Shown in pieces: positions 1 to 60,821 of a DNA stretch of 60,821 bases. Source of the DNA: Lachnospiraceae bacterium (GTDB lineage Bacteria > Bacillota > Clostridia > Lachnospirales > Lachnospiraceae). The stretch covers positions 1-60,821 of the forward strand of contig JAIDOW010000012.1 of assembly GCA_029063085.1 (NCBI GenBank). The letters run 5' to 3'. Every line of letters begins with the position of its first letter. Position 1 is the stretch's first letter. Made by a program: the position numbers and the translations under genes. The notes under the pieces are model-generated. The model saw only the letters and a list, made by a program, of their open reading frames with translations, was not told the origin of the DNA and did no database searches.

Positions 1-299
1 ATGTTATAGATTGGATTAGAAGTTTTAAAGATATAAGCAACTTTAGGTTACGATTGAAATCCAATCATATTATTTGTTTTTTGGAAATTATTTATGGATA
101 TCAGTCGAGAGGAATATCTTAAAAATTTATTAATCCTTTCTGGCATTTAAAAGAACTGTATGAAAGGAGGTAAAGATCTGATTACACTAAGTAGTATGTG
201 AATTACAACGTTGCAAAAATGGAAGAGTCAAGTAAATTATGAAAATTACGTGACGGAGTTTGCAAAGCAAAATTGGTTATAATGGAAGGAGGATGTATT
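1..299. other. Upstream region, no supported gene
   Basis: No convincing coding frame was found. A strong Shine-Dalgarno-like AAAGGAGGT lies near 163-172, but no ATG, GTG or TTG follows at a usable distance with an open frame, so it may be the remnant of a lost gene. The region is AT-rich and probably holds the promoter of the secreted-protein operon that starts at 300. I could not choose one promoter with confidence. Confidence 0.4.
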
Positions 300-671
300 A
301 TGAAGAAAAAAACAGTATTTTTAGTAATGGTTTTGGTATTGTCATTGGGATGCGGAATAATGGCTGTAGCTAAGACTGCTACTTTTAATGATAATGGTGT
401 TAAAGGAAGTGCAACGCTAACCTGTGCAGGAAAGACTGCTGGTGCTGCAACTTCCCAAACCAGCGGGGATACCTGTTATGCGTTTGCACAGGCAGTAGCC
501 TGCAAATCAGATGGAACATATTTGAAGGGGGTTGATAAAACCCAGTTGGGGTATGTTTCAGTGACCTGTACATATACAGGAACCGGATGTAAAAAATATA
601 AGGGTGTGCATTCACTTAAGAATGATGTGTACAGACCGTTAGCTTCTAAAAGCTGGTACATAAATAAGTAA
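300..671 (+). CDS. Small secreted cysteine-containing protein (unrecognised)
   Basis: This encodes 123 residues when started at the ATG at 300, which follows an AAGGAGG ribosome binding site. A longer frame from 273 lacks such a site. The N-terminus (MKKKTVFLVMVLVLSLG, then a hydrophobic run to about residue 24) is a Sec signal peptide, probably cut near AVA-KTA. The mature part is about 100 residues with five cysteines (in LTCAG, DTCY, VACK, VTCT and TGCK), many Thr, Gly and Ser, and a basic tail. No family was recognised. It heads a co-directional cluster with two membrane-anchored paralogues and a MacB-type ABC exporter, an arrangement seen for secreted bacteriocin-like proteins such as the lactococcin-972 group. 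The bacteriocin idea is inference from context only. It has the same gene-order role as the product at 15472-15891. Confidence 0.75.
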   Translation: MKKKTVFLVMVLVLSLGCGIMAVAKTATFNDNGVKGSATLTCAGKTAGAATSQTSGDTCYAFAQAVACKSDGTYLKGVDKTQLGYVSVTCTYTGTGCKKYKGVHSLKNDVYRPLASKSWYINK

Positions 672-711
672 GGTTTTGTTCTGTAGAACTGATTGTAAAG
701 AAGGTGGGAAG

Positions 712-1224
712 ATGAAAAAAATATTTATGATACTGTTTGTTCTGGTTCTTCTTGGAGTGGGTTGCCTGAGTATAAGATATCTTACCCGGGACTGGACTGA
801 TTTGGAGAACATTACATTTTACTATTATCTTGATGAGGACAGGGAAGAGGATGAAGATTCTCCTTTGAAAGAATGGGAGAATCTTCATGGGAAAATACAG
901 GAACCGGCAGATGATCCCTTCCCGCCTTCTTTTGAAGAATATGAGGATAGATGCGGTGCTTCAGAAATCGACCGGAGTTATTTGAATGATTATTCCAGCT
1001 GGAAAATGCAATGCGATAATATGCTGATAAGCGGTATGGTTTCCGTTTTTCTTTACGATGAGGAGGGGAATATTCTATATCGGAAGGAGAAGATTACGAG
1101 GGATATGGGAAGCTTTGAGGAAGAGATTGCTGACGATATGATGCAAAAAACATATTTTCTGATGGTTCTTCAGGAAGAGGAAGAAATGGAAGGATCGTTC
1201 GGTGTTACTTTTTTTGGAAAATGA
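712..1224 (+). CDS. Membrane-anchored acidic protein, tandem paralogue 1
   Basis: This encodes 170 residues from the ATG at 712, preceded by AAGGTGGG. A longer frame from 676 has no ribosome binding site. Residues 1-20 (MKKIFMILFVLVLLGVGCL) form one hydrophobic signal or anchor segment. VGCL could be a lipobox, so a lipoprotein is possible. The remainder is acidic (DEDREEDEDSPLKEW) with aromatic and Asp-rich motifs, and would lie outside the membrane. The next gene is almost identical over its whole length, so this is a recent tandem duplication. It sits between the small secreted protein and the ABC exporter, which suggests an accessory, receptor or immunity-like role. No family was recognised and function is unknown. 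Confidence 0.75.
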   Translation: MKKIFMILFVLVLLGVGCLSIRYLTRDWTDLENITFYYYLDEDREEDEDSPLKEWENLHGKIQEPADDPFPPSFEEYEDRCGASEIDRSYLNDYSSWKMQCDNMLISGMVSVFLYDEEGNILYRKEKITRDMGSFEEEIADDMMQKTYFLMVLQEEEEMEGSFGVTFFGK

Positions 1225-1276
1225 GGATATGGCCTGTTGTATGTATGGATTATAACATCATTAAAGAAGGTGAATT

Positions 1277-1789
1277 ATGAAAAAAATATTCATTATATTT
1301 TTTGTTCTGGTTCTTCTTGGAGTGGGTTGCCTGAATATAAGATATCTTACCCGGGACTGGACTGATTTGGAGAACACTACATTTTACTATTATCTTGATG
1401 AGGACAGGGAAGAGGATGAAGATTCTCCTTTGAAAGAATGGGAGAAAATTCATGGGAAAATACAGGAACCGGCAGATGATCCCTTCCCGCCTTGTTTTGA
1501 TGAATATGGGGACAGATGCTGTGCTGCCGGAATCGACCGGAGTTATTTGAATGATTATTCCAGCTGGAAAATGCAATGCGATAATATGCTGATAAGCGGT
1601 ATGGTTTCCGTTTTTCTTTACGATGAGGAGGGGAATATTCTATATCGGAAGGAGAAGATTACGAGGGATATGGGAAGCTTTGAGGAAGAGATTGCTGACG
1701 ATATGATGCAAAAAACACATTTTCTGATGGTTCTTCAGGAAGAGGAAGCAACGGAAGGATCGTTCGGTGTTACGTTTTATGGGAGATAA
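1277..1789 (+). CDS. Membrane-anchored acidic protein, tandem paralogue 2
   Basis: This encodes 170 residues with an AAGAAGGTG ribosome binding site before the ATG at 1277. It has the same layout as the preceding gene: an N-terminal hydrophobic anchor with VGCL, then an acidic extracellular domain. It differs at scattered positions (for example KIHG for NLHG, CFDEYGDRCCAAG for SFEEYEDRCGASE). Differences cluster in the middle, and long stretches around DLEN, LDEDREEDEDSPLKEW and NDYSSWKMQCDNMLISGM are unchanged. This pattern suggests recent duplication or gene conversion with some divergence in the central segment. It is likely co-transcribed with its neighbours. Function is unknown. Confidence 0.75.
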   Translation: MKKIFIIFFVLVLLGVGCLNIRYLTRDWTDLENTTFYYYLDEDREEDEDSPLKEWEKIHGKIQEPADDPFPPCFDEYGDRCCAAGIDRSYLNDYSSWKMQCDNMLISGMVSVFLYDEEGNILYRKEKITRDMGSFEEEIADDMMQKTHFLMVLQEEEATEGSFGVTFYGR

Positions 1790-1823
1790 TGATGCAGCTG
1801 GTAAAAAAGGGAGGATACATATT

Positions 1824-2915
1824 TTGAAGATCAAGAGACGGATAATACATTATAAATTATCTAATTTGTTACTGATAACAGGATTTGTTGTCTCTTTCAT
1901 TTGTTATGTCAATTGTATCAATCTCTATCATCTGAAGACAACAAAGGAAAAAGAGAATGCAAAATATCAGTATGTTAACCAAATGACACTGTTTTGTTCA
2001 AACCAGACGGATGGAAGGTTTTCACTGGAACCGGTGTTTGAGGATTTAGAAGGAAATCTGATTGCAAAGGAGCTTGGAATGTATCGGAATGCGGTAAAAG
2101 CTGAGGGTATAACAGATGTGATTGTAAATCAGGCAGAGCCCCTGCAATATCCCGTTTCAGAAGGGGAATTACCGGAGAAGGATACAGATATCATTCAGCC
2201 GACGATCATTTTGGGCAGGGAGCACAAAAAGGATACTGTTTTTTCTGAAAATGCTTATTATTATGAAATTGAGGGAATACCGTTCCGGGTATGTGCATTT
2301 ATAGGTTCAGACAGCAGCGACCTGTTTGATTACAATGTTATTTTATATTATAAGGGAATGCCGGAAGAGGTAAAACGTAAAATTGATTTTGGTGAGGCTT
2401 TACAGATTTTGCTTGGCAGTAATGGGGCAGATACTTATCCAGTCTATGAAGAGATGAAAAGGCGTGCAGACAGTATGGATTCCCATATACTGGTTACGGC
2501 ACAGAATGAGAAACATTTGGTTATGGGACAGAGTGAAAGTGTCAGCATAAACTATTATTTTGTCATCATGTTATTCTGTATCGTGAATTCCATCATTGTT
2601 TCAGAGTATTGGATTAAAGGAAGATACCGGGAAATAGCCATTCGGGAGTTGCTGGGTTATTCGGATTTAAAAATATTTCTATTGTTATTGAAGGATATGA
2701 TAAAGAATATTCTTTGTTCGATGGTAGCGGCATTGATGATACAATTTATACTATATATATCATTTAATGATTATATCAAGCTCTATATAAGCCAGATTAT
2801 TTACTATCTGGGGTACTGTATTCTTTTTATTTTTGTTCTAAGTTTAGTGATGCTGATATACCCTTTATTCCTGCTGAAAGAGGAAAACATCTTAAAGCAG
2901 GCAATATCAAGGTAA
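1824..2915 (+). CDS. ABC transporter permease, MacB/FtsX type (first half-permease)
   Basis: This encodes about 363 residues. The frame is open from an ATG at 1767, but that ATG lies inside the preceding gene. The TTG at 1824 is placed correctly behind AAAGGGAGGA (1806-1815), so I chose it. One N-terminal membrane segment (about residues 15-33, LLLITGFVVSFICYV) is followed by an extracellular domain of about 200 residues. Three C-terminal membrane segments follow: YFVIMLFCIVNSIIV, ILCSMVAALMIQFILYI and ILFIFVLSLVMLIYPLFLL. The cytoplasmic loop GRYREIAIRELLGYS is the usual coupling region of FtsX/MacB proteins. With the next gene and the ATPase at 4221 it should form one exporter or mechanotransmission complex. 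Confidence 0.8.
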   Translation: MKIKRRIIHYKLSNLLLITGFVVSFICYVNCINLYHLKTTKEKENAKYQYVNQMTLFCSNQTDGRFSLEPVFEDLEGNLIAKELGMYRNAVKAEGITDVIVNQAEPLQYPVSEGELPEKDTDIIQPTIILGREHKKDTVFSENAYYYEIEGIPFRVCAFIGSDSSDLFDYNVILYYKGMPEEVKRKIDFGEALQILLGSNGADTYPVYEEMKRRADSMDSHILVTAQNEKHLVMGQSESVSINYYFVIMLFCIVNSIIVSEYWIKGRYREIAIRELLGYSDLKIFLLLLKDMIKNILCSMVAALMIQFILYISFNDYIKLYISQIIYYLGYCILFIFVLSLVMLIYPLFLLKEENILKQAISR

Positions 2916-2976
2916 TGCAGGTGGGAGGGACAATCATTTAGTCAGGGCAAAATAGGCTGTAAACGGAGGAAATGAT

Positions 2977-4224
2977 ATGGATATTAGAAATATATGGATT
3001 ATTTATCTGCGCCATGTCAGAAAAAACCGGATTATGCTTGCAGCACTTTTAATTGTTGCAGCGATTTCGGTTTTTCTGATATATATCGCTTTTTATGAAT
3101 GGAACAGAGAAAATTACAATGTATATCTGACACGGCAATTGTTAGGAGATGTCCCTGGTTTATATAATATCAGTCTGGCAACGGTGGATGCTGATGAGAT
3201 GACGGAGCTGGCAGTTGAAGAGTTTTTGTTGAAATTACCTGAAGTGGAAGGGGTTACTGCTTCCGGGCGGCAAATGTCTACCCGGGGTGAATGGATAGAG
3301 CTCATAGAGAATGAAGCATTTTTGAAGAGAAATATGGAGCTGCTTGCAGGAACGATTGGGGAAGCATATCCAACTTTGATCAATATTCATTGTATTGATA
3401 AAGAGCTATTGGATATCGTTGGTTTATCTGAATTGGTGGATGAGGATGTTACGGAAGCCGTGCCGGCATTGGCAGGATATAATTTTAGGGAGATTTTTAC
3501 TGTAGGCGAAATATATACAGATAATATTAGTAAATGTCAATACCGGATTGCCGGATTTTTACCAAAAGGATTTCAACTGCCATCGGAAATGCCATTATAT
3601 TCTGAATTGTATATTGATGCAGATAACGGTATGGTCGCTATATATGACAAAAGACTGGACCCGGGCCATATGCAGACGCTGAATGCCAGAAATAGTATGT
3701 ATTTTATATCGGATGGGTCGGATAAGGTAAGAGATCAGGTTTATTTATTAGCAGAGGCGTGCGGGTTGCATGTCAAGATATGTACTATTGAAGAAATGAT
3801 ATCAGAATATAAAGATGAAAATAAAGAAAGCATTGCAATTACATTTTTGTTTACTGGGATTGCAGTTTTGGCGGGATTTATTGCTATCATTTCTTCTTCT
3901 ATTATAAGAATACTGTTAAATAAGCAGGAGTATGGGATTATGTATGCTAATGGAGTGTCATTTGTGGATATTTTTAAAATGATTATGTTGGATAATGGAG
4001 TAAAACTGTTGACAGCACTATTAGCAGCATTTGTGATAGCACAATTGTATATTAAAAGAATAACACTGACTGATTTAGAAGAATGTCTGCGTATGCTGTA
4101 TATCAGGGTTGTACCGGAAGTGAGTGTGATCGTTCTGGGACTGTGGTTGCTTGGTACCGCTGTTCCTGTTTATATTCTTAGCAGGATGAATGTTGTGGAT
4201 TTGCTGGGAGGGAATGAGTTATGA
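2977..4224 (+). CDS. ABC transporter permease, MacB/FtsX type (second half-permease)
   Basis: This encodes 415 residues starting at the ATG at 2977, with an AAACGGAGGAAAT ribosome binding site. The topology is MacB-like. An N-terminal membrane helix (about 20-40, IMLAALLIVAAISVFLIYIAF) leads into a large extracellular domain, then three C-terminal helices (IAITFLFTGIAVLAGFIAII, LLTALLAAFVIAQLYI and VIVLGLWLLGTAVPVYIL). The coupling loop reads NKQEYGIMYANGVSF. The stop codon overlaps the ATPase start by four bases (ATGA), so translation is probably coupled. It is likely the heterodimer partner of the permease at 1824. The substrate is unknown; the secreted protein at 300 is the obvious candidate, or the system may sense or remove an antimicrobial peptide. 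Confidence 0.85.
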   Translation: MDIRNIWIIYLRHVRKNRIMLAALLIVAAISVFLIYIAFYEWNRENYNVYLTRQLLGDVPGLYNISLATVDADEMTELAVEEFLLKLPEVEGVTASGRQMSTRGEWIELIENEAFLKRNMELLAGTIGEAYPTLINIHCIDKELLDIVGLSELVDEDVTEAVPALAGYNFREIFTVGEIYTDNISKCQYRIAGFLPKGFQLPSEMPLYSELYIDADNGMVAIYDKRLDPGHMQTLNARNSMYFISDGSDKVRDQVYLLAEACGLHVKICTIEEMISEYKDENKESIAITFLFTGIAVLAGFIAIISSSIIRILLNKQEYGIMYANGVSFVDIFKMIMLDNGVKLLTALLAAFVIAQLYIKRITLTDLEECLRMLYIRVVPEVSVIVLGLWLLGTAVPVYILSRMNVVDLLGGNEL

Positions 4225-4916
4225 TTGAAATTAATGATCTTTCTAAAATATATGAAGGCGATGATTATCGTGTTGCAGCATTGGATTCCATCAGTCTGAA
4301 GATTGAAGAGGGAGAATATGTTGCTGTTATGGGACCTTCCGGATCCGGCAAAACAACACTTTTAAATATAATTGGCTGCATGGATTCCCCGACGGAAGGA
4401 GATTATTTTTTGAATGAAAAGAATGTATCGGAAATGTCAGGAAGGGAATTGACAAATATCAGGAAAGAATATGTAAGCTTTGTGTTCCAAAATTTTGCAT
4501 TGATGCCCGATTATACGGCATATGAAAATATTGAAGTTCCTCTTTTGGCGAGAAATGTGCACCGAAAGGAACGAAAAGATCGAATTATTAAAATAATGCA
4601 GCGATTGGGAATAGAGAACCTTATAAATAAACTGCCCTCACAAATGTCAGGAGGACAGCAGCAGCGTGTAGCGATTGCCAGAGCACTGGTGGCAGACAAT
4701 CTGCTGATTTTAGCAGATGAGCCTACCGGGGCTTTGGATCAAAATACATCAAAAGACTTGATGGACCTGTTTGATAAAATACATAAGGATGGCCATACAG
4801 TCATTATTATTACCCATGATTTGGAAGTGGCAAAACGGGCAGATAAAATAATTGAAATCGTTGATGGAAAAATAACTAAAATAAAAAATAAATCAACACA
4901 AGAATTCCAAGGATAA
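4221..4916 (+). CDS. ABC transporter ATP-binding protein, MacB/LolD type
   Basis: This encodes 231 residues. It has Walker [10 protein letters not shown] (about 38-46), a Q-loop in [10 protein letters not shown], signature MSGGQQQR, Walker [14 protein letters not shown] and H-loop ITHD. The extra [13 protein letters not shown] segment after Walker B is typical of the MacB/LolD/BceA subfamily. It should power the two half-permeases encoded just upstream, which it overlaps by four bases. Its last 41 bases overlap the 3' end of the oppositely oriented uppP gene, and no intrinsic terminator was seen in between. Transcripts from the two operons could therefore form a tail-to-tail duplex. Confidence 0.92.
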
Positions 4917-5760
4917 TGCGATACCATCCAAAAACCTTGAAATCATGTTTTTTGATATATCCCATCAGGAATTTAATGGCAACGATGGAAACCACAAAAG
5001 CAACTACCATACCTACGATCAGAACGGCTAATTCCGTACCGGTAAAAGCAAGACCGAATTTTAACAGTTTTATGAAGCTGGCACCGAACATAACCGGAAT
5101 TGCAAGGAAAAAGGTAAATTCTGCTGCAATTTCCCTGGAAGCTCCGATGAGAATTCCACCGATAATGGTAGAACCGGAACGTGAGGTTCCGGGTATCAGA
5201 GAAAGTACCTGAAAGACGCCGATCAAAAAGGCATCCTTAAAGGAAAGGTTATGCAGGGTGGTGATTTTGGGGCTGCGTTTTTTATTATAATTTTCGATTA
5301 CGATAAATATTACACCATATATGATCAGGGCAAGAGCGACTACCGTGGCATTGTGAAAATGTTCTTCCATCCAGTCATCAAATGGCAGGCCTACTACCAT
5401 AGCGGGAATACAGGCGAATACGATCTTGAGCCACAATATGATCTTATCCATATAACAGTAATTGTTACAGAAGGTCTGAAAGCCTTTTGCAAAGCCGGTA
5501 TCGGCAGAATTAACAAACCAGCTTTGTTTTGGTGCATTTTTCTTTAAATGGAAGGGCCATAATTTTTCCCAGAATAGCACAACGACAGCCAGTATGGCAC
5601 CAAGCTGGATTACCACATTGAACATTTCCATAAATGCATCGCTCTGATTTAGTTTTACAAATTCATCTACCAGAATCAGATGTCCGGTGCTGCTGATAGG
5701 AAGCCATTCCGTTATTCCTTCTACAATTCCCAGTAATATAACCTTTAACCATTCTATCAT
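4876..5760 (-). CDS. uppP: Undecaprenyl-diphosphatase UppP (BacA)
   Basis: This encodes 294 residues, an integral membrane phosphatase that recycles undecaprenyl diphosphate to the monophosphate carrier used for peptidoglycan and other envelope glycans. Activity commonly confers bacitracin tolerance. Both family motifs are present: the N-terminal [14 protein letters not shown] segment and the C-terminal [13 protein letters not shown] segment carrying the Ser/Arg active-site residues. Several membrane helices follow, ending in [13 protein letters not shown]. The ATG at 5760 follows a GAGGT ribosome binding site on the minus strand. The length is in the normal family range (about 265-295). Its 3' end overlaps the convergent ABC ATPase gene by 41 bases. 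Confidence 0.95.
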
Positions 5761-5947
5761 TCTGATTTTACCTCGCTCTGTTATGTTTTTCTGTAAGAGC
5801 CGATTTTGTTACACGGCTCCCGATTGTTATATTCTATGAATGAACATTAATAGATTATCCCATTTTTTGGACAAAAGGGCAAGGAAAACTTTAAAGAATT
5901 TCAAGATAAGTAAAAAGATTTGCAGGTGATGTTTTAAAATTACTGCA

Positions 5948-7186
5948 TTAGTTAAAATATTCGTATACTGTTTTGGAAATGGACTGTATGTTTGTAATAG
6001 CACTGCCGCAGTTACTGCTCATAACGCAGATGATATAAGTCCCCTTTGGAGCATATACAATAGCAGCATCATGTTGCACATCATCAGTATCCCCTGTTTT
6101 ATTTGCGCATTTTACATGTTCAGGAACTCCTGACGGAATCTTGGATGTATTTGACTGTTCCGATAAAAGCGTAAGAAATGAATCGGAGGCTTCAGGGCTG
6201 ACACATTGCTTTTTATAAATCTTTTCCAATAAAAGCCCGCAGTCTGTTACAGTAGTATAATTCCTTCCCGGTGAGGATGGCGCCTTATACCGGGTTGGAA
6301 CCAGCATGGAAGTGATAGTGGTTCCAGTGTAGCCGTTTCCATCTATGTAATCCTGAATCACACTGCGTCCGGCAATGTGGCTGTGGTTTTCGCCGCATTC
6401 CATGACCAGCAGATTAAATGCGTCATTGTCGCTTATGGAAATCATCTGGTAAAGCAGGGAATCAATGCGTTCGGTTTCTTCCAAAGTACCTTTTTCTATT
6501 AAATCATAAATGGTAGCAGCACAATATAATTTGATCAGGCTGGCAGAAAAATGCTGTACATTATTGATAGCCATGTATTCATTTTTATTTAAATCTTTTA
6601 CATATACAGACCATGTTCCGGAATATTCGCCTATCATGGATTCCAGTGTATTTTTTAAATCAGAAAGCCCCTCAATGCTTAGTGCAAGGCTGACAGTGTT
6701 GTCAAGGTTCCCGCTTACATCAACATACCGGCCGTCGGGGGTAAAAGTATCTTTTAGGACATAGCCGTCTTCGCCTACATATTTATTATCAATCCAAAGG
6801 TTTTTCTGCATAACGCCATCATCATCAAAATAATACTGTTTTCCCTCCGTAACATACCAGCCGGTTACCATTGTTCCGTCCTCACGGAATAAATAACTGA
6901 CATCATCTATCATAAGCCAGCCGGCAACAGGAGTATTATTTTCTGTGTAATAGTATGTGTCGTTTTCATAGCTTGTGAAGCCCGGTTTGGTGTCTTCAAT
7001 TGTGTTTTCACTGTTATCCGGTGAGGTGCTCGTATCTTCTGTATTGGAAGTATCCGGAATCAGCACGGATAAAAGAAAAATAATAAGAATACAGATAAAA
7101 GACACAATGACGATCATTTTTGTATTTGCCTTACTGATATCAGGATAACCAATCGGTTGTTCTTCCTTATCTTCTGTTTTTTGCAT
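5948..7186 (-). CDS. Membrane-anchored class-A beta-lactamase-fold serine hydrolase with cell-wall-binding-like repeats
   Basis: This encodes 412 residues. A single membrane helix (about 24-43, MIVIVSFICILIIFLLSVLI) anchors an extracellular protein. A Ser/Thr/Asp-rich linker follows, then about 80 residues of repeats (YYYTENNTPVAGWLMIDD, YLFREDGTMVTGWYV, YYFDDDGVMQ) resembling choline/glucan-binding repeats. The C-terminal catalytic domain has the serine hydrolase triad motifs: SxxK as S216-L-I-K219, SDN at 252-254 and KTG at 363-365. These fit the class A beta-lactamase fold (PF13354-type). A housekeeping D,D-peptidase or wall-acting enzyme is more likely than a resistance beta-lactamase, because of the anchor and wall-binding repeats. 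The start has an AGGAGG site. A promoter lies at 7247-7275. Confidence 0.88.
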   Translation of the reverse strand: MQKTEDKEEQPIGYPDISKANTKMIVIVSFICILIIFLLSVLIPDTSNTEDTSTSPDNSENTIEDTKPGFTSYENDTYYYTENNTPVAGWLMIDDVSYLFREDGTMVTGWYVTEGKQYYFDDDGVMQKNLWIDNKYVGEDGYVLKDTFTPDGRYVDVSGNLDNTVSLALSIEGLSDLKNTLESMIGEYSGTWSVYVKDLNKNEYMAINNVQHFSASLIKLYCAATIYDLIEKGTLEETERIDSLLYQMISISDNDAFNLLVMECGENHSHIAGRSVIQDYIDGNGYTGTTITSMLVPTRYKAPSSPGRNYTTVTDCGLLLEKIYKKQCVSPEASDSFLTLLSEQSNTSKIPSGVPEHVKCANKTGDTDDVQHDAAIVYAPKGTYIICVMSSNCGSAITNIQSISKTVYEYFN

Positions 7187-7246
7187 AGTGTCCTCCTAAA
7201 GCGTATTGGACAATTCTTAAGAAAATCTTAAGGACTGCATGTGCCT

Positions 7247-7275
7247 ATTATATAAAATATGATGTTGTCTTTCAA
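7247..7275 (-). promoter_or_regulatory. Sigma-70-type promoter for the serine hydrolase gene
   Basis: On the minus strand, TTGAAA (7270-7275) and TATAAT (7247-7252) are separated by exactly 17 bases, about 60 bases before the start codon at 7186. Confidence 0.65.
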
Positions 7276-7346
7276 GAAAAATTTGGAGCTATCTTTTATA
7301 AAAGCATTATGAGTTAAATTAGAAAAATAAGAATGATGGATATGCG

Positions 7347-7408
7347 GTATATAATACATACCTGTATGGTGTACAAAATGTACCTGTTGCGGGTATAAAA
7401 TATACCTG
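7347..7408 (+). promoter_or_regulatory. Three operator-like repeats with 22-bp period
   Basis: Three related sites end in TACCTG at 7359, 7381 and 7403, exactly 22 bp apart (two helical turns). The second and third contain perfect 5-3-5 inverted repeats: GTACA-AAA-TGTAC and GTATA-AAA-TATAC. A weaker relative, AAAATGTACCAT, has its TACC at 7491, four further periods away. Another relative, AAAATATACTTG, overlaps the -35 box of the plus-strand promoter at 7617. The block lies between the divergent serine-hydrolase and ABC-transporter promoters. A cooperative DNA-binding regulator, possibly of the LytTR type with its typical 21-22 bp spacing, is inferred. The regulator is not identified. Confidence 0.5.
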
Positions 7409-7616
7409 ATAAAGGACATATAATATGAATCGGTGATATGTAAAATATGGACTTATGGGAAAGGGCATGACTATTTATGATATAAAAATGTACCATTAGG
7501 ACATAAAAGGGACATTTTTTAAAAATTATATTCAGGATACTATGGAGCTATTCCTGAGTCAGAGTGCTAATGATATTACAAAATGACATGAATACAAAAC
7601 TATTTGTAAAATATAC

Positions 7617-7645
7617 TTGACAAAATGTAAAAAGGGAGTTATACT
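7617..7645 (+). promoter_or_regulatory. Strong sigma-70-type promoter of the ABC-2 transporter operon
   Basis: TTGACA (7617-7622) and TATACT (7640-7645) are spaced by 17 bases. This places transcription start near 7652 and leaves a 5' untranslated region of about 115 bases before the ATG at 7767. It also shows that the open frame running upstream from 7767 to 7617 is not coding at its 5' end. Confidence 0.75.
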
Positions 7646-7766
7646 GCGTTTAAACCAAAAGGTAATGGGGATTGCCGCCCAAAATCACTTTGTGAAAGAT
7701 AGTAAACAGGCAATCAATTTTGTTAAAGCAGATGAATTACAAGTTATTATGCGAGGAGGCGTTAAT

Positions 7767-8687
7767 ATGAAACTGGAGGTAAAGAATATTACAAAATCCT
7801 TTGGTGACAAGAAGATATTGAAGGGAATTTCTTTTTCAGTGGAAAGCGGCAAGGCACTGGGCCTGCTGGGAAGAAACGGAGCAGGTAAGACGACCACCAT
7901 CCGGATTCTTATGGATGTATTTCATGGGAACAGCGGAGAAATCCTTTTAGACGGAGAGAAATTTAACCCTAGAAAGGTACAGATTGGTTATCTGCCGGAG
8001 GAGAGAGGTCTGTATCCGAAGCGGGAGATATTGGAACAGATGGTATATCTTGCAAGGCTTCGGGGAATTGGCAGGAATCAGGCTGTAGAGAACTCAAGAA
8101 AGTGGCTGAAGAGGCTTCAGATTCTGGAATATGAGAAGAAACTGTTAGAGACATTATCGAAGGGGAATCAGCAGAAGGTACAGCTGGCATCTACGCTGGT
8201 GTGTGATCCGGAAATCGTAATCTTAGATGAACCATTCAGCGGATTGGATCCGGTTAATTCCCAGATTCTTCAGGAGGTGGTACAGGAATTGATCTCTGAT
8301 GGGAAAATCGTTATTTTCTCCAGCCATCAGATGAGTTATGTGGAAGAGTTTTGTGAGGATGTTGTCATTATTAATCACGGTGAAGTTGTATTAAACGGTA
8401 ACTTGTCAGAGATTAAGAGAGAGTATGGAAAGAATCAGCTGGTGATCAGTGGTGTGGGAGTTTCCCAGACGGATATGGAAGCACTTTTAAGGCAGCGGCT
8501 GCCGGAAGTTTTAGAGATAACCGGGAAGACAAAGGAAGAAGTGATCGTAAGGCTGTTAAAAGGTGTTACCAGAAAACAGCTGTTTCAGAAACTGGCAGAG
8601 ATGGAGGAGCTTGAGATTGAACATTTCGAGACCTATAAACCATCCCTAAATGATATTTTTGTAGCAAAGGTGGGTGAAGAATCATGA
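7767..8687 (+). CDS. ABC-2 exporter ATP-binding protein (NatA/YhaQ type)
   Basis: This encodes 306 residues from the ATG at 7767, preceded by GCGAGGAGGC. The frame is open back to 7617, but that part lies over the promoter. Walker A is GRNGAGKTT, signature LSKGNQQKVQLA, Walker B VILDEPFSGLDPVN and switch SSHQMSYVEEFCE. The EERGLYPK segment after the Q-loop and the C-terminal DUF4162-like domain ending in PSLNDIFVAKVGEES are typical of the NatA/YhaQ/drug-export group. It overlaps the permease gene by four bases. The pair probably exports sodium, a drug or a lipid; the substrate cannot be read from the sequence. Confidence 0.9.
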   Translation: MKLEVKNITKSFGDKKILKGISFSVESGKALGLLGRNGAGKTTTIRILMDVFHGNSGEILLDGEKFNPRKVQIGYLPEERGLYPKREILEQMVYLARLRGIGRNQAVENSRKWLKRLQILEYEKKLLETLSKGNQQKVQLASTLVCDPEIVILDEPFSGLDPVNSQILQEVVQELISDGKIVIFSSHQMSYVEEFCEDVVIINHGEVVLNGNLSEIKREYGKNQLVISGVGVSQTDMEALLRQRLPEVLEITGKTKEEVIVRLLKGVTRKQLFQKLAEMEELEIEHFETYKPSLNDIFVAKVGEES

Positions 8688-9949
8688 AACGTTTTTGGAC
8701 GGTATTTGAATTTGAATTGTTAAGCTATATCAAGAACAAGTCTTTTGTGATCACAACAATCTTGATGGCAGTATTGCTTGGCGGCATCACATTTCTTCCG
8801 AGATTTATTGATATGTCCGGTATGCTGGGGATTGAAAAGACAAGTGACCAGAACGAGAGCACGAATGAAGAGGACGGCGACAAGAATAAAGATATAACCA
8901 GTCTGGGAATCGTTGATGAAAATGGCTATTTTGCTGATAAAACTATTTTGGAACAGGCATTTCAGGATACAGAGTTCATTTTTATGAAGAGTGAAGAGGA
9001 ATTGAAACAGTCTGTGGAGGAGGAAAAGATTGCTGCCGGTTTTTATGTGATAGATGATATGAATTATCAGTATTTCGTATTAAACCTTGATATGTCGGAC
9101 AGTAACCAGATGATCTTTAATGAGCTGCTGTCTGTGATTCACAAACAGATTTATTGTCAGGAGCATAATATTGATTATGAAACCTTTGTGGCGGATTATG
9201 AAGCACCGGTTCAGTGTGAAGAGAAGGTACTTGGAAAGGATGCGGCAGATAATTTCTGGTATTGTTATGCACTGGTCATTATCATATTTATGGTAATCAT
9301 CATGTATGGGGTTATGATTGCAACCTCTGTTACAACAGAGAAAAGCAATCGTTCCATCGAGGTGCTGGTAACCAGCGTAGATTCCAAATATCTGTTATTT
9401 GGTAAAGTATTTGCCGGTGCAGCAGCGGTTATTGTACAATTAACCCTGATTCTTGGTGCAGCGTTAGCTGGATATGGGATCAACCATGAGGCATGGGGTA
9501 ACAGGCTTGATATCCTGCTGGATATTCCGGCAAATGTATTAGTGGCATTTGCAGTCTTTGGAATTGGTGGTTTCCTGTTTTATGCCTTTTTATATGGTGC
9601 GATGGGAGCGCTGGTTTCCAAAACGGAGGATATCAACAAATCTTCAGGAACTTTGCAGATGGTAATTATGCTGGTATATTTCGCGGTATTGTTCCAGCTG
9701 GAAAATCCGGACGGAATCATTATGAAGGTTTGTTCTTATCTGCCATTTTCCTCTTATTCTGCAATGTTTGTAAGAATAGGAATGGGAAAGGTTGCATTCT
9801 GGGAAGTTTGCGTTTCCGTAGTGATTCTGGTAATTTCCATTCTTTTTGTAGGGTGGCTTGCAGCCAAAATCTATCGCATGGGGACCTTGCGTTATGGTAA
9901 TCCGATTAAACTTGGAAAGGCTCTGAAGGAAATGAAGCAGTCAGAATAA
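8684..9949 (+). CDS. ABC-2 type permease (NatB/YhaP type)
   Basis: This encodes 421 residues. An N-terminal membrane helix (about 21-40, SFVITTILMAVLLGGITFLP) is followed by an extracellular domain of about 140 residues. At least five helices follow from about residue 190 (YALVIIIFMVIIMYGVMIATSV onward). TTEKSNRSIEVLVTSV is the characteristic cytoplasmic segment of NatB/YhaP-like ABC-2 permeases. Length and topology match B. subtilis YhaP-like proteins. It overlaps the ATPase gene by four bases (ATGA), so the two are translationally coupled and form the exporter. Confidence 0.88.
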   Translation: MKRFWTVFEFELLSYIKNKSFVITTILMAVLLGGITFLPRFIDMSGMLGIEKTSDQNESTNEEDGDKNKDITSLGIVDENGYFADKTILEQAFQDTEFIFMKSEEELKQSVEEEKIAAGFYVIDDMNYQYFVLNLDMSDSNQMIFNELLSVIHKQIYCQEHNIDYETFVADYEAPVQCEEKVLGKDAADNFWYCYALVIIIFMVIIMYGVMIATSVTTEKSNRSIEVLVTSVDSKYLLFGKVFAGAAAVIVQLTLILGAALAGYGINHEAWGNRLDILLDIPANVLVAFAVFGIGGFLFYAFLYGAMGALVSKTEDINKSSGTLQMVIMLVYFAVLFQLENPDGIIMKVCSYLPFSSYSAMFVRIGMGKVAFWEVCVSVVILVISILFVGWLAAKIYRMGTLRYGNPIKLGKALKEMKQSE

Positions 9950-10129
9950 ATGTCAGGGTAATATATTGTAATTATATGGATAGATAATAAAAAAAATACT
10001 GTTTTAATAATCTATGTTGTGCATGTTTAGCGAAAGATGTTTTGAGATTTTTTGTTAAATATGCACAGCTTATATTATAAAAAAGTATTTGGACAGTATT
10101 TGTGTATGAGAAGAACAGGAGGGATCACC

Positions 10130-11185
10130 ATGGGTAAGAAGAAAATATGGACTGCTGTCATGACTGTCGTTCTGATTTGCCTTTTCGTGACAGGCTGCGG
10201 AAAAAAAGAAGAGACAACTCCGGTAGTAGATTGGAAAGAACTGCATACAGAGGTTGTCGTAAAAGACGGAGTGCCGGAACCGGAAAAAACGGTACAACAA
10301 TTGAAGGTATCGGAAGACGGCAGGTATACGTTTCATCTAAACTGTAAAACAGGCAAAGAGGGACTGCTGACGGGCTGTGTGCTATATGATGAGAAGGGAG
10401 AGAGTCTGTTTTGCTGTATGGGTGAGGAAATGGAGGCAGTTTCGGAAGGAATAGAATTAAGGACAGGAACCTATACGGTGGAATTTCGATATCTTACCAA
10501 TCAGATTGACTGGGTGGATTTTTTGAGAGGCAGAGAAGAAATTGTGGGGGTGGACTCCTATGAATTTCAGGAAAACGGGAGATGGAATATAGATTTGGAA
10601 TATGGATTGGAAGCAGGGGGAACCCGTAGTGTGTATTATTATCTGGGAATGATATTTGGCGTTATCTTTACATTTTTACTACTTGCTTTTTTAAAATGGC
10701 TTGTGGGAAAAATGGGAGGCAGAGTGGAACGGTGCGGTAGAAAGGATTCTTATGATGAACGGCAGCAGCTGGCAAGAGGAAAGGCATATAAATATGCATT
10801 TTTTACACTGATTTTTTATATGACTGTAGTTTCCTTGATCAGCGAATTTAACAGGATATCGTGGTTTATGTCTTTTTGTGGGATTTGGATAGGTGTCTGC
10901 CTTTCCATTATGGTCTTTGCAGTGATTTGCATTTTAGAGGATGCCTATATGTCTCTCTATGAAAATGCAAAAGGTATTATAATGATATTTTCTATTGTTG
11001 CCATCATGAATCTGGCAGTGATAGTCCGTGTTATTGTGGAAAGGCGTCCCATACTGGAAAATGGAGCAATCTCGCTGGATTATATGAATCTGGTTGTAGG
11101 TGTTATGATTTGTGTGATCCTGGCTGTCTTTTGCGGTAAGGTAATTTACAATAAGAGACATTTGGATGAGGAAGAAGAGGAATAG
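10130..11185 (+). CDS. Lipoprotein-like polytopic membrane protein (unrecognised)
   Basis: This encodes 351 residues from the ATG at 10130, behind ACAGGAGGGA. An open frame from 10052 lacks a ribosome binding site. The N-terminus is a signal peptide with lipobox VTGC, followed by an extracellular beta-rich domain of about 140 residues. Next come a membrane helix (YYYLGMIFGVIFTFLLLAFLKWLV) and a cytoplasmic DERQQLARGKAYKY motif. Four more helices follow. The DERQ...GKAYKY part resembles small membrane proteins commonly encoded beside XRE regulators in Clostridia. Here an XRE gene follows only three bases downstream. The fusion of a lipoprotein domain to that membrane core suggests an envelope sensor, but function is unknown. 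Confidence 0.75.
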   Translation: MGKKKIWTAVMTVVLICLFVTGCGKKEETTPVVDWKELHTEVVVKDGVPEPEKTVQQLKVSEDGRYTFHLNCKTGKEGLLTGCVLYDEKGESLFCCMGEEMEAVSEGIELRTGTYTVEFRYLTNQIDWVDFLRGREEIVGVDSYEFQENGRWNIDLEYGLEAGGTRSVYYYLGMIFGVIFTFLLLAFLKWLVGKMGGRVERCGRKDSYDERQQLARGKAYKYAFFTLIFYMTVVSLISEFNRISWFMSFCGIWIGVCLSIMVFAVICILEDAYMSLYENAKGIIMIFSIVAIMNLAVIVRVIVERRPILENGAISLDYMNLVVGVMICVILAVFCGKVIYNKRHLDEEEEE

Positions 11186-11188
11186 CCT

Positions 11189-11383
11189 ATGAAGAATTTG
11201 AAAATGAAATCGGCCAGGGCTGCTCTCGATCTGTCCCAGCAGGATCTGGCGACGGCAGTAAATGTTTCCAGACAGACGATTAATGCCATTGAAAAGGGGG
11301 ATTACAATCCGACAATCAATCTTTGCAGGGCAATCTGCAAAGCACTTGGTAAGACGTTGGATGAATTATTCTGGGAGGAGTAG
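11189..11383 (+). CDS. Small XRE-family transcriptional regulator (YozG-like)
   Basis: This encodes 64 residues that are almost entirely one HTH_3 domain: the LDLSQQDLATAVNVSRQTINAIEKG helix-turn-helix followed by DYNPTINLCRAICKALGKTLDELFWEE. It belongs to the short cytoplasmic XRE regulators that usually pair with a neighbouring membrane protein. The gene starts three bases after the membrane protein at 10130-11185, so the two are co-transcribed. A G+C-rich hairpin follows directly. Autoregulation and control of the adjacent membrane protein are likely but inferred. Confidence 0.92.
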   Translation: MKNLKMKSARAALDLSQQDLATAVNVSRQTINAIEKGDYNPTINLCRAICKALGKTLDELFWEE

Positions 11384-11387
11384 ATAT

Positions 11388-11405
11388 CCCGCCGCCTGCG
11401 GCGGG
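11388..11405 (+). terminator. G+C-rich hairpin after the XRE gene
   Basis: CCCGCCG and CGGCGGG form a 7-bp stem with a 4-base loop, five bases after the XRE stop codon. The following T-run is weak, so termination efficiency is uncertain. Confidence 0.55.
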
Positions 11406-11437
11406 AGTTTGATGGATAGTCATGGTATTTATCAATG

Positions 11438-11603
11438 CTAGTACAGCGATTTGTAATTAACCGGACTTTATTCTTGTCTGAATCTTCGCCTGCATCGTTG
11501 CTTTTTCTTGACGTAGCCACCGCTACGCCTGCAAAAAAGCGCCTTGCATACGAAAGATTCATTCTGCGAATAGAGTCCAGTTATTACAAAATCGCTGTAC
11601 TAG
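11438..11603. repeat. Fold-back (MITE-like) palindromic element
   Basis: This 166-bp imperfect palindrome begins with CTAGTACAGCGATTT and ends with its complement, AAATCGCTGTACTAG. The arms keep matching inward (GGACTcTATTC-like, GAATCTTTCG-like and GCGTAGC-like blocks) almost to the centre, near 11520. No transposase frame is present. The outer CTAG could be a target duplication. The right end supplies the TAG stop codon (11600-11602) of the minus-strand permease gene, so the element either ends exactly at that gene or truncated it. It is probably a non-autonomous dispersed repeat, and its transcript would fold into one long hairpin. Confidence 0.8.
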
Positions 11604-12445
11604 AGCCGTTCCTTTTTGTCTAGAATATCACATTTTTTCATATACTGCCACAATATGATAAATACCAAGATAATAACAGTGATATTTAAAATGCAGCCCG
11701 TAAAAGAACCCACACCCTCTGGATCGATTAATGAATTACGGTACCACATTGTATAATTTCCCAAAGTGATGGGGCAGACCCAGTAACAGGACAGGATCAG
11801 CAGACAGCAGGTGAAGATATATCCTATCTGTGGCTGAAAAATAACTGCCAGAAGGTTTTGAAAAACAGAAATGGCAACAGAAGTCAGAATTGGCAGCAGA
11901 ATCGTCATTTCCAATATCTGTGACTGCTTTAATCCTAAAATTTCCGATCTGGTATTTTCCCATATGTCGGCTGAAAGGGTAAAAGAAATATCTGCCTGTT
12001 TTATTATGCAGAATAAAAATACGGTCATATACATGATCATATAGCAGGTTAGCACATGCAGTATCATCCATATCAGTTTGCCGGCAAGCCAGCGAAGGCG
12101 GCTGCCACTGTAGAGAATTTTCATACGGCCGTAGCCAATCAGGTCCTCCGAAGGATAACTCCCCACTGACAGAGCGATAAACAAGTGGATTCCCAGCCAG
12201 TAGACGGGTATGGAAAAGCGGGAATCAAGAGAGATTTCGTGAATTATATCCCCCTGAAACAGGTAGAGGAGGTAATCAAAAAAATTGCCATATCCCGCAA
12301 TCATGTTATAGCCATGCAGGGCATGGAAATACTCATATGCTCCGTTGATACAGACCAGGACAATAGCGATTAAGAAAAGAAATGTCATTATCTGTTTTGC
12401 TGTTCCGTATTGTAAATCATGTTTTATCAGCCTGAATATCTTCAT
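11600..12445 (-). CDS. ABC-2 type permease, LanE/LanG-like (distal)
   Basis: This encodes 281 residues with about six membrane helices. One is near residues 18-36 (QIMTFLFLIAIVLVCINGAY). Others include IPVYWLGIHLFIALSVG, LIWMILHVLTCYMIMYMTVFLFCII, ILLPILTSVAISVFQNLLAVIF, IFTCCLLILSCYWV and ILNITVIILVFIILWQYM. Size and topology fit the small permeases of ABC-2 immunity-type transporters. It is the last gene of the minus-strand operon that starts at 15891. A strong hairpin (12462-12493) precedes its AAAGGA ribosome binding site. The stop codon TAG lies in the end of the fold-back repeat, so the original C-terminus may have been altered by insertion. Confidence 0.8.
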   Translation of the reverse strand: MKIFRLIKHDLQYGTAKQIMTFLFLIAIVLVCINGAYEYFHALHGYNMIAGYGNFFDYLLYLFQGDIIHEISLDSRFSIPVYWLGIHLFIALSVGSYPSEDLIGYGRMKILYSGSRLRWLAGKLIWMILHVLTCYMIMYMTVFLFCIIKQADISFTLSADIWENTRSEILGLKQSQILEMTILLPILTSVAISVFQNLLAVIFQPQIGYIFTCCLLILSCYWVCPITLGNYTMWYRNSLIDPEGVGSFTGCILNITVIILVFIILWQYMKKCDILDKKERL

Positions 12446-12461
12446 AATATGTCCTTTCTTT

Positions 12462-12493
12462 GCAGCCGGCTTTGCATAAGCTCTGCCGGCTGC
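12462..12493 (-). promoter_or_regulatory. Strong intra-operon hairpin before the distal permease
   Basis: GCAGCCGGC and GCCGGCTGC form a perfect 9-bp, G+C-rich stem with a 14-base loop. It lies between the ATPase stop and the ribosome binding site of the next gene. No U-run follows on the minus strand, so an mRNA-processing or stability element that tunes the downstream gene is more likely than a terminator. Confidence 0.55.
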
Positions 12494-12509
12494 GGATACT
12501 CATCAAATG

Positions 12510-13178
12510 TTATATGAATTCGGATTCTCCGGAAACCGCTGCGTCCACCCGGTCAATGATGCGGCCGTTATCAATTACATAGATTTCATCGGATAAATAA
12601 TCCAGTTCTTCTTTGTCATGACAGGCGATGATGATTAGTTTGCCTTTATCCCTTAAATCATATAGAATCTGTCGTATTTTTTTAATCCCGTCTTCATCAA
12701 TTGCATTGATGGGTTCGTCCAGTATGATAATGTCGGGTTCCCCCATGATTGCAGCAGCAATTCCGAGCTTTTGGCGCATACCCAGAGAATATTCCCTGAA
12801 AAGCCGTTTATCCTTTGGAGAGAGTCCAACTAATTCCAGAACATGATATAATTGCTTTTTACCAAGATGGCAGGATATATCGGAAAGCATTTTGAGATTA
12901 CTGTATCCAGTGTATTCATTAAGGAAGGAAGGATTTTCAATTAAAATGCCGATGCTTGGGGGAAGGGATATATCCTTTCCTAATTTTTTTCCATCTATTT
13001 CTACATACCCCTTGTCAGGATAGATCAAGCCAGCGACAGCCCGCATCAGCATGGTTTTTCCGCAGCCGTTCTGTCCTCGGAAACCGTATATTTTCCCGCT
13101 TTCCAATTCTAAATTGATATCCTTTAATATGGTTCTTTTTTTTATGTATTTGGTATAATTGTTTATAATAATTTTCAT
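12510..13178 (-). CDS. ABC transporter ATP-binding protein, LanF-like
   Basis: This encodes 222 residues from the ATG at 13178, where GGAG sits at a proper distance. The frame runs open to 13352, but that part overlaps the upstream permease. Walker A is GQNGCGKTM, with Met where Thr/Ser is usual. The signature is YSLGMRQKLGIA, Walker B IIILDEP and the switch His is in ACHD. SLGMRQ in place of LSGGQ is characteristic of ABC-2 export and lantibiotic-immunity (LanF/BcrA) ATPases. It lies between two small permease genes, so a LanFEG-like complex with 13199-14017 and 11600-12445 is likely. Confidence 0.88.
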   Translation of the reverse strand: MKIIINNYTKYIKKRTILKDINLELESGKIYGFRGQNGCGKTMLMRAVAGLIYPDKGYVEIDGKKLGKDISLPPSIGILIENPSFLNEYTGYSNLKMLSDISCHLGKKQLYHVLELVGLSPKDKRLFREYSLGMRQKLGIAAAIMGEPDIIILDEPINAIDEDGIKKIRQILYDLRDKGKLIIIACHDKEELDYLSDEIYVIDNGRIIDRVDAAVSGESEFI

Positions 13179-13198
13179 AATGCTCTCCATTCCGCCCT

Positions 13199-14017
13199 TT
13201 ATTCTCCTAAGATATCTTTTTTGCTCTTGTACACAACAAAGATAAAATAAGTGATGATAATTCCGGCAGATACTGTAACGATAATAGGTTTCCATGCAAG
13301 TGCATAATCCTGGGCTTCGTTGATCATGCATAAGGGCGACCATTTTGTGCAATGAATCTGCTGTGCCAGCAGATCCCAGAATAGTAAGATAAATGCCGGG
13401 ATGATCGTAATATAAAAGGTATTTTTAATAAATAAGCTTAGTATCAGCGAGGTGCAGGCAAACAGCCCTCCGAACAGCACTGTAATCAGCCAGAATACGA
13501 AGGTATATGCCAATGGGTTGGAATAGTGCAAGTCCCCCATGATTCCAGTCTGACTGATTACAGTAGTCAGCCGAAAAGCCTGGGGAGTGCCCACCGGAAA
13601 GAAAGCCGCCATGATAAAGAGGCTAATCACCAGCGGCAGCAGCACGGTGACGCTGCCTGAGAGATACGTAACCAGATACCGCACCGCATAAATTTGTCCC
13701 TTTTTCTTCCGCACTGCCAGCTGGTTCAGATAGCCGGAATGGGCATCCGTAAAATGGCTGGTGGAAAAGGGCAGAGCGGCAAGGACCGGCAGCAGCCAGT
13801 GGTATATTTCATGCCAGACAAGCACATAGTCTTCGCCAAGATAGCTCTCCGTCAGCAGAAGGTCACCGGAATCGACTCCTGCCTTCTGCAGCCCGTAAAT
13901 ATAGAGAAAGAATTGTATGGCATGGGCAGCGGCGATCCCGGTCCCGATCACCAAAGCCGTTTTGAATCCTTTCGAGTGGAAACAGCGCCTGATTTCCAAA
14001 ACAAATAGTTCTTTCAT
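13199..14017 (-). CDS. ABC-2 type permease, LanE/LanG-like (proximal)
   Basis: This encodes 272 residues with about six membrane helices. One is at about 18-38 (TALVIGTGIAAAHAIQFFLYIY). Others include WHEIYHWLLPVLAALPF, YLSGSVTVLLPLVISLFIMAAFF, YTFVFWLITVLFGGLFACTSLILSLF, FYITIIPAFILLFWDLLA and PIIVTVSAGIIITYFIFVV. It overlaps the upstream gene by four bases (ATGA) and ends 20 bases before the ATPase start, so these genes are one operon. It is probably the partner permease of the product of 11600-12445. The substrate is unknown. Confidence 0.82.
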   Translation of the reverse strand: MKELFVLEIRRCFHSKGFKTALVIGTGIAAAHAIQFFLYIYGLQKAGVDSGDLLLTESYLGEDYVLVWHEIYHWLLPVLAALPFSTSHFTDAHSGYLNQLAVRKKKGQIYAVRYLVTYLSGSVTVLLPLVISLFIMAAFFPVGTPQAFRLTTVISQTGIMGDLHYSNPLAYTFVFWLITVLFGGLFACTSLILSLFIKNTFYITIIPAFILLFWDLLAQQIHCTKWSPLCMINEAQDYALAWKPIIVTVSAGIIITYFIFVVYKSKKDILGE

Positions 14018-15453
14018 GGCTCCTCCTTTGTTTTATTGCTCCCTAACCGGAACTCCAGCTTATCCAGGTCATACAGCGGTATGGACTGGTCGTGGTAGCC
14101 TTGGATTGCGGAAAAGGAACGGTTTACTGCGAGATAAAAGTGGTCGCCGCTGCTGACATAGGGAGCCCAGCGTTCCGGGTCTGCCCATTCGTCTATGACA
14201 AAGCCGACGGTGGTTTCCAGCTTTTCCCCCGGCTGCATAAAATACTGGGAAAAGCTGTGGATCCTGTCATCGTCGAGCTCTTCCCGCTCCCTGTAATGGG
14301 ATTTGTCAAAGTACTTCCAGGAGTTGCCGCCCGAAGCACCGCAGTGTTCATTGATTGGATTGGCGGGGATCTGATATAATTCCAGACAATCCTTTTCCAA
14401 TGCATTGATTACATAGGGGTCATCACGGTAGCTTGTGATCTCATAGCGGATAAAGACATAGGCAAGGTCATCTGCCAGAATATCATAGGTGGAAAGGTCA
14501 GCGGAGAGGTCGCTTTCCGCAATGGGCATCCTTGTCCGGCTCCAGCACCCCATATCCTCCAGGCATTCCGGGAAAAGGGCAGGGTCATCGGTTGCCACTG
14601 CGGAAAGCACCTTATAGCCGATGCCGTTGATGAAGAACTCCTCCCCCATTGCGGTAATATGCTTTTTGGTGTCATCTGGGATGTCCTCCCCCTCCGGGGA
14701 ATCCTGTCTGTAAACGAGGGACATATCAATGGCATACTCTCCTCCATTCTCTTCCGGTGTGTCGGGGTGATCCATGGTACTGTCCGCCAAGGAGGCAGCC
14801 AGCTCCTCTTCTTCGGCATCGGTTGCGGTTACTTCCCGGAGTCTGCCAAGCATTCCCTCGTATACCACCGTTTTCTTTTCCTCCACGACTTCAAGGACAT
14901 AACGGAAATCCTCTTCGGCAAGCCTGTCCCATCTGTCCTCTGGTACATTTGAAGGGAAGACCGTGGCCCAGAAAACGATTTCGGAGGAAGCCCCCGGTTC
15001 CAGGATGCCGCCTTTTTCACGGTAGAGCGTACCCATTGAAAAGCTGGCAGGGTTCGTACCGCCATACCAGGCGCCGTTTTTGAAGCCGTAACAGAAGAAG
15101 CCGGGGCCGTCGTTAAAATCTATGGCAGTGTCCCGGTTGTTGGTGACGGAAAGGGTTGCACACAGTATTTTGGGAATACCCAGTTCTTCGCCGGTTTCCC
15201 TTTCTGCACGCAGGATTTCAGTCAGGTTATATTGTTCATATTCTTTCCAGAAGGCGGCGATATCATAGATCCCGCTGTCCGCTGCCCTGACTTCCAGCCC
15301 GTTGATATCGGCAGCCTGTCCCGGTTCAATCTGGATAAACCGGCGTTTGTCCCGGTACTGCCTGTTTACGGAAAGCACGGCATATCCCCATAATACGGCC
15401 AGACAGAGGATTCCGATGGAAAAAACGATACGCAGTGTTTTTCTTCGCTTCAT
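14014..15453 (-). CDS. Membrane-anchored extracellular protein (unrecognised)
   Basis: This encodes 479 residues. The basic N-terminus MKRRKTLR and one membrane helix (about 9-28, IVFSIGILCLAVLWGYAVLSV) anchor a large acidic extracellular region. Two similar-looking beta-rich halves are visible, each reading as a DUF4352-like module: around 45-210 (GLEVRAADSGIYD...KILCATLSVTNNRDTAIDF) and 265-470 (FFINGIGYKVLSAV...LAYVFIRYEITSYRDDPYVI). No catalytic motif was recognised. It lies 18 bases after the small secreted protein gene and overlaps the permease gene by four bases. A substrate-recognition, sensor or immunity role for the ABC transporter is inferred. Local G+C is higher than in the neighbours. 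Confidence 0.72.
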   Translation of the reverse strand: MKRRKTLRIVFSIGILCLAVLWGYAVLSVNRQYRDKRRFIQIEPGQAADINGLEVRAADSGIYDIAAFWKEYEQYNLTEILRAERETGEELGIPKILCATLSVTNNRDTAIDFNDGPGFFCYGFKNGAWYGGTNPASFSMGTLYREKGGILEPGASSEIVFWATVFPSNVPEDRWDRLAEEDFRYVLEVVEEKKTVVYEGMLGRLREVTATDAEEEELAASLADSTMDHPDTPEENGGEYAIDMSLVYRQDSPEGEDIPDDTKKHITAMGEEFFINGIGYKVLSAVATDDPALFPECLEDMGCWSRTRMPIAESDLSADLSTYDILADDLAYVFIRYEITSYRDDPYVINALEKDCLELYQIPANPINEHCGASGGNSWKYFDKSHYREREELDDDRIHSFSQYFMQPGEKLETTVGFVIDEWADPERWAPYVSSGDHFYLAVNRSFSAIQGYHDQSIPLYDLDKLEFRLGSNKTKEEP

Positions 15454-15471
15454 ATGTCAGACCCCTTCCGG

Positions 15472-15891
15472 CTAGTAGATGGTTCCGGTTCCCCTGGAAT
15501 CCACGCTCCACACCCCTTTGCAGATCGTGTTGTCCTTCTGGGTCCTCTCCAGCCTTAATGCACCGTAGGTATCGCCTTTTTCCTTGACGCTATTGGTGAT
15601 ATAGGCAGGTGTGTTCACAGGAATTTTAAACCTTCCAGAACGGCTCAGACTGTCAGTTTTACTTTTGGTTTTAGAACCGTATACCGTGGCATAAGTAGGG
15701 TGTCCGGATTTAGGGTAGCAGTATACCTTGCTTGTATCATCCTTCCTTCGGAATGCGGTCCAGTATTCCGGACTCTGGCAGGAATAAGACCATACAATAT
15801 CTGTGCTGTCTGCCAGGCTCACGGTTCCAACTAACATACAGCATACGGCTGCCAAAAACAATAATCCTTTTCTTAAAAATCCTTCTCTCAT
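15472..15891 (-). CDS. Small secreted protein (unrecognised), heads a transporter operon
   Basis: This encodes 139 residues if translation starts at the third of three consecutive ATGs (15891), which best fits the GGAGGT site. The first ATG is at 15897. A Sec signal peptide (GLLFLAAVCCMLVGTVSLA) is followed by about 112 mature residues, rich in Ser, Thr, Lys and Tyr, with three cysteines (SYSCQ, VYCYP, TICKG). The mature part shows no recognised domain. It is the first gene of an operon encoding an anchored extracellular protein and a LanFEG-like transporter, and is driven by a strong promoter (15979-16007). The layout mirrors the secreted-protein locus at 300-4916. A bacteriocin-like or self-signalling role is speculative. 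Confidence 0.7.
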   Translation of the reverse strand: MREGFLRKGLLFLAAVCCMLVGTVSLADSTDIVWSYSCQSPEYWTAFRRKDDTSKVYCYPKSGHPTYATVYGSKTKSKTDSLSRSGRFKIPVNTPAYITNSVKEKGDTYGALRLERTQKDNTICKGVWSVDSRGTGTIY

Positions 15892-15978
15892 CATCATTAC
15901 CTCCGTTTTGATTTTATACTAGTGCTTTGCTGAAAAAAGATTACTGACTAACTATGGAAAAATGGTAATCTTTAGTAA

Positions 15979-16007
15979 AGTATACTAATGGTAATTATAT
16001 TTGTCAA
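15979..16007 (-). promoter_or_regulatory. Strong promoter of the secreted-protein/LanFEG-like operon
   Basis: On the minus strand, consensus TTGACA (16002-16007) and TATACT (15979-15984) are separated by 17 bases. This puts transcription start near 15972, about 80 bases before the start codon. Confidence 0.75.
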
Positions 16008-16040
16008 ATACTTTTTAGTAATTTGTAGTTTACGGATGCG

Positions 16041-16430
16041 TTACTTGTTGTTATTTTGGGAAAAACGCAGATGTTCTTTCAAGAGTTCTTTATACAGAAT
16101 TTCTGCACTCCAGGATACATTATGAGGGGTCAGAACAGCTTTTAGATTAATGGGCGGGATGAAGGCTTCCCTGCATTTCGCAAGAAATGTATCCACCATA
16201 TTTGAATCCATGCCGGAAAATACCAGCATTTCTGCCGGAAAGTCAGGACCCTGATAAACGGTGTTTTCTCTGTTGAAACCTTTGATACCTGCAAGATATC
16301 CCAACTTCTGTTTATAAGAAGAGGGCTTGATTTTTACAGGCTGTAATTTGAGACTGCGGCAGACTGATTCAATCTGTTTCGTCTTTTCTGGTTTTACGTG
16401 AAATAAAAGGATCTTTGCGTTACTTGCCAT
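16041..16430 (-). CDS. DUF3783 domain protein
   Basis: This encodes 129 residues. It is a small soluble protein with an N-terminal KILLFHVKPEKTKQIESVCRSLKL beta-alpha segment, followed by QKLGYLAGI and PAEMLVFSGMDSNMVDTFLAKCREAFIPPINLKAVLTPHNVSWSAEILYKELLKEH. The FSGM...D.FL...R....P..LKAVLTP.N..W motif is what I know as the DUF3783 family (PF12646), widespread in Clostridia and of unknown function. It is probably monocistronic. The intergenic region upstream carries a Fur/PerR-like dyad (16537-16559) shared with the divergent CAP gene. Confidence 0.85.
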   Translation of the reverse strand: MASNAKILLFHVKPEKTKQIESVCRSLKLQPVKIKPSSYKQKLGYLAGIKGFNRENTVYQGPDFPAEMLVFSGMDSNMVDTFLAKCREAFIPPINLKAVLTPHNVSWSAEILYKELLKEHLRFSQNNNK

Positions 16431-16536
16431 TTTTTTAGCTTCCTTTCTGCTACATCATATTGTTTTTTGTATAATATTACCATAAAGTTTGGCTATTTTC
16501 ACGGAAAAAAATTCATTGTGCACAAAGTATATAATT

Positions 16537-16559
16537 GTTATAATGAAAATGATTATAAC
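16537..16559. promoter_or_regulatory. Fur/PerR-family-like dyad
   Basis: GTTATAAT and ATTATAAC form perfect 8-bp inverted arms separated by seven bases. The half-sites TTATAAT and ATTATAA equal PerR half-sites, and the inner TGAAAAT-G-ATTATAA fits the 7-1-7 Fur consensus at 12 of 14 arm positions. The dyad lies between the divergent DUF3783 and CAP genes. AT-rich chance occurrence cannot be excluded. Confidence 0.35.
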
Positions 16560-16660
16560 TATGTGTAATAGATTTTGATATTTTATGATGTTTTGATATC
16601 TGACGTGACAAACAAAGTATTTACGAGGGATATAAGGAGAATTATAGATAGGCGGTGATA

Positions 16661-17557
16661 ATGATAATGAAACTATATCAGAAAATCAAATATATGACAG
16701 GAGTACTGGCGGTTGGTCTTGTTGTTTTGCTTTTTTCCATGCAGACAGAGGCGGCTGCTTCTAAGACTGTACAGGGAACCTGCAATTATGATGATGCTTA
16801 TCAGGTGCTAAAGCAGGTGAATAAGGAACGGAGCAAGGCAGGGGTAGGAAGTCTTACTATGGATAAGGAGTTGCTGGACGCTGCTATGATGAGGGCTGCG
16901 GAATGTACAGTTGATTTTAGTCACACCAGACCGAACGGAACGGATTGTTTTACAGCCAGTGGCAAGATGTATGGTGAGAACATTGCATTGGGATACGGAA
17001 CACCAGAAGCAGTTATGAAAGGCTGGATGAATTCAGAAGGACATAAAAAGAACATCCTGAACAAGGAATATAACTCTATCGGAATTGGCTGCTTTGTGAT
17101 AAACGGGTCCAAATACTGGGTCCAGTGTTTCGGCTTTGTCAAGGCAGAATCAGTGTCCAATCCGGGTAATTGTAAAAGTGTTTATAGAGTGTCTTTAAGT
17201 GCTTCCGAGGAAACCGTGTTAGTGAAGACCGGAGGGGAGAATGGCAATTCATTACAGTCTGGAATATCCGGCTTCAAGGTCAAAGCAGGTAAGAAGAAAC
17301 TGACTTTAACATGGAAGAAAAAGAAGGGTGTTGATGGATACCGCATTCAGATAGCAACGGATAAAGCATTTAAAAAATCACAGACCTATACTGTAAAGTC
17401 AGGGATAACAAAGAAAACAATTAAAAAATACAAAGGAAAACGGTTAAAAACAGGAAAAAAATATTATGTAAGGATTTGTACCTATATAAAAGGTACAGGA
17501 GCGAACAGGGAAAGACGCTATAGTAAATGGCAAAGTATCAGTCGGAAAGTAAAATAG
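16661..17557 (+). CDS. Secreted CAP/SCP-domain protein with FN3-like basic tail
   Basis: This encodes 298 residues from the ATG at 16661, behind GGCGG. A GTG at 16655 and an ATG at 16667 are alternatives. A signal peptide (GVLAVGLVVLLFSMQTEAAA) precedes a CAP domain (about residues 40-165) with its markers: VNKERSKAG, DFSHTRPNG carrying the conserved His, YGENIALG and EGHKKNILNKEYNSIGIGC. The C-terminal third is a fibronectin III-like module that is very rich in Lys (KAGKKKLTLTWKKKKGVDGY). It should be retained at the anionic cell wall by charge. Bacterial CAP proteins are extracellular and of unclear biochemical role. The cellulase gene follows 75 bases downstream. Confidence 0.9.
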   Translation: MIMKLYQKIKYMTGVLAVGLVVLLFSMQTEAAASKTVQGTCNYDDAYQVLKQVNKERSKAGVGSLTMDKELLDAAMMRAAECTVDFSHTRPNGTDCFTASGKMYGENIALGYGTPEAVMKGWMNSEGHKKNILNKEYNSIGIGCFVINGSKYWVQCFGFVKAESVSNPGNCKSVYRVSLSASEETVLVKTGGENGNSLQSGISGFKVKAGKKKLTLTWKKKKGVDGYRIQIATDKAFKKSQTYTVKSGITKKTIKKYKGKRLKTGKKYYVRICTYIKGTGANRERRYSKWQSISRKVK

Positions 17558-17632
17558 CAGGACAGGCAGCTTTAAAAACTGGTAAAAGGTGCTGTGAGCA
17601 GAATTGGCTGAAAATCGGGAAGGAGATTATTT

Positions 17633-20600
17633 ATGAAACAAAGGGGAAATGTAGGAAAAGTGAAACGTGTCGGTGCATGGCTGCTCACATTTGTGATGCT
17701 GTTAAGCCTTGTGATGGTGCCAGTTGGGAAGGTGGAAGCGGCAGATTTGGTAACGGTAACCAATGCAACAGAGGGGACTAAGCCCGTATATGTTAAAATT
17801 GAGGTAGAGGAGGTTATCAAAGCGTATTCTAATGCAGACGGTACCTGGCCGACACAGGATTTAACACAGTATAAAGCGGCTGTTATCAATCGTTCAGGAG
17901 GAACAATCAGTGACTGGCAGGTGACGATTCAGTCCCCGGATGCTTCCAGTTGGAATGCGGGATGGAATGGTGTAACGAGAAGTGGTAATACGATTACAAT
18001 CGGAACCTATAAGGGAACCGACCAGAGTACCGGTGAAGTGTGGACAAATGCGGAAATTGCCGACGGAAAATCGGCAGATGGTGCAGGATTTCAGATAGCA
18101 GCTTCTGCAATAGATGGTGCAACAGTGACGTTGACTTATCATGTCGGGGAATCTTCAGGGACGCCCAGTGTGGATGATACGGCTACAGATCCGTCAGTGA
18201 TCGGACAGCAGTCGGATAAGGTTAAGGCGGTATTTACGCAGAGTAATGTAGCAGGAGAATATCATGAATATTATCTGAAGATCAATAATCAGACTTCGGA
18301 CAGTATCGGGGATTGGATTGTGGCAGTTCCGATTAAGGGTGTAACCAAGGTGGAGGATTGGAGTTCATGGTCAAAGATAAAAACATGTTATACCAGTGAT
18401 TATTTGTATATTGCCCCTGTTGGCAGTGCGGTAATTCCGGCTGGTGGTTCTTTTGGTTCCACATCAGAGGAAACGATTAAGTTTAATTATTATGCAAACA
18501 GTGAGCCGTCAAATGCAGTCGTATATTACAAGACGGGAACATCATCAAGCAATGCATTTGATTCTGTGATTAACAATGCAACCGGAGGTTCTTCTGTTGG
18601 CGGCGGTACCGGTGGTTCTGGAGGAGTACAGGGAGATACTACTACGGATTTGAATCTGGATGTGGAGTATAATTTTGCAAAATTATTACAGGAATCCCTT
18701 TATTTTTATGATGCCAATATGTGTGGTGAGCTGGAGGGGAAATGTGCTCTGGATTGGAGACAAAACTGTCATTTACGGGATAAAACGTCAGTGACATATA
18801 AAGGAAAGATAGTAGATGTATCTGGTGGATTTCATGATGCAGGAGATCATGATAAGTTTGGTCTGCCGCAGGGATATACGGCTTCTATACTGGGGATTGG
18901 TTATTATGAATTTAAGGATGCCTATGAAGAAACCGGACAAACAGAGCATTTTAAAACGATTCTTGATTATTTTTGTGATTATTTTGTTCGGTGTACAGTG
19001 TTGGACAGTAATGGTAATGCAGAAGCATTCTGTTATCAGGTAGGAGATGGTGCATCCCATCATCAATGGGTATCAGCCGAGAAAGAGAACATTGATCGTC
19101 CTGCCTATTTTGCAGATAGCTCTACTCCGGCAACCGATCAGGTGAGTGAAGCCGTGGCAGCATTGGCTATTCATTATGTTAATTTTGGCAATGAAATTTA
19201 TTTGGAATATGCAGAAAAATTGTTTGCCATGGCACAGAGAAATGGGAAGCAGAAACAGACCGACGCACAGGGTGGTGCATATTACGGTTCTAGTTCTTGG
19301 GAGGATGATTATTGCCTGGCAGCAGCATGGCTTTATAAAGCAACAAAGAAAGACAATTATTTAAATGAATATAAAAAATATGAAAGTCAGGTTGATACTG
19401 GTGCAGATCCGGCATGGGATCAGGTGGGACCGTATGCAGTGGCATATGGTGGAAATTTTTCACCGTTGGCGGCAAATGCTTCCCAGAAGATTAACAGTGC
19501 AACAAAAGTCAGCAATGGATACGCATGGATTAGTCAATGGGGTTCAGCAAGATATAATTGCAATATTCAGCTTGAAGGTCTGGTTTATGATAAGAACAGT
19601 GGAAAAGAACAGCAGTATACAGAATGGGCTACCGGTCAGATGAAATTCCTGCTGGGAAACAGTGCAGATAAAAGATGCTATGTGGTCGGATATAATGCGA
19701 ATTCCAGTAAATATCCACATCATCGTACGGCGGCCGGTTATTCAGACTGGCCGAATAATGGGAATAACCATACTGTTCAGGCACATGTGTTATTAGGTGC
19801 CCTGGTAGGGGGAATTGAAAATACTTCAGGTACATATCATGATGATTCAAACGATTATTATTGTAACGAGGTAGCGATTGATTATAATGCAGCTTTTGTG
19901 GGTGCGGCGGCCGGATTGTACCTAGCCAATAAGAATAATCCGGATATTCAAAAGGAACTGGCATCTGAAGAAGAACTAACGGCAATCGGTGTCACCAAGT
20001 ATTATGGTACGCCCTCTGCGGTCAAGGTTCCGGTGGAAAGTGTATCTCTTGATAAGACAGCACTTACATTAGATGTGGCACAAACGGCAAAATTAACGAC
20101 AACAGTACTCCCGGTTGATGCCAGTAACAAGAAGGTAACATGGACGTCTTCTGATTCCAAGGTGGCTACAGTATCTGGTGGTACAGTCACCGCAGTGGCA
20201 CCGGGAACAGCGGCTATTACTGTCACTACGTCAGACGGTGAAAAAACTGCTACCTGCACGGTAACAGTAAATAAAAAGAAGATTACTTCAGTAATTTTCC
20301 CGACCGTATCCGGTAAGGTTACGGCAGGTACGGCATTGAAGAATGTAACGCTTTCCAAAACCTCTGATGAGTACGGAACCTTTGCATGGGAAAATCCTAA
20401 TACAATTGTAACCGGTTCCATGACGGGAGCAAATGTAGTCTATACGCTAAAGGATAGCACAAATGTAGAAATTGCCCCAGAAGTTTTGGGAGTTAATGCG
20501 GCAGGAAATACGGTAGCCAGAATGGTTCCTTTTACGGTGGCTAAGAAAAAGGCAACTATTATCGGACCAGATCGTATACAGGTGAATGCAGGAACCGAGT

Positions 20601-23600
20601 TAAAGAATGTTCCGGTCACAGGATATAGTACAGATGGTATAAAAGGGAGCTTTGTTTGGAATGAGGCGAGTAGGAAGCTTACTAGTCTGGATAACGGAAA
20701 GCAATTTATACTTGTTTTCATTCCGGATGATCAAGACAGTTATGATTCTGCTCAAAAGAGTGTTTCCTTTGAAGTAAAGAAAATACAGAATACAAAGATT
20801 CCGGTAGTGCCGGAACTTTTGGATAAGACTGCGGATTCTGTGACATTGAAAGTCTATGAGGGTGAAGAGGCTGTACAATATGGAATCAAATCAGGAGCAG
20901 GTAGTTACAGCTGGAGAGATTCCAATGAATTTACAGGATTGTCACCATATGCAACTTACACTTTTGCCCAGAGATTTGCGGCTGATGATATTTATGAAGC
21001 CAGTGAAGCCAGTGCAGTATTGGATGTAACTACTTATTTTTTAGAGGAAGATTGTTACAAAATAGATTTAACAAAGATTTCGGATAAATATGTGGAAGCA
21101 CATAACGGAACGATTGCTTACGATAATGAGACTAAGACAGTTACATTATTAAAGAAAGACAGTTATATCATTACAGGAGGGAATGAGAATATTACGCTTT
21201 CCTGTGGAAATGCACCTATGGTAGTACTGGATGATGCAAGGCTGAAGAAACTAGATGGGGATTCTGACATAGTGATAAAATTGATTGGTGATAATGAGAT
21301 CATGGAAGGTGTCAGGGGAACCGGCAAAGTTACGGTTCAAAATGGCAGTGAGACTGCAAATGCAGGGATGTTAACGGTTTCCGGTAATAGTGAAGGTGCG
21401 GTTTATGCGGAAAATGTGGTGATAGAAGGAGGACAGGTAACGGCTGTCGGAAGCGGGACTGCTGCTGCGGTTAAGGCAAAGGATATGATTGAGCTTTTGG
21501 GAGGAAGCCTGAAAGCGAATGCAGAAGGTGACGTGACACCGATTCAGGCAACAACGATCATATTGGACGGATGCCAGGTACAGTCTGATGCAGAGAAAGT
21601 ATACTCTCCGAATCCGGTGGATAAAAATGGTGAGGCGGTAATTCCTTGTATAGTCATTTATAAAGACGGTGAGAAAGAACTTGGCAGATATTCCGTAAAA
21701 AAAGGTTCTGAGATTGTTCTTGCAAATCTTGATAAGAAGGCAGGATACAAAGCAGAAGGATGGAAAACAGAGGGATCAGACGAAGTTTTGATTTCTGGTG
21801 CTAAAGCAGCCGTGACGGATGATATTACATATTTGGCAGAATATATCGAGATTACCGGTAGTCTGGCTGTGGAAGTGGAAGAGGAAGATACACCGCTTAC
21901 ATTGGGCTATGTTACCGATACAGGTTTGACGGTGACTGTAACAAATGATACCAATGTGACGCTTGATGAGGTTAAAGTTTTATTGGATTCAGATGAAGAT
22001 TTCACCGTAAGTCACGATAGTTTAAAAGCACTTCCTTCAGGAGCATCAGCAGAGGTTTATATAAAGCTGAAGAACGGAAAGGGAGTCAATATAGAAGGTT
22101 ATAAAGTAATTTTGTCGGTATGCAGTGATGAGTTAGAAGCTGTAATTGAAAAGGAGATTATAAGAACGGTTAAGAAGGCTCAGGCTGAAAAGCCGGAAGA
22201 AAAACCGACTGTTGTAGCGAAAACGGCACAATCCATTACAATTCTTCCTGTAGAAGGTGCAGAATACGGTATAAGAAATGCAGACGGAACATTTGAGTGG
22301 CAGGAATCGCCTATATTTGAGGGTCTGAAGCCATATACCGTGTATACATTTGCAATCCGCTATAAGGCAACAGATGATCAAGAGGCAGGCGAAGCAAGTG
22401 AAACAGTGGATCTAAGGACACTTATGTCGTTAGAAGAGCGCTATGTGGTTGATGTATCCCAGTTAGGAGATAAGGATTATGTAGAAGCTCATGGCAGTAC
22501 CATTTCCGTAGAAGGGAATACATTGATACTGAAAGAGGAAGAAATTTACAGGATTACGGGTAAAAATCCGAATCTTACCATTCAGGCGGAAGGAAACGTT
22601 ACCATTATCCTTGATAATGCAGAAGTAGCGGGAATTAAAGGAAATAAAGATGTTATAATCCGGTTAGCAGGTGATTCCAAGATTCTTTCCAATGCAGATG
22701 GCATCAGTGCAATTGAGGTGGCAGGTACGATTGTGATTTCGAAAGAGGAGGATGCTCAACAGGGTAGTGTCATAATCCAGGGGGGAAAAGAAGCAGTCGG
22801 TATAGATGCTGATAAAGTAATCATTGAGAGTGGAACGGTAACCGTGACCGGTGGAGACGGTGCTGCCGGCATTAATGCGGGTGATGTGATGATTGCAGGT
22901 GGAAATGTGACGATAACCGGTGGAGCCGGAAATACAGCGGGCATAGATGCCAATAAAGTTACGATTACTGGTGGAACAGTAAGTGTAACTGGACAGGGTG
23001 ATAAGCCGGCAATTAAGGCAGACAGTAAAGATATTAAGATAGAAATTAAAGAAACGAATGGAACAGCTTACAGAGAGCCGGATAAGGAGGACAAAAAGAA
23101 GCTGGTAGAATCCATTACAGTTACAATTTCATCTGCTACTATAATAAAAGACCGGACTGCAACAGTATCTGCTATGGTACTGCCGACAGATGCTGCTGAT
23201 AAGTCTGTAATATGGTCCAGCAGTAATCCTTCAGTTGCAACTGTCTCACAAAATGGTATAGTTACAGCAGTGTTGGAAGGAAAGACAGACATTATCGCAA
23301 CAGCAAAGGATGGAAGTGGCAAGAGCGGACAGGTCGCAGTTACGGTAGTAGATAACGGTCAGGGCGATGATGATAAAGCGGTTCAGGCGACAGGCATGAC
23401 AGTGGAAGCAGATGTAAAGGGTGCGAAAAATATTCCGGTTAAGGGAACCTTTAAACTGGCACCAAAGAAGAAGATGGAACTGAATGTAATCTTTTTGCCG
23501 GAAGATGCAGTGGAAGAAGAACTGACATTCACAAGTAAAAACGTGAAGATTGCCAAGGTGGATGAAAACGGAATCATCACTGCTGGTAAGAAAGCCGGTA

Positions 23601-23923
23601 AGACAACGATTACTGTTACTTCGGAAAACGGCTTGAAAAAGACCTTTACGGTTCAGGTAATGAAAAAACCGATTAAGAGAGTCAAGATCAAGGTCTCCAA
23701 GAAGGTGGTCAAGGTTAAAAAGAAACTTAAACTGAAGGCTGTGCTTACACCGAATAAAAAACAGGCAAGCAATGTTGTTTACTGGAAGTCAAGCAATCCG
23801 AAAGTTGCGGTGGTTTCTGCTTCTGGAGTCGTAAAGGGCGTTAAAAAAGGTAAAGCAAAAATTACCGCTGTGGCGACAGATGGCAGTGGTAAGAAAGCAA
23901 CAGTTACCATTCAGGTGAAATAG
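17633..23923 (+). CDS. Giant multidomain GH9 cellulase
   Basis: This encodes 2096 residues. A signal peptide (1-35) is followed by two CBM2-like beta-sandwich domains (about 40-180 and 195-305), the first with DWQVTIQ...WNAGWNG. A Gly-rich linker leads to a GH9 catalytic domain (about 340-765). The GH9 catalytic residues are visible: D402 and D405 in HDAGDHDKFG, His696/697 in PHHRTAAGYSDW and E746 in CNEVAIDYNAA. Downstream are a Big_2 domain (about 798-880), two MBG-like modules, and an FN3-like plus beta-helix/carbohydrate-binding unit that is duplicated (about 1065-1330 and 1520-1810). Three Big_2 domains follow, the last two Lys-rich. No dockerin or LPxTG is seen. It likely hydrolyses cellulose or beta-glucan at the cell surface. 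Confidence 0.93.
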   Translation: MKQRGNVGKVKRVGAWLLTFVMLLSLVMVPVGKVEAADLVTVTNATEGTKPVYVKIEVEEVIKAYSNADGTWPTQDLTQYKAAVINRSGGTISDWQVTIQSPDASSWNAGWNGVTRSGNTITIGTYKGTDQSTGEVWTNAEIADGKSADGAGFQIAASAIDGATVTLTYHVGESSGTPSVDDTATDPSVIGQQSDKVKAVFTQSNVAGEYHEYYLKINNQTSDSIGDWIVAVPIKGVTKVEDWSSWSKIKTCYTSDYLYIAPVGSAVIPAGGSFGSTSEETIKFNYYANSEPSNAVVYYKTGTSSSNAFDSVINNATGGSSVGGGTGGSGGVQGDTTTDLNLDVEYNFAKLLQESLYFYDANMCGELEGKCALDWRQNCHLRDKTSVTYKGKIVDVSGGFHDAGDHDKFGLPQGYTASILGIGYYEFKDAYEETGQTEHFKTILDYFCDYFVRCTVLDSNGNAEAFCYQVGDGASHHQWVSAEKENIDRPAYFADSSTPATDQVSEAVAALAIHYVNFGNEIYLEYAEKLFAMAQRNGKQKQTDAQGGAYYGSSSWEDDYCLAAAWLYKATKKDNYLNEYKKYESQVDTGADPAWDQVGPYAVAYGGNFSPLAANASQKINSATKVSNGYAWISQWGSARYNCNIQLEGLVYDKNSGKEQQYTEWATGQMKFLLGNSADKRCYVVGYNANSSKYPHHRTAAGYSDWPNNGNNHTVQAHVLLGALVGGIENTSGTYHDDSNDYYCNEVAIDYNAAFVGAAAGLYLANKNNPDIQKELASEEELTAIGVTKYYGTPSAVKVPVESVSLDKTALTLDVAQTAKLTTTVLPVDASNKKVTWTSSDSKVATVSGGTVTAVAPGTAAITVTTSDGEKTATCTVTVNKKKITSVIFPTVSGKVTAGTALKNVTLSKTSDEYGTFAWENPNTIVTGSMTGANVVYTLKDSTNVEIAPEVLGVNAAGNTVARMVPFTVAKKKATIIGPDRIQVNAGTELKNVPVTGYSTDGIKGSFVWNEASRKLTSLDNGKQFILVFIPDDQDSYDSAQKSVSFEVKKIQNTKIPVVPELLDKTADSVTLKVYEGEEAVQYGIKSGAGSYSWRDSNEFTGLSPYATYTFAQRFAADDIYEASEASAVLDVTTYFLEEDCYKIDLTKISDKYVEAHNGTIAYDNETKTVTLLKKDSYIITGGNENITLSCGNAPMVVLDDARLKKLDGDSDIVIKLIGDNEIMEGVRGTGKVTVQNGSETANAGMLTVSGNSEGAVYAENVVIEGGQVTAVGSGTAAAVKAKDMIELLGGSLKANAEGDVTPIQATTIILDGCQVQSDAEKVYSPNPVDKNGEAVIPCIVIYKDGEKELGRYSVKKGSEIVLANLDKKAGYKAEGWKTEGSDEVLISGAKAAVTDDITYLAEYIEITGSLAVEVEEEDTPLTLGYVTDTGLTVTVTNDTNVTLDEVKVLLDSDEDFTVSHDSLKALPSGASAEVYIKLKNGKGVNIEGYKVILSVCSDELEAVIEKEIIRTVKKAQAEKPEEKPTVVAKTAQSITILPVEGAEYGIRNADGTFEWQESPIFEGLKPYTVYTFAIRYKATDDQEAGEASETVDLRTLMSLEERYVVDVSQLGDKDYVEAHGSTISVEGNTLILKEEEIYRITGKNPNLTIQAEGNVTIILDNAEVAGIKGNKDVIIRLAGDSKILSNADGISAIEVAGTIVISKEEDAQQGSVIIQGGKEAVGIDADKVIIESGTVTVTGGDGAAGINAGDVMIAGGNVTITGGAGNTAGIDANKVTITGGTVSVTGQGDKPAIKADSKDIKIEIKETNGTAYREPDKEDKKKLVESITVTISSATIIKDRTATVSAMVLPTDAADKSVIWSSSNPSVATVSQNGIVTAVLEGKTDIIATAKDGSGKSGQVAVTVVDNGQGDDDKAVQATGMTVEADVKGAKNIPVKGTFKLAPKKKMELNVIFLPEDAVEEELTFTSKNVKIAKVDENGIITAGKKAGKTTITVTSENGLKKTFTVQVMKKPIKRVKIKVSKKVVKVKKKLKLKAVLTPNKKQASNVVYWKSSNPKVAVVSASGVVKGVKKGKAKITAVATDGSGKKATVTIQVK

Positions 23924-23927
23924 TAAT

Positions 23928-23972
23928 AAAAATTCACTCATTTTCATTTCTATGTGGAATGGGTGAATTTTT
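23928..23972 (+). terminator. Intrinsic terminator after the cellulase gene
   Basis: AAAAATTCACTCATT pairs with AATGGGTGAATTTTT (one G-U pair) across a 15-base loop and ends in a T-run. It lies directly after the cellulase stop codon and could act in both directions. Confidence 0.8.
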
Positions 23973-24061
23973 ATTTACTTGTAAAGAAAGTTGTATAATA
24001 GTATAATTATGCACAGAGAAATGTAAAAAATGATTTCTCGCAAATATGTAGGAGGGCAAAT

Positions 24062-26641
24062 ATGAAAAAGTTTAATTTAGTGAAAGGAATATCTACAGCC
24101 TTAGTTGCAGTGTCTCTTGTGGCAGGTTTTGTTATTCCAAGCAATGCGGCAAAGGCAGATGATGTAAAGCTGTCACAAAAAGAAGTGACACAGATGGGAG
24201 CACCAGCAGCACCCACTATTTCATTAAAGGAACAAAGAGGATCAGGACAGGTAGTTACCAGTTGGACGCTTACGCTTCCTGCCGTGCCAAAAGGCTATCG
24301 ATTGTATCTGAACGTTTATCAGAATAATAATCCCTTTGATAGTCAAACGGGATTTTGGAGTAAGGATGATAAGGGCAGAGATGAATTTACACCGAGTCGC
24401 CAATGGGGAAGTGATCAGTATGATGTAGCTGGTCAAGACTGGTCACTGGATAGAAGTAGTTTTACTTTGGGCAGTAAAACTATTGTTGCATATTATTTCG
24501 ATTCAGCAGGATATGACACAGCACATAAAGCAGCATATGAGGCATGGTATGCAGCTTGTGAAGCAAAATACGACGCTGCATATGATGCATGGAGTGCAGG
24601 AACAGGTCCAATGCCGAAATGGAGTGATTATTTTAATGATGATACGATTCCATATCCCGCAAAAGCAGATTTTATGAGCCGGGCATCCAATCCCATTAAG
24701 ATCAGTGTTGATTCAGAAGCAAATGTCTCTGCAGTCGTAAAATCCACAGCTATCACACTGGATATGTATGCTTATGGTGCGACTGGTTTTGAGGTTTACC
24801 GCAAAGTCGGCAGCAAGTATAAAAAGATTGCAACAGTGGCAAAAAATACATATGCAGATAAAGGACTTACCTCTAAGACAAAGTATTCCTATAAAATACG
24901 TCCTTATTACAAGGATATGGACACCAATAAGATTGTTTATGGAAAGTATACCCAGATTGACAGAACCACCAAAGGAAGTGCCTTGAATTTAAAGCTGACT
25001 GTAAGTGGGACTAAAAATGTTAAGCTTTCATGGAAGAAGGTGAATGGTGCAACAAAATATGAGGTGTACAGGTATGCGGGGTCTTCTGATGAAACTGTTA
25101 TTTCAAAAGGAATCGATGACTACTACAGTTCATGGGAATTGATTAAAACATTGAAAAAGAATCAGAAATCCTATACAGATAAGAAGACAGCAGCAAATCA
25201 GCGTTATAGCTATTTGGTTCGGGCAGTATTGCCGGCAGATAAGAAGGTAAAGGGAGATAAAGCAACCTGTATTGAAGAGAGTCGATCTGTAAATTTTGCC
25301 TTTGGCAGTCCAGATGTATATGCAAGCTATGAAGATGCTTATGGCAATAAGACAATCCAATGGAAAAAAGGATATGGCATTGATGGTTATATAGTTGAGC
25401 AGTACAAGCAAAATGCAGCTGGTAAAGAAGAATGGGTTGAGATTAAAAGACTGGGAAAGACAGCAACTTCATATAAATTTGCAGCGGCATCTACGAAGAA
25501 TCAGGATGGTACGTGGGAGACGGAAGTGGAATACCGTATCTGCGCATACAAGGGAAAAACGAGGAGTGATTACAGAAATTATTTCACGACAAAACTATTG
25601 GGCTTGGTAAATAGTGTGACAGCAAAGAAAGTAGCAAACGGAGTGCAGGTATCGTGGTCACCAGTTGCGGGTGCTGCTTATTATAGAGTATATCGTGTGA
25701 AGGCAAATTCATTGGTTAAAAATAACGATATAGGTGGTTATGAGAATATGAGCGGCACAAGGGTTACAGAGTATGTAGGTGTACAGAATCCTGTAAAAGT
25801 TAATGTGACAGCCTGGAATGCGGCAATAAATGCATGGATCAATGATACTACTGGTACCGTTGCACAGCCATTGATAACCACCTTACTGGATGGGAAGAAG
25901 ACATATTACTATAGAAATTACCAGTATTCCCGTGATACATTTGATGCACCAACTACTTCTATTCTGGATTATTCCGGTGAAATTTATAGAGGTTCAACAA
26001 GTTATAAAACAGATAGCAAGGGAAATCAAGTATATTATGCACGACCTCAGGAATGCAATTCGAATGCAAATTATACAGTAGGGCCGCAGAAGGGCGTATC
26101 TTATCAATATTATGTTATTGCATATAAAGCAGATGAATATACGCTGGCAGATTATACAAAGGAGAATGAATGGCGTGGATATACTTCGCAGCAAATGGCA
26201 CAGAATTATAATGATAGTATTTCCACTGTAGTGGTTACACCTGGATCGGTTAATGCGCAAAAACGGGTTGTACAGAAGAAGTGGAAATCATTCTCAGAAA
26301 ATACGGCTGGATGCAAAAAGATTTCTTCTGAAGTAAGTTATACAACTGTGAAAGCTCCTGCGGGGAAGGCAACTATTAAGTCTATTAAAGCTGGTAAGAA
26401 ATCGGCAACGATTAAGTTGAAAAAGAAAGTAAAAGGAGCAACTGCCTATAAGGTATATCGTTCTACCAAGAAAAAAGGTACTTTCCTGTGTGTTGGGATA
26501 ATGACAAAAACAACTTATAAGGATTCAGGGCTACAGTCAGGAAAGACGTATTACTACAAGATAGTTCCTATTGCAACAAGTGAATCAGGAGCGGATATAG
26601 CAGGAAAGGCTTCTAAGGTAAGGAGCGTAAAAGCAAAATAA
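24062..26641 (+). CDS. Large secreted FN3-repeat surface protein
   Basis: This encodes 859 residues with a GTAGGAGGGCAAAT ribosome binding site. A signal peptide (about 1-33, ending SNAAKA) precedes an N-terminal beta domain, an Ala/Tyr/Trp-rich alpha segment (HKAAYEAWYAACEAKYDAAYDAW, about 153-175) and a series of fibronectin III-like modules. Each module has the pattern W.....ATKYEVYR...KKIATV....Y.DK.L...T.YSYKIRPYYK. At least five are seen, the last with strong Lys enrichment (IKAGKKSATIKLKKKVKGATAYKVYRSTKKKG). There is no catalytic motif, LPxTG or membrane tail. It is probably a wall-adherent surface protein or adhesin expressed beside the cellulase, with wall retention through basic modules. 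A terminator follows. Confidence 0.82.
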   Translation: MKKFNLVKGISTALVAVSLVAGFVIPSNAAKADDVKLSQKEVTQMGAPAAPTISLKEQRGSGQVVTSWTLTLPAVPKGYRLYLNVYQNNNPFDSQTGFWSKDDKGRDEFTPSRQWGSDQYDVAGQDWSLDRSSFTLGSKTIVAYYFDSAGYDTAHKAAYEAWYAACEAKYDAAYDAWSAGTGPMPKWSDYFNDDTIPYPAKADFMSRASNPIKISVDSEANVSAVVKSTAITLDMYAYGATGFEVYRKVGSKYKKIATVAKNTYADKGLTSKTKYSYKIRPYYKDMDTNKIVYGKYTQIDRTTKGSALNLKLTVSGTKNVKLSWKKVNGATKYEVYRYAGSSDETVISKGIDDYYSSWELIKTLKKNQKSYTDKKTAANQRYSYLVRAVLPADKKVKGDKATCIEESRSVNFAFGSPDVYASYEDAYGNKTIQWKKGYGIDGYIVEQYKQNAAGKEEWVEIKRLGKTATSYKFAAASTKNQDGTWETEVEYRICAYKGKTRSDYRNYFTTKLLGLVNSVTAKKVANGVQVSWSPVAGAAYYRVYRVKANSLVKNNDIGGYENMSGTRVTEYVGVQNPVKVNVTAWNAAINAWINDTTGTVAQPLITTLLDGKKTYYYRNYQYSRDTFDAPTTSILDYSGEIYRGSTSYKTDSKGNQVYYARPQECNSNANYTVGPQKGVSYQYYVIAYKADEYTLADYTKENEWRGYTSQQMAQNYNDSISTVVVTPGSVNAQKRVVQKKWKSFSENTAGCKKISSEVSYTTVKAPAGKATIKSIKAGKKSATIKLKKKVKGATAYKVYRSTKKKGTFLCVGIMTKTTYKDSGLQSGKTYYYKIVPIATSESGADIAGKASKVRSVKAK

Positions 26642-26686
26642 TTTTGATAATAACATGATAGGTTCGAATCAGTAATTATTTAAAAT

Positions 26687-26724
26687 AAAAACACCGACTG
26701 TAGTATAATCTCAGTCGGTGTTTT
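26687..26724. terminator. Bidirectional intrinsic terminator
   Basis: AAAACACCGACTG and CAGTCGGTGTTTT form a perfect 13-bp stem with a 12-base loop, flanked by A and T runs on both sides. It separates the convergent FN3 gene and the minus-strand membrane protein gene. Confidence 0.9.
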
Positions 26725-26787
26725 ATATGATATGAGAATTTAATCGAAAAATTATTAATGATTGTATAAAAAAAATGTTTATCTGGT

Positions 26788-28284
26788 TTATCCCATTGAA
26801 GAGAATAAAGCAGCAATTTCATCAGCAGAAAGCTGTTTATTTGGATCGGTGGGAATAGATTCCAAAGTTGGTTCAGCAACTTTTTCCTGAGGGATGTCTT
26901 CCTCTTTTTTGGGGACAGGCTCTGCGGCAGCAAAAAGGGCAGCAATTTCATCAGCAGAAAGTTGTTTGCCAGTATCATTGTTTGAAGGTTCTGCTTTAGC
27001 GGAACTTGTTTTTGCGGGTGCCTCCTTTTTCTTTTCTTTTTTAGGTGCGGGATCGGCTGCATTAAATAGGGCGGCTATCTCATCAGCAGAAAGGCTTTTG
27101 TTTTGGTCATTATCGGAATTATTATCGGATATCTGGGTATTGTCAGCAGTGGAAGAGACAGCGGATGGTTCTTTTACTGTATCCGAATTGGTTTTGTCTA
27201 CAACAGTAAAGGTTCCTTTTTTAATTTTCGGTTCTGGTTCTGAGGTATTGGCAGCTACCAATGCAGCGATTTCATCCATTGAAAGCATACTGTTTGGATC
27301 TTTATTAAGTATTGTGTCCGTTGGCGTGTCAGATACGTCTGCTTCTTCAGTGGCGCTATCTGACAATTCTTCTGCCGGTATACTGTCTGTTGCAATTTCT
27401 TCCAATAAGGAATCAACAGGTTCTTCACGGAATTCCCCGAAAGATTCTATATCGTCTTTAACTGTCACATCGGCAATAGGATCGGTGGTTTCTGTTGTGT
27501 TTATTCCGGATAAGGAATCATTAATCATATCTTCTGCAAATTTTTCATTGGAAGCTTTTGATTTATCCTGTTCGGTATTGCTCACAGGTATTGTCTGCAT
27601 GACAGTTGGGGCAGGAATCTCTATCTGCCGGACATCATTGGAAATATTCTGAAGCTCCTGTGCGATATTGCCAAGGTGCATGCTAAGCTCCTGATCCATT
27701 CCTTCCGGTTGTGATTTCAGATATGCCGTAATATCTTCCAGAATAGAAATGATTTCGGTGTTGTTAGGTGCCTGAATCTGGTCAAAACCCTGAATCATGG
27801 TTTCATTTAACTGGTTTCTCATATCTTTGATGGTTGAAACCAGCTGTGTAGTGTTATTCTGGTCATATTTGATCATCAGCCTGGTGGCCTTGCTTTGAAG
27901 GTTAGATAAGGAAGCAAGGTTTTTGTATAATGCCATCTGGCTTTCAGCATAGTTGTTTTCCAATTGTGCGAGTATTTCCGCTGTTTGTTTTGCACGGATA
28001 TAGTTAGCCTTTCCAATTCGTGACTGGGCACTGTTCATCATTTCCAGCTGGGTGGAAATATCATCAATTCCGTTTTTGATATGAACATTGATGGATTTAC
28101 TTTTCATGGAGGAAAATGCAATCAGATTCTTTGTAAGAATAAATGCGGTTATTAAAAATAATACACTGGTTCCCGCAACCGCAAAGAGAATGCTGCGATA
28201 CATGATCAATGTGTAAATCAGTGCCATTCCTGCAATCAGTGCAGCGAGTACTGATAGTGCCAGTTTGTTATCCTGTTTGTTCAT
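26788..28284 (-). CDS. Membrane protein with four FliM-like LSADEIAALF motifs
   Basis: This encodes 498 residues from the ATG at 28284, which follows GGAGGTACAG. An upstream in-frame ATG at 28335 has no such site. Two N-terminal membrane helices (LALSVLAALIAGMALIYTLI and ILFAVAGTSVLFLITAFIL) precede a helical, coiled-coil-like region (about 65-250; SKSINVHIKNGIDDISTQLEMMN...). An acidic, disordered Ser/Thr/Glu-rich tail follows. The tail carries four copies of a short motif: SMDEIAALVAA, then three of LSADEIAALF (minus-strand DNA near 27257-27289, 27063-27095, 26931-26964 and 26802-26833). The last ends the protein. The motif resembles the FliM/FliN N-terminal LSQDEIDALL peptide that binds CheY. 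No known family was recognised. Confidence 0.8.
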   Translation of the reverse strand: MNKQDNKLALSVLAALIAGMALIYTLIMYRSILFAVAGTSVLFLITAFILTKNLIAFSSMKSKSINVHIKNGIDDISTQLEMMNSAQSRIGKANYIRAKQTAEILAQLENNYAESQMALYKNLASLSNLQSKATRLMIKYDQNNTTQLVSTIKDMRNQLNETMIQGFDQIQAPNNTEIISILEDITAYLKSQPEGMDQELSMHLGNIAQELQNISNDVRQIEIPAPTVMQTIPVSNTEQDKSKASNEKFAEDMINDSLSGINTTETTDPIADVTVKDDIESFGEFREEPVDSLLEEIATDSIPAEELSDSATEEADVSDTPTDTILNKDPNSMLSMDEIAALVAANTSEPEPKIKKGTFTVVDKTNSDTVKEPSAVSSTADNTQISDNNSDNDQNKSLSADEIAALFNAADPAPKKEKKKEAPAKTSSAKAEPSNNDTGKQLSADEIAALFAAAEPVPKKEEDIPQEKVAEPTLESIPTDPNKQLSADEIAALFSSMG

Positions 28285-28393
28285 AATACTGTACCTCCGT
28301 TTGTATCTTCCCCGTATATTGTTATTTTTTATCAATTCAAAGCATTATTTTCTCATTATACATGAAAAAATAAAATCCGTAAAGAAAGATGTT

Positions 28394-28711
28394 TTAATGG
28401 AGAATTACCATGATTCGTTCTACAATAAACACCGCAGCGCAGGCAAGCAGGGCTACAGTAAGCAGGCTTTTTTCTTTGTATGCGGCAATAATGGCAACAA
28501 TAAATCCTGCGAGTGCCGACCAGATATTTGCTGTAGAAGACAGAATTGCTGGAAATGTCATGGCAGCAAGACAGGCATAAGGTACATAATAAAGGAAAGA
28601 TTTGATGTAGGTGCTGGTGATTTCCTTTTTGGACAGTACCAGAGGAAGCATACGGATTAGGTAAGTTACTCCGGCCATTGTTAATATGTATAAATATATG
28701 TTATGCGTCAT
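28394..28711 (-). CDS. azlD: Branched-chain amino acid exporter subunit AzlD
   Basis: This encodes 105 residues, a small polytopic protein with about four membrane helices. It has the AzlD pattern: N-terminal YLYILTMAGVTYLIRMLPLVLSKKEI, then YVPYACLAAMTFPAILSST and LAGFIVAIIAAYKEKSLL. AzlD works with AzlC in export of branched-chain amino acids or analogues. The start codon at 28711 is preceded by AAAGGAGAAG. It lies 60 bases downstream of azlC, in the same operon. Confidence 0.93.
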   Translation of the reverse strand: MTHNIYLYILTMAGVTYLIRMLPLVLSKKEITSTYIKSFLYYVPYACLAAMTFPAILSSTANIWSALAGFIVAIIAAYKEKSLLTVALLACAAVFIVERIMVILH

Positions 28712-28771
28712 TTGGGGCTTCTCCTTTGAAAGCTTATTGTTAATAAATGATTAATTTACGGTTAGTGTTTT

Positions 28772-29488
28772 CTATACTCCACTTTTTTGGGGTTCATCAT
28801 TTTCAATGGGTTTTAATTTGGCTGCAATTCCGGCTACAGTCACTGTGGTAAGAATGATGACAAAACCGGAGGTGATCTGTTTGAGAACTGGCAGTACCAT
28901 AAATAAAAAGCTAACTCCCATAGCAGATAAGACCACCATTAGAATCGTGTGGTTTTTCTTTGCCGGAGGAATGATAATTGCCAGAAACATTCCGTAAATA
29001 GCAATTCCCAGAGCACTCATTACGAAATCAGGAAGAAGACTTCCCGACACGGCACCCACTATTGTACCAAGTACCCAGCCAGGAACGGCAATGCTGGTAA
29101 TTCCATAGTGATAGGAGGGAGAGAGCACTCCGGTCTGACTGGCATCCAGTGCAAATATTTCATCTGTCACACTGTAGGACATGGTATATCGGTGCCAGTT
29201 TGGTGCAGATTTATCCAATTTTTGTGCCAGGGAAAATGACATAAGGCAGTAGCGAAGATTGATAATGAGCTGTGTCAGGGCAAGTTCAAGATAAGTTCCT
29301 CCTGCTGCGATAATCCCAAGTCCAGAAAACTGCCCTGCTGATGTTACATTGGTCAGGGAAATCAGAGCAGCCTGCCAGATACTTAATCCATTGGTTACAG
29401 CTTCCATTCCGAAGGTAAAGGATACGGCAAAGTAGCCCAGAGCAACAGCAATGCCATCACGCAGTCCGTGTTTATAAGTATTTTGCAT
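28772..29488 (-). CDS. azlC: Branched-chain amino acid permease AzlC
   Basis: This encodes 238 residues with several membrane helices and the family pattern GLRDGIAVALGYFAVSFTFGMEAV..GLSIWQAALISLTNVTSAGQF near the N-terminus. This is the AzlC signature, including the conserved SAGQF segment. LTQLIINLRYCLMSFSLAQKL and TDEIFALDAS further on are also typical. It forms an exporter with AzlD from the next gene. The length is normal for the family. No neighbouring AzlB/Lrp-type regulator was seen. Confidence 0.95.
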   Translation of the reverse strand: MQNTYKHGLRDGIAVALGYFAVSFTFGMEAVTNGLSIWQAALISLTNVTSAGQFSGLGIIAAGGTYLELALTQLIINLRYCLMSFSLAQKLDKSAPNWHRYTMSYSVTDEIFALDASQTGVLSPSYHYGITSIAVPGWVLGTIVGAVSGSLLPDFVMSALGIAIYGMFLAIIIPPAKKNHTILMVVLSAMGVSFLFMVLPVLKQITSGFVIILTTVTVAGIAAKLKPIENDEPQKSGV

Positions 29489-29755
29489 GAGAAAATCCTC
29501 ATTTCATTAGTTTTTCTTGTCGACAATGAACCGAGTGCCGTGCCTGCACAGGCATTTGGTATGATAGTCTTTATTCTAAACCATATTTTTAGGGTTCAGC
29601 TTTGAATAGTCTACCATAATACAGGAAAAATGGCAAAAAAAAATAAAAACAAGAACAGAACAAATGTTCAAATATACCTGTACTTTTTTTATATATAATG
29701 TTATACTATAAAAACAAATTTTTAGTGAGAATCGGAACTGGCGGAGAAAACGAAT

Positions 29756-30157
29756 ATGAGATTTTTGGCAATGCTGTTTATGGAGGTACTTATATTAATA
29801 TATTCTATAGGTGCATGCAGAGTGCTCTCTATGACTTTTAAAACATTCAGTAGGTCGATTACTATAAAAAACAAGAAATGGGCCGCAATATTAATTGCAT
29901 ATAAAAATACCTGGGGAATAGCAACAAGTGCGAAAAATAGAAATAAGATATCGCTGTTAGGGGTATTTTCATATATAGTGTTTTTTCCACAGGCCTTTTT
30001 CTTTGCATATGACTGGTGGGTTTATTTTACGACAGGCGTGACAGAGTTATGTTCAGCAGAAAAAACATATCTTTCGGTAGTAGGATTGTATTATATTATT
30101 GCAGTCAGTATAAAAATAAAAGAAGCAGATAACTTTGAAAAAGGGAAGATATGGTGA
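29756..30157 (+). CDS. Small hypothetical membrane protein
   Basis: This encodes 133 residues with a GGAG site nine bases before the ATG at 29756. Three hydrophobic segments are visible: about 3-24 (FLAMLFMEVLILIYSIGACRVL), 66-90 (LLGVFSYIVFFPQAFFFAYDWWVYF) and 103-117 (YLSVVGLYYIIAVSI). A basic cytoplasmic stretch (KTFSRSITIKNKKW) lies between the first two. No family was recognised. It is isolated between azlCD and uvrB. Confidence 0.55.
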   Translation: MRFLAMLFMEVLILIYSIGACRVLSMTFKTFSRSITIKNKKWAAILIAYKNTWGIATSAKNRNKISLLGVFSYIVFFPQAFFFAYDWWVYFTTGVTELCSAEKTYLSVVGLYYIIAVSIKIKEADNFEKGKIW

Positions 30158-30222
30158 CCTAATGAGGATAATGGGAAGCGATGTATCAGTGAAAACACTT
30201 TTCTGAAAAAGGAGTGAATAAA

Positions 30223-30279
30223 ATGCTTATCTGTCAAAATAATAAAAAGGAATTTAAAGGAATCATATTGTTAACTTAG
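30223..30279 (+). CDS. Possible 18-codon small ORF upstream of uvrB
   Basis: This frame starts at an ATG eight bases after a GGAG site (AAAGGAGTG) and encodes 18 residues ([18 protein letters not shown]). It ends nine bases before the uvrB ribosome binding site. It could be a leader peptide or a coincidence; no alternative hairpins were evident. Confidence 0.25.
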
Positions 30280-30301
30280 ATTCATAAAGGAGGAGACTTT
30301 C

Positions 30302-32299
30302 ATGGATCATTTTGAATTAGTATCAGAATTTCAGCCAACCGGCGACCAGCCACAGGCAATTGAAGATTTAGTAAAAGGATTTGAAGAGGGAAACCAGTTC
30401 CAGACTTTGCTGGGAGTAACCGGTTCCGGTAAGACTTTTACTATGGCGAATGTAATCGCCCAATTGAATAAACCGACCATCATTATTGCACATAATAAGA
30501 CGTTAGCGGCACAGCTTTACAGTGAATTTAAGGAATTTTTCCCTAATAATGCGGTAGAGTATTTTGTGTCCTACTACGACTATTACCAGCCGGAGGCATA
30601 TGTTCCGTCCACAGATACGTATATTGAGAAAGACTCTTCGATAAATGATGAGATTGACAAATTAAGACATTCCGCAACTGCGGCATTGATTGAGCGCAAG
30701 GATGTGATAGTCATTTCTTCTGTGTCCTGTATCTATGGTATCGGTTCGCCGGAGGATTATGAGGAAATGATGCTTACCCTGCGTACGGGAATGACCTATG
30801 AATGGGACAAGCTGATTACCGATCTCATTGATATCCAGTATGAGAGAAATGAAATGGATTTTAAGCGGGGCACCTTCCGGGTGCATGGGGATGTATTGGA
30901 GATTTTACCGGTATCTACTTTTGAGGATGCTATCCGTATAGAGTTTTTTGGGGATGAAATTGACCGCATGGTGGAATTTGACCCATTGACCGGTGAGGTG
31001 AAGAGAGGAATTAACTGTGCGTTTATTTTCCCTGCCTCTCATTATGTTGTGGCTCAGGAAAAGATTGACCACGCAGTGGTGGAGATTGAGGAAGAATTGG
31101 AGCAGCAGGTTGCATATTTTAAGGAAAATGATAAACTTTTAGAGGCACAGAGAATCAGTGAACGGACACATTTCGATATGGAGATGTTAAGGGAGACCGG
31201 ATTTTGTTCCGGAGTGGAGAATTATTCCAGGGTGCTGGCAGGTTTGGAGCCGGGAGCGACTCCGAATACTTTGTTGGAATTTTTTAAAGATGATTTTTTG
31301 ATGATAATAGATGAGTCACATATCACAGTTCCCCAGATTCGTGGTATGTATGCTGGGGACAGGGCGAGAAAGCAGACACTTGTAGATTTTGGATTTCGTC
31401 TTCCGTCGGCAATGGATAACCGTCCTCTTAATTTTGGTGAATTTGAATCTAAGGTGGATCAGGTGATGTTTGTTTCAGCGACACCTTCCGATTATGAAGC
31501 GGAGCATGAACTGCTTCGGACAGAGCAGTTGATCCGACCAACGGGACTGTTAGACCCTCTGATTGAGGTGAAGCCTGTGGAGGGACAGGTGGATGATCTG
31601 CTGTCTGAAGTAAATAAAGAGGTGGAGAAGGGGAATAAGGTGTTAGTTACCACATTGACAAAGCGGATGGCAGAAGATTTGACGGATTATCTGCGTGATC
31701 AGGGTGTGAAAGTGAAATACCTCCATTCGGATATTGATACTTTGGAGAGGATTGAGATTGTCCGGGATCTGCGTATGGGTATTTTTGATGTATTGGTGGG
31801 TATCAATCTGTTAAGGGAAGGTTTGGATATACCGGAGATTACGCTGGTAGCTATTTTGGATGCAGACAAGGAGGGATTCTTACGCTCCGAAACTTCACTG
31901 GTACAGACGATTGGACGGGCTGCCCGAAACAGTGAGGGCCGGGTGATTATGTATGCAGATGAAATTACACGCTCTATGCGTGTGGCAATTGATGAAACCA
32001 ACCGAAGACGCCAGATTCAGGATGCGTATAATAAGGAGCATGGAATTACACCAACAACTATACGTAAATCTGTCCGGGATCTGATCACTACCTCTACGGA
32101 TGAGGATGTTGAGGCACTAAATGCCAAGTTGAAGGAAAAAGATATTGAGTCCATGACGAAAAAAGAGCTTCAGGAAGAGATTAAGAAATACACGAAAAAA
32201 ATGGAGACAGCTGCGGCAGAGCTTAACTTTGAGATGGCAGCAGAATATAGGGACAAGCTGAAAGAATTAAAGGTGGCATTACGGGATTATGATAGTTGA
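30302..32299 (+). CDS. uvrB: UvrABC excision nuclease subunit B
   Basis: This encodes 665 residues, the full family length. UvrB verifies DNA damage delivered by UvrA and recruits UvrC for nucleotide excision repair. Visible features are Walker A GVTGSGKT (about 39-46), the beta-hairpin segment [14 protein letters not shown], helicase motifs DESH and VSATPSDYE, the C-terminal helicase segment [15 protein letters not shown]...QTIGRAARN, and the UVR/coiled-coil domain at the end ([35 protein letters not shown]). The ribosome binding site is AAAGGAGGAG. No uvrA follows in this window; the next gene is an ABC exporter. Confidence 0.98.
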
Positions 32300-32369
32300 C
32301 ATATAAGGTGTGGCTAATGAATGACTTTCATATCAGATGTTATGCTTTTTATAGATTTAAGGTGATTGT

Positions 32370-32414
32370 GTGACAGACGGTAACGAAAACAGAGTTTTGC
32401 AATTACTTGATTAA
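32370..32414 (+). other. Short frame matching the tail of the small ORF at 44860
   Basis: A GTG-initiated frame of 14 codons (VTDGNENRVLQLLD) ends 20 bases before the ABC exporter start. Its DNA (AACAGAGTTTTGCAATTACTT) closely matches the 3' end of the 57-residue ORF at 44860-45033, which also lies about 20 bases before an ABC transporter gene. It is probably the remnant of a homologous small gene, or a conserved leader. No ribosome binding site was seen here. Confidence 0.35.
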
Positions 32415-32434
32415 ACTTATACAGTGAGGTAAAA

Positions 32435-34195
32435 ATGGATACGAGAGAATACAAGACAACAGAACTTTTAAAAAGGTTTTTACCATATTACAAACCACAT
32501 ATGGGAACAGTTATACTGGATTTATTTTGTGCAGCACTGACGACTATCTGTGAACTGGTTCTTCCACTCATTATGCGATATATCACGAATGAGGGGATGA
32601 GGGATCTGGCAGCATTATCTGTCCGTATGGTGATGATGCTTGGCGGGATTTATTTTGTTTTGCGGATTGTGGACAGCATCGCCAATTACTATATGGCAGA
32701 TGTGGGTCATGTGATGGGGGCAAAGATAGAGACGACTATGAGAAGGGATGCATATTCCCATCTGCAAAAGCTTTCCAATACCTATTACAGTAATACTAAG
32801 GTCGGTCAGATTATGGGAAGGATTACCAATGATTTGTTTGATGTGACAGAATTTGCCCATCACTGTCCGGAGGAGTTTTTTATTGCGGCGATTAAGGCTG
32901 TGGTGGGATTTATCATTTTGTCCGGAATTAATTTTTGGCTTACATTAATAATCTTCTGCATTGTTCCAGTGATGTTTTTTACCTGTATGACATTAAATCG
33001 TAAGATGAAAACGGCGTTTTCCAAGCAGAGATACCAGATTGGAGAATTAAATGCCCGTATTGAGGACAGCTTATTAGGGCAGAAGGTGGTAAAGGCATTT
33101 ACCAATGAGGAGATGGAGAACGGGAAGTTTGCTGCTGACAATCAGAAGTTCTTTGAGATTAAAAAAGAGAGTTACAAATATATGGCGGCATTTCAGACGA
33201 CTACGAGAATGTTTGATGGCATCATGTATCTTTCCGTTATAATAGGCGGCGGTATTTTTATGGTGAAGGGGCTGATTCAGCCGGGAGATTTGGTGGCATA
33301 TATGCTTTATGTTACTACGCTGATTGCTACCATCAGGCGAATTATCGAGTTTGCCGAGCAGTTTCAGCGGGGAATGACAGGAATTGAACGCTTTTTGCAG
33401 ATTATGGATGCAGATATTGATATTTTTGACGAGGAAGGGGCTGTGCCATTAGAAAGGGTAGCGGGTGATATAGAGTTTGAGAACGTGAGTTTTGAGTATC
33501 CCGATGACCATAATGAAGTTTTTTCTAATCTGAATCTGTCTATCAAAGCGGGAGAGCGGGTTGCCATCGTAGGTCCGTCAGGCGGCGGGAAGACTACGCT
33601 TTGTAATCTGATTCCGAGATTTTATGATATTGATTCAGGCTGTATCAGATTGGACGGCAGGAATATCAAAGAATTTACACTGAAGAGCTTAAGGCAGCAT
33701 ATTGGCATTGTCCAGCAGGATGTGTATCTGTTTTCGGGAACAGTATATGACAATATAATCTATGGCAGGCCGGATGCTTCCAGAGAAGAGGTAATGGTGG
33801 CGGCAAAGCTTGCAGGAGCAGATGCATTTATACGGGAGTTAAAGAACGGATATGATACCTATATCGGGGAGCGTGGTGTGAAGCTGTCCGGCGGGCAGAA
33901 GCAGCGGATCAGTATTGCGAGGGTATTTTTAAAGAATCCACCGATTTTAATTTTAGATGAGGCAACTTCCGCACTGGATAACGAGAGTGAATTTGAAGTG
34001 GCAAAATCTCTGGTAGAATTATCGGAGGGCAGGACGACCCTTACCATTGCCCACAGATTGTCCAGTATCCGGAATTCTGACCGTATTCTGGTGCTGACAG
34101 AGGAAGGTATTGTGGAGGAAGGAAGCCATGATGAACTGATGAGAAAACAGGGTATGTATTATGAGTTTTATACGATGGCAGATAAGTGGCAGTAG
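32435..34195 (+). CDS. ABC exporter (MsbA/LmrA-type half-transporter)
   Basis: This encodes 586 residues. An N-terminal six-helix type I exporter domain (about 20-320) precedes a nucleotide-binding domain (about 340-575). Motifs are Walker A GPSGGGKTT, Q-loop IVQQDVYLFSG, signature LSGGQKQR, Walker B ILILDEATSALD and the H-loop in IAHRLSS. It should act as a homodimer, because no partner half-transporter is adjacent. The YLFSGTVYDNI segment is typical of lipid and multidrug exporters. The ribosome binding site is GTGAGGT. Cardiolipin synthase follows 83 bases downstream, so a lipid link is possible but unproven. Confidence 0.93.
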   Translation: MDTREYKTTELLKRFLPYYKPHMGTVILDLFCAALTTICELVLPLIMRYITNEGMRDLAALSVRMVMMLGGIYFVLRIVDSIANYYMADVGHVMGAKIETTMRRDAYSHLQKLSNTYYSNTKVGQIMGRITNDLFDVTEFAHHCPEEFFIAAIKAVVGFIILSGINFWLTLIIFCIVPVMFFTCMTLNRKMKTAFSKQRYQIGELNARIEDSLLGQKVVKAFTNEEMENGKFAADNQKFFEIKKESYKYMAAFQTTTRMFDGIMYLSVIIGGGIFMVKGLIQPGDLVAYMLYVTTLIATIRRIIEFAEQFQRGMTGIERFLQIMDADIDIFDEEGAVPLERVAGDIEFENVSFEYPDDHNEVFSNLNLSIKAGERVAIVGPSGGGKTTLCNLIPRFYDIDSGCIRLDGRNIKEFTLKSLRQHIGIVQQDVYLFSGTVYDNIIYGRPDASREEVMVAAKLAGADAFIRELKNGYDTYIGERGVKLSGGQKQRISIARVFLKNPPILILDEATSALDNESEFEVAKSLVELSEGRTTLTIAHRLSSIRNSDRILVLTEEGIVEEGSHDELMRKQGMYYEFYTMADKWQ

Positions 34196-34278
34196 CGCAG
34201 GGAAATGCTGTCAATTCAAGGAAGCAAAGTGTATAAAAAGATACAGAAAGATAATGGTTAGACGGAGGAGGAAGCTTC

Positions 34279-35853
34279 ATGGAAAATGAAGAAAGTACAG
34301 GGGTGTATCTGTTAAAAAAGGGAAAGAAAGGTCTGGTCAGTATGGTATTCAGCCGTTTGGGACTGATACTGGTATTGTTTTTGATACAGGCATTTTTTCT
34401 GCTTTGTGCTTTCTGGTGGTTTAGTGAATTTCTTCCTTATATTATGGGAAGTACGGTAGTCTTTACGATTATTATGATAATCTATCTGTTTAACTGTGAT
34501 TTTGAATCGGAGGTAAAGCTGACATGGCTCATGGTGATTATGCTGCTTCCGGTATTTGGTGCGATTTTTCTGCTCTATACCAGAATGGATATCGGACACC
34601 GGGTGATCAAGGAAAGACTCGGGTATATGATTGAGGAGACAAAGGAAAGTATTCCGCAGTCTGGGGAAGTCATGCAAAAACTAAAAGCAGAAAATGCAGA
34701 GAGCGCGGCATTAACCCATTACATAAACCGGACAGGCTGTTATCCTGTATATGAAAATACACAGGTAACATATTTTCCGCTGGGGGAGGATAAATTTCAG
34801 GAACTGCTGGTACAGCTGGAACAGGCGAAACATTTTATTTTTCTGGAGTATTTTATTATAGCGGAAGGTGTGATGTGGGGAAAAGTACTGGAAATATTGG
34901 CGAAGAAGGCAAAAGAGGGGGTTGAGGTCAGAGTGCTGTATGACGGTACCTGTGAATTTTCCACACTGCCCCACGACTATCCAAAACGGCTAAAAAAGCT
35001 TGGAATACAATGTAAAGTGTTTGCGCCGCTGACTCCTTTTGTATCCACGCATTATAATTACCGTGACCACCGCAAGATTCTGGTCATAGACGGGCATACA
35101 GCATTTAACGGCGGGGTGAATCTGGCAGATGAATATATTAATCATATAGAAAAGCATGGGCACTGGAAGGATACTGCGGTAATGCTGAAGGGAGAGGCAG
35201 CTGCCAGTTTTACCCTGATGTTTTTGCAGATGTGGAATCTGGATGAGAAGACAGCGCAATTCAAAAAATATATAGATGTTCCGGCAGAAAATAAGCAGGA
35301 TGCAAAAGGGTATGTGCTTCCCTTTGGAGATTGCCCGCTGGATCGCGATAAAGTGGGAGAACGTGTATATATGGATATTCTCAACCAGTCGAAGCATTAT
35401 GTACACATCATGACACCGTATCTGATTCTGGACGGAGAAATGCAGGCAGCACTTGCATTTGCGGCAGAACGGGGAATCGATGTGAGAATTATCCTGCCGG
35501 GGATACCCGATAAAAAGATACCCTATGCTCTGGCAAAAACACATTATGCAGCATTATTAAAATCGGGAGTAAAGATTTATGAATATATACCCGGTTTTGT
35601 GCATGCCAAGGTATTTGTCAGTGATGACAGTAAGGCTGTGGTGGGTACGATCAATCTGGATTACAGAAGTCTTTACCATCATTTTGAGTGTGCAACTTAT
35701 ATGTGTCATACAAAATGTATTTCTGATATCGAAGAAGATTTTCAAAAAACCCTTACGAAATGCAGGAAGGTAACAATGGAAACCACATTAAAGAGAGGGA
35801 TTATAACAAAATTGACAGGATATATTGCAAAGGCACTGGCACCGCTGCTGTAG
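34279..35853 (+). CDS. cls: Cardiolipin synthase
   Basis: This encodes 524 residues. Two N-terminal membrane helices (about 22-42 LGLILVLFLIQAFFLLCAFWW, then YIMGSTVVFTIIMIIYLF) and a third hydrophobic stretch (LMVIMLLPVFGAIFLL) precede two phospholipase-D domains. The HKD motifs are HYNYRDHRKILVIDG...FNGG in the first and HAKVFVSDD...GTINLDYRS in the second. The enzyme condenses two phosphatidylglycerol molecules to cardiolipin and glycerol at the membrane. The length fits the bacterial Cls family (about 480-525). The ribosome binding site is GACGGAGGAGG. A strong terminator follows. Confidence 0.95.
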   Translation: MENEESTGVYLLKKGKKGLVSMVFSRLGLILVLFLIQAFFLLCAFWWFSEFLPYIMGSTVVFTIIMIIYLFNCDFESEVKLTWLMVIMLLPVFGAIFLLYTRMDIGHRVIKERLGYMIEETKESIPQSGEVMQKLKAENAESAALTHYINRTGCYPVYENTQVTYFPLGEDKFQELLVQLEQAKHFIFLEYFIIAEGVMWGKVLEILAKKAKEGVEVRVLYDGTCEFSTLPHDYPKRLKKLGIQCKVFAPLTPFVSTHYNYRDHRKILVIDGHTAFNGGVNLADEYINHIEKHGHWKDTAVMLKGEAAASFTLMFLQMWNLDEKTAQFKKYIDVPAENKQDAKGYVLPFGDCPLDRDKVGERVYMDILNQSKHYVHIMTPYLILDGEMQAALAFAAERGIDVRIILPGIPDKKIPYALAKTHYAALLKSGVKIYEYIPGFVHAKVFVSDDSKAVVGTINLDYRSLYHHFECATYMCHTKCISDIEEDFQKTLTKCRKVTMETTLKRGIITKLTGYIAKALAPLL

Positions 35854-35943
35854 CTGTTATTTCATATAAGGTACTTTTGATGCAAGGCATTATATTTGTC
35901 ATGATTGATATAAACTGGCACAACAGATCAAAAAAAACAAATA

Positions 35944-35982
35944 AAAAATCCGCTTATCCCTGAATCAGATAAGCGGATTTTT
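35944..35982. terminator. Intrinsic terminator between cls and the MFS gene
   Basis: AAAAATCCGCTTAT and ATAAGCGGATTTTT form a perfect 14-bp stem with an 11-base loop. A/T runs on both sides allow use by both convergent genes. Confidence 0.9.
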
Positions 35983-36003
35983 GTTGTGCTTAATGTATGA
36001 TTT

Positions 36004-37296
36004 CTATTTTTCTAACTCCCATATATGCTTATTTTGCCTAAAATACAGACAAACTCCGATTCCTGCAAAGGCGATTACAAAAAATAAAAATGCCGCACCG
36101 GAGCCTTTGCCGTTTCCAAATAGCTGTACCGGAATACTATTTTCAGGCTGCCTGGTCATAATCGGTTCGAATACCCGGTCCACTAAAAATCCACCCAGAA
36201 AATATCCAATTGGTATGGTAAAAAACTGCAATGAATTTCTTACAGAGTATACCCTGCCCTGCATTTGTTCCGGTATATGTAAACGCATGATCGCATCCAG
36301 ATTGGTACTCATCAACGGGATAAAAATCCAGCCGAGAAATCCACCAATACACCAGATAAGAGGTGTTTTGCCAAATGCAAGCAGGAAGTTTTCAGTACTC
36401 ATGGAAAACAGCAGACAGTTGCAGATTACGCTGACGCGGCTTTTTGGTGTTTTCATAAAAGATGCCAGTATGCTTCCTGCAAAGGTGGTGATACCGATTA
36501 CTGCATTGACCAGTCCCAGTACTTTTTCGCTTCCGCCGTTTCTGGAAAGCATCATTGCTGGAAAAGCCGCATCATAGATGGATGCCACCAGATTGATTGC
36601 TGCCAGAAACAGAATCAGATTAAAAATTCCCTGTTCCTGTTTTAAGTAATTAATACCTTTCTTTACGGAAACCAGAAGATTTTCAGATGTTTCTATACTA
36701 TTGGAATCTTCTGGAATACGGATTCCCAATGCCAGCGTGCCAAATGCAATGCAAAAGGTGAACAGGTCAAAAGCAATTACGGCTCCCATACCCGCCATGC
36801 CTAAAACAGCCGTAGCGATGATGGGTGTCATAACGGAATTAAGGGAACTGGAAAAGTATCTTAAGCCGCCTACCCGCTGGTAGTATTTCTTGGGAAGCAC
36901 TTTTGTGGTCGCAACCTCCGATGCCGGTTGCTGTACGGTATTCATGAGTCCGTTTACCGCATTGATGACATAAAGATGCCAAATCTGTAAAGTGCCGCTT
37001 TGTAATAAGAATAGCATAATAATTGTTGTCAACGCAGCAACAGAGTCACATACCAGCATGGTAATTTTCTTATTCCATTTATCACTCAGAGCCCCTGCGA
37101 AAATGCTGAGAAGAACATAAGGTGCATAGGAACTTACCATTAAAAGTGCTGTTATGAGTGCGGATCCTTTTTGTGTATAAGACCAGATAACCAGTGCATA
37201 GCTGGTCATGGCACTGCCAAGACTGGAAAATGACTGGGTGATCCAAAGCAGTAAAAATGTTTTTGTTTCTTTGATTATATTTATATGATTTTTCAT
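36004..37296 (-). CDS. MFS efflux transporter, MefA-like (DHA3 group)
   Basis: This encodes 430 residues from the ATG at 37296, behind AGGAG. The frame is open to 37407, but that part overlaps a separate leader ORF in another frame. About 12 membrane helices are visible. The N-terminal half (FLLLWITQSFSSLGSAMTSYALVIW...SYAPYVLLSIFAGALSDKWNKKITMLVCD) matches the layout of macrolide-efflux MefA-type MFS proteins. It includes the loop-2 motif GALSDKWNKK, equivalent to G...DR.GRR. The substrate is not determined. A leader peptide and alternative hairpins just upstream suggest that expression is induced through ribosome stalling. Confidence 0.88.
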   Translation of the reverse strand: MKNHINIIKETKTFLLLWITQSFSSLGSAMTSYALVIWSYTQKGSALITALLMVSSYAPYVLLSIFAGALSDKWNKKITMLVCDSVAALTTIIMLFLLQSGTLQIWHLYVINAVNGLMNTVQQPASEVATTKVLPKKYYQRVGGLRYFSSSLNSVMTPIIATAVLGMAGMGAVIAFDLFTFCIAFGTLALGIRIPEDSNSIETSENLLVSVKKGINYLKQEQGIFNLILFLAAINLVASIYDAAFPAMMLSRNGGSEKVLGLVNAVIGITTFAGSILASFMKTPKSRVSVICNCLLFSMSTENFLLAFGKTPLIWCIGGFLGWIFIPLMSTNLDAIMRLHIPEQMQGRVYSVRNSLQFFTIPIGYFLGGFLVDRVFEPIMTRQPENSIPVQLFGNGKGSGAAFLFFVIAFAGIGVCLYFRQNKHIWELEK

Positions 37297-37440
37297 AGAC
37301 TTTGCTCCTATCTCAATATTTAGGTGATTGAAATCTGCAAAGTCCCTGAACAGTTTATCTACTCCATGCAATCCTGTTCGAAAAGACTTTGCATGGAGCT
37401 GCTGCAATACATAAAATCATGATTGGCTGCCTCCTTTATC
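37297..37440 (-). promoter_or_regulatory. Translational-attenuator-like leader of the MFS gene
   Basis: On the minus strand, four segments can pair in two exclusive ways. Segment 1 (CTCCATGCAA, continuing to GCAAAGTC; 37385-37398) lies inside the leader ORF. Segment 2 (TTGCATGGAG; 37362-37371) pairs perfectly with segment 1 over 10 bp. Segment 3 (CTGTTCAGGGACTTTGCA, about 37334-37351) can pair with segment 1 through GACTTTGCA plus CTGTTC. It can also pair with segment 4 (GCAAAGTC; 37298-37305), which sits between the AGGAG site and the ATG of the MFS gene. The 3:4 pairing would mask translation start. This is the architecture of erm/cat-type drug-inducible attenuators. Confidence 0.7.
37355..37420 (-). 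CDS. 21-residue leader peptide upstream of the MFS efflux gene
   Basis: The ORF starts with ATG at 37420, nine bases after a near-perfect AAAGGAGG site, and ends with TAA at 37355-37357. It encodes 21 residues (beginning MILCIAAAPCKVF and ending NRIAWSR). The stop lies 58 bases before the MFS start codon. Its codons contain both arms of a 10-bp hairpin, and one arm can instead pair with the region controlling the MFS ribosome binding site. The peptide does not match an Erm leader that I know. A role in ribosome-stalling control is inferred from the strong initiation site and the RNA pairing. Confidence 0.65.
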   Translation of the reverse strand: MILCIAAAPCKVFSNRIAWSR

Positions 37441-37472
37441 ATTATTTTTTCATTTATTAATCATAATTTAAA

Positions 37473-37501
37473 ATTTTATCATAATTATTTATGTCGGACA
37501 A
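37473..37501 (-). promoter_or_regulatory. Probable promoter of the leader peptide-MFS transcript
   Basis: On the minus strand, TTGTCC (37496-37501) and TAAAAT (37473-37478) are spaced by 17 bases, about 50 bases upstream of the leader ATG. The rest of the region to 37699 holds no gene that I can support. Confidence 0.5.
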
Positions 37502-37699
37502 GTAAAAAGAGAAGGGGTGGTCGTCCTGCCTTTTTTGATACCATTGTTTTGCTTCTTTTCTTTTTTTATTGTTTTATAAAATGACGGATGCACAGTGTAT
37601 AGTATTTGTCAAAAGGATTTCTCGACAATTACAATCTGTGAGTGGATACATTAGAAAAAGAATATCACGAATAAGGATAAAAAATATCTGTATTAAGTC

Positions 37700-37728
37700 T
37701 TGACACGATGGTCTACTGGCTGTAAAAT
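37700..37728 (+). promoter_or_regulatory. Promoter of the blaI-M56 operon
   Basis: Consensus TTGACA (37700-37705) and TAAAAT (37723-37728) are separated by 17 bases. Transcription would start near 37735, directly at the BlaI-type operator. Confidence 0.75.
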
Positions 37729-37736
37729 AAAAATGT

Positions 37737-37755
37737 ATTCTACTACTAGTAGAAT
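37737..37755 (+). promoter_or_regulatory. BlaI/MecI-type operator
   Basis: ATTCTACTACTAGTAGAAT is a 19-bp near-perfect palindrome containing TACTA and TAGTA half-sites, as in BlaI-family operators. It covers the predicted transcription start and lies 14 bases before the blaI ATG. This supports autorepression. Confidence 0.75.
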
Positions 37756-37769
37756 AAAAGGAGGATAAC

Positions 37770-38126
37770 ATGACCGAATATAAGTTAGGCGAAGTAGAGA
37801 TGAAATTTGCAGATATTATATGGGAGAATGAACCCGTTACATCAAGGGAGCTGGCAAGGATTAGTGAAGAGAAGCTCAATTGGAAAAAGTCTACTACCTA
37901 TACAATTTTGCGTAGGATTTGTGACAGAGGATTATTTCAGAATGAGAATGGGACAGTAACGTCAAATGTATCTAAGGAGGAATTTTTTGCGAAGCAGAGT
38001 GAAAAATTTGTGGAAGATACCTTTGATGGTTCCCTTCCTAAATTTGTAGCTGCCTTTACTTCAGGAAAGAAGCTGAGCAGGCAGGATGTAGAAGAGATAC
38101 AAAGGATTATTGACCAGAGTAAGTAG
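37770..38126 (+). CDS. blaI: BlaI/MecI-family winged-helix repressor
   Basis: This encodes 118 residues. The N-terminal winged helix (KLGEVEMKFADIIWENEPVTSRELARISEEKLNWKKSTTYTILRRICDRGLFQNENG) fits the BlaI/MecI/CopY family. The C-terminal part (EEFFAKQSEKFVEDTFDGSLPKFVAAF) is the dimerisation region where the partner protease normally cleaves. It starts after AAAGGAGG and is followed ten bases later by an M56 peptidase gene. A palindromic operator overlaps the promoter. It probably represses its own operon until the membrane protease is activated. The target signal is unknown. Confidence 0.93.
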   Translation: MTEYKLGEVEMKFADIIWENEPVTSRELARISEEKLNWKKSTTYTILRRICDRGLFQNENGTVTSNVSKEEFFAKQSEKFVEDTFDGSLPKFVAAFTSGKKLSRQDVEEIQRIIDQSK

Positions 38127-38136
38127 GAGAAGAGGA

Positions 38137-39807
38137 ATGAGAGCATTTTTGATTCAATTGGGAATCAGGAGTTTGCAGACTTCTGTCATTATCTGTGTGA
38201 TATTTGTCGTGCGGAAGATATTTGATAAAATGAATTTATCCAAAAAGTATACCAATATTTTGTGGAGTATTCCCTATTTATGTATGATATTACCGTGGAA
38301 GATAGAGAGCAGGTTCAGTTTTTGGAAACTGTATAGCCTGGTCGTGGAAAAGAGACCAGACGCGGTTTTACGTGCAGATATGCAGACTACAGAATATATA
38401 TCGAATCTGGATATTCCGGTAACGGTGCCATATCAAAAAACGGAGACTGCCAGTACTTTCGTGGCAGCAGGGAAAGAAGCTCCTGATTTATTTACCGTGC
38501 TTTTTTTGATTTGGGCAGCCGGTGTGTGTATTTTTATTTTATATAACCTGCTTTCGTATTACAGGACATATCGCAGTCTGCTTTGCAGTGTATGTCTGAA
38601 AGATAATATTTTTCTGGCGGACGATATATGTCTTCCCTTTGTATTTGGTTTTTTTAAACCCAGGATTTATCTGCCATCCCATATGAAAGAAGTGTATGTA
38701 AGATATGTTGTGGAGCATGAAAAAACGCATATCCAGCGCAAAGATTATCTGAAAAAAATGCTTGCACTATGGATAACTGGTATCTATTGGTTTCATCCTT
38801 TTGCATGGATAGCTTTTGAGTTTATGTGTGTGGATATGGAAATGGCCTGTGATGAAGATGCGGTTCAAAATATCGGGATTGATAAAAGAAAAAGGTATGC
38901 GGAAGCATTGCTCAACTTTTCGGAGAGAAAAGCATATTTGCAGTCAACATTTTTGGCATTTGGGACTGGGAATGTAAAGGAGAGAATATGCAATATATTA
39001 AAGAATAAAAAGAGGCATGGCATATGTAATGTATTTGCCATTTTTGCCGCTGTGGTGCTTATGCTTGGATTTTTAACGGTAGAAAAGCGGATTGTAAAAG
39101 CAGATATAAGCACGAATACCAGTATACTGAAAGAAGCTTCCGAAGGGGAAGAATCTTTTGAAAACGAAGAAGAAGGAAAAGACAGGGGGACAGAGGAGAA
39201 GAGCAATGTTGTGAAAAATAGTCCGGCAGAACATAGCCCCGGTTTTAAAGAAGTGAAACTGCACCTGTATATTCCGCAGAATATGCTGGATCTGGGATAC
39301 GTCACAAAAGGACTTTGGCCAGAAGAGGATATGGAACGTCTGGCACAGCAGGCAATGCGTGAGCTCTATGACCTGACTGGGACACAGGTGGAGGAATGTT
39401 ATTATTATGCAGCGGACATCGGTTGTTTCTATTTTGCCATGTCAAAAGATGATATGGATCATAGCAGGAATTTTTGTACGAGACAGTTTTCGGATGATGA
39501 AAGGGTAATTCCGTCAATCTATGTAGCAAATGCAAAACAGGTATCCTATTCCATGGTAGATATGCAGGTATTACCTGAGGGATATGAAGGGATGACGGAA
39601 AAAGAGAGAGCGGAATGGTTTGTGACGCATTCGGGGATGTATAACGGTCAGAGCGTGAAGATGGTTTATCAGCCTTATGACTGGAATTACAAGATATGGC
39701 ATGTGGTTATGGAGGATGATTCCGCATATGAGATTATTTTGGAGCAGGGCATGGACGGTTTTTCCGGTATTACAGGACCTTACCCGGATAGTGAAATCAG
39801 CCATTAA
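38137..39807 (+). CDS. M56-family membrane metalloprotease (BlaR1-like) without penicillin sensor
   Basis: This encodes 556 residues from the ATG at 38137, behind GTAGGAGAAG. An upstream in-frame start at 38110 overlaps blaI. N-terminal membrane helices surround a cytoplasmic gluzincin domain with HExxH as HEKTH (VVEHEKTHIQRKDYL), then IYWFHPFAWIAFEFMCVDMEMACDEDAV as in BlaR1/MecR1. After a further helix (VFAIFAAVVLMLGFL) comes an acidic linker and an extracellular C-terminal domain of about 170 residues. That domain has no SxxK, SDN or KTG motifs, so it is not a beta-lactam sensor. It probably senses another envelope signal and cleaves the BlaI-type repressor. Confidence 0.88.
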   Translation: MRAFLIQLGIRSLQTSVIICVIFVVRKIFDKMNLSKKYTNILWSIPYLCMILPWKIESRFSFWKLYSLVVEKRPDAVLRADMQTTEYISNLDIPVTVPYQKTETASTFVAAGKEAPDLFTVLFLIWAAGVCIFILYNLLSYYRTYRSLLCSVCLKDNIFLADDICLPFVFGFFKPRIYLPSHMKEVYVRYVVEHEKTHIQRKDYLKKMLALWITGIYWFHPFAWIAFEFMCVDMEMACDEDAVQNIGIDKRKRYAEALLNFSERKAYLQSTFLAFGTGNVKERICNILKNKKRHGICNVFAIFAAVVLMLGFLTVEKRIVKADISTNTSILKEASEGEESFENEEEGKDRGTEEKSNVVKNSPAEHSPGFKEVKLHLYIPQNMLDLGYVTKGLWPEEDMERLAQQAMRELYDLTGTQVEECYYYAADIGCFYFAMSKDDMDHSRNFCTRQFSDDERVIPSIYVANAKQVSYSMVDMQVLPEGYEGMTEKERAEWFVTHSGMYNGQSVKMVYQPYDWNYKIWHVVMEDDSAYEIILEQGMDGFSGITGPYPDSEISH

Positions 39808-39852
39808 GGGTGTATAGGTAGAGATTATAATTATCAGAAGGGAGATATGGAT

Positions 39853-40749
39853 ATGAATAAGAAGATAATGTTAACCGGTGTACTATGGATGCTGTTATTT
39901 ATGCTGTGGGGATGTCAGGCAAATAAGTCAGAAGATAAACGGGTGCTGAAAAGCACACAAGCCAGAGAGGAAACTACAGTTACCACAGGCATAGAAAATA
40001 GTGTTCAAACAGAGAATGAAACGGAAGAAACAACTCCAAACAGTACAGAAGGGACAGAAGAACCGATGCATACAGAGGCGGCATTACCGGAAAACAAAGG
40101 AAATCAGGAAAATGTCACTGACAATAGAAGATCTGTTTACGCAGACATATTGAAAAATATTTATTCCAATCAGGTTTTTCCTGATGGCAGGGATTATGGA
40201 TTTGATGATACCGACATTGCGAAAAATAAATTTGCGATTTATGATATAGATGGGGATGGAAAAGAGGAGCTGATCATACAATATATCACTACAATCACAG
40301 CAGGAAATATAGAATTAATTTATGATATGGCCAGTGATTCCAAGACAGTCAGGGAAGAATTTTCAGAATTTCCGGCGCTTAAGTTTTATGATAATGGAAT
40401 GGTAGAAGCTGAATGGTCACATAATCAGGGGCGGGGCGGAGAATTCTGGCCATATACCTTGTATCAGTATGACCGGGAGACGGACACTTATGTTACGGTG
40501 GGAATGGTGGATGCATGGGATAAATCGTTGTCGGAAACAGATTTTAATGGAGATGCCTTTCCGGAAGAGAAAGATTTGAATGGTGATGGTATCTTATATT
40601 ATATTATGCAGGAAGCCTCTTATGATCAGAAAACGATAGTAGATATGGAAGAGTACAAGGAATGGAGGGATTCCTATCTCGGTAAGGCAGAGCAGATAAA
40701 CATTCCGTATAAGTATCTTACACATACAAACATAAGTGGTATCCGATAG
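39853..40749 (+). CDS. Lipoprotein with EF-hand-like Asp loops
   Basis: This encodes 298 residues if started at the ATG at 39853. The ATG at 39847 is too close to the GGAG site. A signal peptide with lipobox LWGC gives Cys at about residue 21. A Thr/Glu-rich linker follows (to about 85). The C-terminal domain contains two calcium-loop-like motifs, YDIDGDGKEELIIQY and DLNGDGILYY, as seen in VCBS/FG-GAP-like secreted proteins of Clostridia. It lies 45 bases after the M56 gene and is probably the third gene of that operon. It could supply or bind the signal sensed by the protease's extracellular domain (inference). Confidence 0.8.
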   Translation: MNKKIMLTGVLWMLLFMLWGCQANKSEDKRVLKSTQAREETTVTTGIENSVQTENETEETTPNSTEGTEEPMHTEAALPENKGNQENVTDNRRSVYADILKNIYSNQVFPDGRDYGFDDTDIAKNKFAIYDIDGDGKEELIIQYITTITAGNIELIYDMASDSKTVREEFSEFPALKFYDNGMVEAEWSHNQGRGGEFWPYTLYQYDRETDTYVTVGMVDAWDKSLSETDFNGDAFPEEKDLNGDGILYYIMQEASYDQKTIVDMEEYKEWRDSYLGKAEQINIPYKYLTHTNISGIR

Positions 40750-40786
40750 AAAATGAAGATAGAATAGGGAAAAAGATAAACGAAAG

Positions 40787-40815
40787 GGAGTGTCACTCAG
40801 GTGATACTCCTTTTT
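40787..40815 (+). terminator. Intrinsic terminator after the blaI operon
   Basis: GGAGTGTCAC and GTGATACTCC pair (one G-U) with a short loop, followed by TTTTT. It separates the lipoprotein gene from the two-component operon. Confidence 0.85.
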
Positions 40816-40894
40816 GTAAATTCATCTTTTGGTTTCATTGGGGATATGCTATACTGTGAATACGGAAAAGCTGCGTGCGGCAGGAGGGAAAAAT

Positions 40895-41599
40895 ATGCAC
40901 TATAATTGTTTAATCATAGATGATGAAACCGATTTGGCGAATATGACATGTGAATATTTTCAGGCATTTGAGGTGACCTGTGCCTGCGTGGGCAGTGCAG
41001 AAGAATATTTTTCTTTTATAAGGGAGAATACCGCAGACCTTCTGCTTTTGGACATTAATCTGAAGGAGGAGAGCGGTTTTTTGCTTTGCAGGAAAATCAG
41101 GGAGCAGTCGGATATTCCCATCCTGTTTATCAGTGCCAGACAGAGTGATGATGATGTATTGATCGCACTCAATATCGGTGGAGACGATTATATAAAAAAG
41201 CCATATACGCTGAGTGTTCTGTTGGCGAAGGTAAAGGTGATGTTAAAGCGGATGGGGGGCAGACAGGATAAAGAGGAGGATGCAGACAGTACGCTGCTTT
41301 CCTGCGGAGGTTTACGCTTAGAGGAGGATACTTTAAAAGCTTTTGTGAAGAATAAGGAGGTTGTTTTAAAGGCAAAGGAGTTTAAGCTTTTAAAATGCCT
41401 TTTTGAGCACAGAAATACCATTGTCAGTAAGGAAAAGCTTTTTGATATGGTATGGGGAGATGCTTATTTCAGCGATGGCACATTGAATGTGCATATCCGC
41501 AGACTGCGTGAAAAGCTGGAGAACAATCCCAATGAACCTAAATTGATCAAGACAATCTGGGGAACGGGGTATATGCTGGAGATTGAAGATGAAGATTAG
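40895..41599 (+). CDS. OmpR-family response regulator
   Basis: This encodes 234 residues from the ATG at 40895, behind CAGGAGGGA. The frame is open to 40829 without a ribosome binding site. The receiver domain has acidic residues IIDDE, phospho-acceptor D53 in LLLLDINL, the Ser/Thr switch in FISARQ and K in YIKKPY. The C-terminal winged helix (about 135-232) has the OmpR pattern: LKAKEFKLLKCLFEHRNTIVSKEKLFDMVWG...TLNVHIRRLREKLE...IKTIWGTGYML. It overlaps the histidine kinase gene by 11 bases. It likely regulates the FtsX-type transporter downstream. Confidence 0.96.
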   Translation: MHYNCLIIDDETDLANMTCEYFQAFEVTCACVGSAEEYFSFIRENTADLLLLDINLKEESGFLLCRKIREQSDIPILFISARQSDDDVLIALNIGGDDYIKKPYTLSVLLAKVKVMLKRMGGRQDKEEDADSTLLSCGGLRLEEDTLKAFVKNKEVVLKAKEFKLLKCLFEHRNTIVSKEKLFDMVWGDAYFSDGTLNVHIRRLREKLENNPNEPKLIKTIWGTGYMLEIEDED

Positions 41600-42902
41600 A
41601 TATATAGCGGTCTCTTATACGGTGCTGCTGCTTGGAATCATGGCAGTAATTTATATGACGTGTCAGAAGGAGAGTACAGTATCGATAGATATGGTACATT
41701 ATAATGCACAGTTAAAGCAGATAGAGGCAGGATTATCAAGGGCAGAGGAAAAAGAGAATTTAGAGCAGAGATTTGATTGTGAGATTCTCTATCTCACAGA
41801 TCAGGATTATGAGATTAGGTTAAATGAGTCCTTGAAGTCACAGGCAGTCATTCTGGATTTGAAAGATAAGGAAGAAATTATTGGGAAAGCAGTTTGGCAT
41901 GAGGGAGAAAAGCGCTATGATGCCATGTGCTATGATTTAATGCTAAAGCTGGAATTTGCCTGTGGAGCGATACTGCTTGCAGGACTTGCCTTCTGCTTTA
42001 TTTTTTATATACATTTTATGGCACCCTTCAGACGGCTTCAGAGATTTTCAGGGGAGATTGCAAAAGGAAATTTTGATATACCGCTGCCGATGAACAGGAA
42101 TAATTTTTTTGGAGCATTTACAGAAAGCTTTGATTTACTGAGGGAAGAACTGAAACGTTCCAAGGAAAGTGAATATCAGGCAAACCGAAGTAAAAAGGAA
42201 CTGATGGCGGAATTGTCCCATGATATCAAAACGCCCCTTTCCACGATAAAGGCAACCTGTGAGGTATTGCTGTTAAAAGAAAAAAATCGGGATATAATGA
42301 ATTGCACTGATGTGCAAGCAGGTCATCAATTTTTATCAAAATTGGTGACAGATGATACCATAGAGAAAATCAATATTATTGCAGCAAAGGCAGAGGTAAT
42401 GGATGCACTGGTGGAAAATCTGTTTCAGGCGACGATGGAGGAGTTAGAGGTATTAAAGGTGGAACCGTCAGAGGAAAGCAGCTTACAGATTCAGGAAATA
42501 TTGGATGAACTGAAATTCTATGGAAATATAGCAATAGAAGGAGAGATACCAGAGTGTCTTGTCTATATGGACAAATTAAGGTTATCCCAGGTTCTGGATA
42601 ATGTGGTGAGCAATGCCAACAAATATGCAGGAACCGTAATACATGTTTCCTTTGTGGAGGAAGGAGAAGGAATCTTAATTCGGATTAGGGATGATGGACC
42701 GGGGATGCCGGAGGAGGAGCTGTCGTGTGTTACAGAAAAATATTACAGAGGAAGTAACACAAAGGGAAAGACAGGCTCGGGGCTGGGGCTCTATCTTGCC
42801 AATATGTTTATGGAGCGGATGTATGGGGGTATGGAGTGTGGGAATGTCAGAAGCGGTGATGGGACTGGATTTTTGGTGGTACTGTTTTTAAAGAAAGTAT
42901 AG
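41589..42902 (+). CDS. Sensor histidine kinase
   Basis: This encodes 437 residues from the ATG at 41589, with GGAG seven bases upstream inside the regulator gene. Two membrane helices (about 5-25 and 118-142) flank an extracellular sensor of about 90 residues. A HAMP segment follows (APFRRLQRFSGEIAKGNFDIP). The H-box is AELSHDIKTPLSTIKATCEVL, the N-box DNVVSNANKYAG, G1 DDGPGMPEE and G2 GSGLGLYLA. The real periplasmic-type sensor domain makes it unlike the intramembrane BceS kinases, even though an ABC transporter follows 2 kb downstream. Confidence 0.95.
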   Translation: MKIRYIAVSYTVLLLGIMAVIYMTCQKESTVSIDMVHYNAQLKQIEAGLSRAEEKENLEQRFDCEILYLTDQDYEIRLNESLKSQAVILDLKDKEEIIGKAVWHEGEKRYDAMCYDLMLKLEFACGAILLAGLAFCFIFYIHFMAPFRRLQRFSGEIAKGNFDIPLPMNRNNFFGAFTESFDLLREELKRSKESEYQANRSKKELMAELSHDIKTPLSTIKATCEVLLLKEKNRDIMNCTDVQAGHQFLSKLVTDDTIEKINIIAAKAEVMDALVENLFQATMEELEVLKVEPSEESSLQIQEILDELKFYGNIAIEGEIPECLVYMDKLRLSQVLDNVVSNANKYAGTVIHVSFVEEGEGILIRIRDDGPGMPEEELSCVTEKYYRGSNTKGKTGSGLGLYLANMFMERMYGGMECGNVRSGDGTGFLVVLFLKKV

Positions 42903-42994
42903 GATGTTTGGTCGTTTTTTTAGTACAAAACAGCGTATATCATATATTGATAAAATCAGAAAGACAGTAGATGTTATGATTGAGGAATATTAGA

Positions 42995-44008
42995 ATGTTT
43001 ATATTTGAAAACAAAATGGTTGAATCAAAGCAGGAGTGGCAGGGAAAAACAATGGAGTTTGCCCCAGATTCATCACCGATAGCATGGGAACATTATAAAC
43101 AATGGTATAGTGAAACTTTTAAAAAATTTAAGGAAGAATATGCTGTTTGTTCTCCGGGTTTCTTTACATATGATAAAGGAGTTTATATTCCCAAACCGAA
43201 AGCGGGAGATTTCAACCGTTTATATGCATTATCCAAAGAAGCAAAGATATTGACAGATGAAGCTGGGAATGAATATTATAAAGCTGTTGAAAGATTGAGC
43301 GGTGATGTAGATTTTAATTTTAATAATAAGCACTATCCTTTCTTTGAAGCTTGTTTGAAAAATGAACCGAAAGAATATTTGCGTAAGGAATATTTGTTTA
43401 AATTAGAAGAGTGTAAGAAAATGCACTATTCCTTGTTGAATTTTTCTTTAATGCAAACCATGGGCAATATGCAGAAGTTTAAGGGAAAGAAATGCGCTGA
43501 CAGATTGGATCTATTTATCTATTATCTCGGAAAGTTCTATGAAACTGATAAAAGAGAGAGGCACACAACAGATATTATTCATATTAAGAATGGCGATGAG
43601 GATAAGGAATCTAATCAAAAAGCATTAATGGATTATCTTAATCAATTTGAAGATTTAACGGATTATTGCAAAAAAATTTATTTTATAAGTGATGCAGGAT
43701 TGATTGAAAAACTGAGGTGGCATGGCCAGAAAAATGAACGACTGGATAATCCTGAGAAAGTCAGAACATATATTGATTTGGCATACTGTTTCTGGGAAAA
43801 AAAGGATTTCTATTTTTCAAAAAAGGAATACTTAACAATCAGTTCTTATTTTTCAGATGGCGGGGAAACATACACATATGAAGAATTGTTCCATAAACTA
43901 GAAAATGATCTAGGAGCTGCTGGTCAGAGAGAAATAGATGTGATTATTGAGAAGTGCTTAAATTGTGGTTTTATGCATCAATGCGGTAATGATTGTTACA
44001 TACGATAA
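42995..44008 (+). CDS. Hypothetical protein, possibly DUF6994-like
   Basis: This encodes 337 residues from the ATG at 42995, with TGAGGA eight bases upstream. It has no signal peptide or membrane helix. The protein is rich in Lys, Tyr and Phe. The central block NFSLMQTMGNMQKFKGKKCADRLDLFIYYLGKFY, followed by ALMDYLNQFEDLTDYCKKIYF, recalls the arrangement (GN..xF...DRxDL...YY...) of an uncharacterised family that I associate with DUF6994; this link is weak. The C-terminus has CLNCGFMHQCGNDC, four cysteines that could bind metal. Together with the Fic gene it forms an accessory block between the two-component genes and their likely target transporter. Confidence 0.6.
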   Translation: MFIFENKMVESKQEWQGKTMEFAPDSSPIAWEHYKQWYSETFKKFKEEYAVCSPGFFTYDKGVYIPKPKAGDFNRLYALSKEAKILTDEAGNEYYKAVERLSGDVDFNFNNKHYPFFEACLKNEPKEYLRKEYLFKLEECKKMHYSLLNFSLMQTMGNMQKFKGKKCADRLDLFIYYLGKFYETDKRERHTTDIIHIKNGDEDKESNQKALMDYLNQFEDLTDYCKKIYFISDAGLIEKLRWHGQKNERLDNPEKVRTYIDLAYCFWEKKDFYFSKKEYLTISSYFSDGGETYTYEELFHKLENDLGAAGQREIDVIIEKCLNCGFMHQCGNDCYIR

Positions 44009-44148
44009 ATTTTTTATTAATATAATGATATCTGAGCTGATATTATTTTTATTCGTTAAATATTTTATGATATGCTGTATAGTATAAAGATTAGGTATTT
44101 AGATAGTTTTCGATATAACAAAGAAATTTAGATTTAAGGGGGCATAAT

Positions 44149-44778
44149 ATGGCACTGCAAAATAAAATGGGCATTATTGATTCCACAGAGCTTGCAAGAA
44201 TTGAAGAGAAAATAAGCAAAGCGAGAGCGGTTGTGCTGTATGAAAATAATATGGTTGCTTTGCATGAAATAGGCAAATTCTCAGGACTGGCAAAAATTCA
44301 CGCGTTTCTTTTTGAAGAAATATATGATTTTGCCGGAAAGATAAGAACGGTAAATATAGCAAAAGGAAATTTTAGATTTGTGCCAGTAATGTATTTGGAA
44401 GCAGCTTTAAAAAGTATTGATGATATGCCACAATCGACTTATGATGAAATTATTGAAAAATATGTGGAAATGAATATTGCACATCCATTTCGAGAAGGAA
44501 ATGGAAGAAGTACTCGGATATGGTTAGATTTGATTTTAAAAAAAGAATTAAGATTAGTTGTAGATTGGAGCAGGGTGGATAAAGAAGATTACTTACTTGC
44601 AATGGAAAGAAGTCCAATAAAGGATATAGAGCTTAAAGTTTTGCTTAAAGATGCGTTGACAGATAAAATTGATAATCGGGAAGTGTATATGAAAGGCATT
44701 GATACAAGTTATCATTATGAGGGATATCATGCTTTTAAAGCTGAAGATTTGCAGTTTATTACAACGAACACTAAATAA
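44149..44778 (+). CDS. fic: Fic-domain AMP-transferase, class III self-inhibited
   Basis: This encodes 209 residues. The catalytic Fic motif HPFREGNGRSTR (112-123) is complete, including the His, the anion-binding loop and both Arg. The flap region lies around FAGKIRTVNIAKGNFRF. A C-terminal S187-Y-H-Y-E191-G192 matches the inhibitory (S/T)xxxE(G/N) motif, whose Glu blocks the ATP site. In this position it defines class III Fic proteins such as NmFic, so no separate antitoxin is needed and none is adjacent. The enzyme would transfer AMP to hydroxyl side chains of a target protein. The target is unknown. The ribosome binding site is AAGGGGG. Confidence 0.92.
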   Translation: MALQNKMGIIDSTELARIEEKISKARAVVLYENNMVALHEIGKFSGLAKIHAFLFEEIYDFAGKIRTVNIAKGNFRFVPVMYLEAALKSIDDMPQSTYDEIIEKYVEMNIAHPFREGNGRSTRIWLDLILKKELRLVVDWSRVDKEDYLLAMERSPIKDIELKVLLKDALTDKIDNREVYMKGIDTSYHYEGYHAFKAEDLQFITTNTK

Positions 44779-44859
44779 TTTTACGTTAAGCTTGTCTTCG
44801 ATTCCATCTGCTGTGTCATAAAAAGACTTAATATTCGTTGTACTAGTGAGGAAAATAAG

Positions 44860-45033
44860 ATGATAAGCGGATTTAAGAAACAGTTAAGAAATAGACAAGG
44901 AACAGCTCAAGATTTTAGTGTTAATATAGTTTACAATGAGGATGTCAAAGGAAAGGATGTGGCATCCTTATTTTGTGTATATTGTGAGGCGGATGTAAGA
45001 GGAAACAGAGTTTCGCAATTGCTTAAACACTAA
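44860..45033 (+). CDS. 57-residue small protein (unrecognised)
   Basis: The ATG at 44860 follows GAGGAAAATA. The product starts MISGFKKQLRNRQGTAQDF and ends EADVRGNRVSQLLKH, with two cysteines in LFCVYCEA. The frame is uninterrupted and ends 21 bases before the ABC ATPase start, so it could be co-translated with it. The last 30 or so bases closely resemble the short frame at 32370-32414 before another ABC transporter gene. It is probably a real small gene; function is unknown. Confidence 0.5.
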   Translation: MISGFKKQLRNRQGTAQDFSVNIVYNEDVKGKDVASLFCVYCEADVRGNRVSQLLKH

Positions 45034-45054
45034 AGGGACTGGAAGGAGAAAAAG

Positions 45055-45810
45055 ATGGCAGCAATTTTAACGGCAAAAGATTTATGTAAGACATTTTCCA
45101 ACGGAAGTGTTCAGCAGCATGTATTAAAAAACTTAAACTTATCCATAGAGCAGGGGGATTTTACCGTAGTAATGGGAAGCTCGGGTTCGGGAAAAAGTAC
45201 ATTGCTCTATGCACTTTCTGGTATGGACCGACCGACGCTTGGCAGCATAAGGTATCATGACGAGGAAATTTCGGGGTATTCCAATGATAAACTGGCAGTT
45301 TTCCGCAGGAATCATTGCGGGTTTGTTTTCCAGCAGAATTACTTAAATGATACGATGAGTGTTCTGGATAACGTTATGGTAAGCGGTCTGTTAGTGACGA
45401 AAAACCGGAAAGAGCTTGCCAGACGGGCTAAGGAGAAGCTATTGGAAGTAGGACTGTCGGAAGCATCTTTTACCAAGTTCCCGGGTCAGTTATCCGGCGG
45501 GGAGCAGCAGCGGACGGCGTTGGTCAGGGGGATCATTAACCAACCGGAAATCCTGTTCGCAGATGAACCCACAGGGGCATTAAATTCTGAAAATACGGAA
45601 CGGATTTTGAAGATACTGACAGAGTTTCATGAGAATGGGCAGACCATTGTCATGGTCACTCATGATATGAAGTGTGCAAGGCGGGGCAACCGTGTCCTTT
45701 ATCTGAAGGACGGAACGATTACCGGAGAGCTTTTACTCGGAACTTATGTAAGCGGGGATCAGGAGCGTCATGAAAAGCTCCGCTCATTTTTGCAGGAAAT
45801 GGGGTGGTAG
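45055..45810 (+). CDS. ABC transporter ATP-binding protein (BceA/MacB type)
   Basis: This encodes 251 residues with Walker A GSSGSGKST, Q-loop FVFQQNYLND, signature LSGGEQQR, Walker [13 protein letters not shown] and H-loop VTHDMKCARRGNR. The TGALNSENTERIL segment marks the MacB/BceA subfamily. It ends two bases before the FtsX-type permease start and forms one transporter with it. Such modules usually handle antimicrobial-peptide resistance or cell-wall remodelling. The two-component system at 40895-42902 is the likely regulator. Confidence 0.92.
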   Translation: MAAILTAKDLCKTFSNGSVQQHVLKNLNLSIEQGDFTVVMGSSGSGKSTLLYALSGMDRPTLGSIRYHDEEISGYSNDKLAVFRRNHCGFVFQQNYLNDTMSVLDNVMVSGLLVTKNRKELARRAKEKLLEVGLSEASFTKFPGQLSGGEQQRTALVRGIINQPEILFADEPTGALNSENTERILKILTEFHENGQTIVMVTHDMKCARRGNRVLYLKDGTITGELLLGTYVSGDQERHEKLRSFLQEMGW

Positions 45811-45812
45811 GG

Positions 45813-48161
45813 ATGTATCCGCTTTATTTTATCTCAAAGCACAATATGAAGAAAAAGAAGGGGAATATTGCAGTGATTCTCTTCTTAATTGTACTTGCAG
45901 TTTTGCTGCTTTATGTGAGTATATCCCTGCTTACCAGTACGGGAAAGGTATTAGACACGATTCATGAGGAAGTAAATGCAGCAGACTGGTTTGCGATTTC
46001 CCCGGAAGAAAACGACCAAAAAATGATGAAGATCCTGGAAACACAGGAAGAACTAGAAACTGTTGAAAAGAATGCGTGCTTGTTTTTCCCAGGTGCCAGC
46101 TACAAAAAGAAAGGGGAAAAAGAAGAGGACAGCATGCCTTTCCTTCTTGAACGGATAGAGGATGAAAGAACAATCGGGCAGATACCGGAGAAACTGCCGA
46201 AGGAGATAGAGGATGATTCTATTTTACTGCCCTATTATATGAAAGCAGACCAAAGATTTCAAACTGGTGATGCCTTGCTGCTTTATTTAGGCGACATGGA
46301 ATACGCATTTACGGTAAAAGGTTTTATAGAGGACCCGCTCTTTGCAACCGTAATGAATATAACAACGAATAAATGCTATATTTCAAAGAAACGTTATGAA
46401 GAAATTTTAGATGATAGTCCTGTGGCACAGAATCCACAGTATATGTATCACAAGGTCAGATTAAAGCCGGGCGAGGATTCCGTTGCATTTGATGAAATCA
46501 TGACGGCACGTTTTAATGAAGGTTCCTTGAAGAAGGGGATTGCGGCAACCTCCTGGGGGGCAATGCGGGGAGGCGGTATGATGCTTTCAAGTATCGTAAT
46601 GGGAATCATCCTTGTTTTTTCCCTGCTTCTGATACTGATTGCCCTTATTATCGTACAATTCAGTATCCGTCAGTTTGTGGAAGAAAACATGAAAAATATC
46701 GGTATTTTGCAGGCATCCGGCTATACAGGAAAACAACTGAAATGGGCGGGTGTTCTGGAAATGATGGAGGTGGCATTGTTTGGCATTTTGATCGGACTTA
46801 CAGCGGGAGGGGTACTTACCGTACCGATTGGAAATATACAAAGCAGTATTATCGGGCTTTCCTGGAACCAGCCCTTTGACTGGCAGGCAGCATCACTGGC
46901 AGCTGCTGTGATATCCATAATGGTATTTCTGGTATCTTTGTCTGCCAGCAGACCTTATGGGAAAATCAGCGTATTGCAGGCACTAAGAGGTGGTTTTGCC
47001 ACCCATAGCTTCCGTAAAAATCCGCTGCCTCTGGAAAGATCACATCTTCCTGTCACTACGGTACTGGGAATAAAAAGTATCCTGTATGCAAAGGGAAAAA
47101 GTGCCACTGTGTGTATGATCGTTGCAGTGATGGGATTTACCACGGCTGTCAGTTTCGGCATGCTGCAAAATTTTGTTTTGGACACTACTACGTTACTGAA
47201 GCTTACTGGAATTGATGCGGGTGTTGCAAATGCAAATGGAACAGACCTGGAACGGATTGGAGAAGAGCTGATAAAATATCCCGAGATTGAAAAAATATTA
47301 TATGCAACAAATGTTAATATAACCATCAGCCATGGTGACAAGGAGACGAGCCAGACCTGTGATATCTGGAGCGAACCGGATCAATTGGAAAATGAGATTG
47401 TTGTAGAGGGCCGCCTGCCGCAGTATGAGAATGAAATTGTATTAACAACTATGATCAGTAAAAAAGTTGGAGCAGGTGTTGGAGATGTGGTATATGTAAA
47501 AGGAGAAGGTGAAAGAAAGGAATACATTGTATGCGGAATCGACCAGAAAATCAATAATATGGGGTTAAAAACCATGATGAATTTTGACGGAGCTGACCGG
47601 ATGAATGGTAAGGTGGAACCTAGTGGTATTTATGTATATACAAAAGAGGGGTATACTTATGAAGATATCGAAAAATATTTAAGGGCTTATCCGGATGTCG
47701 AATTTTCTGATGGTAAAAAGTCAGTAGAGACAATTTTAACTCCGGTTTCTTTGGGAATTAAGATGCTTTGTATTGTGTTTGTCAGTATTACGATTTTTGT
47801 TATCGTTCTGGTAGTTCTTTTACTGGTGAAGACCAGACTGTTAAGAGAAAGAAGAACATATGGAATTCATAAGGCACTGGGTTTTACCACCGGACAGCTG
47901 ATGTTTTCCACAATAATGGCCGATGTTCCAGTCATTGCTTTGGGAGCAGCAGCAGGAACAGCGGCGGCACATCTGATGGCAGATTCCATTGTGACATTGT
48001 GTCTGGCATTTTGCGGAATTAAACAGGGAAATATGTATATGAATCCTTTATTTGATCTTCTGACCGTGCTGGGGATTACTGTAGCAGCAATTCTGGCAGA
48101 GAGTATTGCTTCTTTAAAGATTCGGAAAATGGAGCCGGTCAAGCTGATTACAGAGGAATAA
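45813..48161 (+). CDS. FtsX-type ABC transporter permease (two FtsX units)
   Basis: This encodes 782 residues from the ATG at 45813. A GTG at 45804 overlaps the ATPase stop. An N-terminal helix (NIAVILFLIVLAVLLLYVSISLL), an extracellular domain of about 190 residues and three helices (about 260-385) form the first FtsX unit. A second helix-extracellular domain-three-helix unit (about 430-780) follows, ending in LGITVAAILAESIASLKIRKMEPVKLI. ENMKNIGILQASGYT and ERRTYGIHKALGFTTGQ are the cytoplasmic coupling loops. It is therefore a tandem MacB/LolCE-like permease with eight helices, not a ten-helix BceB. Confidence 0.88.
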   Translation: MYPLYFISKHNMKKKKGNIAVILFLIVLAVLLLYVSISLLTSTGKVLDTIHEEVNAADWFAISPEENDQKMMKILETQEELETVEKNACLFFPGASYKKKGEKEEDSMPFLLERIEDERTIGQIPEKLPKEIEDDSILLPYYMKADQRFQTGDALLLYLGDMEYAFTVKGFIEDPLFATVMNITTNKCYISKKRYEEILDDSPVAQNPQYMYHKVRLKPGEDSVAFDEIMTARFNEGSLKKGIAATSWGAMRGGGMMLSSIVMGIILVFSLLLILIALIIVQFSIRQFVEENMKNIGILQASGYTGKQLKWAGVLEMMEVALFGILIGLTAGGVLTVPIGNIQSSIIGLSWNQPFDWQAASLAAAVISIMVFLVSLSASRPYGKISVLQALRGGFATHSFRKNPLPLERSHLPVTTVLGIKSILYAKGKSATVCMIVAVMGFTTAVSFGMLQNFVLDTTTLLKLTGIDAGVANANGTDLERIGEELIKYPEIEKILYATNVNITISHGDKETSQTCDIWSEPDQLENEIVVEGRLPQYENEIVLTTMISKKVGAGVGDVVYVKGEGERKEYIVCGIDQKINNMGLKTMMNFDGADRMNGKVEPSGIYVYTKEGYTYEDIEKYLRAYPDVEFSDGKKSVETILTPVSLGIKMLCIVFVSITIFVIVLVVLLLVKTRLLRERRTYGIHKALGFTTGQLMFSTIMADVPVIALGAAAGTAAAHLMADSIVTLCLAFCGIKQGNMYMNPLFDLLTVLGITVAAILAESIASLKIRKMEPVKLITEE

Positions 48162-48372
48162 TCTGAAAGATCCTGTTTCAAACAGGGTGAACGATAGAGT
48201 CACAGGGTAGGTTATTCGTTCTTGCGGGTATTTTATAGGAATAAATTTCCTTGTGTACAATGTGCGTCAGTGTATATGGTGGAAAATTATAGAATTATCT
48301 TGGGTGATGTGGTACACTGTTAATGTTGTTGTGATAATAAGTTATTATCTAATTGGAAGAGGAGATAAAAAC

Positions 48373-48738
48373 ATGGAATTTATAAATAAAAATAATATTC
48401 AAGAATTGGCGAATCCGGGAGTGGTATCAAGGCAGTTGTTGAATCCAGAAAATTCTACAAGTACAAGAGTAACAATAACAGAGGTACATCTAGAAATTGG
48501 AGCAAGTCAACCAAGGCATACACATGATGAGTCAGAACAAATTTGGTATGCTACGCAAGGGAGTGGGAAACTTTTGTTAGCAGATGATCAGGTAAAAGAA
48601 TTTAAGGCTGGTGATGTAGTGCGGTTCGCAGATAAAGATGTTCATGGATTATTAAATGATGGCAGTACAGAATTTGTATATATTTCTGTAACCGCACCAC
48701 CTATTAATTTTGGATATGCATATGAAGAAAAGAGATAA
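48373..48738 (+). CDS. Small cupin-domain protein
   Basis: This encodes 121 residues from the ATG at 48373, behind GAAGAGGAG. An upstream open frame from 48253 lacks a ribosome binding site. The single cupin_2 barrel has both metal-binding motifs in reduced form: QPRHTHDESEQIWYATQGSGKLLL (His-x-His...Glu) and FKAGDVVRFADKDVHGLLNDG (His). Such proteins bind a metal and a small ligand or act as small isomerases or dioxygenases. The specific role cannot be read from the sequence. It stands alone, followed by a terminator. Confidence 0.85.
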   Translation: MEFINKNNIQELANPGVVSRQLLNPENSTSTRVTITEVHLEIGASQPRHTHDESEQIWYATQGSGKLLLADDQVKEFKAGDVVRFADKDVHGLLNDGSTEFVYISVTAPPINFGYAYEEKR

Positions 48739-48840
48739 CTTCTAGTACAATGTGTTTGAAAACACAAGGATTACATTATCTGAGCAAGAGGAATAGGAAC
48801 AGCAGCATAGTTTGTGAAATTGATTTTAGAATAAAACAGT

Positions 48841-48890
48841 AGCAGGAAAGTTTTCTGGATAAAAAACAGATGCTTTCCTGTTATTTTTTT
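48841..48890 (+). terminator. Intrinsic terminator downstream of the cupin gene
   Basis: AGCAGGAAAG pairs with CTTTCCTGTT across a loop, followed by a run of seven T. The stretch from 48891 to 49130 is AT-rich and holds no gene that I can support. Confidence 0.75.
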
Positions 48891-49130
48891 GGAAAATTTG
48901 AGTGCTGCCGATTTGTCTGATTTTGAGGATAAAAAGGCATATTTATTTTTAGAACAAAGGTTTTGCCTATCCGAATATATTGAAAATACAAGGGATGATA
49001 AGAAGAAATGAAAATTACAGAATCCTTTTTATGGGACAATATATGATTTAGAATTTTAATAAAAAACAATAATATTTAAATTAAAATTAAAAGAAAAAAG
49101 GCATTAATCGTTTAAATATGTATAAAGGCA

Positions 49131-49349
49131 TGATATAATGTCACTAGTCGGAGCAAACGGGAGTGGATACCTGTCTCTTTGGTAGGACTTGCGAAAGAGA
49201 AACTAGATCATATCTGTTGTTCTGCAACCGAGTATTTGACTGTAATATCATGGGGAAAATCAATTACTTAATGAAAAAATTACTTTGAGAGCAGATTATG
49301 AGCGATATGTATGGTATGACAGGGAACTGTATTGTTTAGGAGATTACTT
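49131..49349 (+). promoter_or_regulatory. Extended -10 promoter and long structured leader of the WYL gene
   Basis: An extended -10 element (TG-A-TATAAT, 49131-49139) would start transcription near 49146 and give a 5' untranslated region of about 200 bases. The leader contains CTCTTT and AAAGAG (about 49174-49200) closing a 13-base loop, next to ACTAGTCGGAGCAAACGGG and AACTAGATC. No known riboswitch class was recognised. It may be a structured regulatory RNA or simply a long leader. Confidence 0.4.
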
Positions 49350-50339
49350 ATGGCAAAAGAATCGAATCAGAAACTTAAGTTGATGCGTTTGATGCAGATT
49401 ATGCTGAAACAGACTGATGATGAGCATAGTCTGACTATGAAACAGATTCTAACAGAATTACAAAGGTACGGTATAAGCGCAGAAAGAAAAAGTATTTATA
49501 CAGATATAGAAGCACTTCGCTTGTACGGAATCGATATTATCGGGGAAAAGAGAAATAAGACATATCATTATCATGTCGGGGCGAGGGAATTTGAACTGGC
49601 AGAACTAAAGCTTTTAGTGGATGCAGTACAGTCATCCAAATTTATTACAGAGAAAAAATCTAAAAAGCTGATTAAGAAGTTGGAAGGCTTTTTAAGCCGA
49701 TATGATGCAAAGAAATTACAGCGCCAGGTATTTGTATCAGGCAGAATTAAGACGATAAATGAGAATATTTATTACAATGTAGATATGATTCATGAGGCGA
49801 TTGGATCTAATGTGAAAATTAAATTTAAATACTTTAATTGGGATGTAAATAAGAATATGGCATTCCACCATAATGGGGAAGATTTCTGTATTAGTCCGTG
49901 GGGGCTTTTGTGGGATGACGAGAATTACTATCTGATCGGTTATGACAGTCTGGCAGGTATTATGAAACATTACAGGGTCGATAAGATGCTGAATCTGAAT
50001 TTGACCACGGATAAAAGAGAGGGGCGGCAGCATTTCAGGGAATATGATATGGCAATTTATACAAAAAAGCATTTTGGAATGTTTGACGGCAAAGAGGAAC
50101 GGGTGAAGATTGCGTTTGAAAATCGTTTTGCCGGGGTTGTGATTGACCGGTTCGGCAAAGATGTGACTATGCGAAAATCTGATGACGAGCATTTCATTGT
50201 GGTGGTGGATGTGGCAGTAAGTGAGCAGTTTTTAGGCTGGATTTTTGCACTGGGAGGCGGGGCAAGAATCGTGGGACCGGAAAATGTGGTGGAGCGGATG
50301 CGGGAACAGATTAGGATGGAGAGGGAGATGTATGAATGA
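49350..50339 (+). CDS. WYL-domain transcriptional regulator, CRISPR-adjacent
   Basis: This encodes 329 residues from the ATG at 49350, with AGGAG eight bases upstream. The N-terminal winged helix (LKLMRLMQIMLKQTDDEHSLTMKQILTELQRYGISAERKSIYTDIEALRLYGIDI) is the HTH_11/DeoR-like module. The central WYL domain (about 145-225) includes NVKIKFKYFNWDVNKN and SPWGLLWDDENYYLIGYDSLAG. The C-terminal WCX region is REYDMAIYTKKHFGMFDGKEERVKIAFE. WYL proteins bind nucleic-acid ligands and often flank CRISPR and other defence loci as regulators. It reads in the same direction as the cas operon, about 190 bases upstream of cas6. Confidence 0.93.
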   Translation: MAKESNQKLKLMRLMQIMLKQTDDEHSLTMKQILTELQRYGISAERKSIYTDIEALRLYGIDIIGEKRNKTYHYHVGAREFELAELKLLVDAVQSSKFITEKKSKKLIKKLEGFLSRYDAKKLQRQVFVSGRIKTINENIYYNVDMIHEAIGSNVKIKFKYFNWDVNKNMAFHHNGEDFCISPWGLLWDDENYYLIGYDSLAGIMKHYRVDKMLNLNLTTDKREGRQHFREYDMAIYTKKHFGMFDGKEERVKIAFENRFAGVVIDRFGKDVTMRKSDDEHFIVVVDVAVSEQFLGWIFALGGGARIVGPENVVERMREQIRMEREMYE

Positions 50340-50476
50340 GAAAAGGGGTTCTGCAAATAGGAATTCACTTTTTCATATATATTTACATAAATATTATGTG
50401 TGATAAGGAGGTGTCGGATGTACGATTAGAAAAAGCAAAATGATTTTTCGTAAAATATACAGGAAAGGAGGAAAGG

Positions 50477-50521
50477 TTGAATAGATTCTTAATTCAACAA
50501 TTAATTTATGGAAACAAATAA
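50477..50521 (+). CDS. Possible 14-codon leader ORF coupled to cas6
   Basis: A TTG follows directly after a strong AAAGGAGGAAAGG site and opens a frame of 14 codons (LNRFLIQQLIYGNK). Its TAA overlaps the weak AAGG site of cas6. Spacing between the strong site and the TTG is short, so initiation is uncertain. It would explain why cas6 lacks a good site of its own. It may be a coincidence of purine-rich leader sequence. Confidence 0.25.
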   Translation: MNRFLIQQLIYGNK

Positions 50522-50531
50522 GGTAAAGGTT

Positions 50532-51215
50532 ATGCAGATCAGGATTCGGATGTATGTTCTGAAAAATATTCCAGCAGCTAAGGTACAGGCAGAGATGGCC
50601 GCATTTATAGATCAGGAATTGGTAAAAGATGAGCGGTTTGCAAGGCTGCATAATGAGAACAAATATAAAATGTATTGCTTTGATTCACTTTATCCGGTGG
50701 AATCGGACAAGATATATAAAAAGGATAGAATTTATACATTGACGATTCGTACCGTTGATTTGGAACTTGCAAAATACTTTGCAAAGCAAGTGGTGAATGG
50801 TCATACAGAAACGGTAAAAGCGATTACGGCAGAACTAAGAATTATTCCGCAAAAACATATCGAGTTATTGTTTACATTGACTCCGGTTGTGATGAAATGT
50901 GAAAAAGGATATTGGAAAGATACGTTATCAATCGAACAGTATGAAAGGAGATTAAAGATTAATCTATTGAAGAAATGGCAGCAGTTTTATGGAGTAAAAC
51001 CACCGGAAGACTTCGAATTGTTTACAGGGATAGAATTTTTAAATAAAAGTCCAGTGTCTTTGGAGTATAAAAATATTCATTTGTTAGGAGATAAACTTCG
51101 TCTTCATGTGGCAGAAAATGAATGGGCACAGAATTTAGCACAATTGGCTATCGGTACCGCTTTGGGAGAGATGAACAGTCGGGGATACGGGATGTGTAAT
51201 TACCGATGGTTGTAA
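50532..51215 (+). CDS. cas6: CRISPR pre-crRNA endoribonuclease Cas6
   Basis: This encodes 227 residues from the ATG at 50532, with AAGG eight bases upstream. An in-frame ATG at 50508 gives 235 residues but has no ribosome binding site. The N-terminal ferredoxin-like fold (QIRIRMYVLKNIPAAKVQAEMAAFID) and the C-terminal Gly-rich loop (LGEMNSRGYGMCNYRWL) are Cas6 hallmarks. It cleaves the repeat transcript and should leave the 8-nt 5' handle ATTTGAAT on mature crRNAs. It is the first gene of the type I-B operon. Confidence 0.93.
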   Translation: MQIRIRMYVLKNIPAAKVQAEMAAFIDQELVKDERFARLHNENKYKMYCFDSLYPVESDKIYKKDRIYTLTIRTVDLELAKYFAKQVVNGHTETVKAITAELRIIPQKHIELLFTLTPVVMKCEKGYWKDTLSIEQYERRLKINLLKKWQQFYGVKPPEDFELFTGIEFLNKSPVSLEYKNIHLLGDKLRLHVAENEWAQNLAQLAIGTALGEMNSRGYGMCNYRWL

Positions 51216-51227
51216 GGGGGTGAGAAT

Positions 51228-52991
51228 ATGTTAGGTGAGTGTCTGGAAGTATTTGGAAGCTATACGGAGGAAGAAAGGGAACGCCGTATTCTGGATCATT
51301 ATATTCCGAAAGACGGAAGTTATATCCTTGTTGGGAAAAATGGAGAAGTCATATCAGCAACAGATTTCAAATTAGATAAGAAAACAGGGAAAATCAATAA
51401 AAGTGCAGTACACTTTAATGAGTTTTGTTACTATGATTATTACAGCAATCTGATAGTTATGCAGAAATATTTGTCTAATAAAATCATTCACTCCAATAAT
51501 TATCTTTCTTTTTATATCAAGAAAAAGAATATTTTAAATGGGGGATTAACATCGGAAATTATAACTGAATATTATGATGTTTTGGAGCACCCTGAAAAAA
51601 AGTGGGGGAAGGGAAAACAGTTATCAACTTACCAAAAACTAGAGGCAGAAATTGGACAGATAGATATAAAAGTTCTTCAAAAAAATAAAGAATGGATTCT
51701 GGAACATATTTTTGATATGGATAAGCTGGGCTTAAATATTGATATGAGTAAGAAAAGTAAAGAAGATTATTTGAAAATTTTTTTTGAGGCTGAAAAAGAA
51801 GAATATCAAAGGGAGGGGAATCGCTATTTTGTCTCCAATATTTATAATAGTAATGTTTATAATATTATTGTAAACGATGAAATATTAGGGCTGCCAGTCA
51901 ATAATATGAATATGAACAGCAAAAAACCGTTTTTATCTGTTAAAACAAGAAAAGTTGTTCCATCGCATTTACTGAATCGGGATGATGCGGTATTGCGAAA
52001 GCAATTTTTTGACTATTTAATGAATTTTGCAATGGCAGGAAAATATAATGTCTATGTAGATATGGAGAAGAAAAATATTACTGCTTTCACAGATGATGAA
52101 TATCCACCAGATTCAGTAACCGGTTTTTATATAAGGCTACAGAAGGGAAAAGAAGTTGAGATACGTGATCAGGATGTAGTTCCGTTTTTTGATAATCATT
52201 TAAAAAAGTCTTTTTTTTATGAAAATAAGCTGAGGATAGAAGATGAAAAGAATCCGGAATATGAATTTGGAAAAACATGTACAACATATAAGGAAATAGA
52301 AGAACTCATCAATGATATTTTCTTTTCAAAATTGTTGGTTAAACATTACTTTTCAGAGGAGGCAGAAATTAAAACTGGTGAAGAGGCAGTAAAGAGAATG
52401 CTGTTGTTATCCAGAAGAAAGCTTTTTGGCTGGTTGCATTTGGGAAATGCGGCAGGAATGAAAGGATTGTTGGATCAGATTTCAAGGGAACTAATTAAAA
52501 GTTCTATTTCAAATGAATATATGGTAAAAGCAGCAAAACAGCTGAATTTGAGATTATCATTAATGCAGTATTTTACAGAAGGAGGAGAAGATATGGCAGA
52601 TTTTTCTGTAGAGTTAAGAGAAAATCTAAAAGCAAAATTATGCTCGGAGGAGTATGTAGGATTGGAGAGTGATAAGGAGTATTATTTTGCAGTTGGTCAA
52701 TTGGCGAGATATTTTGTCTATTTAAACAAAACGGGCAAAAAGAAACAATCAATGATTAATCCATTCTTAAATGCGGGTACAGATAAGAAGTTAAAGGATT
52801 TAGTGGGAAAATACTTTAAAAAGTATAATTATGCAATTTTTGTAGGAGCAAAACGGGTAAGCAGATTGTATGGGATGATAGAGGGATATGAACCCCAGGA
52901 ATCGGTATTGCAGGATATGATTAGTGCAGGATTCGTAATCGATAACCTGTTATTGGAAGGGAAAGAGAAGGAGGAACAGGAAGATGAATAA
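51228..52991 (+). CDS. cas8b: Type I-B Cascade large subunit Cas8b (Csh1 family)
   Basis: This encodes 587 residues with a GGGGGTGAG site before the ATG at 51228. The N-terminus (LGECLEVFGSYTEEERERRILDHYIP..GSYILVGKNGEV) and the C-terminal helical domain (EYYFAVGQLARYFVYLNKTGKKKQ...INPFLNAGTDKKLKDLVGKYFKKYNY...YGMIEGYEPQ) fit the Csh1/Cas8b subgroup. Cas8b recognises the PAM and helps seat Cas3. An internal ribosome binding site and in-frame ATG at 52593 probably give a separate Cas11b product. The stop overlaps the cas7 start by eight bases. Confidence 0.93.
   Translation: MLGECLEVFGSYTEEERERRILDHYIPKDGSYILVGKNGEVISATDFKLDKKTGKINKSAVHFNEFCYYDYYSNLIVMQKYLSNKIIHSNNYLSFYIKKKNILNGGLTSEIITEYYDVLEHPEKKWGKGKQLSTYQKLEAEIGQIDIKVLQKNKEWILEHIFDMDKLGLNIDMSKKSKEDYLKIFFEAEKEEYQREGNRYFVSNIYNSNVYNIIVNDEILGLPVNNMNMNSKKPFLSVKTRKVVPSHLLNRDDAVLRKQFFDYLMNFAMAGKYNVYVDMEKKNITAFTDDEYPPDSVTGFYIRLQKGKEVEIRDQDVVPFFDNHLKKSFFYENKLRIEDEKNPEYEFGKTCTTYKEIEELINDIFFSKLLVKHYFSEEAEIKTGEEAVKRMLLLSRRKLFGWLHLGNAAGMKGLLDQISRELIKSSISNEYMVKAAKQLNLRLSLMQYFTEGGEDMADFSVELRENLKAKLCSEEYVGLESDKEYYFAVGQLARYFVYLNKTGKKKQSMINPFLNAGTDKKLKDLVGKYFKKYNYAIFVGAKRVSRLYGMIEGYEPQESVLQDMISAGFVIDNLLLEGKEKEEQEDE
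52593..52991 (+). CDS. cas11b: Internal Cas11b small subunit translated from within cas8b
   Basis: Codon 456 of cas8b is an ATG (52593) placed exactly seven bases after AAGGAGG (52579-52585). This is a full-strength ribosome binding site inside the coding sequence and in the same reading frame. Translation from here gives 132 residues (MADFSVELRENLKAKL...), the all-helical C-terminal part of Cas8b. In type I-B, I-C and I-D systems studied experimentally, the Cas11 small subunit is made in this way from the 3' part of cas8 or cas10d and is needed for full Cascade. No separate small-subunit gene exists in this operon, which fits. Confidence 0.8.
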   Translation: MADFSVELRENLKAKLCSEEYVGLESDKEYYFAVGQLARYFVYLNKTGKKKQSMINPFLNAGTDKKLKDLVGKYFKKYNYAIFVGAKRVSRLYGMIEGYEPQESVLQDMISAGFVIDNLLLEGKEKEEQEDE

Positions 52992-54000
52992 TAAGACGAT
53001 GAATAAACGAGTATACGGAGTGATTGGAATTTCGTCTGTTATGGCGAATTGGAATGCAGATTTTTCAGGATACCCGAAGACAATTTCTGATGGAAGAACA
53101 TTTGGAAGCGATAAGGCATTGAAATATCCGATGAAAAAAATGTGGGAGAATGAAGGAAAGAACGTATTGTATATTAAATCAATGAGATTTGAAAATAATA
53201 AAGAAGAAGTTTTACTTATACCACGGTCGTTAGAGGAGAGATATGATTTGCTTTTTGGAAAAGCAGCTCAAGCAGACAGAAAAGATAAAAAAAAGCTTTT
53301 AACCAATCTAATGACAGCGGTGGATGTGAAAAACTTTGGTGCAACTTATGCAGAATCGAAAAAAAATAATATTGCTATAACAGGTGCAGTTCAGATTGGT
53401 CAGGGATTTAATGTCTATGAACAAACAGAGCCGCAGGAACAACAGATTTTATCTCCTTTTCGGAATCCGTCGCAAGAGAGAAAAAAAGAGAAGAATTCCT
53501 CTTCGAGCGCTAATGTTGTCAGTGATGATGAAGGTGCTACAAATAGAGATTTTAAGGGGGCGACTTCTTTAGGTACAAAAATCGTCAGTGATGAGGCTCA
53601 CTATATGTATCCCTTTGTTATCAATCCACGGGCATATAAAGAATTAATAGAGTTAGGTGTAACAGAAGGATATACGGAGGATGATTATAATAATTTTAAA
53701 CGTACTTCTTTGGTGTGTGCGACTTCTTTCGCAACAAATGCAAAAGAAGGATGTGAAAATGAATTTGCCTTGTTTGTAGAGACTGAGCCAGATGTATATC
53801 TGCCAAATCTGACATCCTATGTTAGATTCCAAAAAGAAGAGGAAAAAAATGTGATTTCCGTAACCTGTGGTGATTTGATAAAAGAATTGGGCAAAAAAGT
53901 GTTGGCTGTAGATATATATTATAATACGAATACTACCATATTAAAGCAGGATATAGAGGGAGCAAGGATATTTAATATTTTAACACAAAAAGAGGTATAG
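52984..54000 (+). CDS. cas7: Type I-B Cascade backbone Cas7 (Csh2 family)
   Basis: This encodes 338 residues. The N-terminus RVYGVIGISSVMANWNADFSGYPKTISDGRTFGSDKALKYPMKKMWEN and the following NVLYIKSMRF fit Csh2/Cas7b. VDVKNFGATYAE...IAITGAVQIGQGFN is the conserved core. The segment TSLGTKIVSDEAHYMYPFVINPRAYKEL is also typical. Six or so copies would coat the crRNA spacer. A Ser-rich insertion (around 165-190, QERKKEKNSSSSANVVSDDEG) probably forms the flexible thumb loop. It overlaps cas8b by eight bases, and AAGGAGG (52968-52974) is its ribosome binding site. Confidence 0.95.
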   Translation: MNNKTMNKRVYGVIGISSVMANWNADFSGYPKTISDGRTFGSDKALKYPMKKMWENEGKNVLYIKSMRFENNKEEVLLIPRSLEERYDLLFGKAAQADRKDKKKLLTNLMTAVDVKNFGATYAESKKNNIAITGAVQIGQGFNVYEQTEPQEQQILSPFRNPSQERKKEKNSSSSANVVSDDEGATNRDFKGATSLGTKIVSDEAHYMYPFVINPRAYKELIELGVTEGYTEDDYNNFKRTSLVCATSFATNAKEGCENEFALFVETEPDVYLPNLTSYVRFQKEEEKNVISVTCGDLIKELGKKVLAVDIYYNTNTTILKQDIEGARIFNILTQKEV

Positions 54001-54003
54001 TTT

Positions 54004-54759
54004 ATGGAAGCTGTATGTTTTAAATTAAGTGGAAAAACGGCATTCTTTAAAAAACCGGAAGTTAATTCATATGTTTATTTTACGTACGGAAATATCCATA
54101 AAGTTGCACTGCTTGGTATTTTTGGTGCAATCCTCGGATACGGAGGACATACACAAAAATTTAATCAGACAGGGAGATCGAAACAATTGAAAGAAGGATT
54201 TCCTGAATTTTATGAAAAACTGAAGAAGATTCATATGTCAATAATACCTGGTGCAGAAAAAGGATTTATCCGTAAAAAAATCCAAGTGTTTAACAATTCA
54301 GTTGGGTATGCGTCGGGAGAGCAGGGAGGAAATCTAATTGTTAAAGAACAATGGCTGGAAGAACCTTCTTGGGATGTCTATGTGTTGCTTGATTGTGAAG
54401 AGGCAATAAAGTTATGTGATGCATTACAAGAAAAGAAATGTGTATACATTCCTTATCTTGGAAAAAATGATCATTTTGCTGATATTTCAAATGTTTGTGT
54501 GAAAAAAGCAGATGAAGTAAAGTGTGGAAAAGGCAAAATTGCTTCTTTGTTTCCAAGAGAAAAAGGGGTATTGCAGACCAGTAGTGATTTTTGGGAAGAC
54601 GAAGAGATGACCTTTAAGTATGAGGAAGAATTGCCCGAGCAACTGGACGGATGGACCAACAATTATATTTTACAAAGTTTTATTTATACGGATGCTGTTG
54701 TTTCTTGGGAGAACCAAAAAGTATATTGTATTGATCAGAAAAACATTATGTTTTATTAA
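54004..54759 (+). CDS. cas5: Type I-B Cascade subunit Cas5 (Cas5h type)
   Basis: This encodes 251 residues. The N-terminus AVCFKLSGKTAFFKKPEVNSYVYFTYGNIHKVALLGIFGAILGYGG is the Cas5 RAMP fold with its Gly-rich turn, typical of Cas5b/Cas5h. Cas5 caps the 5' handle of the crRNA and contacts Cas8b. The gene begins three bases after the cas7 stop and uses the AGAGGT site there. A hairpin lies between this gene and cas3. Confidence 0.93.
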   Translation: MEAVCFKLSGKTAFFKKPEVNSYVYFTYGNIHKVALLGIFGAILGYGGHTQKFNQTGRSKQLKEGFPEFYEKLKKIHMSIIPGAEKGFIRKKIQVFNNSVGYASGEQGGNLIVKEQWLEEPSWDVYVLLDCEEAIKLCDALQEKKCVYIPYLGKNDHFADISNVCVKKADEVKCGKGKIASLFPREKGVLQTSSDFWEDEEMTFKYEEELPEQLDGWTNNYILQSFIYTDAVVSWENQKVYCIDQKNIMFY

Positions 54760-54811
54760 TGTATTCAAAAATTTGATTACAATATATTACTATTAGAATT
54801 CTGCCAGTAAT

Positions 54812-54839
54812 AGGGAGCCGGGAATCTCTCTGGCTCTCT
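54812..54839 (+). promoter_or_regulatory. Hairpin between the Cascade genes and cas3
   Basis: AGGGAGCC and GGCTCTCT form an 8-bp stem (one G-U) with a 12-base loop in the 120-base gap between cas5 and cas3. This is the only sizeable gap in the operon. The T-run after it is weak, so partial termination or RNA processing that lowers cas3-adaptation expression is possible. Confidence 0.4.
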
Positions 54840-54879
54840 ATTTGTGTATTTGGAAGGGAAATGTAAGAAAGGTATTTTT

Positions 54880-57459
54880 ATGAAATTAAATTTTATTTGT
54901 GTTAATGAAATTTTAAAAAAAACTGATTTGTACTATGCACATAACAATCGTACAAATACGACAGAGAATGTAGATGAAAATTGGGAAACTTTAGAGGAAC
55001 ATACTGCTCTTTGCCAGCAATATTTTCAACAGATTTTTGATCATAAAAATATGAAAGATCTTATTCAGGGTTTTATGAATATCTATTTGGGGATAAGTGG
55101 GAAAGAAGCAGAAGACTTAATGCAAGGAATGTGGTTTAATGTTGTCACCTTTCATGATTTGGGAAAGCTTAACCCGAATTTTCAAAGGAATGTGCTGGGA
55201 AGGAAAGATGTCAAAAAGAATGCTGCATATTCATCGGCAGGGAATGGTCATTCTGCATTATCTGCTGTCATCTATATGGATTATTATTATAAAAGAATTA
55301 AAAAGCTGGGTGGAGAATTAGGTAAGCGATTGTGTATTCCATTGTTATGTAATGCATATGCAATTGCCAGACACCATAGCGGACTTATTTCTTTAAAAGA
55401 TTTTATATATGGTTTGATAGAAGGGAATCATAAGGGAATTATAGAAATCCTTCAGAAAGAGTATAGCAATATTTGTGTGGAAACCTTTGAATTAAAGCAG
55501 CGTGATATAAAGAAATTTTCTGATTTGTTGAATGATATAGAACAGATGCAGACAAAGGAACAAGGCATCTGGTTATATTTTTATGAAAAACTTACCTATT
55601 CCATGTTGGTAGTAGCTGATTATTATGCTACGTCGGGATTTATGTCGGGAGTAAACATAGAAAAATTAGGGGAAATAGATTCTGTTTCGGATTTTTTCCA
55701 AATACATCAAAATACAAAGGTTAATAAGGCGGTTCGGAAATATGAATCAGATATTTACCCAATGGATTTGGTACAATTAAAACAAGAAAAGCAGATCAAT
55801 GTTTTAAGGAATGAGATTTTTTTAGATGCAGAAAAACAATTATTAAAGCAAATGGATAAAAATATTTTTTATTTAGAGGCGCCTACAGGAAGTGGGAAGA
55901 GCAATATTTCTATTAATCTAAGTTTGCAATTGGCAATGTCGGACAAGAAATTGAAAAAAATATATTACGTGTATCCTTTTAATACTCTTGTGGAGCAAAA
56001 TCAAGAAATTTTACAGGGTATTTTCAAGAACAATCCTGAAATTTTGAGTAATATTGCAGTCATTAATTCTGTTACTCCAATTAAGTGTGTGCAAGAAAGC
56101 AGAAGAAAAGAGGAAATGAAGGAAACAAACGGTTACTATGAAAAGGCTTTGTTAAATAGGCAGTTTTTAAATTATCCAATGATTTTAACTACACATGTGA
56201 GCTTTTTTGATGTGGTCTTTGGAGACAGTAAAGAGTCAGCCTTTGCCTTTCATCAGTTAGCAGGAAGTATTGTTGTATTAGATGAAATTCAAAGTTATAA
56301 AAATTCTATTTGGGGTGAAATAATTGTATTTTTAACAGAACTAGCAAAATTTATGCATATGAAAATTATCATCATGTCTGCTACACTGCCCAATTTAGAA
56401 ATTTTGAAAGAAAAGTCAGAATATACCGGATATTTAATTCAGGACAGAGATAAATATTTCTGTCACCCTTGCTTTAAGAAGAGAGTGGAGATACGGGGAG
56501 AACTATTACAAGAAGTAGAGGGCATAGAACAATTATATTGGCATATTAAGAACAATTGTGGAAATTGTAAAAAAATTCTCGTAGAATTCATCACGAAGAC
56601 TCATGCAGAGGAATTTTATCATATGCTAAAAAGTGATAAAGAAATAGAAGAGAAAATATTTTGTATGACAGGTGATGACAGCATTTTTGAAAGGAAAAAA
56701 ATCATTGGAGAGATTAGGAAAGAAAATGTATCGGTTATATTAGTGTCCACACAAGTTGTGGAAGCAGGAGTAGATATTGACATGGATATTGGATATAAGA
56801 ATATTGCCAAAATGGATAGTGAAGAACAGTTTTTAGGCAGGATTAACCGATCTTATAGTGAAAACAGAAAGGGAGTTGTGTTTTTCTTTCGCCTGGATAC
56901 ACCAGGAAAGGTTTACGCAAATGATATACGCTCTGAAAGAGAATTTTTGATAACACAGCCGGAAATTTGGGATATGCTTGAAAATAAAGATTTTGAATCT
57001 TATTATGAAAAGATATTGGGGATATGGAAAAAGAATCATGGTAATTTAATGGAGAAGGATTTTTTTGAAGAGCAAGTAGGGAAATTGGATTTTCATCAAG
57101 TAAAAAAACATATGCAGTTGATAGATGAAAGTAGGCTTAATATGTCTGTTTATCTTGGAAGAAAAATTTTTGATGAGACAAGCGGAGAGGTGTTAGATGG
57201 AAATGATTTATGGGAGGAATATAAAGGGCTTTTGCAGAATACAACAATGGGTTATGCAGAGAGAAAAATTAAGCTATCTGCTGTAATGGCAAAAATGAAT
57301 TGTTTTATTTATCAAATTCATCAAAATATAGAAGTCAGTTACAATGATCAGATTGGCGAGTTATTTTATATTGCAGATGGAGAGAAATATTTTGAGAACG
57401 GAAGGCTTAACCGAAAAATGTTGCAGGGTCAGTTGGGAGAGTATGTGGATTTTATTTAG
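54880..57459 (+). CDS. cas3: CRISPR helicase-nuclease Cas3 (HD + DExD/H)
   Basis: This encodes 859 residues from the ATG at 54880, with AAAGG eight bases upstream. The GTG at 54844 has no site. The N-terminal HD nuclease has TFHDLGKLNPNFQRN (His-Asp near 92-93), GHSALSA and ARHHSG. The SF2 helicase has Walker A APTGSGKSN (about 334-342), Walker B LDEIQSYKN (about 467), motif III MSATLP (about 500), motif V EAGVDIDMD (about 627) and motif VI LGRINRS (about 653). It is recruited by Cascade to nick and degrade target DNA. DEIQ instead of DEAH is common in Cas3. Confidence 0.96.
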   Translation: MKLNFICVNEILKKTDLYYAHNNRTNTTENVDENWETLEEHTALCQQYFQQIFDHKNMKDLIQGFMNIYLGISGKEAEDLMQGMWFNVVTFHDLGKLNPNFQRNVLGRKDVKKNAAYSSAGNGHSALSAVIYMDYYYKRIKKLGGELGKRLCIPLLCNAYAIARHHSGLISLKDFIYGLIEGNHKGIIEILQKEYSNICVETFELKQRDIKKFSDLLNDIEQMQTKEQGIWLYFYEKLTYSMLVVADYYATSGFMSGVNIEKLGEIDSVSDFFQIHQNTKVNKAVRKYESDIYPMDLVQLKQEKQINVLRNEIFLDAEKQLLKQMDKNIFYLEAPTGSGKSNISINLSLQLAMSDKKLKKIYYVYPFNTLVEQNQEILQGIFKNNPEILSNIAVINSVTPIKCVQESRRKEEMKETNGYYEKALLNRQFLNYPMILTTHVSFFDVVFGDSKESAFAFHQLAGSIVVLDEIQSYKNSIWGEIIVFLTELAKFMHMKIIIMSATLPNLEILKEKSEYTGYLIQDRDKYFCHPCFKKRVEIRGELLQEVEGIEQLYWHIKNNCGNCKKILVEFITKTHAEEFYHMLKSDKEIEEKIFCMTGDDSIFERKKIIGEIRKENVSVILVSTQVVEAGVDIDMDIGYKNIAKMDSEEQFLGRINRSYSENRKGVVFFFRLDTPGKVYANDIRSEREFLITQPEIWDMLENKDFESYYEKILGIWKKNHGNLMEKDFFEEQVGKLDFHQVKKHMQLIDESRLNMSVYLGRKIFDETSGEVLDGNDLWEEYKGLLQNTTMGYAERKIKLSAVMAKMNCFIYQIHQNIEVSYNDQIGELFYIADGEKYFENGRLNRKMLQGQLGEYVDFI

Positions 57460-57473
57460 GAAGGGGGAAGAAA

Positions 57474-57965
57474 ATGCGGGTAAACGGAACATTAATAAAT
57501 TACTATTTTCACTGTAAACGTCAGTGTTATCTTCATGGAAATCGTATGAACTTGGAGGATAATAGTGAACAGGTAAAAATAGGAAAGGCATTACATGAAG
57601 AAAAGGATGAAAAAAACAATACAGAAATTGCATTGGATAATATACGGTTGGACAAATTGACTGATGAATATCTTACCGAAATGAAGAAATCGGATGCAGA
57701 TGTAGAAGCAGCAAAATGGCAGCTATTATTTTACCTAAAGGTATTAAAAAATAAAGGAATTATCAGAAAGGGGAAACTGGAATTTGTAGAAAAAGAAAAA
57801 ACGAATAAGAAAGTCATGTATTTTGAATTGACAGAAGAAATAGAAGAGGAACTTCAAAAATACATAAAAGAGATAGAAGGTTTATTGGAACAACCGAATA
57901 TACCGGATGTTTTAAATAAAGCGCAATGTAAAAAATGTGCATATTATGAATATTGCTATATATAG
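57474..57965 (+). CDS. cas4: CRISPR adaptation exonuclease Cas4
   Basis: This encodes 163 residues, the short stand-alone Cas4 form. One cysteine-containing motif near the N-terminus (HCKRQC) and a C-terminal cluster (CKKCAYYEYC) should hold an iron-sulfur cluster. GKALHEE, ADVEAAKWQLLFYLKVLKNKG and KLEFVEKEK represent the RecB-like nuclease core. Cas4 trims prespacers and selects for the PAM together with Cas1-Cas2. The gene lies 14 bases after cas3 and 15 bases before cas1, with an AAGGGGGAAG site. Confidence 0.94.
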   Translation: MRVNGTLINYYFHCKRQCYLHGNRMNLEDNSEQVKIGKALHEEKDEKNNTEIALDNIRLDKLTDEYLTEMKKSDADVEAAKWQLLFYLKVLKNKGIIRKGKLEFVEKEKTNKKVMYFELTEEIEEELQKYIKEIEGLLEQPNIPDVLNKAQCKKCAYYEYCYI

Positions 57966-57980
57966 AGAGAAGGGCTGAAT

Positions 57981-58979
57981 ATGGGAAGTACAAGATATAT
58001 TACATCAATGGGAGAATTAACAAGAAAAGATAATTCTCTTTGTTTTCGCAAAGATGGAAAAAATATTTATATTCCAATTGAAAATACAAGAGAAATATAT
58101 TGCTTAAACGAAGTATCTTTCAATACAAAGTTATTGGATTTTCTGTCAAAAAATCATGTAGTGGTACATTTTTTTAATTATTACGAAGGGTATAGTGGTA
58201 CATTTTATCCAAGAGATCAGTATATGAGTGGAAAACTGTTAGTAAAACAGGTAGAGGCATTTCAAAATAACCGCCTTGTGATTGCTAAAGCTATTGTCAA
58301 GGGAATTGGTGAGAATATCTATGAGGTATTGTATCATTATTATAAGCATGATAAGAAAGAAGTAAAAAATACTTTGGACTGGATTAGGAAAGAGTTTTAT
58401 CTCAAAGTACAAGAAGTAGAAAACATTAAATCTTTAATGACTTTAGAAGGTGAAGTGTGGAGCAGGTTTTATGAAGATTTTAAGTATTTTTTGCCGGAAG
58501 ATTTCATTATGAACAAGAGGGTCAGGAGACCGCCTGATAATCCTATGAACGCCATGGTATCTTTTGGAAATACACTGTTATATGGGAAAACAATTTCTGC
58601 TATTTATCAGACACATTTAGATCAACGAATCAGTTATCTTCATGAGCCGTCGGAGGGCAGGTTTTCTCTAAGCCTTGATATGAGTGAGGTATTTAAACCA
58701 GTCATAGTGTATCGGACGATTTTTGATTTGGTAAATAATCGAAAACTTCAGGTTCTCAAACATTTTGATAAAAAAATGAATTATTGTCTTTTGAATGAAG
58801 AGGGAAGGAAAATTTTTATTGAAGCATTTGAAGGGAGATTAGAATCGGTATATCAGCATCCGACATTAAAAAGAAAGGTTACATATCGGACAGCAATGAA
58901 ATTAGATTGTTATAAATTGATTAAGTATATTTTAGAAGACAAGGAATTTGTTCCTTTTTCTTTAAAAGGAGGAGTATGA
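57981..58979 (+). CDS. cas1: CRISPR integrase Cas1 (type I-B)
   Basis: This encodes 332 residues. The metal-binding triad is visible as Glu156 in LEGEVWSRFY, His221 in SYLHEPSEG and Asp233 in LSLDMSEVFKP. The N-terminal beta domain includes NTREIYCLNEVSFNTKLLDFLSKNHVVVHFFNYYEGYSGTFYPR, and DNPMNAMVSFGNTLLYG is the conserved Cas1b core. With Cas2 it integrates new spacers at the leader end of the array at 59437. The stop overlaps the cas2 start. Confidence 0.97.
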   Translation: MGSTRYITSMGELTRKDNSLCFRKDGKNIYIPIENTREIYCLNEVSFNTKLLDFLSKNHVVVHFFNYYEGYSGTFYPRDQYMSGKLLVKQVEAFQNNRLVIAKAIVKGIGENIYEVLYHYYKHDKKEVKNTLDWIRKEFYLKVQEVENIKSLMTLEGEVWSRFYEDFKYFLPEDFIMNKRVRRPPDNPMNAMVSFGNTLLYGKTISAIYQTHLDQRISYLHEPSEGRFSLSLDMSEVFKPVIVYRTIFDLVNNRKLQVLKHFDKKMNYCLLNEEGRKIFIEAFEGRLESVYQHPTLKRKVTYRTAMKLDCYKLIKYILEDKEFVPFSLKGGV

Positions 58980-59275
58980 TGGCAACAAAAAAGAAGCTGA
59001 ATTATAACTATGCATTTGTGTTTTATGATGTGAATGAAAAGCGGGTACAGAAGGTATTTAAAATATGTAAGAAATATTTATCCCATTATCAGAATTCCGT
59101 TTTTCGGGGTGATATGTCGCCATCAAAATTAATTCAACTAAAAACAGATTTGCGAGCAGTTATTCATGAAGAGGAGGATTTTATATGTATTATAAAATTG
59201 ATGAATGATAATGTGTTTGGAGAGGAAGTGTTAGGAAATAAGAATCAAGAAAATGGAGAAAGTTTGATTTTGTAA
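58976..59275 (+). CDS. cas2: CRISPR adaptation protein Cas2
   Basis: This encodes 99 residues. The start is the ATG at 58976, or possibly the adjacent ATG at 58979, behind AAAGGAGGAG. The ferredoxin-like fold begins NYNYAFVFYDVNEKRVQKVFKICKKYLSHYQNSVFRGDMSPSKLIQLKTDL, with the Asp in FYDVN and SVFRGDMS typical of Cas2. It forms the structural core of the Cas1-Cas2 integrase. It is the last gene of the operon; the CRISPR leader follows. Confidence 0.95.
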   Translation: MMATKKKLNYNYAFVFYDVNEKRVQKVFKICKKYLSHYQNSVFRGDMSPSKLIQLKTDLRAVIHEEEDFICIIKLMNDNVFGEEVLGNKNQENGESLIL

Positions 59276-59380
59276 TTACCAGCCGTGAAATGAAAAAAAG
59301 CTAAAATCTTTAGCAAATGTGAGGATTGGAGCTGTAAAATGAAAAAAGGGGAGATGCCTGGTAAAAAAGATTGGAAAGTC

Positions 59381-59409
59381 TTGTATTATGGTAAAAATGT
59401 GCATATAAT
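59381..59409 (+). promoter_or_regulatory. CRISPR leader promoter
   Basis: TTGTAT (59381-59386) and TATAAT (59404-59409) are separated by 17 bases in the AT-rich leader (59276-59436). Transcription would start near 59416, about 20 bases before the first repeat, and run in the same direction as the cas genes. Confidence 0.65.
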
Positions 59410-59436
59410 GAATATGCGAGATAAGCATATACGTTG

Positions 59437-60746
59437 GATAAATAAGAACATAAGATGTATTTGAATTGTCATTTGCAAAATTCTTTTTACTCTTCTCTTC
59501 TGGATAAATAAGAACATAAGATGTATTTGAATTCGTTCCACAATTGCCGTTGTATCATAAGCATTGGATAAATAAGAACATAAGATGTATTTGAATTTCT
59601 TTTATAATAAGCCTTTGCTAAAAGTAATGGAGATAAATAAGAACATAAGATGTATTTGAATATATCAGACCACTTTAATCCAATCAATTCACCTAGATAA
59701 ATAAGAACATAAGATGTATTTGAATTTTAAATATTCAAGATAGCCAACTACTTCAACCTCGATAAATAAGAACATAAGATGTATTTGAATTTAATCTTCG
59801 CCATTTTATATCATCTCCTTTGCTGATAAATAAGAACATAAGATGTATTTGAATATAACTACTTCCTCATTAATTTCTTGTTACACTCTGGATAAATAAG
59901 AACATAAGATGTATTTGAATTGAAGATATTATTCAGTATAAGGAAAAAGGAAGAACGATAAATAAGAACATAAGATGTATTTGAATTATTCCTCTCCTTA
60001 GTAGTTTGATAGGATAATTTTAGATAAATAAGAACATAAGATGTATTTGAATATATAATATGATAAAAGAAAAATTAGTTAGATTCGGGATAAATAAGAA
60101 CATAAGATGTATTTGAATAAGACTTTAATCGACTGGATAGAACGCAGAATAAATGATAAATAAGAACATAAGATGTATTTGAATCACCATCCCTTCATCT
60201 TCCTCAGTTCCTGCATAAGATAAATAAGAACATAAGATGTATTTGAATTAGTTTCCTACCGGTGCCAGATCATAAAGGTCTGCGATAAATAAGAACATAA
60301 GATGTATTTGAATCCGTTTGCCCCTGCCTCTGTCACAAGAAAATCTCCGATAAATAAGAACATAAGATGTATTTGAATATGTGAGCTTGCAATCTTTCTG
60401 GTTCCATATCTTTGATAAATAAGAACATAAGATGTATTTGAATTTCCTCTCTCTAAGTCGGTCAAACCGATGAGGTCTCGATAAATAAGAACATAAGATG
60501 TATTTGAATTCCGGCAGGATATCAAAGAACGACTGACCGCCATGATAAATAAGAACATAAGATGTATTTGAATCCCCCATTTCTAAATTTTTGTAATAAA
60601 AAAAGCACTGATAAATAAGAACATAAGATGTATTTGAATGGAACAAGCCAACAAGGAATTGCTTAATGAACTGGATAAATAAGAACATAAGATGTATTTG
60701 AATTTTCCCGACTGGTTATTTCTGTTTTGCTGGCTATTGATAAATA
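59437..60746 (+). CRISPR. Type I-B CRISPR array, 20 full repeats plus a partial one
   Basis: Twenty identical 30-nt repeats (starting GATAAATAAG, ending GTATTTGAAT) begin at 59437, 59503, 59567, 59632, 59696, 59761, 59825, 59891, 59957, 60023, 60089, 60155, 60219, 60284, 60349, 60414, 60480, 60544, 60610 and 60674. Spacers are 34-36 nt. A twentieth spacer (60704-60738) is followed by only the first eight bases of a repeat (60739-60746) before the sequence diverges. The ATTTGAAT end fits the type I-B crRNA 5' handle and sets the direction of transcription. The repeat itself has little secondary structure (AAATA/TATTT only). No repeat variants were seen, which suggests an active array. Confidence 0.98.
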
Positions 60747-60821
60747 TGGTCCTATGTCAAGATTTAGCACAAATTAAAATGAGACAATCCGCCAGCTAAG
60801 CAGCCGGCAGTGATTTCACCC
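60747..60821. mobile_element. Possible mobile-element end interrupting the CRISPR array
   Basis: After the 8-bp partial repeat the sequence changes to TGGTCCTATGTCAAGATTTA and onward, with a G+C-richer stretch near CCGCCAGCTAAGCAGCCGG. The abrupt loss of the repeat suggests an insertion-sequence or transposon end inside repeat 21. An IS21-like TGTCAAG...GCACAAATT end is suspected, but only 75 bases are visible and no transposase can be read. A degenerate last repeat followed by ordinary flanking DNA is the alternative. Confidence 0.35.

Follow-up and report, generated by a model that had tools for sequence, protein, structure and literature searches.

A conserved short leader peptide and predicted alternative RNA folds mark a putative translational attenuator before MFS efflux-type genes of Clostridia

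Translational attenuation involving a stalled ribosome is described for ErmC (PMC13410324), and cat-86 is described as being induced by chloramphenicol stalling on its leader (PMC4191407). Leaders also precede ARE-ABCF genes. In the case of CplR, a ribosome site that is otherwise hidden was shown to become free upon stalling on the uORF (PMC10201436), and the same source describes a leader-controlled resistance gene in which transcriptional and translational control are joined. Control of mef/mel is reported as transcriptional attenuation (PMC4335068). uup RNA (Rfam RF03060) is found before ABC-F genes, and a 2024 review states that further evidence for a riboswitch function of this RNA is lacking (PMC11477304).

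We analyzed a 60,821-nucleotide stretch of DNA (the window), one contig of the 3.3-Mb genome of a Lachnospiraceae bacterium, in which an element with a short leader ORF precedes the gene for an MFS efflux-type transporter of 430 amino acids (36004 to 37296; Pfam MFS_1 and MFS_3 above cut-off). All of its features lie on the minus strand. The first-pass annotation had listed a leader ORF with its own ribosome site, a 10-bp hairpin and two copies of GCAAAGTC able to pair with one GACTTTGC, and each of them lies where it had been placed. The Shine-Dalgarno site AAAGGAGG, read from the sequence, occupies 37430 to 37437 and is followed by the 21-codon ORF at 37355 to 37420 (MILCIAAAPCKVFSNRIAWSR; ORF list and sequence). 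Segment 1 (CTCCATGCAA, 37389 to 37398) and its partner, segment 2 (TTGCATGGAG, 37362 to 37371), form the arms of a perfect 10-bp hairpin. Segment 1' (GCAAAGTC, 37385 to 37392) overlaps the end of segment 1 and would pair with segment 3 (GACTTTGC, 37337 to 37344) once a ribosome covers segment 1. A further complementary strand, segment 1'' (GAACAG, 37379 to 37374), occupies the loop of that first hairpin, and its partner by the covariation test and a direct fold is segment 3'' (CTGTTC, 37353 to 37348). This pairing, absent from the first-pass annotation, joins the 1':3 pairing into a single long helix. Segment 3 has 1' as its predicted partner in the open state and segment 4 in the closed state, segment 4 being the second copy of GCAAAGTC (37298 to 37305), between the MFS ribosome site and the ATG (37296 to 37294). 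An apical hairpin at 37310 to 37334 (ATTTCAAT, 37334 to 37327; ATTGAGAT, 37317 to 37310) would prolong the 3:4 stem in the closed state. According to folding, the MFS Shine-Dalgarno sequence AGGAG (37305 to 37309) is in or beside this stem in the closed state and single-stranded in the open state. The fold energy of 37445 to 37270 is -45.6 kcal/mol, compared with -32.1 (sd 3.8) for 200 dinucleotide shuffles, none of which was as low (z-score, -3.6).

Like the ermC and cat-86 attenuators, the element combines a short leader ORF, hairpins that would hide the downstream ribosome site and a stalled ribosome that would release it. It differs from both in its leader peptide, in a computed early stall after about five residues and in its release helix, which is predicted to be an extended 1'+1'':3''+3 duplex with the 1'' strand in the loop of the first hairpin. 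In ermC, segment 2 pairs with segment 3, whereas the window element has no such 2:3 pairing. Stalling on the cat-86 leader occurs with codon 6 in the A site, as we propose for the window leader. The CplR, VmlR and Lsa uORFs are likewise leaders before ARE-ABCF genes but are very short (MR[I/M], MIN, MAGN), while leaders of the window type have 11 to 21 codons as a rule. The CplR uORF, moreover, acts jointly with a transcription terminator, whereas a consensus scan of 37250 to 37800 gave no terminator-like sites around the window element.

uup RNA is the nearest Rfam family; a scan of the window and of 20 related loci gave no family at its gathering threshold. The first hairpin is similar (uup consensus, GCUCCGUACAA...UGUACGGAGC), but strands 3 and 4 and the downstream gene are different, and RF03060 scores 16.1 bits (opposite strand) and 14.4 bits on the window element against a gathering score of 36.8. 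The same genome has a uup RNA of its own above the cut-off (L164, G000:C7:17648-17695, minus strand; 65.2 bits). It lies before an ABC-F-like gene. By eye, it resembles the window element in lying in a short ORF and in having a loop, CCGATGAAA, complementary to a downstream TTTCATCGG; a terminator-like hairpin is visible further on. A literature search found no description of this leader or element by title or abstract, most subscription papers being outside its scope.

Related loci were collected with the pump protein alone as the starting query, which yielded 13 named loci. A search of 299 genomes of the family with this protein returned 57 at an E value of 1e-60 or better, and 30 loci, the window included, were fetched. 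The leader codons and the first hairpin are present in 11 of the 13 named loci and in 29 of the 30 family loci, counts that were partly read independently of the pairing filter described below; the 29 include one locus without a standard start codon (L036), one reduced form (L043) and one sequence identical to another (L022 to L008). The closest relative found, a Lachnospiraceae MAG, has a pump with 91% identity to that of the window. At an E value of at most 0.01, a covariance model built on the leader half of the element (R1) gave matches in 52 of the 299 genomes of the family and in 35 of 391 genomes of the class. Both sets contain the window's genome, and some matches are weak, of a second type (see below) or due to chance.

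The resulting set comprises 64 unique elements before pumps of the window's group, the window included, nearly all from Clostridia: 38 came from protein searches and 26 from the R1 model. For the latter, counts are partly circular in the leader half but not in strands 3'', 3 and 4, which lie outside R1. The filter admitted loci with 8 or all 9 pairs formed in the first hairpin, and two loci that failed it were added by hand; first-hairpin pairing is therefore no evidence within the filtered set. Left out were loci without a complete element (L009, L010, L019, L156) or a missing pump start (L109), duplicates, and loci with no pump match (L082, L089, L092, L096, L097, L099 to L101, L149). Weak R1 matches judged to be chance or unclear were not used (L132, L137, L138, L139, L146, L157, L161). 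The element of L082 matches R1 strongly (60.5 bits), with no pump gene within the fetched stretch.

Several loci depart from the common arrangement. In Clostridium folliculivorans and C. zeae (L009, L010), there is no leader element and the pump gene lies directly behind an ABC-F gene, which in L009 scores above the cut-off of a ribosome-protection ABC-F model; GGAGCTAGGT persists before the pump ATG. The leader of L019 continues directly into the interior of the pump gene, as if by deletion, and locus L036/L151 (G177:C6) keeps all RNA strands and has ATA where the leader start codon should be. Two copies of the pump gene occur in a single genome (G288:C3 and G288:C37; L038, L102), and both come with an element of their own. 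A contig assigned to an uncultured Treponema MAG carries both pump and element (L013), through horizontal transfer or misbinning.

The leader peptide follows the consensus M-x-L-C-I-(A/V)-x-A-P-C-(K/R)-V-stop, and most of the relatives inspected have Shine-Dalgarno-like sites before it. Counted from the A of A-P-C, it ends after 5 or 6 residues in 60 of the 64 leaders and after 4 in two; only the window (14 residues) and L007 (23) have long leaders, the window leader lacking the usual early stop, which makes its 21 codons an unusual length. Leu3 is kept in 57 of 64 leaders with all six Leu codons in use. Ile5 is kept in 56, encoded by ATT in 55 of them, and its conservation could thus lie partly at the RNA level. 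Codon 4 specifies Cys in 41 of 64 leaders and Ala in 8, codon 6 is GNN (Ala, Val, Asp or Gly) in 63 of 64, and codons 2 and 7 vary freely. Codons 8 to 12 (A-P-C-K/R-V) show little variation except where RNA pairing permits, so that no peptide effect is needed for their conservation. The peptide MILCIAEAP is retained in a reduced variant (L098) despite a different stem and different following residues.

The three-strand layout was found in 61 of the 64 elements. Matched changes in the 1:2 stem include CTCTATGCA/TGCATAGAG, CTCCGTGTA/TACACGGAG, CTCCTTTTT/AAAAAGGAG and CTCCACGCA/TGTGTGGAG; 98.5% of the stem's cells are paired in alignment A1, where two of the pairs show changes in both partners. 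The pairing richest in matched changes is 1'':3'', with GAACAG/CTGTTC in the window, GAGCAG/CTGCTC in its nearest relative, and GGGCAG/CTGCCC, GGATAG/CTATCC, GAGGAC/GTCCTC and others elsewhere. Across the 61 three-strand elements, 1'' binds its own 3'' with a mean energy of -12.7 kcal/mol (range, -8.0 to -18.6), compared with -8.9 (sd 0.34; best, -10.4) for 5,000 permutations of the partners, a test that ignores relatedness among loci. In the permutation tests the own partner is rarely the strongest of all (1'':3'', 2 of 61 loci; 1':3, 4 of 61), and the window's own 1'':3'' duplex (-9.0) is among a few that are no stronger than the permuted mean. The 1':3 pairing has all 8 pairs in 52 of 61 elements, 7 in seven and 6 in two, strand 3 having been picked from CTTTG-like candidates by its pairing to 1', which favors high counts; 3:4 has 8 pairs in 41 elements, 7 in 8, 6 in 11 and 5 in one. 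The pairings kept in the 61 elements are those of two predicted, mutually exclusive folds, one of which would hide the pump ribosome site. If 1:2 and 1'':3'' were formed at the same time, the result would be a pseudoknot, since 1'' is a loop strand of the first hairpin. Reduced two-strand variants also occur (L043/L095, L094, L098), where the pump ribosome site itself serves as the second strand of the leader hairpin.

The order of switching, which the first-pass annotation had left unsettled, was computed by folding with and without a masking ribosome. RNA upstream of the ribosome or covered by it was removed, the covered part reaching up to 15 nt beyond the first base of the P-site codon, and the energy cost of opening the pump ribosome site and start codon was computed with a folding model without pseudoknots. 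The mean cost over the 61 elements is 8.1 kcal/mol with no ribosome and 8.6, 8.7 and 7.1 with the P site at codons 1 to 3. It drops to 4.4 at codon 4 and 3.9 at codon 5, is back at 8.3 at codon 6 and amounts to 10.6 to 11.3 at codons 7 to 13. For the window, the values are 9.8 without a ribosome, 5.6 at codon 5 and 14.8 at codon 12; in direct folds of the window, a ribosome at codon 5 gives the release helix and one at codon 12 the closed 3:4 stem. The minimum falls at codon 4 or 5 in 59 of 61 elements, and the dip averages 5.9 kcal/mol and exceeds 2 in 59 of 61, compared with an average of 0.5 (sd 1.0) and 14 of 183 for shuffled controls. Relative to ribosome-free RNA, the site is at least 2 kcal/mol easier to open at codon 5 in 51 elements and not in the other 10. 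The result for codon 5 is dependent on the assumed ribosome footprint: when the leading edge is placed 3 nt farther forward or back, the optimum ranges over codons 4 to 6 (21 of 61 loci). In the reduced variants L043, L094 and L098, the pump site opens from codon 5 onward, and codon 5 thus suits both designs. Codon 5 is also the end of the run of conserved peptide residues (Leu3-x-Ile5), so that the codon at which folding opens the switch coincides with conserved residues. The predicted stall site in the window accordingly has codon 5 (Ile, ATT, 37408 to 37406) in the P site and codon 6 (Ala, GCA, 37405 to 37403) in the A site (37403 to 37408, minus strand). Arrest near the leader end (A-P-C-K-V-stop) was considered and rejected, a P site at codons 8 to 13 leaving the pump site closed on average.

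We consider it likely that the element is a translational attenuator of the ermC/cat type with a different leader and different wiring. The closed state would be the default, during normal read-through of the leader as well: 1:2 would be formed and 3:4 would enclose the pump ribosome site and start codon, so that the pump would not be made. A ribosome stalled early on the leader, most likely by an antibiotic, would cover segment 1 and leave 1' and 1'' free; both would then be taken up with 3 and 3'' into a single long helix, which would release strand 4 and let the pump be translated. Complete translation of the leader would thus keep the pump off, and an early stall, probably at about codon 5, would turn it on. 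The pump may then export the drug that causes the stall.

The same switch could also serve amino acid starvation, with a ribosome waiting at a hungry Ile5 (P site at codon 4) and a pump that exports an amino acid or peptide. We regard this as unlikely: Ile5 is indeed present in 56 of 64 leaders and a P site at codon 4 is nearly as effective in opening the switch as one at codon 5 (4.4 and 3.9 kcal/mol), yet the codon table of the leader has a single Ile codon and no stretch in which one amino acid is repeated, Leu5 replaces Ile5 in two of the three CatA-like leaders (L092, L096), the leaders before Cfr and CD3324 genes are different peptides, and related elements sit before ribosome-drug resistance genes. 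Somewhat less probable still is a structured leader that senses a small molecule or protein directly, as a riboswitch or protein-binding RNA, with the ORF incidental. The strong conservation of the core CTCCATGCA/TGCATGGAG, even in second-type elements where its reading frame differs, would suit such a sensor, whereas the matched changes that the stem tolerates, the retention of Leu3 and Ile5 upstream of the stem and outside the named pairings, and the lack of an Rfam family at threshold in the window and 20 related loci speak against it.

Transcription attenuation, in which the alternative folds would govern a terminator before the pump, appears slightly more improbable again. The joining of both levels of control in other leader-controlled resistance genes, CplR among them (PMC10201436), and the hairpin with a T-rich tail seen by eye after the uup RNA of the window's genome make it conceivable, but the scan of 37250 to 37800 gave no terminator-like site, and it is the ribosome site and start codon that lie between strands 3 and 4. 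That the hairpins lie beside an ordinary short ORF by chance and regulate nothing is a negligible prospect: hairpins and short ORFs do abound (positions 34000 to 40500 are overlapped by 90 ORFs of at least 20 amino acids), but the relatives show conservation and matched changes, and the fold z-score is low. The observation is confirmed as real and lies far from chance. The proposal that leader and exclusive hairpins form an attenuator, which a lack of leader conservation or of compensatory changes in related strains would have undone, is well supported by the persistence of leader and first hairpin in loci found through the pump and by the many matched base changes.

The idea of a MefA-like pump in a macrolide-responsive system fared less well. 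The best NCBIfam model for the pump is TIGR00900, below its cut-off, and Mef and other efflux models match more weakly, all below theirs. The pump belongs to the same broad MFS group as Mef(A)/Mef(E), which also have an upstream leader (Mef(A) model, E value 4e-27), but it scores 95 bits against the Mef(A) cut-off of 675, and the Mef(A), (B), (C) and (En2) models together give 68 to 95 bits against cut-offs of 675 to 870. Identity as a Mef or macrolide pump was rejected on these scores, and CatA-like, Cfr, Lsa and Vat-like genes lie downstream of related elements. The profile matches make the pump a candidate drug-efflux-like MFS protein. Divergent from it, at 37770 to 39807 on the plus strand, are genes for a penicillinase repressor (BlaI/MecI type) and a BlaR1-type M56 peptidase; the near-palindrome ATTCTACTAGTAGTAGAAT at 37737 to 37755 may be an operator of this repressor.

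Closely similar RNA with other leaders, detected through weaker R1 matches and a second model (R2), occurs before several other kinds of gene. It precedes CatA-like acetyltransferases (L089, L092 and L096; L089 212 and L092 210 bits, cut-off 270), Cfr (L099, 678 bits, cut-off 468; L100 alike by eye), an Lsa-family ABC-F gene (L170, 760, cut-off 750), a MATE pump gene (L097, 226, cut-off 147; the L136 protein is similar by eye), an esterase-like gene (L149, below cut-offs) and many CD3324-family genes (L163, the one scored, 112, cut-off 65). L097 and L136 have MKLCI-type leaders and a stem that is altered yet still complementary (CTTCGTATA / TATACGAAG). Farther downstream of the CD3324 genes, Vat-like acetyltransferases are found in six loci: L140 and L158 scored below cut-off on partial fetched sequence, and L143, L145, L147 and L148 were assigned by eye. 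The elements of the Cfr, Lsa and CD3324 loci read the core in another frame (L-H-A-K or L-H-I-K); a model of these second-type elements (R2) matched in 8 of 291 class genomes. The window's own genome has one with the leader MCINKKRKNDASLHAKSVNVNAICME before CD3324-like and hydrolase-like genes (L129/L169; G000:C91:11014-11096, minus strand). With ribosome masking, the CatA-like and esterase-like elements open at codons 4 to 5, as pump elements do, and the two Cfr leaders dip at codon 9. The 13 second-type elements of CD3324 genes are mixed: the dip reaches several kcal/mol in L144 and L131 and is smaller in L130, L145 and L148, and the other 8 show no clear dip.

Drugs acting at the peptidyl-transferase center are common to CatA, Cfr, Lsa and Vat, and such drugs are therefore preferred over macrolides as the inducer; the company these elements keep points to peptidyl-transferase-center antibiotics as what may be sensed. 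The chloramphenicol/linezolid context rule, with Ala and less so Ser or Thr as the penultimate residue (PMC8987054), was weighed and fits only in part: with Ile5 in the P site, this residue is Cys in 41 of 64 leaders and Ala in 8, and Gly4 of two CatA-like leaders is a misfit.

A broader proposal, which we hold tentatively and rate just short of even, is that a single modular switch is reused across Clostridia by MFS, CatA-like, Cfr, Lsa ABC-F, MATE, esterase-like and CD3324/Vat-like genes, with the same three-strand logic and a potentially pseudoknotted clamp helix. The sensor would be swappable, the core being read in two frames (A-P-C-K and L-H-A-K), so that drug specificity would reside in the upstream peptide and switching in the shared chassis. 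The clamp borne by the loop would provide a toehold formed in advance, and zipping of the release helix would start there once the ribosome opens segment 1. Attenuation of the ermC/cat type is known; the leader peptide would be a new one, and a shared chassis read in two frames would be the most novel feature.

Inducible resistance to ribosome-targeting drugs is easily overlooked when resistance is predicted from gene content. If our reading is true, the elements would represent a widespread attenuator family of Clostridia and the leader a new arrest-peptide candidate, with conserved residues at the computed stall codon. Testable questions are thereby raised about drug-specific arrest by nascent peptides of only 4 to 5 residues and about the use of one RNA switch with different sensor peptides, and the identity of the inducer could hint at the substrate of the pump.
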